Of a stretch of DNA of 64,000 nucleotides, positions 1 through 64,000 are shown in pieces. Source of the stretch: Mya arenaria (lineage: Eukaryota; Mollusca; Bivalvia; Myida; Myidae); contig NC_069129.1 in NCBI RefSeq assembly GCF_026914265.1, positions 12,554,269 to 12,618,268 of the forward strand, in the 5' to 3' direction. Both the position numbers and the translations under genes were made by a program. Each line of letters opens with the position of its first letter. Positions within the stretch are counted from its first letter, which is position 1. Under the pieces are notes generated by a model. It saw only the letters and a program-made list of their open reading frames with translations, was not told the DNA's origin and searched no databases.

Positions 1-76
1 TCAGAAAAATGTACCTGAAACATCGATAAGTTGCTGCCTGTTGGAAACGTATGATATGAACCATTTATTTTTTTAG

Positions 77-271
77 TCCAAGACCGGAGGCTTGAAGTTT
101 CATCAACAGGATCAACAGTATCAAACGCATTCTGGAGGACCAAGAGGATTATGCCCTCACTGTAACCGTTATCATTTCCCAGTCTATTATAGTCTATCAG
201 ATGAACAAGACAAGTATCAGTGGAGAAACCACTCATGGACCCTGACCAAAATTTATACAACAACTTTTTGA
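77..271 (+). CDS. Possible 3'-terminal exon of an upstream gene (unrecognised)
   Basis: A plus-strand open frame of 64 codons follows a T-rich stretch ending in AG, which would make a good splice acceptor, and closes with TGA at 269-271. The peptide is hydrophilic and contains CPHCNRYH, a Cys-x2-Cys...His pattern that could be part of a zinc-binding site, in a region rich in Q, H, Y and W. It has no ATG, so it would have to be a last exon whose gene begins left of the window. I do not recognise the protein. The reading could be a chance open frame, and the opposite strand shows weak reverse-transcriptase-like words, so confidence is low. Confidence 0.28.
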   Translation, partial: SKTGGLKFHQQDQQYQTHSGGPRGLCPHCNRYHFPVYYSLSDEQDKYQWRNHSWTLTKIYTTTF

Positions 272-564
272 TCTTAAAATAACCTTAAAATAATCATGAA
301 CTTGTTGTTGTTGAGTTTATGAAGGTCTGCCCGCGCCCTATAATGGCTGCATTTTGGATTTTACCTGGTCATGAACTTGGTCACTTCTTCTATTTAATAC
401 TCAAAACTTGATTGTGGCAAATTCCTGATTGCACAAACACACACAAAAAAATGATTCGCCGTATTGCAACATTTCTACTTACACTTTAGGGTCGTTAGTT
501 AACTTATATATTGTTTGATTATGAACCAGTCTAATATATAACTGTATCAACTATGAGGGCGTAA
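272..564. other. Non-coding stretch, no gene seen
   Basis: AT-rich sequence between the candidate exon and the LINE tail. No convincing open frame or RNA gene is visible on either strand. Confidence 0.5.
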
Positions 565-2700
565 AATGTCTATTCAATTCAATTCAATATTTTATTGCCT
601 CCAATAATGAAGATAGGAAAATACATACATATTAGACGAAACATATACAAAGGTAATTGGTGAATAAACATGCATATATTTATATAGATATGATGAATAT
701 AAACTATTGTCACATGGATATATATATGAACGAAATAATAAATATAAGCAAATATACAAGGTGATCAATGTTTTAAATACTTTAGCGAAACGAAACAGAA
801 GGTATTTGAATGAACACCGAAAAAATCAAGTTAACAATAGAGAATAAACACACACTATATAACAATTGTGCCATATCCAGTCGATATGCAATATACAGTA
901 CATAATTGAGGTAGTAATCATATGTTGCTTGGACGCTTTCGAAATAATTTAACACTTGTGTATCGGAAGACAGCAAAATATGCTTAGGGGCATTTATAAG
1001 TGTACATGTACCTAGACATCAGACATACTTCTACTAAGAGAAGTAAGCTTTCATGCATTTCACAATAAAAGAATACGACACGTTAAGGAATGCGTATTCA
1101 TCCGAATTATCAAGTAATGGTGGCAAAGGAGCGCCTAGAAGACGGAGACAGAAACCAATGGCATCAAGACTAACAAGTTCGGTTACAAAGTCATTTGAAC
1201 AAATTGACAATACATGCACTAAGAACTTATTACTAAGTAGATCATGGACAGTGTTGTCGCATTCGGCAATAACATGCGACACTTCTTCTTGGTAAATACA
1301 ATTACATTTTATACAGTACATGTTTCTTAAGACAGTTGATTTGCACCATAGTTTAGCAATAGCTAGCGTCGTGTTTCGAAATGATCGTTGTTTACTTACG
1401 ACGTAAATGACACATGGTTGGATGCGTGGATGCAGTATACGAAATAACATAAATTCAGGATCATTTGCTATTCTAGTGTTCGACATGTCGATTTCATAAG
1501 CATTGATTGTTCTTACGACATGTGCTTTTCAAACGTATTTGGATGGCAAAACAGATTCAACAATGTAATCATTTATCATATGAACAATATTATACTTTTG
1601 TAGGATATAGCAGATATCGGGAATAAATCCTGATCTAACTGTGTTTCTATCACTTATATACATATAATACTTGCAAGTAAATATTTGTTTCGTATTACAA
1701 TGGTCAGGAAGGGACAATATTTTATGTAAGAACATAAGCTTTCTACTATCATTTTTAGAACATATTCTGTGTAGCCCTAGCATAGACTGTACCATATCTG
1801 AACGTGAACGCAATGACAATCCCTGAATTTTCTTTGATACAAAGTGTTGGAAGACATCGATTTTATTTTCATCGGATTTAGACACGTCATTCCATAGTTC
1901 AGATCCATACAGAAGTGTTGGTAGAACAACCTTTTTTTATCCAAGCTTACTGAGGTAAGAGGGTTCACGCATAAGGGGTGAACGCCCTGTGAGATGATTG
2001 AAAAAAGTGAGTTTCGAGCCTTTTGAATTCGACCACTTATTCGTTCACCTATTTTTAAGTTAACTTTTTCGAATATTTTACAGAAACATGGTATCAAAGA
2101 AATTGGCAGATAACTAGCGGGTCGGATTTATCCTTACCCTTTCCCTTGTAAACGGGGATGAGGACACTCGTTTGCCACGATAACGGGACGCGCTCGTTCG
2201 TGATAATGCTATTGAACAGTAAGGTCAATACCGAAGTGAAGTCAGTGCCTGAATTAATTACGTGTTCATTTAGTACGTTGTCTAAGCCTTGGCCTTTTCT
2301 TCGTGCGGGGCTTTTTATGACGTTATTCACCTCTGTGAATGTAATTAATTTAGTAATAGTGTTCGTAACATACGTATCTTCTTGCAAATAGTCATTTAAT
2401 TGGATTTGTTGCCTTGAATCTAGATTGTCAGCCGATGTCATCGCACTAAATACTTTCGAGAAATGATGTTTGAATCCCTCAGCGACCTCTTCATGTTTGT
2501 AAGAATGGTTATCTACGGAAATACAATTACATATTTCGAAAATTTTGCCACTTCTTGCGCGCAATAATTTCCAAAATGTTCTGTGATCCAATTCAGCGGA
2601 TTTATCAAGGTCATCAAACACTTTGTTTACGTACGTATCACGATGGTGTCGCTGTGTGCGCCGGAATTCACGCTTGGCGCTTTTATAGTCCCGAAAAGCA
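565..2700 (-). mobile_element. Decayed non-LTR retrotransposon (LINE), internally deleted
   Basis: Read on the minus strand, the segment at 2621-2094 resembles the linker and start of a LINE reverse transcriptase, ending in SWQTSVLIPVYKGKGK. The segment at 2097-1777 has a CFCKIFEKV stretch, as expected just after RT motif 1, and then jumps to a C-terminal part with LPTLLYGSELW-like coding. The pieces at 1885-1529 and 1486-1034 continue the C-terminal region in other frames, including a Cys-rich segment around 1310-1250. The catalytic core (the F/YxDD motif) is missing, so there is a large internal deletion as well as frameshifts. The 3' end is marked by AATAAAA followed by repeated ATTGA units at about 600-570 on the minus strand, a common LINE tail in bivalves. 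The element is non-functional. Confidence 0.75.
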
Positions 2701-2980
2701 CTACACTGAACTGAACTAGATGAAATATATACATATTTTATTTTTTGATAAACATTATATAATAATACAATGAAAAATACAGAGACTAAATCTAAGTAAA
2801 CGTATTACACATGTATACGTCTAAATTTGAATGAACTTAATATAAGTCTAAATTTAGATAAACTTGATATACAACTTATAGTCTTCACAAACATAGGAGA
2901 GGAATAAACAAGGCGTGCTCTGGAAATGATTAACCAGGATCCTCTTGCTGTATTCTCAAAGAATATATCTTATAACACAT

Positions 2981-5615
2981 TCATGCTGTGTGAAACACCT
3001 TTACATAATCGTCTAGATCTGTAACCAGATATGTGCAGCAGGTAATGAAGAGCTTGTTCTGTTGCTTCTTGTAGCAGACACATCGTGGCGCCATTAACCT
3101 ATTCTTCTCACCCAACAGCTGGGTCATCTGGCCGCTGGGCAGGTCCAAGCACATAATGTTGTTACTTTGCACACCACAAATAAGTAGCTTGTTTCCCACG
3201 GCAGTGGTACCCATTGGTGATCTCAATGCAGGGTCCTGGAATGTCTTCAGGATGTTCAGGTCCATGTCGAGCTTTGTGATAGTGTGTTTGCAGTAGTCTG
3301 ACACATAGATGAAGGCTCTCTCACCTTCACTGACCACTGTCAAGTTACAAGCATATTCAAACTGGTTTGAAACCATCTTCAATAATTTCCCTTTCATATT
3401 CCTCTTCTCCATATTCCCGCTGAGGTACAAAACAATAATGCTATCATTGTAGTAACCAACACCTCGACATTCAACATCCACCTTGATGCTCTTTGCCAGG
3501 GAGATTTGTCCCTGTGTATCCAGGAAACTAATACTACCAGAGCGAAAACCGACAGCCACCCTGTCCTCAGGGAGAAGGCACATACCACATGGCCAACCTG
3601 GCAGTGTGATCTGCGACACCAAACTGCTGCTCTTTAGATCCACCAGCTTAACGTTGTCGTTGTGACCGTCAGACAGTAGCAGCCTGTCGCCTGGCAGGAG
3701 GAGCATGCTGGCCAGGCAGCAGTCACTGCTGTCAGATGGAGATCTGACTGGGATGGCGTTAACTTCCGGCTGGTCAGGTCGTCACGGTCAATGGTCAGTT
3801 TTTCTTAACAAAGATATAGCAAGCATATAGCTATAAGCCACTTTAATGTAAACTTTCAGAACTAGCTTTTACTAGTGTTAGAGAGATAGAGAAACCAACA
3901 ACAATCTTTAAAATAAAAACTCAAATCATTTACTGACAGTTTTACAAAGGAAGTTTTTAATAAGTAATGCTACAACTTAAATATCATAAAATAAAGAACA
4001 GTATCCAGAGTCCAAAGGTTCAACAAATATATTCACTGATTCTGGTATTTTAATCGGTACAAAATTAAATCAAATCAACTATTAAACACACTATACGAGC
4101 ACGTATTATTTCCAACAACAATTTTAATAAGAATAATTTCAACAAAGAAGTTCAAATGTAAGCCTAATCCTCAAAACTGTTGAAACTTTTATAGACACTT
4201 TTATTATATTTTACTCTGTTTTGCATACTAGAATGCAAATTATGGCCATTCTTTATTCTAATTAAAATTCCGATTCAGCTTTTAAGGCGTTCTTTCAAAA
4301 AGTAAGTTAATTTACCTTGTTTTTGTTTTGCAGAGGTTTGTGTTTCTCTTAGACTCAAGGGTGGTTCTGTTATCACTGTATTAGCTTCGACCTTCGGAGT
4401 TTGGGCAGCCAGGATGCCCCCAACTGCTTGTTCGGTAGCAGCATCAGAAGAATTATTTGTGTCTTTGTCTTGCGTAGTGGAACTTGTCTGCTCACATCCG
4501 TGGTCTGTGGTTTAAAAACTGGTTTCATGAATTAAAGCAGAACGTTCTAATACTTTATTATCTTATTTGATATTATTTATCATTATCATTTTGCAGTTTC
4601 TGAATAATACAAATGCAAAAGGATTAAGTCAAACAGTTTTAAGAATAAAACGGGATTTTAAAATGAAAATATGCAAGATTTTAATGAACTTAGAATATTT
4701 ACTTCGCAAAATGTCTAAACAACTTAATTAAACACATACCGATAGCTTTTGCATCATCCAATATTTCAAAAGTACCAAGGCCAGTTATGGAGGCCAGCAA
4801 ACTCTCAGTGGAGGGGTCCTTTCTAAACTGGTATTGGTGAATGACCTTCTCCTTGTTAAGCTTGGCCAGAGTTGATTTCAATCCGTCCAGCATGTTCTTA
4901 GCCTTATGAGCCTCTATAAATAACTGGCTGTCATTGTTCTCTTGCGCTTCTAGTTTTGTTTTGATTTCAATAACCTGTGACTTCAGGTTGTGACAGTTCG
5001 GTTTAATGGTGTTCAGCAGTCTTTCATCCATGTTCTGCATCTTGGTAACACTGTTCAGAAGTGCTTTTTCACGTTCATTGAAGTATTTGTTGACCTTGTC
5101 GCGATACTCGCTTAACTTCGACATCTCACTTTTACAAAGCTTTTCTACTAGCTTTATGTTGTCCTCAACTTCAAACAGACAGGTATCAATGTCATTCAGT
5201 AACTGCACAAGGACATCTTTAATGGCTTCATAACCCGTACCATCTTTAAAGGCTTTTGCAATTTCAGAAATGATCTGCTGTTTACATGATTGATGCTCAA
5301 GAATCGAGCAATGTCCACAGTTAAGAGCCTGATGGGTCGGACAAAAGTACTTGATGAATTCTCCAGGGTGGTCGGCACAATGATCTGTGCTTACTTCTTC
5401 TTTCGAAAGGTCTCTCATTGTAGTTGGCAGTGTACTCGTGTTGTGAAGGGCGTGGGACTTGGTCATTTTTGTTTCTTGTGTGCTTTTGTGCAAGTAGAGC
5501 ACATGAACTCCTCGCAAACTGTACAGTATGTATCGGCTGGGTGGTATTCCCCATCCTGGATGCATGGTTGGCAATAGCCGTCTGGCTGGAGTTTCTTGCC
5601 AATGATTTTATTCAT
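2981..5615 (-). CDS. TRIM-like B-box protein with C-terminal beta-propeller-like region; frameshifted
   Basis: Three exons can be placed: 5615-4740, 4504-4316 and about 3762-2981. The ATG at 5615 gives a first Cys-rich B-box (CQPC...CTVC...CSTC) and then a second B-box (CADHPGEFIKYFCPTHQALN, then CGHC, H and C). A coiled coil of about 150 residues follows (5230-4790, rich in K, E, L and N), then a Ser/Thr/Gln-rich linker (middle exon), then repeated blades such as LLLPGDRLLLSDGHNDNVKL and LLPEDRVAVGF, as in the NHL/TolB-like propellers of bivalve TRIM56/TRIM71-type proteins. No RING is visible. One A is missing from a run at 5466-5470, between the two B-boxes. Restoring it joins the frames and makes exon 1 end in the phase exon 2 needs. 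As written, the first frame stops, or translation could start at ATG 5467 with only the second B-box. The third exon's acceptor is uncertain. Such genes are usually E3-ligase-like or innate-immunity regulators in molluscs; that role is inference here. Confidence 0.72.
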
Positions 5616-5784
5616 GGTCTGCCTGAGAAAGCAAAAAAGCTAAAAATATTTACTCTTGTCTTACCATTGTCAGATAAAATAAAATAGCTGTATCTTTTGT
5701 CCCTGTATGATAGGTTAGCGTCAAGTTCAATGTTTCGTCATTCTCCACCAGGCTGCACAATTATCATTGATAAAGGGTCTAGAA

Positions 5785-5870
5785 TGCATTAAATACGAGG
5801 TATCCGCTCCTCACCAAGAGTTTGTGGGTTCGATCCCCACAAAGGTGGCCTCTTAAAGAGTTTTAGTTTT
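5785..5870 (+). repeat. SINE-like tRNA-derived fragment
   Basis: Contains GGGTTCGATCCCCAC, a good RNA polymerase III B-box, followed by a tail (AAAGGTGGCCTCTTAAAGAG) resembling the one after the B-box of the SINE near 63720. No complete tRNA cloverleaf can be drawn, so it is called a SINE remnant and not a tRNA gene. Confidence 0.35.
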
Positions 5871-5942
5871 TAGTTTTATTAACAAATACAATAGACAATA
5901 TGTCATTATGTATGGTTAAACCAAGGAGTTGGTGATGAAAAT

Positions 5943-6125
5943 ATGTTTATATCATTGTTAAAAACAAGACTAAATGATATGTTTATTCAGAATTGGATGT
6001 CAGAATTAAATAACTCATCTCGTGCAAGATCGTATACAATGTTTAGTAATTTTATGTTACAACCTTATCTGACAATTGTTAATATGTACAAATTTAGAAA
6101 AGACATGTTTCAATATAACTACACA
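5943..6125 (+). mobile_element. LINE C-terminal fragment, plus strand
   Basis: The open frame encodes FISLLKTRLNDMFIQNWMSE followed by SSRARSYTMF and KFRKDMFQ, which resemble the extreme C-terminus of bivalve LINE ORF2 proteins (W...L..SS.A..Y..F). It meets the minus-strand LINE fragment at about 6130 tail to tail. It is too short and isolated to be a gene. Confidence 0.5.
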
Positions 6126-6129
6126 TATG

Positions 6130-6685
6130 AGAATACATACCTTTAACATATTTATGAGCATCTAATTTTATAACTTTCAACCAATATCTTATAACATTAA
6201 CAACTCTCCTAGTGTACAATGTAGTTCTACCAAGTTCGCCATATATAAAGTTATTCTGAGTTTGAATTTTAACACCTAATAATCTTTTGCAAAAATTTAA
6301 ATGTACTCTTTCTAAAACAATAGAATCCTTTAATCCCCATACTTCTGATCCATAATTTAAAATTGGTAAGATTAATTTATCAAACAAATCTAACTTATTA
6401 CTAATAGACATATATGGAAACTTAGCTAAATATGAGTTTAACTTGAAAATAGCCTTGGATGCCTGTCCTGCTAAAGTATCAAAGGTGGTGGTGAAGGAAC
6501 CACCACAGGTAAAAATAATACCTAAATATGTAAAATGTTTAACTATTTCTAAATTGACCCCCTTATAAGAAAAAAACAATATTTTTCCTTAACCTGCCTC
6601 CCTTTTTAAAAATCATAACTTTAGTCTTGGTAGAATTAACACTTAATTTCCATCTATCACAATACTGCTCTAGTAACAACTAACC
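6130..6685 (-). mobile_element. LINE reverse-transcriptase C-terminal fragment, minus strand
   Basis: Read from 6685 leftward, it gives QYCDRWKLSVNSTKTKVMIF, then after a frameshift near 6585 YKGVNLEIVKHFTYLGIIFT and ILPILNYGSEVWG. These are the conserved blocks after the RT catalytic core in CR1/L2/jockey-like elements. Both ends are truncated. It differs from the LINE at 565-2700, so it is a separate insertion. Confidence 0.72.
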
Positions 6686-7489
6686 CTTTTTTTAAAGAAG
6701 GCATGACTCACACAAATACTAGTACAGGAACTGAACTCAAAGTCGATTCCAACTGTCTTTACAGTCAACCTAAACTACTTTAATAAGACGGTGTGACCCC
6801 TACTTAGATGTCATGGAATAAATATTATAAGAATATTGGTCAAGCAAATTAATTTGACAAACCTATTAAGTCTCCGATCAAATTATTCAAACAGAAAGTA
6901 AATGATACACCCATTTAATTTGATAAAGCGTGTATGCACGCAATCTTTTCGGTTATCATTTGGTCTTGTACATATCAAATAGGCTATATTACCCTCTAGG
7001 TTTAAGGTATTAGCCTTTTAATTCACATTTATATTAAAGCTTTAATCTAATCTAGTATCAAAATACTTACATACATTTGTATATATTGTAGGCACATATT
7101 TTCGACACTTTCAAAACATAATGTCATCAAGTATGAAAGTATTAAATACAGGAAATGCATGGATATCCTTTGAATTAAGTACATCACTTAACATTCTACT
7201 TGTAGTTATGGTATCGGTCTCTAACGTCAGGAATTGTTTGATCGTCAACACTCGGGGAACCTTTACACTAAATGACTTCTTAACGATAAAAAATGCTAGG
7301 ATTTCATAACTCATTGAATTGCAATGAAACGTTAATTTAGGGTTCTCAACCATTTACCCCATTTTATGAATAATGACAAATCAACTCACATCGGTACCAC
7401 CGACAATGCTACTTATGCTATAGCTCATCGAGGTAATGCTTTTTCTATGTTATCATATACCCGTATATCTTGTATGTTGTAGAATCATA

Positions 7490-7880
7490 TGATGGCCGTG
7501 TACCAAGTTTGTTCGAATTATGCCCCTTGGGTCAAAGCTGGTCCCACCCCTTTTGACCTTTTTTCTTGTTTTGATGCTACAGCAATGACATTTGGACCAT
7601 GAGTACAATTTTGAAAACAAATAACAATGCTGTCCGCGGATGACCTTTTGACCTGCTTCCTTATTTTTGGAGCTACAGCAATGGAATTTGGACCATGTTT
7701 ACAGTTTTAAAGATAAATATCAATGTTATGCTTGGATGACCCTGACATTTGGCAAAACTCTATCATAGTTTTATCCGTAGTTGCATTGCCATAAACCAAA
7801 ACATAATTCATTCTCATACATGAGTTTAAATCTTGTGAGCGAAATACGGATATCATGGTCATCTTGTGTATAGTAGCACT
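7490..7880 (+). repeat. Old copy of a dispersed repeat related to the 38695-42443 element
   Basis: Short blocks such as TTGTTCGAATTATGCCCCTT, GGGTCAAAGCTGGTCCC and two copies of GGACCATG..ACA..TTT match the core repeat of the large element at 38.7-42.4 kb (TTGTTCAAATTATGGCCCTT..GGGTCAAAATTGGCCCC). Terminal parts are not recognisable. Confidence 0.45.
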
Positions 7881-8025
7881 AGTATATCAAATGAAACTAA
7901 ATTAAAATTTTGTTTTAAATTTATCATAATGTTTTGTGTAAAAGTACCATCATTATACATTCATCTACATAAAAGGATCATCGTTTAGACCAACATTAGT
8001 GACTGCACCAATATTCTTAGGCCGC

Positions 8026-9220
8026 GCACCTAAGGCATTTGCACTGGTAGCTATCTCTGCAATCTAATCTTCAGCTTTCTCAAACTGCTGTAGCATCTCT
8101 GCGGACGTCATGTCCGAACTGTCTGTCTCCATGAGCCGCTCCAACAACACGCCGATCCTCGACTCCGAGTATAATGACCAATGTGGCTCGGTGATTTACT
8201 CATTGACGGAGATTTTCCCTTATACACGCAACCACCCACATGGTGATTCCACAATTATAAACGAAGCTTGACAAAGCTTGGAAGTGACTGAGTAGGATCA
8301 TCGAATGTACAAGTTCTGACACTGACCAATTGTCTTTAACATCTTTATTAGTCTGGCAATATGTTTCGACGTTATCAACCAAGTCCGTTTTGCAAGGATT
8401 TTGTTCATTTCGTACACAGTGTATGTATACCAGGCGATAATTACGTCATACATGCTATGTTGGAAGACATCATTTTGCTTAAAATGAAGGCTTGAAACCA
8501 AGATAACTTTTCCTTTTCTTCACCATTTAAAATGAAATAAAGGGCAGTCTATGCCGCTTAAAATGCTCCTCCTTCGTTCCATTACCGGTGTTTGATAAGG
8601 TGATTAGTTTACTCAAACACGTCGACCTGTTTCCAAACTAATGTTTTGACAGTGCTCCATCAGGCGGCGGTATTGTGAAAAGGTTTGTCAGAAAGTGTTT
8701 TCAGAAACTAAACTCTCAATCAAACTGCGGTAAATGACCGAAGGCGGGGCTCTGTAAGTGGCGTAGACTCCGCTATGTTTCATTTGGTGAAGAAATTGTT
8801 ACCTTTGTTTAAAGTTTTATTCAGAGCAAACTATTGCCTTCCGACGTAGCATTTTTGACGCAATTTATCACGTGGTTTACATACACTGGTACAGGTCTTG
8901 TAGTTTCTGAGGAAAACAAGCCATGTATTGTCCCCGCCCGCAAATATGAACTCCTGAACAAGGGGGTCAAATACCAGTTTGCGTGTCGCCTCCATGATAG
9001 CAATATGGTGTCGGAAACGGTAAGGTAAGGGCCCATCTTCGCAGAGTAGGAAGTGCTTGTCTCTCAGGAAACATTCCAAGTAGTGAATATGATAGCCCAT
9101 CACCTGGGTCACATTGTCTAACCGGTAATACTTTAGGAACGAATCGGTAAACAACTTCTCTGAAGTATTATCTTTCCGGCCTTTTAGATTGTTCATGAGA
9201 TATTGTAGATTCTTGTCCAA
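8026..9220 (-). pseudogene. Sestrin pseudogene
   Basis: Four blocks in sestrin order lie on the minus strand. Block 9220-8930 has YLECFLRDKHFLLCEDGPLP, then YRFRHHIAIM and EFIFAGGDNTWL. Block 8440-8370 has YEMNKILAKRTWLITSKHIA. Block 8350-8245 has DNWSVSELVHSMILLSHFQA, then LSSFVYNCGI. Block 8165-8030 has LLERLMETDSSDMTSAEMLQ and QFEKAED. Lesions: the second and third blocks are joined only by a one-base frameshift near 8342; TAG interrupts the fourth block right after FEKAED; and no splice acceptor precedes the second block. The first block has also lost the conserved AARHxC motif (IMEATRKLVF replaces it), including the redox cysteine of the AhpD-like domain. Intact sestrins are about 480-550 residues; they bind GATOR2 and restrain TORC1. 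The N-terminus is absent. Confidence 0.78.
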
Positions 9221-11157
9221 CTAGACTGTGTGTCCCGAGGGGTCAAAAACTAGGTCATTAGGTCAAATCTTAGAGATATATTGGGAACAAACAGAGGCAG
9301 TACATGTATGTCCGCTCCGATTGATTTTTTGCAATATTTCTAGTCCAATCGTCATTAAACATAACCAGAATGATTGCCTTGATGAAATATCTTTTAGTTT
9401 GCACCTGTGTAACATGGGGTCAAAAACAATTCATTTGCATACATAATGATCACAAGAGTCCATCACTCTGCCGCCATATTGCATGTTTCGTTTAGAATAT
9501 TTCACCAACACCGACTTTCATGCCATCTACTTTGCATAATCTCGTGGGAGATATCAATTCAACAAATTTGCTTGTTATTTATAATGTCTGTATTCATGAT
9601 AAAAAAGTACTCTCACAGAAGTTTAAATCATTTATTTTTATTAACTTTTACATAATTTTACATATACACATATATGGAACAAATAAAACATTTTCATGCT
9701 GCATTGCTCTAAAAGGTTCATTTTGTCTGAGCATTAGCATATATATGAAAATTTTAAATAAGGTTGATGAAAAAAACAGTAGTTATCAAGAAATTATATT
9801 ATAATACCAATGAGATATGTAAACGTCTTGAGATGTTTTACGAGAACCGGCCCTGTCCATCACTATTTTGAGCTATATAGAGAAACTTTTAAATGTAATG
9901 TCAAGATCATTAAGTGTCATCATTTTTCATTCTACAATCTGCCAAATATAACATGAAATGCAGGAGTAGTTTGCATTCATAAATAAAAGGGTAACACAAT
10001 AGTTTATAAGTCAGCATTACTTCTGTAAGGCTATCATCCTTAAGTTCTACTGTTGTTGTTTACAGATAATTTGGTGTGTTTAGAAGCATCAAATCATCTT
10101 TGCAGGACTGCCATACTTAAGCGTTTGTCATAAAACACTTGCATACAAAAAGATCAAACATGAAGTACATGTAGATAAAGATTTATCACAGTTGGTTAAA
10201 CATGAAAACAAGAAAACAATGAGAAACACATACAAATTACATTATATATATATTTCATAATTAACAAATGCTGAATTTACCAGCAGTAACCAATAGGAAA
10301 TTCACTTCATTCAAATACTGACTTAAAGATGCAACAGGAGGTTAATTGGGGAAATCATATTAAAGCTGGATCATTTTAAAACACTGCGGAATTTATGATA
10401 GAAATCAGAATCTTTAACATAAAATGTTGTCATTACATATGACCTAGGTACCTAGTTTTTGACCACAGATGACCAATATTTATACTCATGCTATATATTC
10501 TGACCAAGTTTCATGAAGATTTGATAGAACATGTTGTATTTATGCTAGAAAAAAAACAACTTTTTTTTAATGACAATAGTTTTCAACAATCTATAAACTG
10601 GATTTTTTATGAAAAATCTAGCTAAAAATCCGGTTAAATATAAAAAAAAAATTACAAGTTTGTTTTGCATAAATTATATTTCAGATTATATAACAGAACT
10701 TATATTGACATGAAACCAAACCACCTTGTTATATCTGTTCATAACAAATACACAAATATGGAATTATTTACTAGTCACACAATGAGAAACAAATGCACAT
10801 AGATTTAAGATGTTCTTTTGTTAAACTAAGTATAAAGATATAAATTATAATTGAAAGCAGTCATTATCTGATTTCAAGTCATATCAATTATGTTAAAGGT
10901 AAGGTATACCATTGGTAGAAGTATCAGAAACATGTAAAGTCAATTTAATATATTTATATATTTGTAAATCATCTGACATGTCTGCCATGTAAGGATAGAC
11001 ATGAAGTGATTTTTAGTAAGCACTTTGATTAATGATTGATTCACTAACACCAATGCTAGATAACACACTAGTTCGCTTGTCACTTGGCTGAAAATTTTAG
11101 CTCAGTGTTTAATGCCTCCCTATCCCAAGTTCACTTTGCTGTTATTTATAGCCATTT
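9221..11157. other. Region 3' of LONP2; no gene seen
   Basis: AT-rich sequence between the sestrin pseudogene and the LONP2 stop codon. It presumably includes the LONP2 3' untranslated region (minus strand). Short open frames here have no recognisable protein content. Confidence 0.5.
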
Positions 11158-14100
11158 TTACAGTTTGCTTGTCACAAATGGATCAACCGGCACTTGCAAA
11201 TCATAAAAGGCTGCACGCAAAACATCTTCAATGTCGTTGACTAGAATAAACACAAGGTCCGCCTGAAAAACACATTTAAACACAATTGTTAAGGAAGATT
11301 TTTTTTACATTGCAATAATGAACAAGTAACATACAATTATGTTCTAAAATGCTTTATAACAACAGACATTCATATAAACAGTTTTCAAACCTGCTTTATA
11401 CGCACATATGAATAAGAACCATTGACCATTTCTGAGTGACCAGTACTTAACATCACATTCACATTCACAGCTAAAATGAATTTTAACCAAGATATATTAT
11501 AACAAAACAAATTAATAACACTTTAATAAGAATCTTTTAGTTAATATGTTAAAAATGGCTAGGAGACACAAAATCATGCAAATATGAAACATCACTTTTT
11601 CCTCCACACAAGTCATTTTCGGACGATCTCACATATATGTAGTTTTTTAAACTAATAAAAACTTGGCAAAACTACTTATATTCCAGTTACCTTCACATTG
11701 TTTGGAATTTCTTGTAGGTCTTTCTCATTTCTTCGGGGCAAAATAATTCTCCGTAGTCCAGCACGGTGGGCGGCTAGAACCTTCTCCTTTATCCCACCAA
11801 CCTACAAAAACAACAAGGGTAATAACTCTGAAAATGTTTAAGCCAGAATGACTTAGAACTTAGAATTGTTGTTCTTAATTTTCTTAATTTAAAGTATAAC
11901 ATGAAGAAAACTGCCAAGCAGAACTGATTATAAAGAGATTAGATACAAAATAGAACCATTTTTTTTCATTTAAGATTTATGCTACAGCTCAAAGCAAAGT
12001 AAAATATGTTAAAAGTATTTACAGGTAAGACAACGCCTCTTAGAGTAATTTCCCCTGTCATGGCCGTGTCTGATCGTACGCACTTCTGTATGAACATTGA
12101 GACAAGAACTGTTGCTATGGTTACGCCAGCTGATGGTCCATCCTTGCCAACAGCCCCGGCAGGAAAGTGCACATGAATGTCCTTCTTTGACAGTTCTGTC
12201 CCGTCTAGGTTTAACTGAAAACAAAAACATAACCATTATCATTGCTATCTATATCTATATCAAATAAAATGGAATGGTTACATCTAGAAGAATTCTGAAT
12301 CTCTCTGTGGACGGTGAATGAACAGGGCCATAGGTCTAGGGCATAAAATACCCATATATAGCCAGGCCTAAAATCTGCCCCTTTTAGGGTCATTTCCCTC
12401 TTACAGTTAGGATAAGCACTTTCACAAAAGCCAAAATATAATTATGTCTTATTGTTTTGGGTCAATAAATTTATACAATAATACATAGATATAAACATGT
12501 ATGTTTTAAAGTGTAGAACTATGTTGGTAAAATGTATACAAGTTATCATTGGTTTTAGCAGAAATGTTTTTAATTTTTTTTCCCCCATTTGCTTTTAAAG
12601 CTGCACTCTCACAGATTGAGCATTTTGACCACTTTTTGTATGTTTTGTATTGGAATTGGCAAGTTCTTGCGTAAATTCCTGGAAATCAGTGATATATGGC
12701 TGCTGACAAAAAATCAGATCGCAGGTTTCTGTATTTATGTTCACAAACTGTTGTTTTATGGATTTTTCTTAAAATGTTAGAAAAGCTTTTAGCCATAAAA
12801 CATTTATTTTCAATCGGAAATATGAACAAGAGCTGTCACAGAGACAGTCAGGGATGATAACAGAGCCAAGTTGCCAATCCTGAAAATGTCTGGGTGGGGT
12901 TCAGGGGGCCGCTGAAGGCCCCCGATGGGTCCAGGGCAAAGCCCTGGTGGGGGGACAAGGGGGGCAAAGCCCCCCGAAGCTTTCCATATTTCAGGGATTC
13001 TAATACCCTTTTTTGCCTTAGAAAAGTGTTCAAGGAGTACACCTTTCGGTTTGGTAGATATAATCATGTTCAACAAGAGACATCCACAATCAGAACAATT
13101 ATCAAGAATCTTAGCAGTGAAGTTTAACACCTTTGTCTTTAAACAAAGTTAAATTTACTTTTTTTTACCTGAAGTCACAGGCATTAGACAAGTACCTGAC
13201 ATTTTGGTTCAGTTGTCCACTTCCCATAAAACTCAACTGGCTATGATCAAATGCCTGTGTATGAACAGTCCACACTGTGGGATGTTTGATTTATAATAAT
13301 GAACAACATATCAATTATCATGCTTGCAAATGTTTATTGTAAAAGTGGTATTTATTCAATTTTTATGTATCATTAGAGTATTTATTCCATTTTCTGCACA
13401 TTTGATGAGAATATAATGTTATTAATTATTATATATATTATTCAAATTAATATCCAAACGGGACTTAAATGCTTTAGCAGCATAGCCGTTGTGGACATTG
13501 ATGTATTCTGGTCCTCAAGCCAGATTTTTCCCCCTCATGGTGTTACATGAGTCCAGTAGCACACTGTGACAAACTAGATTGTCCCACGGCAGTTCAAGTC
13601 TCTCAAACAGGCTTTCAAATTCTATGAAAATTGATTTAGAATCAGCCCTTGTGATTTTTAAGGAGGCCAAATGTCTCAACACTATTTCTTTCTCTATAGC
13701 AGAAAAAAAGCTGCAACAGTTTTCTCATTGTTTGTGTTTGTTGACTTGACTTAAATGTGGTTACATGCAAAACCTTAACCAGAATATCTAAGTCGAATAA
13801 TAAAGGGCAATTATTTTGCATTAAATGCAAACTAGAGTTATCTCACTTGAATAATTAAGTAGGTTGGATGGTTGAGTACCATTGTATCAAGTCTCAATGC
13901 AATACCTCAAGTAGTTGCTGAGATATTAACCTATGTGTGCTTGCACGCAAAACCTTAATCAGAATTTCTAAGTCTATTAATAAAGGCCTATTATTTGCAT
14001 TAAATGCAAACTAGAGTTATCTAACTTGGTTAATTAGGTCGGTTGGATGGTTGAGTACCATTGTATGAAGTCTCAATGCAATACCTTAAGTAGTTGCTGA

Positions 14101-17100
14101 GATATTAACCTATGTGTGCTTACATGCAAAACCTTAACCAAGGTGTGACGCCAACGCCTCCGCCGATGCTTGGGTGAGTAGTATAGCTCTCCTTATTCTT
14201 CGAATAGTCGAGCCAAAAACTGTGATCTGATCTTTTGTAAGCAGTCTTATACCACTGACCTTCAGATATTTACGCAAAAATTGGCCAATTCCAAAACAAA
14301 AAATAAAAAAGTTGTCAAAACGGTCAATCTGTGAGAGTGCAGCTTTAACGTGTGTTTCTTTTACCCATACTTTTATTTAGAGTGGTTTAGATTGATTTCA
14401 TACCTACTCATTAAACCTTTGTTATACATATTATTCATACCCACCTGTTTGGCATGTGTTTTGACCCAGTTTTGGGCAAGACTGGCCGACTCCTTCATCA
14501 CGTCCCCTAGCTGTCCCGTCAAGGTCAGTCCGCCCTCCCCCGCCGTGCATGAAGCCTCTACAAACATTATCTCTCCTCCCATAGGCGTCCATGCAAGCCC
14601 GATTGCTACGCCAGGGTGCACAAGCCTCTCGGGGATCTCCCTCTCATATATAGGTTGCTGCAGTGTACAGAAAATGCATAAAAATGTTGATTTTCATACT
14701 TATGGTGATCTTATAGTTAAGAGTAAATAGGCTATCTAAGCACATAGAGATCAAATAGGCAGTTGAATGTTGTGTGCACTCCCCAACACATAAAGTAACC
14801 AGCCTATTAGAAACTTTGAATTTTTATGCCCCAAAAGCATATAGTAACCAGAGTATTAGGCAGTTGGATTTTAACACCCCACAAAGCATATAGTAACCAG
14901 ACTATTAGGTGGTTAGATTGTTATGCCCACCTGCAGCATTAGTAACCAGACTATTAGGCAGTTGGATTTTAACACCCCACAAAGCATATAGTAACCAGAC
15001 TATAAGGTTATTTGATTTTAAATACCCCCAAAGCAAAAAGAATTGCACAATTATACATAAAACAAGACATTACAAGCAGATGCCTATGTTTGTCCATCTA
15101 ACTCTGTTGTTAAAGGGCCATAAAATCTTGGCCATATAGGCCTTGCTACAAATGTACCGGCATTGTCACTTGTAGCCCATATAAATAATTAATTGTAAAT
15201 ACAGTAAAACTGCGGTTGTTCGAATAAGCGGTCGTTTGAGAACCGGTGTTCCCTTGAGGTCAGAGCTTGGTCCCCACTTTTTTCCTTCTTTTTTCATATA
15301 AAATACACCTACGCTGCATCAAAACCTAATTATGTCGAGGAGTCGAGCAACATACTCGGTCCCAAGTACACAAATCATGCACAAAACCTTATGGCTCCCT
15401 CGAGGTCATAATTTCACACTTTTTCCCAAACTCGAGTTCCAAAATAAACAAACAATTGCTAGGTATTTAAATTTTTGCAAGTTGTAAAAATTGCAATGAC
15501 AGTTGAAAAGCAATTTGATAAGGTGTGAAAAAAACGTTAAACAATGTTAACTCATGGCCAATATTAGTTGATATGGGCATTTTAGAAGATAATTATGAGA
15601 AGTTAATGACGAGAATTTAATTGTGAGAAATTTAAATGAGTATTAAAAATATGACTAAACACTACCATATCGATCCAACATCGGAATCTCTGAAGAGAAT
15701 TCCTTCTTGACACTTTGCTTTGCAATATGGAAATTTTGTAAAAATAAAATTTTCTATTTATTTATTTATTGATATTTCTTTTACATTTTATATTAAGTAT
15801 ACATATAGTATACGACAGCCTTTGAACATATGAGCGATTTCCACGACGCAACACATAATGGGTGTCTTAGTAAACAGATGACTCAAACTTAAAATACACT
15901 GAAAGATATTTCATAACAGACTGGAGAATTAAAAATCGGGTCGTTGGAAACATCGGTTCCCTCGAGATTTAGGCTCAGTCCCCGGCGACCTCGATCGATC
16001 ACAGTTTTACTGTACCTTTGTTTTTCAGATATTGCAAAGGGTAAACAATTTGCACAAAGACAAAATACAGAAAACTAATAATCATAATAATATAGATATA
16101 ATCAATTCTGAAAAAAAGTGAATTAAGATTTATTAAAAAAAATTTGATCTATTTATCTGGGGTTTGTACATTATTTATTATAGCATGACGACATACCCCC
16201 AGTATATCCTCTAAAGCTGTATCATCAATTACAATTGGCATTTCTGGAGGATGTGCGAGCGCTGTTGCATCATGGGAAGACAGCACATCCGTTAGATGTT
16301 CACTCGATGCCGACACCTTGCAGAAGAATGTACCACAGTTTAAAAAGTCAATTAAAGATTGGTTACAAACTCAAAAATTTAAACAACAATTATGATTATC
16401 ATATGACATGAACTAATTGATTGTTTACCAAACCAACAAAAATGATATTGTCTTTCGGATGACTTTTATTCTTCTGACCTATATAACCAAAGCAATTCTC
16501 CACAGCCTTTAATTTATTCAAGAAAACTTTAATATCGTCCAAAAAAACATCTAAACAAGATTTTTGTGTGAATCAATGTATGTTCCCTGATAAGGGAAAC
16601 TGGAAATACTGAATGGAACTATAGCATACCCCGGTAATATATAGCAAATTTAAGGGCAATAACTCTGTGAGAAATGATTGAAACAGAATGAGCTGATAAT
16701 ACTTGATTTCCTCTTGTAAAACTAGCTTTCCATAAAGTTTCAATGAATTCACACTAAACAGAAAGTAAAAGGGCCATAACTCAAGGAAAAAGCATCAAAC
16801 AGAAACATGCTGATTACATGCGCATCTTTTCTTGTATATAAAGTTTCCCATAAATTTCCATTGAAAATTTTGCTGGTAGTTGTGGAGAAAAAATCCAGAT
16901 GGACTGGTCCTATATCATACTATATAGAAATTATAAGGGCCATAACTCTGTGAAAAATTGATGAACCAGAATGCCCTGATAATATGAGCATTATTCTCCT
17001 CCTGTAAATTAAGCTTCACATTAAGAATTATAGACTATAAGCCATTGGTTGCTGAGATATTGCCCAGACATGAATAGTGGGACAGACAGACAGACAGAAT

Positions 17101-20100
17101 TACAAACGCACAGACGGATCAGCCACTACATGCTCCCCAAAATGTTTAGGGAGCATAAGATGTAAATGCTAAGTTTATCATAATCAAATGATAATGTTAG
17201 TTTTATACCCCGCCCTTTTCTGGTTGGAGTGTCTTCTGTTTTTCCCGTTTTGCTGTTGAGCTGTTTTCAAGAACGCGCACTGCAACGGTACGACAAATGG
17301 CCGCCAACTTTCGCTCCAACGTCCTTACCCCGGCCTCACGAGTGTATTTTGATACTGCCAAAATAAGTGGACATATTAAGGTATTTGATTCACATATACA
17401 CTAGTTATCAAATAATTAAATTAATGATTTAGAAAAAAGTTACATAAACAAGAGCCGTCGTAAGACAGCGCGCTCGACTACGCCGCTTTGACTTAGAATA
17501 CAATAACGATGTAATAATACCAAGTTTGGTCTCTTTATGTCAAACCTAACTTAAATTATTTGATACATAAGGTGACTTTGATGCTGCCCTCCCACCAGCC
17601 CGCCCAAACAATGACGCAAGTCATTCAAATAACTTGATTTCCCATTATGAAAATGTTGTTAAGAATATACAAATATGCCTTTCAAAGAAAATTAACAAAA
17701 TAAAAAAATTCAAGGGCCATAATTTAGGCTTAAAACGGAGTTATGTTTCTTGTATTAAGATGGTCGTAAATAATTTTAAATTTTATTAAGTGCATTTAAT
17801 GAAGGGTATAGAAGTTTTTTTTATTAAAATCCCAACTTGCCCTTAACTTTTACTTGCCTAAAACTTTAACCTAAGTCAATCAGGGGGCATAACTTGTATT
17901 AAGGATTTGGAGTTATGCAACTTCATTGGGTGATGGTCCTGAACAACTGTGTGAAGTATTAAGTCAATTGAATGACGGGTATAGAAGTTATTAAAGAATA
18001 TCCCAACCTGCCCTGAAACTTTAACCTAAGTTTCATAGTCAATCAGGGGCCTTAATTTGTATAAAAGATAATATGGAGTTATCTAACCTCATTATGTGAT
18101 GGCTCTGAACAACTGTGTGAAGTATTAAGTCAATTGAATGAATGGTATTGGAGTTTTAAATGAAAATCCCAACTTGCCCTAAAACTTTAACCTGCCCTAA
18201 AACTTTAACCTAAGTCAATCAGGGGCCATAACTTGTATTTAGGATATTATGGAGTTAGGTAACCTTATTGTGTGATGGTCCTGAACAACTGTGTGAAGTA
18301 TTAAGTCAATTGAACAAAGGATATAGAAGTTATTAATAAATATTCCAACTTGCCCTAAAACTTTAACCTAAGTTCCATAGTCAATCAGGGGCCATAATCT
18401 GTGTAAAGAATAATATGGAGTTATCTAACCTCATCATGTGATGGCCCTGAACAACTGTGTGAAGTATTAAGTCAATTGAATGTAGGGTATTGGACTTATA
18501 AGTGAAAATCCCAACTTGCCCTAAAACTTTAACCGGACGCCGACGCCGATGCTGGGGCGAGTAGTATAGCCCACCTATTCTTCGGATAATCGAGTTAAAA
18601 AAGCTTGTTTTTTGTTAGAAAAAATACTTTCAACATGATTTTGTGTATTGGAATGCAACCATAAAAAGTGCTGTCATAGGACAGCGCGCTCGACTATATG
18701 CTGCTTTGTCTCTGAATGCATTAATGATGATATATGTCAGGAACAAAAGGTAAAAAAAAATGCAAATAAAAAAGTCAATCAAGGGCCATAATTTGTAACT
18801 AGGTTAGCATGGAGTTGTGTAACCTAATTGTGAGGGAATTGAACAACTGTTTGAAATACAAAGTCCATTGAATGAACAGTATTTCAGATCTCAGTTAAAA
18901 CCCAGAGTTGCCCTAAACCTTGAACCAAACTTTCTATGTCAATAAAGGGCCATTATATGTATCTAGGATAACATGGAGATATGTAACCTAATTGTATGAT
19001 GGCCGTCAACAATTGTGTTAAGTATGAAGTCCATTGAATGAATAGTATTTGAGGTCTGAGTTAAAACCCGAACATGTCCTAAAATTTTAACCAAACTTTT
19101 TAAGTCGATCAAGGGCCATAATTTGTATAAAGGATAATATGGGTACCTAATTCTATGATGGCCCTGAACAACTGTGTTTAGTATGGAGTTATGTAAACTA
19201 ATTGCATGTAAGCCGTCAACAATTGTGTGAATTATAAATTCCATTGAATGAAGGGAATATGAGATTTGAGTTAAAACCACAAATTGCCATAAGAGTTAAA
19301 GCAAATACTTTGTGAAGTATAAAGTCAATTGAATAAAGAGTATACAAGTTATTGATGAAAATCGCAACTTGCCCTAAAACTTTAAACAGACACAATGTGC
19401 CCTAAAACTTAAACATAATTTCCTAAGACAATCAGGGGTAATCATTTGTATTCAAGATGTTATGGAGTAATGTAACCTAATTGTGTGATGGTCCTGAACA
19501 ACTATGTGAAGTATACAGTAAATTGAATAAAGGGTATTGGAGTAATAAGTGAAAATGCCACCTTTGGCGTAAAACTTTAACAGGATGCCAACTGTAGGGC
19601 GAGTAGTATAGTCCTCCTTATTCTCGCTAAAACCTACTATTTTTCGAGACTAATTTAATATAATATGTTGCTTTAAAAAATGACAGCCTTAATAAAATAT
19701 CCATAAATAGAAGAAATAACTATATACTTGTTGCATCAAATGTTACTTTAATACTTTTTTGGAAAGAAAGATTCAAAGCAGTTAAATTATACTATCATTA
19801 ATGCAGAATGCATCACTTTCTCATCAATAGAATTTTTTTAATGTTAAATGCGAAAAATCTATCATACAATACACTTTGTGTTAATTAAGACAGTAAAACA
19901 TTTATTAAGGGTTCATACTAATAGTTTTAAGGGAATCATCAGGAATCTGCAGTTGTTCTAGCGTTAGGCCATGCTCCTGTAGTTGTTTTGGTTTGAGGTG
20001 GCGCATCGCAATGCTGACCTTCTCTTCCTGTGTATAACCTGCATGAAAAACATTAGCATAAGTAGCAATTTCACATACAGGTAAAATACTGTATGTCACC

Positions 20101-23100
20101 ATAGCAATGATTTTAACCAATAAGAGTATGTAAATAATCTATGGAAGGTAACATGAAAGTACATACCTATAATTTTTTTTCCTGTCCAGCAGGGGTGGAG
20201 GTATGGTAGCAATGTTTTTAGCAGTGGCTATAGCCATCACTTGTACACACTGGACCTGTATAATCTCCATCCTGTCTAGCAGGGGTGGAGGTATGGTGGC
20301 CATGTTGTTGACAGTGGCTATAAACATCACTTGTACATGCCTGGAACCTGTATAATCTCCATCCTGTCCAGCAGGGGTAGAGGTATGGTGGCCATATTGT
20401 TGACAGTGGCTATAAACATCACCTGTACATACCTGGAACCTGTATAATCTCCATCCTGTCCTGCAGGGGTGGAGGTATGGTGGCCATTTTGTTGGCAGTG
20501 GCTATAAACATCACCTGTACATAACTGGAACCTGTATAATCTCCATCCTGTCCAGCAGGGGTGGAGGTATGGTGGCCATTTTGTTGGCAGTGGCTATAAA
20601 CATCACCTGTACATACCTGGAACCTGTATAATCTCCATCCTGTCCAGCAGGGGAGCGGGTATGGTGGCCATATTGTTGGCAGTGGCTATAAACATCACCT
20701 GTACATACCTGGAACCTGTATAATCTCCATCCTGTCCAGCAGGGGTGGAGGTATGGTGGCCATGTTGTTGACAGTGGCTATAAACATCACCTGTACATAC
20801 CTGGAACCTGTATAATCTCCATCCTGTCCAGCAGGGGTGGAGGTATGGTGGCCATATTGTTGGCAGTGGCTATAAACATCACCTGTACATACCTGGAACC
20901 TGTATAATCTCCATCCTGTCCAGCAGGGGTGGAGGTATGGTGGCCATATTGTTGGCAGTGGCTATAAACATCACCTGTACATACCTGGAACCTGTATAAT
21001 CTCCATCCTGTCCAGCAGGGGTGGAGGTATGGTGGCCATGTTGTTGGCAGTGGCTATAAACATCACCTGTACATACCTGGAACCTGTATAATCTCCATCC
21101 TGTCCAGCAGGGGAGGGGGTATGGTGGCCATGTTGTTGGCAGTAGCTATAAACATCACCTGGGAGAGGTCAAATGGCACATTCATGTAACTGGCAGAGTT
21201 GAGGACAAAATATCATAGTCGTTAACAGTAATGAAACATTGAATCCAAGGCAAGGCAAAAACTGCAAGTGACAAAGTAAATCAAGTGAGAGTGAATGTGA
21301 CCTGCATATGGATCTAGGTATCGGCACACATCAAAAGACTAAAAGTAATAGGCAAATACATATTATGTGAGAAAAACTTTGACTTCATCTTTTGAGCAAG
21401 TTCATGTTATGCTTTGTTTGCAGTCTTGAGAACGACAATTCACACTATTCAAATATACGATATTCAACTGTACAAAGGATACTGGTCAGTGAAGGAATTA
21501 TTTTGCTCTGGGTCGAGAACCTCAAGTAAGGCCGATGCCGGGTCACCATGCAGACTCTTCCCCTGAAATCAAAGGAAAAAGACAGTTATTTTTCTTTATA
21601 AGTCAAAATATTCACTGCCATCATGTTTCAGAGTGAATATTACTAAGATTAATATTAAGTTAATAAATAAATGAAGACTTCACTTTAAGTGGGTATCCTT
21701 TCAATTTTGTTCACATACCAAGATGTATGTACCGTAAATATCTTTAAATTAATTCTAAATACCCCAAAAAGTCCTTAACTGTTTTTGCTTTTCCATGCCT
21801 ATGGCAAAATTCTTTGAAAAAAAATAGAATAATAGAATAAATAAATATATGAAAAACTATCAACCAACCAGTTTGTCCACTTCATCTAACAGGAAAACCG
21901 GATTGTTTGTGCCTACTGTCTTAAGTCCCTGAATGATTCGGCCAGGCATTGACCCAATGTACGTCCGTCTATGTCCACGAATATCTGACTGGTCGCATGC
22001 TCCACCAAGTGAAATCCTGAAAAGAATAGTGGATTCTTATTTGTTTTACCATTATAATGATACTTTATTTATGTCCTAGCTACTTGTACATGTATATGGG
22101 CATTTATTTAATGCCGTAACAATAATATACATCATTTGTATAAACAAGATAAATGTTGATGACTTATCTGGCGGCCAAAAACGCCACTAATATAAAAACA
22201 GTACAGAAATCTGCAAAATTGGCAGTAATGACACATTAATGAATACAAACATTTAAAATAGCACCCTTAATATACAAAAGTGACTAGAAAGGCAAAATGG
22301 GTGTGGAGTATTGGAAACAGTTTTTTAACACCATTCATGTTAAATGTAAACAAAATATACAAAGTTGATAGAGAGATCAAATGGTTAATACAAAAGTTTA
22401 TATAGTTGATACAAGTTTGACTAGACACAATGTATTGTATAGTTGTTGTGGAGGAGGACGTGGAGGAGGTGGTTATTGATTTTTTAGCGTTTCACGCAAA
22501 GCTTGTTCGCTGAAGACAAAGGATAATGGCCATAGAGATTTCCTTGGTTTGTTAAAGTCACGTGGTATCCATCCTACAAGCTGATTGGTTATCAAGCCAG
22601 GCGAGTCTGGCAGTGAGACCTCGACGCACATAAACGCTTGTCGGTACCACGAAACGGTAAACTTGCCAAACCAATAAGGAAATTGCCTAGCAAGCTACAT
22701 ATATACTTTTATGTACAATAAATGCTATTTATTGTGATTTACGTTGAAATTGAAGTCTAGCTTTGCATCTATATTTGTTTATAACATCAAAAGTAGCCTA
22801 GATATGCCCCTGTATTTGTTATATATATAAGTGTAAAGGTCTTGTATTTGATAAGTAAAATGTTTCTTGATGTTTAACATTTATGCCTAGTTAATCTAAA
22901 ATCCTCAAAGATTTGTCAAAGTTACAGCCCTGATTAGCAATAGTTGTAAGGATGGATGGACAAACAACAGCCATACATAATCCAAACCACCTTTGTGATA
23001 ACTTTGTCTGGCTCTACTCATACAGGCTTGGCAAAATTTACCTGTGAAATTCCCGTCCAAGAGTATGTGCAATGGATTTGCCCAGACTTGTTTTCCCAAC

Positions 23101-26100
23101 TCCTGGTGGCCCAACAAAGCACAGAATTGGTCCCTGAAAAATAATATATTCTTAATAATGTGTTTCAAAAATAAACAAACAAGAAATGCTAACGCTCTTA
23201 TGTTGTTGTTTTTACAGACAGACAAAAGGAATAACTCAACATTTATTTAAACCAGAGTTATAAGTCTTGCTATACATGTGAGTATTTTCTCTGGCAATAG
23301 GTCTTGCTATACATGTGAGTATTTTCTCTGGCAATAGGTCTTGCTATACATGTGAGTATTTTCTCTGGCAATAGGTCTTGCTATACATGTGAGTATTTTC
23401 TCTGGCAATAGGTCTTGCTATACATGTGAGTATTTTCTCTGGCAATAGATGTACACAAATTCATTGGGATATCTTTAAGGGTTTTAGAGGTAAGAGTTTT
23501 TACATAACAACACTGCCAACTAGAACAATACCTGAAGGCCATTACAACACCTCAACTTGTATTCTTTGGAAAACAGACAAGCTTATAAGCATTTATTTGT
23601 GGTTGCAAACCTTGCATTATTTACAATGTGTGAGTTTCCTGATTTGCAAAGAACATGGGTTTCATTGAATTTAAATTAAAGGTCTGGATAAACCTCGACA
23701 GTCTGTACCTATATTCCTGCAATCTCATAAAAATCACATTCACAATCCTTGCTTCATGATGCTACGCTATATTACATAGCGAAATGAAATGATGTTAATG
23801 TCACAAAATGATTTTAATGAGATTGACATTCTTACGACTTATATTTATTTCGTATGTTGTTAAAATATCAGCCTTAAGTCATGACATCTTGATTTTCTTT
23901 TAACACGATCTTACATATATGAGAGAATGTACCTTAAAATATAAAATATCCAATTACTAAAATAATAAGTTTCGAAAATGACTTATGATGCTACAATTAC
24001 AATGTTGGTGACTTTAGGATGCTAAATAATTATACAATTTTCATAACTTTATGATGCTAACCATTTTTATGAATATATGGCTACATATACAATGTTCATC
24101 ACTTTATGATCTACATTTACAATATTCATGGCTTTGTGATGCTGAATATACAATGTTCATGTACCTTAAGGGATTTCTTCAGCTGGCGCACAGCCAAGTA
24201 TTCGAGGACTCGTTTTTTTAGTTTCTCGAGGCCAAAATGGTCTGTATCAAGGTCTCTTCTTGCCTGGTTTAAGTCAAGTGAGTCAGTGCTGCTCTTAGAC
24301 CACGGAAGTTCCACCATAAGTTCCAGATAATTCCTGAAAATAAGTATAGGTTATTGAATTGATATAAAAGTACATGTACTTTCGGGCCTAACCATAAGAC
24401 AGTAACCAAACAAAAACTTTCTGCACTTTTACTTCCTGACCTTATCATGGCCTGTTCAGGCATGTGCTGTGGCATTTTCTTGAGGCGTTTGAGCTCCTTC
24501 ATTGCAGCTTTGTGTGCGTGTTCTGGCATCTCAGCATTCCTACAACAGTGGTAAGTGTCAATCAGGAATCAGGGATCCACCACAAATACACACTACTCGT
24601 ATGGTATCTCAGTGTCTTAAAATCTTCTGTTTCTTTCAAGTTAAGAACATATTTTATTCACATTTATTCAAAGTTTCATAATAGGATTTCTTTATTTCTG
24701 TGAAAACAAATTAAAGATCAAAATTTATACGATCCTGGAAATGGTAGTTAAAAGAATGTTTTTTTATCAAATCGCTATTTTGCTGAGTCTTAAGTGAAAT
24801 AATTTCATATCATAGTTTCCTTAAATTTTTCACTCAAAATCAAATTACTTTTCACTTGCTAACATGCATACTTGATTTTGGTTTCCAGGTCCATAAGCTC
24901 GTCATTTTCTTCATTTTCCTCGTCATCCACATCTGTCTTCATTTTGCCCCGGAATATTCTCCGCATATTGTACGGCCTCCCACCCTCTTTACCCGATATA
25001 CGTATCTCAATAGCCTTGTCTTTCTTTGCCTTTTGCAGCAGCTTCAGACCCTGTAAATATCATTGCCACAATTATCATATGTATATATGTATGGACATGC
25101 TGCAAAAATTCAAAGAATAAATTATTACCGAAAATATCCAAAGTTTTGGAACAAGCTGCAATAAATCAATGATTTAATAATAACCATAATTACGCTATGT
25201 TTAGGGATGAACCATGTAGGAATTATTACAGTAATTAGCTTTAGAACCTCGATCTGCCTCATTAGAAGTGGGAGAGCCTTCTTGAATCTGTCTGTAAGGT
25301 CTACAGCATCGAGGACCTGTATCTTCTCAGTGTTTGATGCCTTTACAAGGGCCGCACAAATATCTGGGAGGTGTTGACTCGGTACACTCTCCAACATACG
25401 CTTAATGTTGCAGAAGAAACGATATTACATGTTTTCACAACATTTTATGAACGATATCAAGGAACAATATTAAATTTTGATACTTTCAATTTTCACTGAT
25501 AAAAATATAGTAGGCACACTAAATACTAGGCATGAAAACACTGCCATTCTTCTATTCTTGAGCCTTTTATGAACACTGTTATTTGATTTCCTACCATAAT
25601 GTTATCAAGGGCAGATAATTTTAAATTAAATATAATTGATACAGTGAATATGTGATGCAAAAGTCCATTGAACCTTACCTTCAGTTTGGACACAACGGGG
25701 ATGGAGATATCAAGCATGTCCACAAGTTTGGCTGCCTGGTCCCTGAAGTTCACTGCCAATAGTCCAAGCTCACTATTTTGGTTCAACTCATCATCTAAAA
25801 CAAGGGTTAACAATTCAAAAAATACCTGAAGAAGTTACGGACCTTGATACAAATGTGTGTATTGTCATAACAAATTTCAAGTTACATGTATGTTTAACTG
25901 TTCTTATGGTATGGCTATTTTTTGCATGACATTGACAATACCAAGGTTTATTCTACTTTCATTCAAGCCGTAAAGGACATCACAATAATAATGCCAAACA
26001 CAGTATTTGTAACTGTTCTCACCTGCATCGGTTAGTTTATCAAGTTGAGTGACTGTCGCTATAGCGTAAGGAGTTTCCTGTAGAAGTTGTTCGAGTTTAA

Positions 26101-28756
26101 ACCGGCACAAACCAGTTACAAGAAGTGTGTATGATGGTTTAGGCCAGTTGGTTCCCGTCACCTGAACCACGACTGCGGCCGTCCCGATCGCGTGGAGAGT
26201 TGATAGTTCATCAGTCTTTAGGCCAAAGAAAAGACAAGGAAAACATTGTTTCACACAATGCTAATTAGCCTTAAGTTTTTATCACAATATGTCAAGTTTG
26301 ATTTATACTATAACATACGCGCCTCTCGAGACTTGGAAAGACAATTATTGTCCATTAAATATCTATGTTGAACAGGGGTCATAACTAAAGAACCACATAA
26401 GCCAAAAAGATATATCCATAATTGCTATAACACTTAAACCAGAACAAGTTCCTTTATTTATAGAATCAATTGAATCCAAATCCATTTGGTTTTTCTCCCC
26501 CCTGCTCACTTCTTTTAATTGGTAAGTAAGGAGTATTTTATTAAGAGAGACCTAATTTATGGTGTCATGTCAAATATTTGTTTAATAAGTTTATCTGCTT
26601 TTTTCCATACCTGTGAGTCTTCCAATGGCTCCCTAGGAATCACTCCGATTATCGTGCTGCTCAATGTGTTCCTGCCCAGGAGATGAGTTTTCACCATGTT
26701 CATGCTGAAATCATTTATATATCAGTACTGTAGTGTTTATACCATGTTTATGAAGTATGGAAATTACTGTATGATGTAGTGTTAGATGTTCAGGCTTTAG
26801 TCACAGCAGTAGAATTCTGACTTAAGAGTATTAGCCTCAATAATGGGCTTTCAGTGATTTTTTTTTATCATTAGGACATGTATATACACATATGTTTCCC
26901 TGTAACAGCACAACTCTCAACTGTAAATCCCTAACCAAAATGTTTTAGTTTTATTATCATTTCAGCTTATTAACTTCAATTTCACAAACAGTAATTATTA
27001 ACTTTCAAACACATATACACATATCTTTAAAACTGATGTAAGAAGAGGTACATGTATAACTAAGGGGCGCACTCTTTTGACAATCACAACTCCCTTAGAA
27101 CAGAATGGCAATTTTAACAATTTTTAGGCCAAAATGGTGCCTTTTGAGGCTATTGTTTTATACTTTTTTTCTATGTTTAATATGGACATAAAAATAAACT
27201 TTCATGATTTAAGGAGGGAAGGGGAGCAAGCAAGGTGCCCCCCCCCCATTTTTGGTGAATCTGAATGTTGTTTATACTGGAAGCCAAAGGGTAAATAAAG
27301 TGTTTGATACCAATTTTGACTCTGAATAGCTTCTGATAATGTAATTATCTGGACCAATGGGCATGTTTAAAACTTTTTTGCTGAATTCACCATTAAATTA
27401 ATGGCAGTGAGTATGAACACACTAGTCTACCAATATTTAAATTTTCATTTAAATTTTATAAAAAAACTTATGGGTGTCTATCAAATGAAGATATGGACCA
27501 GAAGGGGATTTTGAATGGATGATACATATGTTTATTTGATACAGGTTTCGAAGGAAAATATCTTAAATTAACATACAGATTTTATTTGCCTTTGTTCATC
27601 TCACATCATTACTTACCGTAATTCACCTTAGAGTTCGGACACCTTCAAATAATATTTTTTTTTGCTGTCCGAATTCAAAGAAAATTAACATTTTTACATT
27701 TTATCTATGTCCGAAATAAAAATAAAACCCGCCCTTTTTCTTTATGTTTTGCGTTTTACTCTTTATTAATTTATCCGTATTTATCAATAGTTATTTAGTA
27801 CGCCTATAAGTGTAAATCCTTCATCAAGTTAATTAAAATCCCAACACACACGAGTTTACCAATTTACACATGCATTTAAATTAATAAACACCTTTTATCG
27901 GCTGCACATAGCTCACATTTATAACCTCGAGGGATTCGGCCACGAGGATCTCGTGGAAAGCATGGACAATGTTATACATGTGAGATTAATGTTTCTGCAT
28001 GGTGTTTTCGATTGTAAACTCAGTATTGCATTTCCAACTTTAATTCATCACATTAAATAGTTGCCTGTATCATTTAATGACTTTTATTGTTCTATTGATG
28101 GTTTAAATGAGTATAACTGTACCATTATTATGCTTCATACAGTCTATAAATGTGGTACAAACATGACATGTCTTTGTTCATAGTGTCCGAACTCTAAGGT
28201 GAATTACGGTATACAAATTAAGTTCATGTATGTAATTGCCATGTTTGCATTTAATGCACGGGTCAATTGTTACCACAGCCCCCCCCCTCAGTTCGGGAGT
28301 TTACTGAAGATAACGGGGGAAATGGGCCGTGTTTTTACCTTCCAGGCGGCTCCGTTCCAGGCGGCTCCGCAGTGCCAAGTGAATGAGGTGGATTTGTTTT
28401 CGCACCAACAATAGCGGGGAAAGAGCCTTACCTAGGATGTCACCGAGTTCTAGGGGCATTTTGCAGGTATTTTACCAGCAGTTTGTTCCCGCAGGACAAA
28501 GATTTTACCGTGGTTTTAACTGACTGGTGCATAAGAATCGAACCAACAGCATACACCATTAGAACATGTTCTACAAATACAATTATTAATAATAATTAAA
28601 ATGCAACTGACAAACAGTCAAATGCGCATTATCTAAACGAGTGACATACTTCTTCAAATTCCTGACAGGTATTCGCATTGACGACCCTGGCAGCAGAATA
28701 TTGTCAGCCACCTGGAGCAGCGGTAATTTCCTCGGAATCGAAATTGAATTCGACAT
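11158..28756 (-). CDS. LONP2: Peroxisomal Lon protease homolog 2, complete, 19 exons
   Basis: ATP-dependent serine protease of the peroxisome matrix (AAA+ Lon family). Exons, 5' to 3': 28756-28650, 26704-26611, 26215-26023, 25794-25679, 25400-25248, 25050-24872, 24539-24441, 24333-24165, 23133-23042, 22016-21869, 21562-21483, 21189-21077, 20038-19919, 17354-17209, 16316-16197, 14657-14445, 12214-12023, 11801-11691, 11262-11158. All phases join and the total is 2550 nt, 849 residues (human about 852). The start is [14 protein letters not shown]; a TTG further upstream in the same frame is not needed. The Lon N-domain spans residues 1-220. Walker A GPPGVGKT is at 378-385 and Walker B FLLDEVD at 442-448. 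Sensor-1 ATANN and LLDRME lie in exon 12. The protease domain has Ser742 in KDGPSAG and Lys785 in GGIKEK. The protein ends in SKL, a type 1 peroxisomal signal. Donor GAG/GTTCTA of exon 5 and acceptor CAAG of exon 15 are weak. Introns carry many repeats. Confidence 0.96.
12823..14216 (+). mobile_element. Nested repeat element with 180 bp tandem core
   Basis: Begins GAACAAGAGCTGTCACAGAG and ends GACGCC..CGCCGATGCTTGGG, GAGTAGTATAGCTCTCC, TATTCTTCGAATAGTCGAGC. That tail is shared with the elements at 17449 and 18660. The inner part repeats with a period of about 180 bp (around 13758, 13937 and 14117; GCAAAACCTTAA(C/T)CA each time). It sits inside the MITE at 12595-14348. Non-coding. Confidence 0.65.
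12904..12975. repeat. Three consecutive GC-rich hairpins
   Basis: Perfect stems at 12904-12923 (GGGGGCC/GGCCCCC, 6 nt loop), 12931-12947 (CCAGGGC-AAA-GCCCTGG) and 12959-12975 (GGGGGGC-AAA-GCCCCCC) lie within 72 bp of otherwise AT-rich intron sequence. They belong to the left part of the nested element. Confidence 0.8.
15202..16012. mobile_element. pogo/Tc1-mariner-like MITE
   Basis: The ends are CAGTAAAACTG and CAGTTTTACTG, flanked on both sides by TA, the expected Tc1/mariner target duplication. The left interior (TTGTTCGAATAAGCGG) resembles pogo/Tigger-type ends. It is 811 bp long with no transposase frame. It lies in the LONP2 intron between exons 15 and 16. Confidence 0.72.
16570..17160 (+). 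repeat. Dispersed repeat with tandem core and terminal hairpin
   Basis: Core blocks (AGGGCCATAACTCTGTGA and similar) recur about every 150 bp. The right end has CAGACAGACAGACAG followed by a hairpin, GCTCCCC..GGGAGC, at about 17129-17155. A degenerate copy of the same kind of hairpin (TGCCCCCC..GGGGCA) lies near 61120. Lies in a LONP2 intron. Confidence 0.6.
17449..18598 (+). mobile_element. Repeat element with 160-190 bp tandem core, copy 1
   Basis: Head: ACAAGAGCCGTCGTAAGACA then GCGCGCTCGACTA. Core: about four units carrying GGGCCATAA, GTGATGGTCCTGAACAACTG and GTATTAAGTCAATTGAATG. Tail: GGACGCCGACGCCGATGCTG and GAGTAGTATAGCCCACC, ending in TTCTTCGGATAATCGAG. CTCGACTA in the head and TAATCGAG in the tail are subterminal inverted repeats with one mismatch. 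No coding capacity. Inserted in a LONP2 intron. Confidence 0.72.
18660..19630 (+). mobile_element. Repeat element with 160-190 bp tandem core, copy 2
   Basis: Same family and orientation as the element at 17449-18598, only about 60 bp downstream of it. Head: GTGCTGTCATAGGACAGCGC. Core: repeated GGGCCATAATTTGTAT and GAACAACTGTG. Tail: GGCGAGTAGTATAGTCCTCC. More diverged and probably older. Confidence 0.68.
20150..21158 (-). repeat. 92 bp tandem array derived from LONP2 exon 12
   Basis: About 11 head-to-tail copies. On the minus strand each unit starts GTGATGTTTATAGCCACTGC, encodes 27 residues running from [20 protein letters not shown] to IIQVP, and ends CCAG/GTATGTACAG, which is the exon's own donor and the first bases of the intron. 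The rightmost copy (21158-21067) is the functional part of exon 12. The others fill the start of the following intron. Copies next to the gene are nearly identical, and the two most distal (20150-20330) are decayed. Unit length is not a multiple of three, and reading through the donor meets TGA within four codons. Confidence 0.9.
22525..22700. repeat. Possible short inverted-repeat element
   Basis: GAGATTTCCTTGGTTTG near 22537 is matched in reverse complement by CAAACCAATAAGGAAATTGC near 22668, enclosing a locally GC-rich 130 bp segment. The arms are imperfect, so this is tentative. Confidence 0.4.
23264..23448. repeat. 37 bp minisatellite, five copies
   Basis: Exactly five copies of a 37 bp unit beginning GTCTTGCTATACATGTGAGT, with no sequence differences that I can see. 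Located in the LONP2 intron between exons 8 and 9. The lack of divergence suggests recent expansion. Confidence 0.92.
23960..24160. repeat. Degenerate tandem repeat beside LONP2 exon 8
   Basis: Blocks of the type TACAATGTTCAT..CTTTATGATGCTA recur four to five times with irregular 35-50 bp spacing and stop at the exon 8 donor (24164). Confidence 0.5.
27616..28209. mobile_element. Tc1/mariner-type MITE in LONP2 intron 1
   Basis: Terminal inverted repeats of 27 bp match perfectly (left end CCGTAATTCACCTTAGAGTT, right end its complement) and are flanked by TA on both sides. It is 594 bp long and has no transposase. The perfect arms indicate a young insertion. Confidence 0.85.
28252..28535. mobile_element. 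MITE, TGCACCAGTCAATTG family (LONP2 intron 1)
   Basis: Left end AATGCACGGGTCAATTGTTA, right end TTTTAACTGACTGGTGCATA. The interior is unusually GC-rich (poly-C run, GGGG blocks). The same family occurs at 34259-34484. Confidence 0.7.
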
Positions 28757-28993
28757 TTCAATGATTTCTGTGAGTTTGTTATTGTTTGTCAAAAAATAGG
28801 ACGCTATTGTGCGATGACAACAAAGTCATCCGAATGTAAAGAGTAAATTTTGCACCGAACCTAAAGGCAACATACTACTTTAAAATAACACATTTTTTAC
28901 CGAACATGTAAGTTGTTTGTAACCTGGGTGCAGTGCTCTTGTGTTAGTGCGGTGTGTATTTTCTTCTCATTAGCAGACAGTTTTGTTAAAAAA
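28757..28993. promoter_or_regulatory. Shared upstream region of LONP2 and NAPG (probable bidirectional promoter)
   Basis: Only 237 bp separate the LONP2 ATG (minus) and the NAPG ATG (plus). No TATA box is placed convincingly for either. A short palindrome, GATGAC-AACAAA-GTCATC, lies near 28815-28832 and could bind a dimeric factor. Both 5' untranslated regions must also fit here unless there are upstream non-coding exons. Confidence 0.6.
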
Positions 28994-31900
28994 ATGTCAA
29001 CAAATAAGAGAGCAGAGGCTCTGGCCCATGTAGAAAAAGCAGAAAAATGGTAATGCTTATGGTTTTGATTACTCATACAATGCTCTGTCATTGATAACAC
29101 TCCTAAAAAAAATCCTAAACAAAATAAATCATCAATGGGCGTTTTGTAAACAACTGTTTCACCAAGCTACATCATCAGGTTTTGACTAATGATATAAAAT
29201 AATGGTTGGAATTTATTTGCTTCATCAGCGTAGATGTACAGTGCGTATTACAATTTAAATTCATTTAATTTTGTGAACCGTCTTGTTAAAGTGTTATAAC
29301 AGAGTGGCTTGAATTTAGGAAATAAAATGATATTGACAATAAATGTGTTGTTATGATCATCATTCCATCCAGAAATAAATCATTAATTTGGGAATTTAAA
29401 AATGTGCACTTATTTGTACCGTATGGTATTTATGTGTATGTTTATTGTCCAAGGTCAATGTTGCAAAGTCGAAGGCCAATGTCTATGGCCAATGTCAAAC
29501 TTGTATGGGTGAAAGGAAAACATTAATCTCAATAACTCTGACTGTTGGTGCCGTAACTATTACGTAGCTATCGTGCTGATAATTTATAATGCTGTTTAAT
29601 TTTGCCGAACTGAAGTTACTGAACATTGTCCTTGCCAAACATGGTACAAGACATGTAATGATAATGACTTGCTGTAATCATTGAATTCTTTTAGGAATTC
29701 TTTGGGAATTTATTCAATTAACTTTGTATCTAATATTTATTCTGTATCTGTTTAATTTCATATTAAGAAATTCTTAGATAGGATCAACTTTATATCCAGT
29801 CTAACTCTTGGGTCATGTGATAAATGACATATGAATCATGATATATATGTTATGTAGAAACTCAAACAAATTCTAGTATTAGTAACATAATGCATAGATT
29901 GTAATGCAATAAAAGCTTTAAATTCTGATTGATCAAATACTCACTGGTTCAATTTCATTAAACATGTTTCCCATTCTGCATTTGCTGGGTTAAACTACAG
30001 CAAACATGTATATATCAGTGTGATAAATTTATAAACAAGAGCTACGTTTATTTATATTAAAAATTTTCAATACATAAAGTAACCATTGATATTTTCCCCC
30101 AAATAACTCTGTATGAGCCAGCAGAGTTGTTCTTTGTTTCAGTTTGAAAACCTCGTTTTTGAAATGGAATCAAGATTTAGATGGTGCAGCCTCAGAATAC
30201 ATTAAAGCAGGTAATATGTGTTCTTCATTGTATTGTGTAATGATTTTGATCAGCTCGCTATTTGATGGGACATATTTTGAATAACCAATGAATGTGACAG
30301 TCCTAGGTGGAGGCCATTTGCAAAGCCAAAGGTGGACGCTTTTTAACTTTTAAAAGCACTTTCCATTGGTCGAAACTAGCACAAGCCCACACGCCCTGCA
30401 CGGTTGAAATTCTTTTAGGGTTTGTTTAATTCTGTTAATTGATGCCAAGAAGAAGTGAAAGAAATATGCCTTGTTTTAAACTTTATTTAAAAGCCTAATG
30501 TCAATGACTGCACTTATAATCAAATCTTGAAAGAATTTGGTTGGAATGTATTTGAGTAATATATCTATAATGAGTTCAATAACCAGTAAGCTTTTTCTAA
30601 ATCATGGGCAATCACTGTTATTGGTAAATTTCTAGTTCCATTTATTGCAGGATACTTGTTCATTGATGGCCAATTCTTCTAGATGAATAGAGTCAATAGG
30701 AATTGAAGAGACATTGTAACCGTACATTTGATATAGGTCTTGAGGGGCAATTTTGCCCTGTAGTACAATTTTACAATTTACTATGATTAATTTAGTCAAG
30801 TTTTTTTACAGAGCTGCTATTTTATTTTTCATCTTTCAGCAACATGTTACAAGAATGCTCGAGCATTACCAGAAGCTAGGGATATGTATGTGAAGGCCGC
30901 AGAAATACAACATAAAATGAAGTCGTATCCTTTGTGTAAAACATTTTCCCCCAAAACATTAAACATTTAAGTGGTTGATAATGGTTTATACAGCTTTATA
31001 GCAATACATTTTATGGCTTCTTAAGGAATACAAACGAAGAACATAGTTACCTGTATTGACAGTATGCAAAAGTGTAGCAAGGCCCATAACTCTGGCCTTA
31101 ATGTGTGTTGAGTTATGGCCCTTGACCAACTGAGGAATATGAATGAGCCTATGCATCCTGTTGTCATTTCCTGTGCTTCAGTTTTCAATTTGATTTCTGT
31201 AAAACTTGAGCATGAACAAAATGTGTCAGTATTTACATGAATGCTGATGAGAACAGTTACGGTAACCATGATTTGATAAATGACAACACTCATTCAAAAA
31301 CAAATCTATATGTAAGGTTAAATTAAGCATATATATTTTCCAGTGAATTTTTTTTTATATTTACTTTTCTTTAACAATGTCCAGACCATTTAACGCAGCA
31401 AAGTAAGTATTTCTTAGCCAGACCTTTCTTACATAGATAAATATAAAAAAAATCTTAGCTTGTACTGAAATATATTGACATGCTGAAACTATAGAAAAAA
31501 ACATAATGAATGTTGATGATTTTTGGTTTCACTCTTGTAACGCCTGCCGTGGATGATTTTAGGGCATTTGAGCAGGCGGGGCTTATCAGTAAGGAAAACA
31601 AGGAGCTGGATTTGGCAGTGCAGTTTATGGAGCGGGCATCACTCATGTTCCAGGAGAACGGTACTCCAGACACCGCTGCACTCTGTCTCGAAAAGGCTGC
31701 GAAGTTTGTTGTTTGTCTTATTGGCTTGTTTGTTTCTATTAGAAACAGTTGAAGTATTGGCATAGCTTTTATGTCTTGGGCGGTTGCAGCATCATAATTG
31801 CATAAAAATATAAATCTTGGACTTAATTCAAAAGCATTTCAATATGTTCACATTCACAATGCAGATTATAACTATCTATCATGTGTTTTCGGTACGGATA

Positions 31901-34900
31901 GAAAAATCCGACCCGAGGGCATGTACGTAAGCCGGTAAGGAGGCTCGCCAAGTTACCAGCCACGCAGCGTGCCAGAGGATTTTTCGTTCTGGACTGGAAA
32001 ACATGATATTTTTTTTTCTTGCATATCTTAAATTATCAATTTGTGGAAAACATGACGTAGAAATTGAACTTTTGTACACTACACCGAAAAGCGTGTGCGA
32101 CGTTGTTTATTGACGTCATAAAGCGTAATAATTTCAAATAACTAAATATCGCGTATTTTACGATTTTTTATTTTCAGTTTTAGTTTAAAGTTTTGCATAC
32201 ATATATATTTGATTGCGAATTATTGAAATGGCATACTATTATTTTCATAAACCATGCAATAAAAGAAATAAGAAATGGTGCGTTGTTGTGCGTGACTTAT
32301 CTTACATGGGGGGTGTAAGATTTGGTAAAAAATCACCCCAATGAGTTTTGTTGGAAATTTTAACATCAAAATGAATTTAGTTTGTCATCATTGGAGCCAT
32401 TTCATGAATAATCCTAGCTTACAGTAGGAGAGATTTTCACCAGTGCGGTAACTAAAGTCTACCAAATTGCTTCTAGGAGTCATGATGAAATTGCCCCTTG
32501 ACTGGTACATTTCTCTACATTAATTCTCTCTGTTGTAGAATGGTGGAATCAAACTCGCCTGCCAGAGCCATTGAGTTGTACAAGCGAGCATCAGACGTCG
32601 CTGACGTAAGTTGCTTTTCAGATTAAGTTTACACAATAGATTTTTTAATAGCATTTGATGATATCACTTACAGGATCAAGTGGGGAACCTTTATGATGAA
32701 ACATATTTGTGCAGTAAGCCCAGTCACCCTGGTTAAAATATTTGTTGAATTATGTTTACATGTATGTATGAGAGCTGCACTCTCACAGATTGATTGTTTT
32801 GACAAGCTTTTTATTCTTTTCCTTTGAATGAGCCAATTTTTGCAATAATGTCTGGAAACCAGTGATATAACACAACTGACAAAAGATCATATTGTAGTTA
32901 ATCATATTTACGTTCGAAAACTGATGTTTCATAGCTAAAACTGTAACTAACTCTTTAAGGAAAAAGACATTTTCGGCAGTTTACGAATCAATTGAGATCA
33001 GTTCTATAGTGAGGTATCTAATATGCATGAAATAAAAGCATTGATGCCAAAATCGGCCGGTACTGAGACAAATTTCATAATCTGGGAGAGTGCAGCTTTA
33101 AGGTATCTGATGAGAATGTTTGTTGCCTGGTGACACCATATTATTTTGGTATCATTTAAAGGGCGTTATATTTAGAGAAAGTATATATGAACAATGTACC
33201 CCCCAAAAAATATTACAAACATGCTTTTCTTGCCATGAAAGATTTGAAGAAAATACCATTTCACTTAGGATTTCTGTTAAGATATAGAAACAAAAAAATA
33301 AAAACTGTGTTATTTTATCAATAATGTAATTTCTTTCATTAATGTTGCATATTAGTCATCAGCAAGCAATACTCTTTCAGTTTATACCAACATTATATTG
33401 GGTCACTAGACATCCAAGATAATCACCAATGAAACAATCAATACATCAGCTCTTTTGTACATAAGATATCTTAATTGACAAGGACTGATTGTGTAACCAT
33501 TATTGTTGCTTGCTTCATTTTTGTGATGGTTTTATTGTTGCTAATGTTTGCAATATCATATATTGTGAATTTTAAACTTTGCTACATAATTACAATATAC
33601 AAACATTCTCATGTTCGGTATATAAAAGTGATTCATATGATTGCAACAAGCAGAAATGGGTTTTGACAACATAGTTTCTTGATACTGAAAAGTACATGTA
33701 TATTTACTGAGATGGCAACGAGTATTATAATTGGTACTTGAGTACTTGGACAATCTTCCAATCGAGTACTCGGGTACTCGATTACTCGGATAGTTTGAAT
33801 TTGTTTTCGGGAAAGACAAGTTCGTGTACACATGTACCATTCATGTATAGTGTGCGTTGGTCATAATATTGGCATATTTCATCTTTAAATAGGACTGTCA
33901 TTATGTACCTTACCAGAAAAATCAATAAAAGAAAAATGTTGTTTCATGCTTTTAATTTTTCCTTTTCATTTCATTTTGTACATACACATGTACTGCAATA
34001 TAAATGGAAAGAAATACTTGAATCATATTCAAGCATCTAAATGATCGTGATTAGAATGAACAAAAATATTTATAAATTTATTGAGTTGTTTACTCTACGA
34101 AATAATATTTAAATATTTTTCACATTTTCATACTGAAATATTGTTATTTTAACTCATTAATTTGCATAATTCCTGAATTAAGATATCCACCAATCAATTG
34201 TAATAATCGTTGCAAAAAGTACGCCCAATCATTAATCATTGCTCTTAACGGTCATTACTAATGCACAAGTCAATTGTAACCATGGCCCCCCAAGGTCCGG
34301 GGGTAAACTTTCTTACTGCCTTACTTAGGGTCCCTGGGGTGCAGGGGCATTTGGCGGGGATTTAACCATCAGTTCGTCCCCGCAGTGGGGGGTTTTTACC
34401 CAGGCTTGGCTTGACCGAAAGTCAAAGTCCTCGCTATTCCCCGGACCTGGAGGGGCCTTGGTTACAATTGACTGGTGCATAATTCGCGTATCAACATCCA
34501 TTGTTTGGTGAAAACTCTCTAAATGGTAAACCATACAATTGTGTAGGAGATGTACCGCTATCAAAACTTCGCTAATTGACATCAGTGATGTTTTTAAATA
34601 AGGGCCCTTTGTTGACAGTTTGCATCTCTCACAACAACTGTCAATTAATTTATTAGGGTCAATTGTGAACAAAGCGGGGATAAGAGGGACCATAAATTGT
34701 CGTCTTGGAACCGCGCCAGATCTGATCTGTAAATCGTGTATTTGGTGAATTTTATATTATTTTTTTCGAGAACTCAAGTAGTGATTTGATACTCGGGTAC
34801 TCGGTTGATTGATCGAGTACTCGAGTACTCAGGTACTCGTTGCCATCCCTAATAATTACCGGTTATAATTTTTTCTGCTGGTGTTTAGATAGAGGACCGA

Positions 34901-37900
34901 CCGAGACAAAGTGCAGAAGACATCGGGAAGGCTGCCAGACTGCTCACCAGGCTGGAGAGGTGTGTTTGTGTTTCTTCTAAGTTACATAGGTGTTATATGT
35001 GTCATATATCGTAGATCATATCTCTCCTTTTTACGGTTCAAAAGTTGGCATCTGTGACATATTTCAACCATTAATTTTCATTTCAAAATAATGTTTTATC
35101 ATATTACATTATCTTGCATTTTCCGTATTAATGTTTATTCACATCATCTCAACATAACATGTATATAAGTGAATAAATTATTGCTTCATTGTAAGTTTTG
35201 TCTTCAGTTGTGGTAAATCTGGTAGTTATACATTTTGGGGCTGTTTTATTGGGAAGGATTAGAAACAGTATTGCCTAGGGGCCATTTTATCAAGATCCCT
35301 AGGAATTATTTGTACGTTGGAGAGTTTATGAACAGTAGGAATTGTGCTGTTTTAAGTCCTTCCTTGGTATAAAATTGCTCCTGGGTGTCTTGATGAATGA
35401 GGGCCCTTGTTCTAACTGCAATGTAACATGTTTTGCTAAATATAGCAATAAAATCATTGTTGTCCTATTATATGGAGTGGTGAATAAGTATTCAAGGGAG
35501 GTAACTGACTAACTTTCATAATTAAAAAATCATCGCCAGGTACGATGAAGCTGTTGACTGCTTCAAGAAAGAGATCAGCTTTTATGCAGCAGCGGAGAAT
35601 TATGCAATGATCGCGAAGCTTGTGTTAGGGGTCATACTTATCAAGCTCCATGTCGGGGATTATGTAGCTGCAGACGAGTTCTTCAGATCAGCTACAAAGT
35701 GTGTATTGAATTTTTGTTATTCAGTTTGTTTTAGGAGTAAGATTGAAATTTAGTTTTTAGGTGGTTTTTGTTTGCTTCACTAAATTGATGTAGCTTGCAA
35801 AAGATCACTGCTTATATATAAAGTAATTATGAAGAATATACGGCTTATCTGTTTTGGAGTAAAACCCTCTTTTTAAACACATTTTCAAAGGTTTGTGTTG
35901 TCACTGTCAATAAGTTCAGGCGCTAACTCAAAAAAAAAAAGTTTTACTCATATTTGAAAATGAGTTCACATGCACAAAGTTTTGTATCTGATAGTGACAA
36001 TAGGCATAATATTAGCAAAGTCTAAAACTTTGTCAAGTAGCTTTTTGATAGACTGGGAAAAACTGATGAGCGTTGACTGCCTCAAGAAACTTAGAATGTC
36101 AAATTAACGGGCCGTATGAATGCATAAAATACCTTTGCAATGAGTCCAATATAGCAGATTTTACCATGCATGTTTCTTGAGCAGGTTCCCTCAGTTTATT
36201 GAGTCAGAAGAGGCTGGAGCGGTTCAGGAGCTGTTGACAGCATATGATGATGGGGACGAGGAGGCAGCCAGGAGAGTGCTCAGTCTGCCTCTCATCAAGT
36301 ATATGGACAATGTGGTATGTACTTGCTTATAGTCAGTGATCACTTGTTATCAGTGGTAACTTGTAGTTGGTACTCACTTGTATTCAGTGCTCACTTGTAT
36401 TCAGTGCTCACTTGTATTCAGTGCTCTCTTATAGTCAGGGCTCATTAGCGCTTATTCAGTCAGCACTCAATTGTAGTCAGCGCCCAATCATAGTCAGTGC
36501 TCAATTGTAGTCAGTGTTCAACCATAGTCAGTGTTCAATCGTAGTCAGTGCTCAATCATAGTCAGTGCTCAGTTGTAGTCAGTGCTCAACCGTAGTCAGT
36601 GTTCAACCTTAGTCAGTGTTCAATCATAGTCAGTGCTCAATTGTAGTCAGTGCTCAACCGTAGTCAGTGTTCAACCTTAGTCAGTGTTCAATCATAGTCA
36701 GTGTTCAATCGTAGTCAGTGCTCAATCATAGTCAGTGCTCAATTGTAGTCAGTGCTCAACCGTAGTCAGTGTTCAACCTTAGTCAGTGTTCAATCATAGT
36801 CAGTGCTCAATTGTAGTCAGTGCTCAACCGTAGTCAGTGTTCAACCTTAGTCAGTGTTCAATCATAGTCAGTGCTCAATTGTAGTCAGTGCTCAACCGTA
36901 GTCAGTGTTCAACCTTAGTCAGTGTTCAATTGTAGTCAGTGTTCAACCGTAGTCAGTGTTCAATCGTAGTCAGTGCTCAATCATAGTCAGTGCTCAATTG
37001 TAGTCAGTGCTCAACCGTAGTCAGTGTTCAACCTTAGTTAGTGTTCAATCATAGTCAGTGCTCAATTGTAGTCAGTGCTCAACCGTAGTCAGTGTTCAAC
37101 CTTAGTCAGTGTTCAATCATAGTCAGTGCTCAATTGTAGTCAGTGCTCAACCGTAGTCAGTGTTCAATCATAGTCAGTGCTCAATCATAGTCAGTGCTCA
37201 ATTGTAGTCAGTGCTTAACCGTAGTCAGTGTTCAATCATAGTCAGTGCTCAATTGCAGTCTGTGTTCAACCTTAGTCAGTGTTCAATCGTAGTCAGTGTT
37301 CAATCGTAGTCAGTGTTCAACCATAGTCAGTGTTCAATCGTAGTCAGTGTTCAATCATAGTCAGTGTTCAGTTGTAGTCAGTGTTCAATCGTAGTCAGTG
37401 TTCAACTGTAGTAAGTGTTCAATCGTAGTCAGTGTTCAACTGTAGTCAATGTTCAATCATAGTCAGTGTTCAACTGTAGTCAGTGTTTAATCGTAGTAAG
37501 TGATCAATCATAGTCAGTGTTCAATCATAGTCAGTGTTCAGCTGTGGTAAGTGTTCAATCGTATTCAGTGTTCAACTGTAGTCAGTGTTCAGTTGTAGTC
37601 AGTGTTCAATCGTAGTCAGTGTTCAATCATAGTCAGTGTTCAACTGTAGTCAGTGTTCAATTGTAGTCAGTATTCAGTCATAGTCAGTGATCAACTGTAG
37701 TCAGTGTTCAATCGTAGTCAGTGTTCAATCATAGTCAGTGTTCAACTGTAGTCAGTGTTCAACTGTAGTCAGTGTTCAATCATAGTCAGTGTTCAACTGT
37801 AGTCAGTGTTCAATTATAGTTAGTGTTCAATCGTAGTCAGTGTTCAACTGTAGTCAGTGTTCAACCGTAGTCAGTGTTCAATCGTAGTCAGTGTTCAATC

Positions 37901-38619
37901 ATAGTCAGTGCTGAATTGTAGTCAGTGTTCAGTCGTAGTCAGCCCTCACTATAGATCAAACATGACGTTCATATTGTATAACACGCAAGAAGTTATAACA
38001 TCATTGTTTATATTGTGCTCCAATTAGATAAGCTCGATATCATTTAACCAATGATGTACGATGTTACAAATATCAATTATTCTTTTACATCAACCTATGT
38101 TGTCGTTAACACCTCCTAAAGAACAAATACTCAAGTGCAAAAGACACTGCTAATGTTTAATTGCAATGATTTTTTTTTTAATATAAATATAAGTATTGAT
38201 CACATTTTCTAGCGTTTATGCTTCATGGAATTCACTTGCCAGCGCTACTGCGGTCCTACAGCATAAACGTGTGAAAAATTGCGATCCATACGTAAATAAA
38301 TATGAAAATAAAAATTAAAAATAAATATGTTCAACTGTCATTCTTTGGAGATGATAATTTGGGGAAAAGAGAATTTTATCAATAGTTTTAATAGCAACTG
38401 AGTCAATAGAAACAGGTTTTCACTTTACCATTCTTTTCTGAATTTCAGTTCAACAAGCTGGCTAGAGGCCTGGAGATCCCAGGGGGAATGAGAGTGGGTG
38501 GGGCAGGGGGAGGGGCCCCCAATGTGACGGACAGTTTAGGGGGAGGGACTCATCAGGCAGCTCCCCTTACAGCCCCAGCACAGCTGGACGATGATGAAAT
38601 GGAAGAGGGACTGTGCTGA
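28994..38619 (+). CDS. NAPG: Gamma-SNAP (NSF attachment protein gamma), complete, 10 exons
   Basis: Adaptor that recruits the ATPase NSF to SNARE complexes during membrane fusion cycles. Exons: 28994-29049, 30143-30210, 30840-30924, 31385-31402 (an 18 nt microexon), 31563-31703, 32539-32605, 34889-34959, 35540-35698, 36185-36314, 38449-38619. Phases join throughout, giving 966 nt and 321 residues (human about 312). Family-specific blocks are clear: LKTSFLKWNQDLDGAASEYI early, then AFEQAGL, ERASLMFQENGTPDTAALCL and LPLIKYMDN. The protein ends EEGLC, like the GLC end of gamma-SNAP, which separates it from alpha/beta-SNAP. The fold is a TPR-like helical repeat. Exon 10 encodes a Gly-rich linker (GGMRVGGAGGGAP) absent in that form from human. 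The donors at 30925 (GTATCC) and 31704 (GTTTGT) are weak. Intron 9 carries a long minisatellite starting 17 bp after the donor. Confidence 0.95.
31078..31126. repeat. Short foldback with GGGCCATAACTC arms
   Basis: AAGGCCCATAACTC and, about 20 bp later, GAGTTATGGCCCTT form an inverted repeat with one mismatch. It carries the same GGGCCATAA word as several larger repeat families here. Confidence 0.55.
31878..32010. mobile_element. Small foldback MITE in NAPG intron 5
   Basis: The ends TCATGTGTTTTC and GAAAACATGA, with internal GAAAAATCC and GGATTTTTC, form imperfect inverted arms around a GC-richer centre (CCGAGGGCATGTACGTAAGCCGG). About 130 bp, non-coding. Confidence 0.6.
32772..33100. mobile_element. 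MITE, GCTGCACTCTC family, intact copy
   Basis: Left end AGCTGCACTCTCACAGATTG, right end GGGAGAGTGCAGCTTTA, total about 330 bp. Same family as the split copy at 12595-14348 in the neighbouring gene. NAPG intron 6. Confidence 0.75.
33711..34849. mobile_element. hAT-like non-autonomous element
   Basis: GATGGCAACGAGTA at 33711 and TACTCGTTGCCATC near 34834-34847 are 14 bp perfect inverted ends, each followed inward by repeated GAGTACT(C/T)G. No transposase is visible. I could not find a matching 8 bp target duplication. A second MITE is nested at 34259-34484. Lies in NAPG intron 6. Confidence 0.6.
34259..34484. mobile_element. MITE, TGCACCAGTCAATTG family, nested in hAT-like element
   Basis: Left end AATGCACAAGTCAATTGTAA with CCATGGCCCCCC; right end GGGGCCTTGGTTACAATTGA then CTGGTGCATAA. 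About 225 bp, with a GC-rich centre containing CCGGACCTGG and GGTCCGGGGG. Same family as 28252-28535. Confidence 0.8.
36331..37946. repeat. 17 bp minisatellite of about 95 units in NAPG intron 9
   Basis: The unit is AGTCAGTG(T/C)TCAA(T/C)(C/T)(G/A)T, 17 bp, repeated over about 1.6 kb. Variants are arranged in blocks: the left part shows a higher-order period of a few units (GCTCAATTGT, GCTCAACCGT, TTCAACCTT, TTCAATCAT in order), and the right part is dominated by TTCAATCGT and TTCAACTGT. The array starts 17 bp after the exon 9 donor. Confidence 0.93.
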
Positions 38620-38898
38620 TGTCATTGTGATTGTCAACATCTCATGTTCATTCCAAATTGATTCATTTGAGGGAAAATAGTTTTTGTTGTTTTTAGCTCA
38701 CCTGTCACATAGTGACAAGGTGAGCTTTTGTGATCACAATTTGTCCGGCGTCCGTCCGTCCGTCTGTCCATAAACTTTTACTTTAAACGACATCTCCTCA
38801 TAAACCGCTTAGCCAATTTCATCCAAACTTCACAGGAATGTTCCTTGGGTGGTCCCCTTTGAAAATTGTTCAAAGAATTGAAATCCATGCAGAACTCT

Positions 38899-38914
38899 GG
38901 TTGCCATGGCAATG
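38899..38914. promoter_or_regulatory. X-box-like palindrome in repeat element
   Basis: GGTTGCCATGGCAATG, close to the RFX-factor X-box consensus GTNRCC..RGYAAC, with the last half-site altered. Confidence 0.45.
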
Positions 38915-38984
38915 GAAAGGAAAAACTTTAAAAATCTTCTTCTCCCAAACCACAAGGCTTAGGCCGTTGATATATGGTAGGTAG

Positions 38985-40680
38985 GATCACCAAATGGTCC
39001 TCTACCAAGATTGTTCAAATTATGGCCCTTGGGTCAAAATTGGCCCCGCCCCGGGGGTTCATGGGTTTTCTCTAAAAAATCTTAAAAAATCTTCTCCTCT
39101 GAACTTACTTGGCCTAGAGCTTAGATATTTGTCATGATTCATCGTCTAGTGGACCTCTACAAAGTTTGTTCAAATTATGGCCCTGGGGTCAAAAATGGCC
39201 CCGCCCCGGGGGGTCATGGGTATGCTCAATATGTTTATAGTGAAAACTTCAAAAATCTTCTCCTCTGAACTTAATTGGACTAGAGCTTAGATATTTGGCA
39301 TGATTCATCGTCTAGTGGACCTTTACAAAGATTGTTCAAATTATGGCCTTGGGGTCAAAATTGGCCCCGCCACGGGGGGTCATGGGTTTTCTCTATATGT
39401 TTATAGTGAAAACTTCAGAATCTTCTCCTTTGAACTTACTTGGACTAGAGCTTAGATATTTGGCATGATTCATCGTCTAGTGGACCTCTACAAAGATTGT
39501 TCAAATTATGGCCTTGGGGTCAAAATTGGCCCCGCCCCGGGGGTCATGGGTATACTTGATATGTTCATAGTTAAAACTTCAAAAATCTTCTCCTCTTAAC
39601 TTACTTGGACTAGAGCTTAGATATTTGGCATGATTCATCGTCTAGTGGACCTCTACAAAGATTGTTCAAATTATGGCCTTGGGGTCAAAATTGGCCCCGC
39701 CCCGGGGGGTTAGGGTATTCTCTTTATGTTTATAGTGAAACTTCAAAAATCTTCTCCTTTGAACTTACTTGGACTAGAGCTTAGATATCTGGCATGATTC
39801 ATCGTCAAGTGGACCTCTACAAAGATTGTTCAAATTATGGCCTTGGGGTCAAAATTGGCCCCGCCCCGGGGGGTCATGGGTATACTTGATATGTTTATAG
39901 TTAAAACTTCAGAAATCTTCTCCTCTTAACTTACTTGGACTAGAGCTTAGATATTTGGCATGATTCATCGTCTAGTGGACCTCTACAAAGATTGTTCAAA
40001 TTATGGCCCGGGGGTCAAAATTGGCCCCGCCCCTGGGTGGTCATGGGTTTTCTCTATATGTTTATATTAAAAAAAATCAAAAATCTCCTCTGAACTTACG
40101 TTGCTTAGAGCTTAGATATTTGGCTTGATTCATCGTCTAGTGGACCTCTACAAAGATTGTTCAAATTATGGCCTTGGGGTCAAAATTGGCCCCGCCCCGG
40201 GGGGTAAGGGTATTCTCTATATGTTTATAGTTAAAACTTCAAAAATCTTCTCCTCTGAACTTACTTGGACTAGAGCTTAGATATTTGGCATGATTCATCG
40301 TCTAGTGGACCTCTACAAAGATTGTTCAAATTATGGCCTTGGGGTCAAAATTGGCCCTGCCCCCTTGGGGGGTCATGGGTTTTCTCTATATGTTTATAGT
40401 GAAAACTTCAAAAATTATCTCCTCTGAACTTACGTTGCTTAGAGCTTAGATATTTAGCATGATTCATCGTCAAGTGGACCTCTACAAAGTTTGTTCAAAT
40501 TATGGCCTTGGGGTCAAAATTGGCCCCGCCCTTGGCATGATTCATCGTCTAGTGGACCTCTACAAAGTTTGTTCAAATTATGGCCCTAGGGTCAAAATTG
40601 GCCACACCCCGGGGCTGATGGGTTTTCTCTATATGTGTTATAGTGAAAACTTAAAAAAATCTTCTCCGAACTCACAAAGA
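38985..40680. repeat. Tandem array of about 180 bp units inside the large element
   Basis: Each unit contains GATTCATCGTCTAGTGGACC, TTGTTCAAATTATGGCC, GGGTCAAAATTGGCCCCGCC, a run of G, and CTTCTCCTCTGAACTTAC. About ten units with mostly small differences. One is truncated at about 40530, where GCCC joins directly to TTGGCATGATTCATCG. Confidence 0.88.
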
Positions 40681-41661
40681 CAAGTAACGTCTTAATTTAA
40701 ACTGGATAACATATTTAGTACACATACCAATTTTCAATATGGGCCACATACAACAATTAATAACAAATATACATATATAGATACACATGTAAAATCAAGT
40801 AGTGACAAGAGCTTAGATATTTGGCATGATATTTCATCTAGTTGACTTGTATATTGTTCAATCTTTGGCCCTGGGGTCAAAAAATGGCCCCACCGGGGCG
40901 GTCATGGGTTTCCTTATATATGTATATGATGAAAACTTATAAAATCTTCTTCTCCGAAACCAAAAGGCGAAGGCCTTAGATATTTGGTATGAAGCATTGT
41001 TTATCGGTCCACTATTAAGATTGTTCAAACTTTAGCCCTGGGGTCAAAATTGGCCACGGCCCGTGTACATAGGCTTAGGTTTTCAATATTTTTATATAGT
41101 CTTATATAATAAAACTTTAAAAATCCTCTTCTCCAAAATATAAGACCTAGAGCTTTTATATTTGGTATATAGTGTTACCTAGTGGACCTACACCAAAGGT
41201 ATTCAAATTATTGTCCTGGGGTCAAATTGGCCTTGCTCAGGGGTCATTTGCTTTTACATTGTCTTGTCACTTAAACGTCTTTTCCTCTGAAAGTAAAGGT
41301 CAGAATGACTCCATACTTGATATGTAGCATCCTTACATGGTCCTCTCTCAGTTTTGTTCAAATGGTTTTGTTTGGCCCCTTTTAGGGGTCACCAGAGCAA
41401 AAAATAGAAAAACCTTTAAACAACTTGATCTTATTAACTGCTTGATGGATCTTCAAGTCTGAAGCATCCTAGCATGGGCCTCTGTCAGGTCTTTTCAAAT
41501 AATTTTGTTTGGCCCCTTTTAAGGGCCACCAGAGCTAAAATTAGTAAAAAAAACTTAACATTTTCTTCGCATGAACCCCTTGATAGTTCTTCAGCAAATT
41601 TGGTTTGAAGTGTCCTTGCATGGACCTCTCTTAAATTTGTTCACATAATTTTGTTTGGCCT

Positions 41662-41677
41662 GGTTGCCATGGCAACC
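41662..41677. promoter_or_regulatory. Perfect X-box palindrome in repeat element
   Basis: GGTTGCCATGGCAACC is a perfect 16 bp palindrome that fits the RFX X-box consensus. It recurs at 41977-41992, and with one change at 41819-41834, in the tandem units of about 150 bp. Confidence 0.55.
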
Positions 41678-42972
41678 TAAAGGAAAATGTCAACAATTGG
41701 TTATAATCATCTTCTTCTCCTAAATCGCTTTGCCAATTTTGATGAAACTTCATAGGAATGATCCTTGGTTGGTGCTTTTTCAAAATTGTTCAAAGAAATT
41801 ATTTCCATGTAGAACTCTGGTTGACATGGCAACCTAAAGGAAAAGTGTCAACAATTGGTTACAATCATCTTCTTCTCCTAAACCGCTTGGACAATTTTGA
41901 TGAAACTTCATAGGAATGATCCTTGGTTGGTGCTTTTTCAAAATTGTTCAAAAAAATTAATTCCATGCAGAACTCTGGTTGCCATGGCAACCTGAAGGAA
42001 AATATAGGCTGTCGTGTCCGCGCTGTGACTTTCTCTTATATGGACAGATTTTAAAATGACTTGCCATATGTTTTCGACATACCAAGACAATGTGTCGTGT
42101 GCAAGACCCATGTCCCTACCTCTAAGGTGAAAGATACACTAAGTGTTTATTCACAATGGAATGCTGAATATGAGGACATAAAGAGTGTTGGCTGTCATTT
42201 AGTATGATTGGGGTTTTTTCTATGCTCCGAGGCAATTTAATATAACTTGCAATATGTATTTGACACATAAAGGCAAGATCAACTTTTTATGTACTTGTTC
42301 ATAGATCAATGTCACATTGGGGGGCATTTGTCACAGACTTTGACAGCACTTGTTCAATATTCTTTGAGAAACAAGCTATATTAATAACAAAGGTTAAACT
42401 ATTTTACTCAGGTGAGCGATTTAGGGCCATCATGGCCCTCTTGTTTTAACAATAATTGTCATTTATTTTCCCTGGTGGAATTTTGGATTTGGTCTTGTGT
42501 GATTAGTTTTATATTTATTTATTGAACTTAATAGTGAAGTGAACTGTACGTTGTTATTAGGGGCCTAGCTAAACCAATTACCTGCTTGTCTTGTTTTCGA
42601 AGAGAAAGGTGAGGTATTGAGATTCGCTTTCCAGGTGTCAACATAAATGTATATGTCGTCTAGGTCAGTGTGTGCAAAAAAACAGGCAAAAACTAAAAGA
42701 TACTACCAACATATTCATATGAAAGTTGTACACATTTTGCCTGCCACCATATGCACATGTATACATAAATCAAAGCTCAAATCAATAGCTCTACAATGAC
42801 TAAATTATATCCATTTGTAATGAAAAAACACAACAGATGAGGGTTCTAAGCATCCAGCTTAAGGGTCCAGGGCTATCAATTGGCTCCTTTGATAGTATTT
42901 ACTATTCATGTAAGTCCATTAGACTCTCGTTTGCATTATAGGCTCCCATCGAGTCCAAGACAGATGCCCTTT

Positions 42973-43100
42973 GAAACTCAACCCAATCATGTCCGAGTTC
43001 TGGTCATACTGGTGTGAAACTCAACCCAAACATGTCCGAGTTCTGGTCATACTGGTGTGAAACTCAACCCAATCATGTCCGAGTTCTGGTCATACTGGTG
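42973..43100. repeat. 43 bp tandem repeat, three copies
   Basis: Three near-identical copies of a unit beginning GAAACTCAACCCAATCATGT and ending GGTCATACTGGTGT. Intergenic. Confidence 0.9.
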
Positions 43101-43564
43101 ATAGTACAGCATATTATTGTCTTAATTTTCTGTCAACTGTGGAGGTTTTGATGAGAGATTACCTCATCACTATAATTATATAACCACCAATAGGAGTAAA
43201 ATAAAGTCAACATTTATTTTAGCTTTGCCAATACATTGAACATTTCATTTATAGTCTTACCGTCTGTAGCTATGCACATGTGTTTGTCTGTATTCCGTGG
43301 TACGCCCCTGGGTTGGGTTGTGCAATACTGTTTATTCTGATTAATATTGTAAAAGTTTGTTGATGTTACTGTAAGTTTTATTGAAATACAATGTAATTTT
43401 AATTACATAATTTATTATGTTATAATAATAGTATAGTGATATTATTATTGTTAATATGTATGTATCATTCTACATGTTATTGTGGGTAAATAGTTTTATG
43501 TAAAAATTGTTCACTGATTTCCAGTTGTATCAATATTAAGAATGAACTAAACATATACATCAAG

Positions 43565-44100
43565 CATTAAGCCCTTGTTTCTATCTCTAAAACTACCATT
43601 TTGCCTTTGTTTTTATCTCTATTCTCCCATTAGGCCTTTGTTTCTATCTCTAAACTACCATTTCTATCTCTTTTCTACCATTAAGCCATTGTTTCTATGC
43701 CTTAATTTAGGCCTTTGTTTCTATCTTTATTCTGGAATTAAGCCTTTGTTTCTTTATATTCCCATAAGGCCTTTGTTTCCAGGTCTTTGTTTATACCTCT
43801 ATATTACCATTAAGCCTTTGTTTATGTCTCTATACTACCATTTAGCCCTTGTTTCTAGGTATTTGTTTCCATCTCTGTAATACCATTTAGCCTTTGTTTT
43901 CATCTCTGTACTACCATTTAGTCCTTGTTTCTAGGTCTTTGTTTCCATCTCTGTACAACCATTTAGCCTTTGTTTCCATGTATGTACTACCATTTAGCCT
44001 TTGTTTCCATGTATGTACTACCATTAAGTCTTTGTTTCTATATCTTTACTACTATTAAGCCATTGTTTCTTGGCCTTTGTTTCTATTTGATATACTATCA
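43565..44100. repeat. Degenerate tandem repeat, TTAAGCCTTTGTTTCTATCT type
   Basis: About 18 irregular units of 25-35 bp, each with (A/T)AGCC(T/A)TTGTTTC and often CTCTATACTACCAT. The open frame inside it (43575-43880) is only translated repeat, rich in F, L and Y. Confidence 0.8.
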
Positions 44101-44260
44101 TTATGCAAAAAAGGTCCTTCTTATCCATGTTAACCTGTGATCTAAAATGATAACAATTCAAACTGGGAAAGTAATTGTGATTTTCAAATAACCTGATGTG
44201 GTACAGAATTAATTGTATTACATTTTTTCATGTTTTGTTTAAGGCTGACAAAATGTTTAA

Positions 44261-44330
44261 TGTTGATATTTTGTTTAATGCTGATATTTTGTTTAATGCT
44301 GATATTTTGTTAAAGGCTGATATTTTGTTT
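44261..44330. repeat. 18-19 bp tandem repeat
   Basis: Four units of GCTGATATTTTGTTTAAT with small changes; single related units also occur near 44691. Confidence 0.8.
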
Positions 44331-47300
44331 ATAGTGATACTCGTATTATAAAGCAATACAAACACATGTAAAACAAACATAAAATTACTTACTGCTTACT
44401 AAATAATGCATTTGTGGAGAATATTAATAACTGATAACAAGATTGTAACTGCGTATTTTATAGCTGAAAACACACAAATAGTGAATGACTGGTGGGTTCT
44501 AAAAGACTCCCAGTGATCAAGGATCGTCTCATAATGTAGAAATACCAAGTTTTCTGCACCTTTCTTTCATTAAACATGGTATCCTTCATAAAAAAGATTG
44601 TTTTCGATATTTATTCATCCTTTTCGGTAAATTAAAACAATTGTGTTAATTGTGGTACTCCTAATGCAGGAGTAAGAGTGCATCTTAAATGCTGATATTT
44701 TGTTTCAGACTGATATTTTATTGAAAGCCATACCTTGCATTTTGTTAGTATTTAATTTGTTTCCTATTTGAACCGTTAGACGTCAGTGTATTAAATTAAT
44801 GTGCATGTATGTATTGTCTAGTGTTCCAACAGGCATTTTTACAGGTATGCAGTTATTGTCATGTTTTTCCTTACTTTAAAAGAAATAAAGACAAAGGAGA
44901 AATGCATATTTGTTTTATCTTTTTTGTTTTCAAATGTTTTAAAAATCATCGTGCTAATAATCTTTGTGACCTTTTCTTAATGCGTCGGCCTTATTATGGA
45001 AAGAAATGAAAATACAGTATGTGTAGTTGATGGAAGCCCTTGTTGCTTGCCATGCTTTATGAATGTTGGTGTTAGTTATTCCACAACAGCAGAATTACTG
45101 ACCTAAATGAAATGATGAGGTACAGTTATGTTCGGCTGTGTCCAATTTAAGATGCTGAATGATCCTATGTTGCTAGACTTGTTTCTTATCTGATAATATA
45201 TTACTACTATTCGTTTGTTTGCATTATTGATTAAATGGATAGATGGATTGAAATCATTTTGGTACATATGATAAAGCCCATAAAATACGAGTCAAATTTG
45301 TCTTTGATTAGGAATTATGGCCCTCTTTTCAAGAAAATCTCCTGCAAGGTCTGATGATTAAAATATTTTTTACAATTGTGAAACACCATAAAATACAGTT
45401 CTGTTTGACTGTGGGTTCAAACAACTACCTTTTGACGGAGTTATTGCCGCTTTTCTACTTAAAATTTGTGAAAATTTGATATCTGGACAATAGCTCATAA
45501 GAAGATTGTCTGACTTTTAACAATTTTTGGTACACAGTCATGATTTATATCAATATTAAATACAGGACAAATATTCACTTAGATTACAAAATACAAACCA
45601 AATATTTTTGACAGCGTCATGGTCCCTTTTTACCAAGGACTTTCCAAAAATGCTGCGTCCAAACAGTCATGAAAGGTTTGACAAAATAAAAAAGGGATCA
45701 CATATTTAACACCTTGAAATATAAATGAAGTTCAACTTCGGGTTTAGTTATGGCCATTTTTCCACATAGATTTTGCCCAAAATACAGTGTCTAAACATTA
45801 ATCCATTTCAACATGTGTATATTGCTCCCTTTTGTATATTGTTCCCTCTGGACAGTTGTGTATTGCCTCATCCTCAAAATGCTGTTGTTGACAACTGATT
45901 CATAGGGTTTTCAATCAATCTTTAATCAAGCTCTTCTTTATTCTGAGTACATGTATCTTTATAATCACTCATTTTAATCAGAATCATTTTCATGTCCTGA
46001 CAACTATCTGGAGAAAGGAAAATATTCTCCCATCTCCAAACGCCAACTGTATGGGATATTCACAAATGTCACAACTCGCGTTGGTTCCAGTGATTGCTAT
46101 AAAATAGTGTGCCATATAAAACAGAACAAAGGGAGGTAATTCAAAACTAATGTGATGTTAAAATTCATTAATGCAAAATCCAATATGGCCACCAGTCAGC
46201 CATCTTGAAGCTGTCAAGCACCACATTTGCTCATGTCTATTATTTCTGTGAAGTATCAAGAGGCAGCATAAACAAGAAATAGCTTGCTCTACAAAATTAT
46301 GACAAAATCCTATATGACCACTAGTCAGTCATCTCTTGAATGTGACTGGAGAACGTTTTATGAAAAATCCTAGAATAGGCTAAAATCCTAGAATTAGCAA
46401 TTTTAAAAAAGAACTTAATTCTGAAAATTATCATCTGCTGTGAGGAAGGAACTCTCAGTATCACTGTTACATGTATTGGCCATATAATGAACAATTTGAC
46501 TGGACTTCTCACAGATTTAGTATAGTGCAGTCTCTTTTTGCCTCTTACAATATTGCAATCATTTGCGGTACATCAAAGTTTTACTGATGACAACAACACT
46601 GATGAAAATGACATCATTGATATGACCTCAGGAATTTTTTCTTTGAAATCAGACAAGACACAAGATATAGTTATATATCAGTTTATTCTTTGTGCTCATA
46701 ATGTAGTATTCAAATATCCAAATATCTTCACATTTTTATCTATGATAATGATTAAAATAAAAAACAAAACAATACATGTCATAGTTTCATGACAACGTCC
46801 CCTGAAGTCCGATATCAGTAAAATTTCATATTACTGAAGACTGTTTCAATTTTGCGAGAGTTTTATTTTTGCTAATATTTTAATTCAATTATTTAACAAC
46901 TTTGATTTTGTTTTGAAAAACCTATTGTTTTGATGGAAACACCACTTCATTAAAACACTAGACCCTGCCAAAATGATCCAAAAATAAAAAGGATCTTGCA
47001 AATTTAATATAGGAAAGGATCATGTCAATTTTACACGCAAAAGGATCTCGCAAATTTAAGTCAATCTTCAGGGATTGGAATTAACCTACAACAAATATAT
47101 ATCTATGACCACCTCAGGGGACATAACAACAAGATTATTACAGAACACTCAGACACAATAAGACACATCAGGCTATTACTTGCTTTTATATCCTCATGAG
47201 ATTAAAAAAGAAAATAATCTTGGAGAGCTCTTCACAAAATTCTATTTATAACATGGAAGAAAATGCCGTTTTAAGTTTCACCAATAAAAACAAAAAATAA

Positions 47301-48238
47301 TTTCATATAGAAGAGTAAATAAAATTTATACAAGTGATTTGGCATCACGCTTACTTTATAAGTGCAAACTGACAAAGCATTAATTTTGCATGATTTAATT
47401 TTTTTATCAATGAAATGAATCAATTATTTTGCAAAGTTAAAACTGGAACATTTCTGCACGTATAACATTCAAATAGCAACTGCTTCTCATATTTTCTAAA
47501 ACAGAAATTTCTGAATATAATTATTATAATAAATATAAAGCATGAAACGCACACATATTAGACCACAACAAAACTTACTGAATTCACAGTGCAAGGTTTG
47601 ACATCTTTAAGAATTGTTTCCTAATGAGTTTCAATGGTTCTGAATGTATCAATGTATTTCAATAATAACTCTCTGGTTAATGTATAGCAGGCTCTGAGAC
47701 AGTTCAACAAATGTCACATAAAAATCAACAAAGCGCATTATCAAAAATAGTGTTAAATACCATATATGTATCAATATTTTTAGTCCGCTGCAAACTGAAT
47801 ATGTTAATCTTAGTTTGTTAATAATAATAATGGTTATATGTGACCTAGTCATACAGTAGGGATATCTATGACCTCAGCATGTGCACTGTTAACAAGTAGC
47901 TACCAAAGTGATGATATCAGAGACATTTTCAGCCTTTATAAAAAGGTTTGAGTGAGGTACAGCATTGTCCAAGTTGCAGCATCATGAAAAGTACCCATGA
48001 AAAAACTACTCCACCCAACCCCGGCCAGCTATGAGGGCATGTATGGTGCATATTACATTACCGTATGTTGCTATCATCATTTAACTGATTGGAAATGCCT
48101 TTAAATCAAGTTTTGAAAAATAACATATTAAGAATTGAGTTCAACTCACTTGTAAATAGTGCCATTCATATCAAACATAAAAACCCACATTGTATGTCAA
48201 CAAATGACATCCAGCAGGCAATAATTGTGTATAAAACT

Positions 48239-48365
48239 GGTTAATTCTTTGGTTTGGTCAAAAATGGCCAAAACCTTCATTGATTGGTCAATATTTATCC
48301 AAGTTAATTAGATTAACCAATCAAATCATTTAAATGTGCAAACCAGCCAAAGTATAATATGCCGA
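48239..48365. repeat. Dispersed direct repeat, copy 1
   Basis: Shares TTTGGTTTGGT..AAA, GATTGGTCAATATTTA, AACCAATCAAAT and ATGTGCAAAC..GCCAAA in the same order with 48930-49070. Each copy has GATTGGT and ACCAATC as inverted pairs. Confidence 0.65.
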
Positions 48366-48929
48366 TGATTATCATGGTTTCATATAACTGACTGCTGTTG
48401 TGTAAATAGAATTAAAATGTCTTTGAATTGATATAAACGAGTGGACACCAACAAACAACATGTTAATATCACATGGGAAGTAGATTATAAGGAAGCAAAA
48501 AATATTGAGATATTTATACAGGTATCACTATGTTTCTAGAACATTTTAGTCATAAGTAATTCTTGAATTCCTCTGATGATTAATATAAAAGTATGATGAC
48601 AATATTTTTTATTTTCACTGGAAAACTAGGTTTCTAATTTTGTATGAAACAGTTCACCAGAATATGAACATTCACCAAAGTCATTCAATAGTTTGTAGAT
48701 AATGTTAGAAGTAAATACGGTACAATAAATAACCAAGCAATATGTAAACACACGTGTCTTTGTAAATGTTTCAACATGATTAAAAAACAGTTTTTTTATA
48801 CTAAGCCGAGAAAATCTTACTTTAAGACTAACTCTACTCTCAAAAAGTAAAATGTTCAAAATATTTTTCAATAATTTAAAATAATGAGAAGGCTGCAGCA
48901 GCAATATGAAACAACTGAACAACAACCAA

Positions 48930-49070
48930 ATTAATTCATTTGTTTGGTTAAAAGCTAGCCAAATTGTTAAGCGATTGGTCAATATTTACGGTATTCAATA
49001 ATTTATCCAATTACTGTTAGCCAATCAAATTGTTTGTATGTGCAAACTTGCCAAAATATAACCAGTGGAT
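48930..49070. repeat. Dispersed direct repeat, copy 2
   Basis: Second copy of the repeat at 48239-48365, about 690 bp away, same orientation, moderately diverged. Probably an inverted-repeat MITE family. Confidence 0.65.
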
Positions 49071-51796
49071 AACATATCAAGTTGTATACCATTGGCTGGG
49101 CTTTCTCATTAATTCTATGAATGTAAATCCATTTATTTATTTCTGTACACAAGTACATGGTAAAAAGCTTGTATACCAATGACAATTTTGATTACAGTTA
49201 CAGTAAATATACAACAATGTGAAAAGTAAACAATGGTAATTTTGAGGAATAATACTTCATGTGAATAATATGTATGCATGCATTTTCAACTCATATTTTC
49301 AAAGTATAACAGCAAAAACAACTGACATAATGGAAAATTATGCATTTATGATATGTTGATATGTTGAATGCCATGTCATCATTTTTTCTGCACCTAACAG
49401 TGAATCTGTCAATATACAAAACATTCCCACAAATGACTAAAGCTATGATATTAAGATATAAACTATTTAAGTATTAAAACAGATTTCAGCTATCAAAATA
49501 TGAAAATGAAAAGTCGTTATTGCAACTTCCTAATGCGGCAATGATATATACATGTACGTCCAACACTAACACGAGTCACTGCAACTGACTAATGCTCCCC
49601 AATTACATGCATGTTAAGTACAAATTGTGGCTCTTTATTATAGCATTCTAGATATAACTGAGGAACATAAAGTCAACAATACATTCACCTGATTGAAAGC
49701 ATATTTATAAAGACAATATAACATTTTATGCGATGAAAATGTGTTAAAAATTAATGTTTACAAAAAAACATTTTTTTAAGGACTCTAAGGTGTAGAATTA
49801 TGTAGGGTTTTGTTTATAAAAGCTATGAAGATATTTATAACCTCGTTCGAGGGCTTCAAATTAAGTTGCAACTCGTTAAAATGCCTCAGACGGGATGCCT
49901 TTCTGTTCAATTATCACAGTTTCATATTTTTAAATGCCTGAAAGAGTACTGATTATAAACAAATTATGTGACCCACTCTACGTATCATATTTACAACTAA
50001 AATATGGGAAATGTATTGTTGTGAATGTAAAAAGCAACTGTTTAAAACATATAAACAATTAATATATTTCATTAACTAACTCTAATGTATCACCACGTCT
50101 TGTACAGCCAATACAAATAATCTATTTTAAGGTGCAAAAGTATTCAAATATAAATATGTTTTTTTACAGAAATGTACAATTGGAATGTATATATTTTGAA
50201 ATAAACAGAAACAAAAAAATAACCATGAGCAACAGATTTGAAAATGATTTTCACAGCCCCATAAGCAAGGAATTTTGTCATGTAAAATGTCTGCACTTGA
50301 TCGGCCAAATATTATCATAAGCATACATGTACCTTTATATTACTACAAAATGATTTATTCAATGAACACAAAAATTGCTATACATAAATTCTCAAACATA
50401 ATTATTATAATGTTATAATAAATAGAAGTATTCATTTTCATAAAAAAAATCCTGATAAAAAACGGTTAGTCCTAACAAGCCTAAAAATTGTATAAATTTG
50501 TGCACTAGATCCCAAAATAATCTATATATTACATGCGGAAGCTGTACAAAACATATTTTTCTGTGTTCAGTAGAATGCCATAGCTTCATTTATTTCCAGT
50601 ACTCATCGCCTGCAAATTGGAAATCATACGTAAAACACAACAGTAGCAGTGTATATGTTTACACAAATAATTAATATCACGAACACTAGACCTTGTGCAA
50701 ATAATTAGAACAACAAATCGTAAGGAAAGGACCTCAAAGATAAAGTTTTTAGTAATTTCTTAGGAACTATATTAAACTCTCTATGCTAACAAAATAATAA
50801 GAGAAATAAATGATAAGCAGTGATTGTAAAGACCGTTATCTACAAAGCAGCTTACAAATTTTAAACAACTGGTTTCAAATTGCAGAATCAAACAATTTTT
50901 TCTGGAATATAAGTCAGCCTCGTTCTGGTTATGGATTACAACTTATGCTTACGCTTTTAGAGAGGCTTATTCTGTTGACGAACAGATTTCAAAATTGAGT
51001 TGTTTTTTTCATTTCAAAGACACATACTTTTATACATTGTCACGTGTAACTTAAATTGGCAGAAATTAGCCAAACAGACTTTAAAAATCTACAGTATTAC
51101 TATCGCGGATCAAGGGTTTGCCCTTTAATGTAAGCTTAACAGCATAACATTTGGCATAACAGCGTAACATGGAGCATTTTATAATTCGATTAATTTCAAA
51201 ATGTAATGAGACAAATATCTCACAAAAGTATTTGAAAATTAAAGCCAGGAATCTCTTTTTAAAGCCTTTAGAATAAGTTATAACTATAGCAACTTATCTC
51301 CTAGGCTCAAATAGACTGTTAGGAGATTTTTGAAGAAGTAATAACTGATGCCGTACCGAACGTTTTTACATAATTATCAATTTAAATTATGATTTTACTT
51401 ACTCATGATCATTGCTATTGTTTGGGAATCTATAAAGGCTTGCCTAGAATATTGTGGGGTTCAATCTCCTTTTAAAGTTTCAGATCCATCCAGCTGTTTT
51501 TTAAATTGCGGGTCATAATGCTCACCTGTCTTCATCTAGACAAATGTAACTTCATACATTTTTGCCTTTACCCTTCAATTTAAAAATTATGCTTTAAGCT
51601 AATATATCTAAGCAAATTAAAATCATGCTTTACTTTAATTGATTTACTGTTGAGTTTATCACAATGCATGTCTTCAGAAACAAAAATTGTCAAACTGTTA
51701 ACAAAAATAGACTAACGACTTTGAACAGCTTTCAACCAAACTACAATCTAACCTTCGTTAATGTTAAATTAAGACAATCTCCAAATAAAAACTAGG

Positions 51797-54700
51797 TCAC
51801 AATATCACACAACAGTCATTTTTGAATTTATCGTCGTCACCAACAGCAGGTGATGAGGTCGGCGCACTAAACCTCCGTAAAGCTCCACTGTCTGATATGA
51901 AAGTTGGGGGCTGACGCTGACCCCCAGACGTATTGTTATTATTGTTCGAGCGCGGACTCTGACCATTTTGGACTTTGTCCTTGCTCGGTGGTGAGTGCTG
52001 GGGTCCTGAACTGTATCTCTTTGTGTCCCCCGATAAACTGCTGATGAACAGGTTAGCAACCATTCCCTCTGTTCCTGTGCCGAACTTGTACTGTTCTGAT
52101 CGTTGCTTCTTCAGATCTGCTAATGTTCCTGTTGAATTGCTCGTTGGAAACCGCCCATTCTCGTTACCATCTGCAACCGTCTCCAACGTCTGTTCCATTC
52201 TTTGTCTCTGGGATTCCCGCTTTTTCTGAAACGACCCTGACCTACTGACCCCAGTACCTTGACCCTGTAACTGTCTGACCTGGGGATTAGAGGCCAATTT
52301 AGGTGACTGGCTTCCTCTGTTTCCAGTTTGTGACCTCTCAGTTTGTTTCTCAGCAGTGTGTTTTTGTGAAGTCGTGTCATGCGATCTATGATCAGTTTTT
52401 TTCTCAGCAGCAGTATGTTTCTGTGCAGTCGTGTCATGCGATCGATGCTCAGTTGGTTTCTCAGCAGTAGACTGCTTCTTTGCAGTTGTGTCATGTGATC
52501 GATGCTCAGTTTGTTTCTCAGTAGCAGAATGTCGCTGTGTATTAGCGTCATGTGGCTGCTGACGCTCTTGCTGAGGTGAACGAGAATTTGCCTTATTACC
52601 CGAATCAGTCTGCACCATGTGAATGTGAATAGGCTCTGGCTTGCTGTGGTCAGATAATCGTTTTTCAGACTCCACAGACTTGGGCTTCTGTGATTCTGGC
52701 CTTGTATGAGCCTGAGAAGTTTTATCCCCGTTTTGTTGTCTTGTCTGTGACAACCTCTCATGTTCAGAGTCTCTAGGTTTTGAACCAGGCTTTCCTGTGT
52801 TACTCTGAGCAGATGGACCAGGCTTGTTTTGTTTAACAGAGTCAACGCGGTCTGTCCTTGTTTGCTTTTCCGATGTCTCTTTCTGGTGCTTCTCAGGCTC
52901 ATCATCGATGATGCTGATACGTACATCATCAATGTTCGTGGCTGGAACATTCTCATCATCATCCTGTGCAAAATAAACAATGCCAACACTGAACATACAG
53001 GGGCGTTACATTTCAGTTATTTTTGATTCTTTGAAAACTTAGCAAAAGTTATGTTAAAATCCAACAAGCGATTGCTACTGAGCTTACTTAAGCTTCATCA
53101 ACTGATTGATACTTAATAGTTTAAATTAAACATAGTATATCTGAAGTCAAAAATGAAGTCAAAAATGAATAAGACTGCAGACTGCCCTTCGTTAAATTTT
53201 GTGGTCCAGTAATTTATATGACAGGCAGCATTCAAGAATTGTCATGGTATTTCTTATGTAAGTGAAATATGAGCAGATGCTGAGGCTTTTAACTTGTTGA
53301 CAACTTACGATGTGGTTGAGTGACTCCTGATCGACGCTGATCATGCCAAAATGTTTTGCTTCTTCCTGTGCCTCCTTTTTGAAGAGTGGCTTCTTTTCGG
53401 TCCGCATGCTTGTCCGACGTATGGATGCACTGAAATTGTAACATAGGCATGAGAATTTCGGAAATATTATTGTTATCACGCATGAATTCTCAGCATTTTG
53501 ATTAATATTAGTGTTAAAGGCTATGATATCCCGTGAGGGTAGCATCATTCTCATCTTGAGTTATAAGCGCCAGCATAAATCATTCTCTTTTGTGTTGAAA
53601 CTAATCAATGAATTGCATTACTTTTTAGTTTAAATTAGTCATAAATGTAATGTAGGCTTTGTGATACTATTTCACATCCAAAATGATTTTTTTTTACATT
53701 TATTTATATGAATTCTAAGCTGTTTTTTTATCAACATAAACATGTGTTATGTGCATATTAAAAAGAATAAACTTTCCGTGACTCTAACCATGTTCTACAA
53801 ATATAAAATAGTATTTTCTAGATTTACTTATAAATAAAATTTCTAATTAATCAAATGAAGAATTAGAAACTTATTCATTATCAGAAAAATGTTTAAACAA
53901 CAAAAGTGTACATGTTTAACAAAAAGTATTACAAACATTTAACTTGAAATGTATAAATTTTCAAGTCTTAACGAAGACGTTATTATGTACTTGTACTATG
54001 GTGTCTGCATATCCCTGAAAACCCCATATCTCTCCACCAAAGACCTTTCCACCATATTTATATACTGCCTATAGAAAATACTAGCCAAAAAACATGAAAA
54101 TGAACTAGTGTTTGCATGCTTTGAATAATAATGATCATATAATATTAAACATTAAAATAATATATCATCTATCATATAATCAATCAAAGAAATAAACACT
54201 ACAAAAACATATTATCAATTGTTACATTATTATACTGCACAAAAACACTTTAATACAGTTTTAATAAAAGAACAAATAACAATTTAATTATGTCGTAAGT
54301 TATTCAAAAGCTCAACTTTATTGTATCATATTATAAAAATAGGCCCTTTCACAAACATATATGTATAAATTACCACAAAATAAGATAATTCAATTATCAC
54401 TTAAATTACCTTGTGTTATTCACTTAAAGAATGCAATTAATACATTAAACAGAAACCAGAAATAATACCCTTTACACAGTGTTAAATTGAAATACAAGAT
54501 AACAATCAAAATTATAACATTTTTTTTTTATTATAAAGGTATGAAAAAGTTCTGGCCCCTTTGTAACGACATTGAGAACATAAATGATTAAATATCAGAA
54601 AAGAACACGAATAATATGTATGTGTTAGAACTAGGCCTGTGATGAAAAGCAAATATATCCAATCATAACATGAACCAAACAACATGGACAAAAATAAACC

Positions 54701-57700
54701 AAACAACATGGACAAAATGAACAAAACAAATATTCAGATATTTTGAAATGGTTGAATATAAACAAGCACAGAGTCTTATGATCATTTTGCTGATGAATGC
54801 CAACACGAGCTGGAACATTTACACAGAAAAACAACTTAATGGACCAATAGAACAAAATACACTCTTAGGTCCTCTCTTAAATAATCTTTGCTCTGCAGTG
54901 ACACAGCCCTGGTTTTTTTCAGAGGATTGAAAGGTCTGCATTTTATTTTTGCCTGCGTTATTATTTAACACTATAGGTTAAAAGAACAGCTGCAATATAA
55001 CAAATTAGTGTTTGCACTTGTGTCACTTTCATCAGGACTATTGGACAGATTCTGATTAAAAAGTTTAGAAAGCTTCAGACAAAAACGACCGCCTAAGTTC
55101 CATGACTTGTTTTATGATGTCTGTTATAATCTGTTTACAGTCATGCCTGCTGGCTAGCATAGAGACATTTCGTGCCAAACACTAAGAGGTTCATTATTTA
55201 TTATTGGTCTTTTAAAATATTAAGTCGGCTAGCTGCCTGCCAACTTAATGTTTAGTAGACCAAAACACAACAATAACAATTACTTAAAACTTGTTTTTCC
55301 TTACTCTGGAGTCATAGAAGGATTTGAGAATTTTCTTTCAGTCAGTCTTGCCACTGTAAACTAAGCATTTTTAGGATGGCCTTTATAATAACTTATAAGG
55401 AAATAATAAAAGTGTGATCATATTTTTTTTCAAAATGAGTATACAGAGTTACAGATAATTGTCCAATGTAGTTGAGTATTACTCCACGCTTTTGAAATAA
55501 ATTTGGTATCTCACATTATTAATGAGTATTTCAAGTATAATATTCCTATTACCCCATCATTGATTTTATTTGAGTATCAGCGATTAACAATCTATTTTTA
55601 TCTGAGGTTAAATAAGTATAGCAAATCAAATTTTCTAAATTATACAAATTGAGTTCCAAATTATCTCTTTAATTCTCTACGCGTCCAATTTATTTTATTT
55701 GCCTATTTTAATGTGTTTTGTAACTTGATTTTGAAAACAATTGCATTTTCTATGATTCAAATTGTGTATTCAGGCAAATACTAATTATGCCCTACTAAGA
55801 GTCCAGCTCAGTATATGGGGGAAGAAATACACACCTTATCTGTTACTCTGTGATACACATTGCGAAAAATGCTGAGTATACAGTACAAAAGGTAACTGTT
55901 TTCTGTACAAAAAAATTTCTTATGATTTGGCTTCATCACAAATATGCAGTCTGTCAATGATGCTATTACCATATATTTAACCGATAAGATTATACAGAAA
56001 TAAAAGTTATTACAAGAAGAAACAAAAATGTTTACAAGATCATAACATAAGTCGTAATATCATTTAAAAAACCTCGACATTTTCTGAAACATTAATAGGA
56101 CAACAGCTGCTCTCTAGCCAAACTACAGTGAACACTCTGGGCTCCACATATTTGCACTTTTAGTTTGTTTCCTCTTGAACAGAGACAAGCAGAGAGGTCT
56201 TGTAGTTATTTTTGACGAATGGTGGGTATAACCTCATAGTCAGTTTAGAGACCCCCCCACCCCCCGGGGTATATCTCGAACCTCTTTGAAGAGAAACACA
56301 CACCTTTACCAATATATCAACAAATTACCATTTTAATTTGTATCGTTGACTTAAATGAACTGTCAGCAAGTATCTTTAAAAAAGAATATGAGTTTTAAAT
56401 TGCAAATTTTGTGGAGCCCTTAGTGTTGTTATACTTATTCTTGTTATAATTTAATTTTATTCATTTTTCTGAAATTCTGATTTTCGTCAATGTATGAACA
56501 TACCCATCAGAACGTATTTGAACAAGCGGACTCATAAACCTGTAATATATAGACACCGATTCTAACAGCTGATAACAGCTGACATTTTAATATGCATTTC
56601 AAGGTACTTCCTTCTATTTTTGATACACCTGTCTGTGCAAAAAAACAATCCATATCTATACAACTGTACAATTATCTGAAGTTAAAAGCCCTCCATCCTG
56701 ATTTCAGGGGAAATCCTGCACTTAAGAACCCTGGACATGGAGTATAACCACCTCTCTATGTTCATCCCTATAACAATGGGCATTTGGATGTTTTACTCCT
56801 AGCATCCCATTAATGGTTGACACAGGAACACAAATGTTTTAGGCATGACCTAGCAATGAAAAGCAATTAACCCTTGACAATAGGCGTAGGCCCCAATTTC
56901 TAGAAAGTTTGTAACAAGTAGCTTACGTCCTCAACCACAACATCTTACTTATATAATCTTGTTTTTACTGAATAAAATTAATTTAAAGTCTAAAAATTCT
57001 TAAGAATGTAAAAATGACATGAAATATACGAAAAAACAGAAATTGTGAGCTTAGTTTTATCCTGTCATAGGAGGTGTTTGGAGAAGTTTTATCCTGTCAT
57101 AGGAGGTGTTTGGAGAAGTTGGGGCCAGGTGAAGCATAAAAAATAGTCCTATATAAATGGGGCCGTCCCTTTTACATTTCATCCCAGCATTATTGGACAT
57201 GTTCCGTTCGCTCAAAAATATCTTTCATAGACAGTGTTCAACTATTATAAGCCATATATATATAAATGCTTCAATTCTACAAATAACAAACAGCATGCTT
57301 GTATAAAAGTTCACAACAATACAAATGCTTTAATCATACAGCTAACATACAACATGCCTAAAACTTCACGATGCATTATAAGTGAAATGAGAAGAAGCCA
57401 TACAACATCCAAAGCAAAACAATGAACAATGTAGTATTAATGACAGTCAAGCAAAACAGCCCTTGAAAAACAATTTAGATACAAAATCTAGATTTCCGTA
57501 TAAAAACTTCAAAATCCAATCAAATTGTGCAAATTTGAGAATGCATTATACTGTTAAGTTTTCACTGGCAAATTTTGCAATCAGTTTAAAATTCAGTTCA
57601 TACAAACAGCTTCATTACTTTCATTACATTTTATTTCACTTTAAATGAAAGCCAATTTCAGAAAATTAATGAAAGATGATATCAAGGGCAAGCTTGTTTA

Positions 57701-60700
57701 ACTGAAAGATGACAGTTTTTGTGGCATATCACGGGAATTTTGGCCCATTCAATTAGAAAGCCTCGTTTTGGAAGAAAGTTTCTGTTCATTGAATGTGTTG
57801 CATCTCAGAAGCTACCATCACTTTTCTAGTAAAGGTCACCACAACCTTGGCTTTGTCCCCAAAATCATTAGGGTCATCTTGTGACCATAACCCTTATGCA
57901 AATCAAGTTGAAGACTCTACTGACTGTGTTGCCTCTCAGAAGCGACCATCACTTTTATAGTCACCATGACCTTGGCTTTGACCTACTGACCCCCAAATCA
58001 AAAAGGTCGTCTGCTGATCACGACCAACGTACATACTAAGTTTAAAGACTCTAATGCGAATCATTTAAAAGTTATTGATCGGAAACAAAATGGAAGACGA
58101 AAATGAGGCTGCCTAATGAAGAAATCTCCCTGTGTCTGCCTGTCATAGCAGGCGACACAACAATCAATTTATGCCAATAAGTAATTTCCTCCAAAAAATT
58201 TGAGCCAATAATCCCTGGATATGACACTGTATTTCACTGGCACATGGCTACAATGATCAAAATGGAGCACAATCTACCTGGGACCAGTGAGACTTAGTCT
58301 ATTTGATGACCCTGTTGATCTGTAAAAAGTAACAAAAGGTCGCAAACATTAAAGGCACTGATTTCTGTATTCTACCATTTGTTGTTTCTCAACAATAATA
58401 TGTTGTAGCTACACCGCTGTTTGACATGATAAAGCCATAACTCTATATAATGAAAGACAGAGCTACAACTGTCTTGCGATGAGCCCTCAATGGCCGTTGT
58501 TGTCCGCCATGTCTGGTCCCCAGGAATGTGATCAGGAAGAGTTTTAGATCAATGAATTTTATTCATTCGATAATCTGAGATCTGTTTTTCCCTAATATGG
58601 CACTCAGGGCATAAGTGGACAGTAAAATCAGGACCATGGACATTAACTGGTCTGTTCCAGAGTCCTGAGAACCATGCATAATAATTTGCCCATTTTTCGA
58701 CTGCAGACATATTTTATCAATATGATATGACAATGTGACAGAAAATGATTTACAATGAATGTACAAAAATAATATATAACTACTAGTCTTATAATTAAAT
58801 CTATGTATTATTTTTGAACCATATATTTTCAACGGGATATTTTTTGAACAGAATAAAACTGCACAAAAAAGTTTACTACTTTTCCCTCTATATTTAAATC
58901 ACACAATATTTGCCAATCTAAATCTCTCTAAAAAACAAGAGAAATGCATAAAAAAAGGGCTACCACAAAATTACCGGTTTTTACAGTAAATTTGTTTTTA
59001 CGGTAAGTAACGGAAATAAAAACTCGACATTAATAGGCTGCAAATGAAGAAGGACATGTAATAATACCATCTAACATTTGACTATTCTGAATACAAAGTT
59101 CATGCGTTAATAAGAAATTAATTGTTTCGGGATGTCCAACCTCACCCTGGAGATGGTGATGACCTTATAATTATTCTCCCCTCAAAGTAATGATCACGCA
59201 AAAACCAATCATTAAGTTTAAGGAAGATAATAACAGTCAATTACTCAGTCTTTTTCTTTGCCTCTAGCATATTGTTAGATGTGCACAGGCGTAAATAGTG
59301 ATTAGGAATTAAAGATGCTGCCAGGATTGTAGTAGATGGAGCAGCCCACGACCATCCTGATCTGTTCTATTCATTACTTAAGATGCATAACTCAAGAAAT
59401 AAAGCATCTAGAGTTATGGCACTTGAATGGACACTGATATTGTGAACATAAGCACCAAGTTTCATATAACTATCTTGAATGGCATTCATGCTACAGCCAA
59501 TGTTGAAGTGTCTGCATATCCAAGACAATGGCTATAACACTTTAGTCATGACAATACCTCAACCATTCTATTAAAATCCAAGCTTTCCCTACATATAATT
59601 TTTGATACCCTAAAGGAACATTTCTTTTGTCTAAATGTTTTCTCACATATGCATGTATTACATTTGCTATGGGTAACAATCAACTAAAAGGCTAGTAAAT
59701 CCAATCCCAAGCTATTAAACACACAACTGTTTTAGTTTTCATCCTCATCATGCTAATGGATGTCAGTTCAATGATCCACAAGTAGATATTAATTGGTTTA
59801 AGTCTGGGTTACATTTTTTTGGCAAATAAACCTTTCTTTTTTTTAAAATTTATGTGTGGTTTTGTTTTTACTATTGTCCTACATTTAAAACAATCAGGAT
59901 AGATGGTATGATATATTTCATTTTCAGTGAATCATTTCGGATAATTATTGTGCTGTGTACATTATGTAAAAAAATAGAATAATTTACAAATAAATATCAA
60001 AGTGAAACATTTTTTAAAGAAAGATATAATACATTGTTTTCAGAATATATTTATATATAAATCTAAAGTTTAAATACTAATTTAATTGATTAAAATGCAT
60101 CAAAAGAGAAGTTGAAATTATAGGATATTTCAAATGATACAGAGATAAACTAAATCTAATATATATTTTATAGACTTGGTTTAAAATGTCTGTCACAGCC
60201 ACGGTTTTTCAGCATAAGAAGAAAATAAATATATTATTTCATTTATTTTTATTTTTTGCAGCGGTAGGATTTTTTGTTTGGTATCCATCTATAACATGCA
60301 AATTGTAAAAATCTAAAGCTATGACATACAAAATAAACCAACATTACTACCGATAAATGTAATTAGTGCATTCCAGAATCATAACATTGTTGTTGTTGGC
60401 AGCCAAACATTCAAACTTTCCACTTTCCCTCGCAAAAACTGACTTTAACATCTCTAATATGAGTTCCAAAATTTAAAAATACGTTACTATTCCCAAATTG
60501 GATTTACAAAACTGTTCCATGGTTTTTACAGTGGAATTATTTAACTGTTTCCAAAATGAAACTTTCAAATTGGTTCATAGTCCCTAAAGTGGAATATTGA
60601 AATTGTAGCAATTAAAAACTGTAACAAAATTAAGAACAAAATTTCAAAAATTACGTGTGGAAATTGAATGTTTGGCGAGAATTGGTTAAAAACTGTCTGC

Positions 60701-63700
60701 ACATTAGCTGTTAATACTTGCCATGTTCAACCCCAAAATCATTATAATTCAGATTATCATCCATCGAAAAAACTGATTCATGACCATTCTAAAGAGAGCA
60801 ATATTTTAACACTGATGTCCATTCCACATAGAGTATTTAATAATCTGTTTTAAGGAAAAAAAGTAATACTTACTGCACCTACAACCCGAATTTTGCAGTT
60901 ATTGAGATTATACATAGTGAGCATGAAGCTCGAGCTGTTATAATTTCAATCACAAGGGTTAGGTGTATAAAGTGTTTGTACCATATTGTCCAGCAATAAG
61001 AAGTGTGACTACATTGAATTATACTAAATGAATCAATGGCAGCAACAGTACATGGCATAAACATTTTCATGTATACTTAATTAGTTTTTTTAGATAAGCT
61101 CAAAATTAGCAAAAATATGCCCCCCTCCCCCTTTTTTGTGGGGCATAATTATTTTGTCATAATGATAATCAGAGCAATTAATATATAAATAATAACAGGG
61201 CAATGCTAACATAGTTACTAATCATGAATCAGTTTTACGAGGACACATTTTTTTTTAAATCACCTGTGCTGATGGGATCTGGGTTGTTCGTTAAGGGAGC
61301 CATTTGAACTATACAATGACCCATTGCTTGAATAATGACTGAAATTCAAATTCCAAGCAAAATAGTGTTACCAGATTTACCATTTGTGGGTCATCTTAGG
61401 GCAAGGGCATTTAAAAAAAAATATCCCTCATACTTCTAACTTTAAGAGGCCCTGGTGCTTCAGAATTTATTTAGTATCAATTCAAATGTCATAAACCATT
61501 ATAGCATATAACCTCTCAAGAAAGCATAATTTTTTTTCTGAGAGCCATAAATCTTTCATTGTTTAAAATCAATTGTCCACATGGGTCTGTTAGATAATAA
61601 CTTACTTGTTCGAACATGGTAAGCCTACGGTTAATAGTCAACGGTTTAATCCGCAGCTTTACATACAGTGAAACTACATTTCATGCTTATACTGTTCAAG
61701 CTATATATTAGTGAAATTTGTTAAAACTTTTTTATGCTTTAATACATCTCTTTAACAGCCGCAAAACCCCCAAACTAAGGCTTGAAAGCAATCTTGAAAC
61801 ACAACTGACATTCCATAAATATGTAAATAAATATTAATCCAGCATTTGAGTATTATATCAGCAATTTGCCTTTGGCAAATACGTCAAGCACTAATTAACA
61901 AGCAAAATATTACAATTAAGATATGATCAAGTTATGGATAATACTTCAATAGAAGCTCTTATAATGAGATCAAACAAATCTGAGCAAATATTTTCCCTTT
62001 CCTTCCAGCATACAGAAATCAAAATTAGAACATAAATTCTCAATAAGCAATACAGACCACATCTAAAAAGATACATTTTAGATTTCTGATCAAAACATCA
62101 ATAATTTACAAACATTAAAGATAATAGCATTTATAATTACATGGAAATAAACCATGTTATATGTTTACAATAATTAAAAAAATATTTCTAAACTTTATTA
62201 TAAACAGAACTTGATTCCTTGGTTTCAGGATCATTCAATTATTTAGCTGAGAGTTTGATTTAAAATATGAAACAAAAATTCTAATTTTGTTGTCTATGAA
62301 CTCATTACATTACATTACCATTTATACATTGTCAATAGAATTGCTAATGAAAGTGTGAATTCAATGCTATAAAAAATACTTTATAATTTTTTAAACATAA
62401 GATTTTCCCCATGTTATTTCATCTACCATATGATCGACCATATTATCATTAATATCAATCTATGTCTGAAGCTAACGTTTAATACGACTACAAACTAAGA
62501 GATATTTACCCGCGTGTTGATATCGTCCTCCGATTTCTGATGTGATCTTTCGATCGACTGGCTCGATGGCTTTCCAACTCATCCTTTAAGTCAAGAATCT
62601 TCTGTTTCACATCTGGGTCTTCGGCAAGATCTGGGAAAGTTTGGTCAACGTATAATACAATCATGTGTTACAGGTTCATTCAAGTTCTTAGTCATAAAGT
62701 GTCATAATTTTATTTTGCAATATATTTATATTTTTCATTTTACAAATGGATCCTCAGCAAGATATATAGAAACATCATCTTTAGGTCGGCAATTTACAAA
62801 CAGTACAACATTACCTATTACAGATATTTCAAAAGACACTGAATAACAGCATGCTAACATGCTCTGGTTTAACCTTGGTACCTGGTCTATTTATAACCTA
62901 TAACAACCTTGAATACACCGGGCAAATTGAAAGCAGAAACCATGTACTAATGAATAATTAATAAGATGTAATTCCGGTCATTTGATTGGACTTTGAAACA
63001 AACCTCAGGCAATACAGAAATAGCCGAGAAGTTACGGCTGAATATGAATATTCATGCATTAAAAAGTTTAACTAGCCTAATTTCCCACAGTATATTCTGT
63101 TGAGTAACGGAAATAGTAAAGCCCGGGTTCTGACAGCAAAACTACAAATTAGTCTCTGATTGATGAGTTGTTCAAATATCATAGAAACTTTAACAGAGTT
63201 AATTGTGATAAGACAAAACCATTTTTCACTAATAAAACATGTTACCGAACGGCGTTTCCCCAGTTCGTGTTTTTGCGTCTATTTCACAACCACTTTTGAC
63301 CAGGAGTTCTATCACCTCAGGCTGAAATTGGAAAACAAACTTATAGCTCTAACAACAAAAACATACATATTACACTTTCTTACTTTTGTCTTCAACAGTT
63401 TGTATGCATTATATAGATCTATAACAACATCCAGAGGAACTAAAGAAAATACAAATACTCATTTGTTGTTGTGTTTTGTCAATCAAATAAGGGACATAAC
63501 TCAATAAGTTTTAAAGCTTGATTTAAAGGTCTTGGTGCACATGTAAATATCAGCATTGTAATCATGCTTTTTTTGTTACTTTCTTGAATGTTTATTTTAG
63601 AGATCTTGATATTTGACAAGGACATCACCAAGACAATGACAATATCCTGACTCTTTCTATCTCAATGGGGTAAGAGTGGTCTAGGTGTCAGCCTTTCACG

Positions 63701-64000
63701 CCAGAGGTCATTGGTTCGATCCCCACCAGGGATACTTTCTCATGGCCTCTCAAAAAGGACACAGTACTGGTTTCTGCCCAGGAAACAGTCTTATGATTCT
63801 ATACACAGTCAGCTTTCTTCACAATCAAGCTTAAATATATTAGTATAATCTAACCAACTCTTTCACATATATCCAACACTTTGACATATATAACAGATTT
63901 GAACACATAACAATCACATATAAATTTACCTGAAGCCAACATGCAGCCGCGTGTATTGGCAGCCATCCATCTTCATCACGAGCTTCGAGGGACACGTGCT
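51797..64000 (-). CDS. PPP1R16-family protein phosphatase 1 regulatory subunit (MYPT3/TIMAP-like), 3' part
   Basis: Targets PP1 catalytic subunit to membranes. Exons on the minus strand, 5' to 3': 64000(partial)-63930, 63321-63246, 62630-62510, 53429-53309, 52963-51797; phases join. The first two encode ankyrin repeats (DEDGWLPIHAAACWLQ, then PEVIELLVKSGCEIDAKTRT). Next come DLAEDPDVKQKILDLKDELE and a basic SIRRTSMRTEKKPLFKKEAQ segment, matching the post-ankyrin region of vertebrate PPP1R16A/B, including the RRxS site. The last exon (388 residues) is hydrophilic, rich in S, Q, T, K, H and R, with a tandem repeat, and ends CCVIL-stop. CVIL is a CAAX box, and its final Leu favours geranylgeranylation. 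The KVxF PP1-binding motif and first ankyrin repeats would lie outside the window. R16A and R16B cannot be told apart here. The intron 53430-62509 is 9 kb. Confidence 0.88.
52320..52545 (-). repeat. Tandem repeat inside the PPP1R16-like coding exon
   Basis: Four in-frame units of about 17-18 residues with the pattern (T/A)AEK(Q/P/K)T(E/D)HRSHDTT(A/S)(K/Q)K, matched at DNA level by repeated TCGTGTCATGCGATC. The repeat enriches this disordered segment in His, Ser, Thr and Lys. Confidence 0.88.
57054..57117. repeat. 32 bp exact tandem duplication
   Basis: Two adjacent identical copies of GTTTTATCCTGTCATAGGAG plus GTGTTTGGAGAA. Confidence 0.9.
57790..58110. repeat. Dispersed repeat with internal duplication
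   Basis: GTGTTGC(A/C)TCTCAGAAGC then ACCATCACTTTT occurs twice 120 bp apart, each followed by a CCTTGGCTTTG(T/A)CC block. The CACCATGACCTTGGCTTTGA type of sequence is typical of bivalve dispersed repeats. Confidence 0.5.
61115..61147. repeat. Hairpin remnant of a repeat tail
   Basis: ATGCCCCCC..TTTTTTGTGGGGCAT is an imperfect hairpin like the terminal hairpin of the element at 16570-17160. Confidence 0.45.
63655..63790 (+). mobile_element. tRNA-derived SINE
   Basis: A tRNA-like head with GAGTGGTCTAGGTGTCAGCC (A-box region) and GGTTCGATCCCCACC (B-box) is followed by a body with CTGGTTTCTGCCCAGGAAAC, which resembles the conserved central domain of Meta-type animal SINEs. It lies in the PPP1R16-like intron between 63322 and 63929. 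It is not a tRNA gene because the acceptor stem does not pair. Confidence 0.62.

Follow-up and report, generated by a model that had tools for sequence, protein, structure and literature searches.

A tandem array across an exon/intron edge of LONP2 in the bivalve Mya arenaria resembles the mirage minisatellites of amphioxus

Tandem repeats that extend over the edges between exons and introns were named 'mirages' in amphioxus (PMC3087553). The mirage of the globin gene Gb6 is composed of units of 150-160 bp, present in six and three copies in two haplotypes; its inner units are homogenised with the edges excluded, and RT-PCR suggests that splicing is normal (PMC3087553). A paper on PGBD5 describes Adh and troponin C of amphioxus in the same terms (PMC3902484). 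Related arrangements are described in other lineages, such as the potato RdRp case, with its tandemly duplicated segment that spans an exon/intron edge or contains AGGT (PMC4974935), the AGGT-bounded tandem units of the dual-specific splice sites in human UBC and VCX3A (PMC10809524), and the internal tandem repeats of human segmental duplications, which involve gene exons as well as introns and are credited to minisatellite expansion (PMC2812944). Intronic minisatellites are reported from earthworm metallothionein (PMC12783039) and C. elegans (PMC4039745), and the available text of these two papers describes no edge-spanning arrays. Among the literature matches listed, which comprised titles and abstract openings and few subscription papers, none reported minisatellites across such edges in molluscs. 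Here, we describe an array of the mirage kind in LONP2 of Mya arenaria; what is new is its presence in a bivalve genome in which such cases recur.

The window, the whole stretch of DNA that was analysed, comprises 64,000 nucleotides (C8:12554269-12618268 of a 1.216-Gb genome in 18 contigs). The gene at 11158-28756 of the window is LONP2 and, as judged from its sequence, is apparently intact. Its 19 exons form a single open frame, all 18 introns are of the GT...AG type, and the stretch encoded by exons 11-13 shows homology to Lon structures. The encoded protein contains four Pfam domains above cut-off (LON_substr_bdg, AAA, Lon_lid and Lon_C), in the N-AAA-lid-protease order of Lon, and ends in ...VDPFVTSKL followed by the stop codon. 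The terminal SKL is a PTS1 tripeptide, which we take to be that of the peroxisomal Lon. The 19-exon frame, the SKL end and the Lon domains together bear out the identification of the gene as LONP2 in a first-pass annotation of this DNA. The features that concern us are listed below in window coordinates, a slash marking a splice site or join.

11158-28756, minus strand: LONP2 coding span; 19-exon model, 849 amino acids plus stop, ending ...VTSKL
21077-21189, minus strand: exon 12, 113 nt; acceptor TCTGCCAG/TTACATG, donor GTTCCAG/GTATGTAC; carries the ATANN and LLDR region, presumably the sensor-1 and arginine-finger region
21068-21159, minus strand: u1, the coding unit (92 bp), with 82 exonic and 10 intronic nt; runs on directly from the first part of exon 12
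20332-21067, minus strand: u2-u9, the eight intronic copies that are nearly identical; the donor is broken in u7 (20524) and u9 (20340, GC) and intact in the other six
20242-20331, minus strand: u10, a diverged copy of 90 bp; donor deleted
20150-20241, minus strand: u11, the distal diverged copy; GTATGTAC at 20166-20159, then TTTCATG
20039-21076, minus strand: intron 12, 1038 nt, mostly array
19919-20038, minus strand: exon 13; acceptor TTTCATGCAG/GTTATACACAG

Matches to the Lon_C domain in the genome (seven in all) fall in two places, four of them on contig C3 and the others in the LONP2 gene of the window. No second LONP2 was seen in the genome, the four other matches all lying in a LONP1-like gene on C3. 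This gene resembles LONP1 by tblastn, and we take it to be the LONP1 paralogue. It has a phase-0 intron at DLSK/VLF (L009, about 8230 and 9484), the codon edge at which the repeat unit of LONP2 begins (DLSQ/VMF, AG/GT), and no intron at the position of the exon 12/13 edge of LONP2.

Unit-wise comparison resolved 11 units (u1-u11, 20150-21159), and TRF reported one array (20180-21161, period 92, 10.7 copies, 95% matches, score 1747), in agreement with the roughly 11 tandem copies of an exon-derived segment that the first-pass annotation had noticed. Its view of the unit as the exon end with its own donor and the next 10 bases also stands: the inner unit consists of the last 82 nt of exon 12 followed by GTATGTACAG, 10 nt of intron that include the donor, and alignment showed that the copies match the end of exon 12. 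The working exon is, as proposed, the copy fused to the exon start, namely u1, but to call this a catalytic exon turned into a minisatellite is overstated, as exon 12 is intact and the extra copies are intronic. The near identity claimed for copies 3-11 holds if they are numbered from the low-coordinate end, whereas the exon-distal u10 and u11 are diverged. With gap columns counted in the unit alignment, pairwise differences within u1-u9 amount to 0-7 positions, those between u10 and u1-u9 to 11-16, and those between u11 and u1-u9 to 31-35; u1, at the other edge of the array, is only 3-7 sites from the other copies of u1-u9. The inner units (u1-u9) are homogenised and the distal edge units (u10 and u11) excluded, a feature of mirages. 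Repeat sequence makes up about 88% of intron 12, and the remainder without repeats is about 128 nt (20166-20039). Compared by BLAST with its own locus, exon 12 had 10 secondary hits nearby, and the other 18 exons of LONP2 had none. A dispersed satellite or mobile element found no support, as a whole-genome DNA search, read with the caveats of the search tool, placed the array sequence at one place only.

As far as the available accounts of the amphioxus mirages go (Adh3, globin Gb6 and Gb9, PGBD5), the LONP2 array is like them in its minisatellite size, its position across an edge and its homogenised core; it differs in belonging to a bivalve and not a lancelet, in having 11 copies against the six and three of Gb6, and in being known here from the sequence of one assembly. 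In contrast to the potato RdRp case, LONP2 reads without a new intron, and the array enlarges an existing one. The unit shares its AGGT bounds with those of UBC and VCX3A, but is 92 nt long, not a multiple of three, with frame-breaking extra copies and weak unit acceptors. Whereas 50% of the human segmental-duplication repeats lie in coding sequence (PMC2812944), the protein encoded by LONP2 is unchanged.

We favour, at a probability of roughly 0.77, the reading that the array is a mirage-type minisatellite which arose from the exon/intron edge and is approximately neutral, without a selected function; it probably came about as a harmless side effect of local duplication of DNA. A single duplication would have linked intron 12, 8 nt from its start (GTATGTAC/), to the interior of exon 12 (/AGGTGATG), with an overlap of 1 nt. 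The later junctions, ten of ten, read GTATGTAC/AG/GTGATG or have decayed from that sequence; with one join shared by all ten, a single founding event would suffice. The TTTCATG that follows GTATGTAC in u11 is taken as the original intron sequence. Slippage or unequal exchange would then have raised the number to 11 copies, the inner ones being homogenised and u10 and u11 left behind, as the pattern of divergence suggests. Reading frame and substitutions both support a history in which coding was retained by the exon-proximal copy only. The acceptor of exon 12 would pair with the donor closest to it, which lies in u1 and which we infer to be the one used in splicing, and the remainder would be spliced out as intron, leaving the array close to neutral.

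At three sites u1 departs from the consensus of the array, each time by a synonymous change (P = 0.013 under neutrality). The intronic copies show 4 silent and 9 replacement changes, close to the 57:186 that are possible (p = 0.52), and so look neutral. Fisher's test between coding and intronic copies was not significant (p = 0.0625), and the contrast in selection is suggestive only. These counts are of distinct changes against the consensus, scored by hand, with two changes in one u11 codon scored as two; two changes common to u6 and u1 were left out, and u10 and u11 were scored up to position 61, beyond which their alignment is unsure. The coding copy and the array seem to trade sequence, as the first-pass annotation had suspected, because u6 has two of the three variants that separate u1 from the consensus and because, in the paraplegin-like gene listed below, a 54-bp stretch of exon recurs inside the array with 54/54 identity. 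A 16-base motif within that stretch is found in the paraplegin-like locus in the exon and the array copy only. No special conservation of donors in the intronic copies was concluded: the LONP2 array has three broken donors, and the GT columns of the paraplegin-like array are unchanged across 26 units, where the mean column has 1.9 changes, yet many other columns are unchanged too.

Edge-spanning tandem repeats, LONP2 apart, were found in 4 of 169 exon matches from four families in the same genome.

C8:14067534-14069008 (L032:1569-3043): exon of a paraplegin-like AAA protease (...LIVIAATNRADTLDK/GTAGAC); 58 bp, 25.4 copies (TRF)
C9, about 23517453-23518330 (L097 with L163), minus strand: exon of kinesin A ending GIIPQ; 53/59 bp
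C14, about 58289859-58290672 (L104 with L164): exon of kinesin B, donor CATCAG/GTATGTTACAAC; 17/34-bp array
C12, L082:371-450, minus strand: TCP1 exon; 41-bp unit in 2 copies, with a single duplication of the acceptor and roughly the first 15 nt of the exon

The paraplegin-like array holds 21 AAG/GTAGA sites, the coding one included, and the next exon of the gene (ALLRPGRFDRH...) lies beyond the array, in L063. A 95-aa query from this gene matched paraplegin over residues 2-95 at 105.7 bits, p97-type chains at up to 106.8 bits over a shorter stretch, and AFG3L2 at 82.1. The repeat exon presumably covers the sensor-1 region, as in LONP2, and this common location may be a reflection of the sampling of AAA genes. 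Kinesin A has 13 donor-bearing copies including the coding one (11 with CTCAG/GTAAGAG and two with GC) and an intron of 818 nt, and the kinesin B array has 17 AGGTATGT sites. With LONP2 included, four arrays sit at a donor edge and one at an acceptor edge, too few to judge a bias.

The 169 exon matches comprised 22 AAA, 48 myosin, 49 TCP1 and 50 kinesin matches out of 22, 96, 61 and 132 listed (loci L011-L062, L064-L162 and L165-L182), from families picked by hand and not at random, the AAA family since LONP2 belongs there. The later picks were mostly cleared of near-identical pairs by hand; the first 52 are unthinned, with L017/L018, L020/L021, L037/L038 and L057/L058 kept. A secondary BLAST hit of the match to its own locus was obtained for 9 of 52, 5 of 59, 2 of 40 and 0 of 18 matches, and TRF repeats with a period of at least 15 overlapped the match at L032, L057, L058, L082, L097 and L104 among 111, at 0 of 40 and at 0 of 18. 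Exon edges were judged by eye, and L032, L097 and L104 (donor) and L082 (acceptor, TRF only) were counted as edge-spanning. Left uncounted were single partial exon copies lying alongside, 77-81% identical (L094, L114, L149), exon copies about 530 bp apart at 73% (L017/L018/L020/L021), short weak hits (L013, L041, L111, L148), and an array in the upstream intron that overlaps the match only through a profile match running through stops (L057/L058). Flanks from L064 onward are 220 bp only, so distant copies would escape, and arrays with only few exon bases can escape as well. TRF reported 41 arrays with a period of at least 30 in 220 kb. At this density, and with two edges to each match, random seeding is expected to yield 2.2-5.6 edge-spanning arrays per 338 edges; this is a rough figure, as matches and whole exons do not coincide, near-duplicate loci occur in the set and the choice of families was deliberate. 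The four observed are about the number expected in the absence of a special cause and of strong purging.

The first-pass annotation credited each copy with a strong donor and proposed that the array might act as a splicing buffer or a route to nonsense-mediated decay. The donor is intact in 8 of the 11 copies, as CCAG/GTATGT in seven (u1-u6 and u8) and as TAG/GTATGT in u11, but broken in u7 (GT to TT), u9 (GT to GC) and u10 (deletion). CAG/GTATGTAC pairs with the 5' end of U1 at -9.7 kcal/mol, fourth among the 18 donors of the gene; u2-u6 and u8 equal this value and u11 reaches -8.1. Read-through of the first donor gives ...VPG-MYR-stop, which confirms the TGA claimed within four codons. A regulated buffer, in which some transcripts use the donors of u2-u8 or u11, gain the TGA and are degraded, so tuning the level of LONP2, would draw on these strong donors and this early stop, and the seven intact intronic donors (u2-u6, u8 and u11) make leaky use possible. 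Such a role is nevertheless very unlikely, given that 3 of the 10 intronic donors have decayed, that changes in the intronic copies are of a neutral type, and that the frequency of like arrays in unrelated genes is about that of random seeding. It is also at odds with exon-defined minigenes carrying two identical strong donors between flanking introns of 365 nt, in which the upstream donor was used exclusively (PMC9225289). We regard the buffer idea as unsupported, though not disproved. The available part of the same study reports that short introns favour the downstream donor in a human database, that about 60% of all natural donor pairs prefer the downstream site, with an upstream preference (60%) only at equal strength, and that large exons are skipped in minigenes when donors are weakened (PMC9225289). 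The introns that flank exon 12 measure 293 nt upstream and 1038 nt downstream, and with these flanks and equal donors the first donor should win by analogy and the array remain silent; the upstream intron is shorter than the 365 nt of the minigenes, which limits the analogy.

A further possibility is that units serve as alternative coding copies, CCCAG/GTGATG in exon 12 acting as donor and TACAG/GTGATG of a later unit as acceptor, with the frame kept and residues exchanged (e.g. A>V, N>K). The AG/GT at the start of u1-u9 is the dual-specific motif described for UBC and VCX3A (PMC10809524), and these sites pair with U1 at -8.4. However, the unit-start acceptors of u2-u11 lie only 9-10 nt from the next upstream AG, a distance of at least 17 nt at the 18 true acceptors, and these unit starts have a pyrimidine content of 0.45-0.5, at the low end of the 0.45-0.85 of true acceptors; the start of u1, within exon 12, is a fair-looking acceptor (0.7 pyrimidine, nearest AG 31 nt). 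Replacement changes in several copies, including one in u8 that turns LLDR into LQDR, add to the case against this idea, which we consider extremely improbable, and unit copies as extra exons were rejected for their poor acceptor context. The birth of an intron may be underway, the tandem duplication of an AGGT segment sensu Rogers leading from array to new intron or exon. An exon segment bearing AGGT is indeed duplicated, the phase-0 intron of the LONP1-like gene (DLSK/VLF) falls at the codon edge of the unit start, and the amphioxus authors proposed this fate for mirages (PMC3087553). Yet the old donor and acceptor suffice to read LONP2 despite the AGGT duplicated at unit starts, a new intron is unneeded, and the positional match to the LONP1-like intron may be chance, which makes this outcome highly unlikely. 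There is, finally, a very slight chance that the array or its copy number was made or inflated by assembly, to which repeats are prone; against this, each copy has distinct variants, the edge is graded, and the array spans only about 1 kb in what is apparently the Mya arenaria assembly (1.22 Gb, 17 scaffolds) built from PacBio long reads (PMC10663159).

A broader and rather doubtful proposal is that donor arrays protect themselves, growth of the array lengthening the intron until exon definition lets the exon-proximal donor win, and that edge minisatellites form a widespread but hidden part of gene structure in bivalves. While the intron is still short, an initial duplication would tip the choice towards the intron-proximal donor, the wrong one. 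The remainder of about 128 nt in LONP2 lies on the other side of the reported length rule (PMC9225289), which suggests that growth hides the array from selection. Measured from the last donor, the intron remainder is 128 nt in LONP2 and 134 nt in kinesin A, and from the end of the TRF array it is about 252 nt in kinesin B and 326 nt in the paraplegin-like gene; four such lengths are too few to judge the proposal. Were it true, edge minisatellites would lengthen introns, feed variants into coding exons by conversion and seed new introns.

The LONP2 array extends the mirage structure from lancelets to a mollusc, in a genome where it recurs at about the rate of blind duplication. Such arrays, in which a single acceptor may have as many as about 21 near-identical donors opposite it, constitute a natural duplicated-donor experiment and a natural test of splice-site choice by closeness across the exon. 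Exons that touch an exchanging repeat are possible mutation hot spots.

Two further observations were made. At 36315-37950 of the window (plus strand) the neighbouring gene, which we take to be gamma-SNAP-like, has a 1.6-kb array of 17-bp units that begins 18 bp inside an intron; derivation of this array (36333-37950) from the donor edge was unsupported, 93 of 500 shuffles scoring as high. Near-identical myosin and kinesin exon matches pair on opposite strands (C7, 46.57-46.76 and 60.71-60.90 Mb; also C1, C3 and C12), with coordinate sums, added by hand, that are nearly constant per contig, as if large stretches occurred twice in opposite order, through either true inverted duplication or the placement of both haplotypes in one scaffold.
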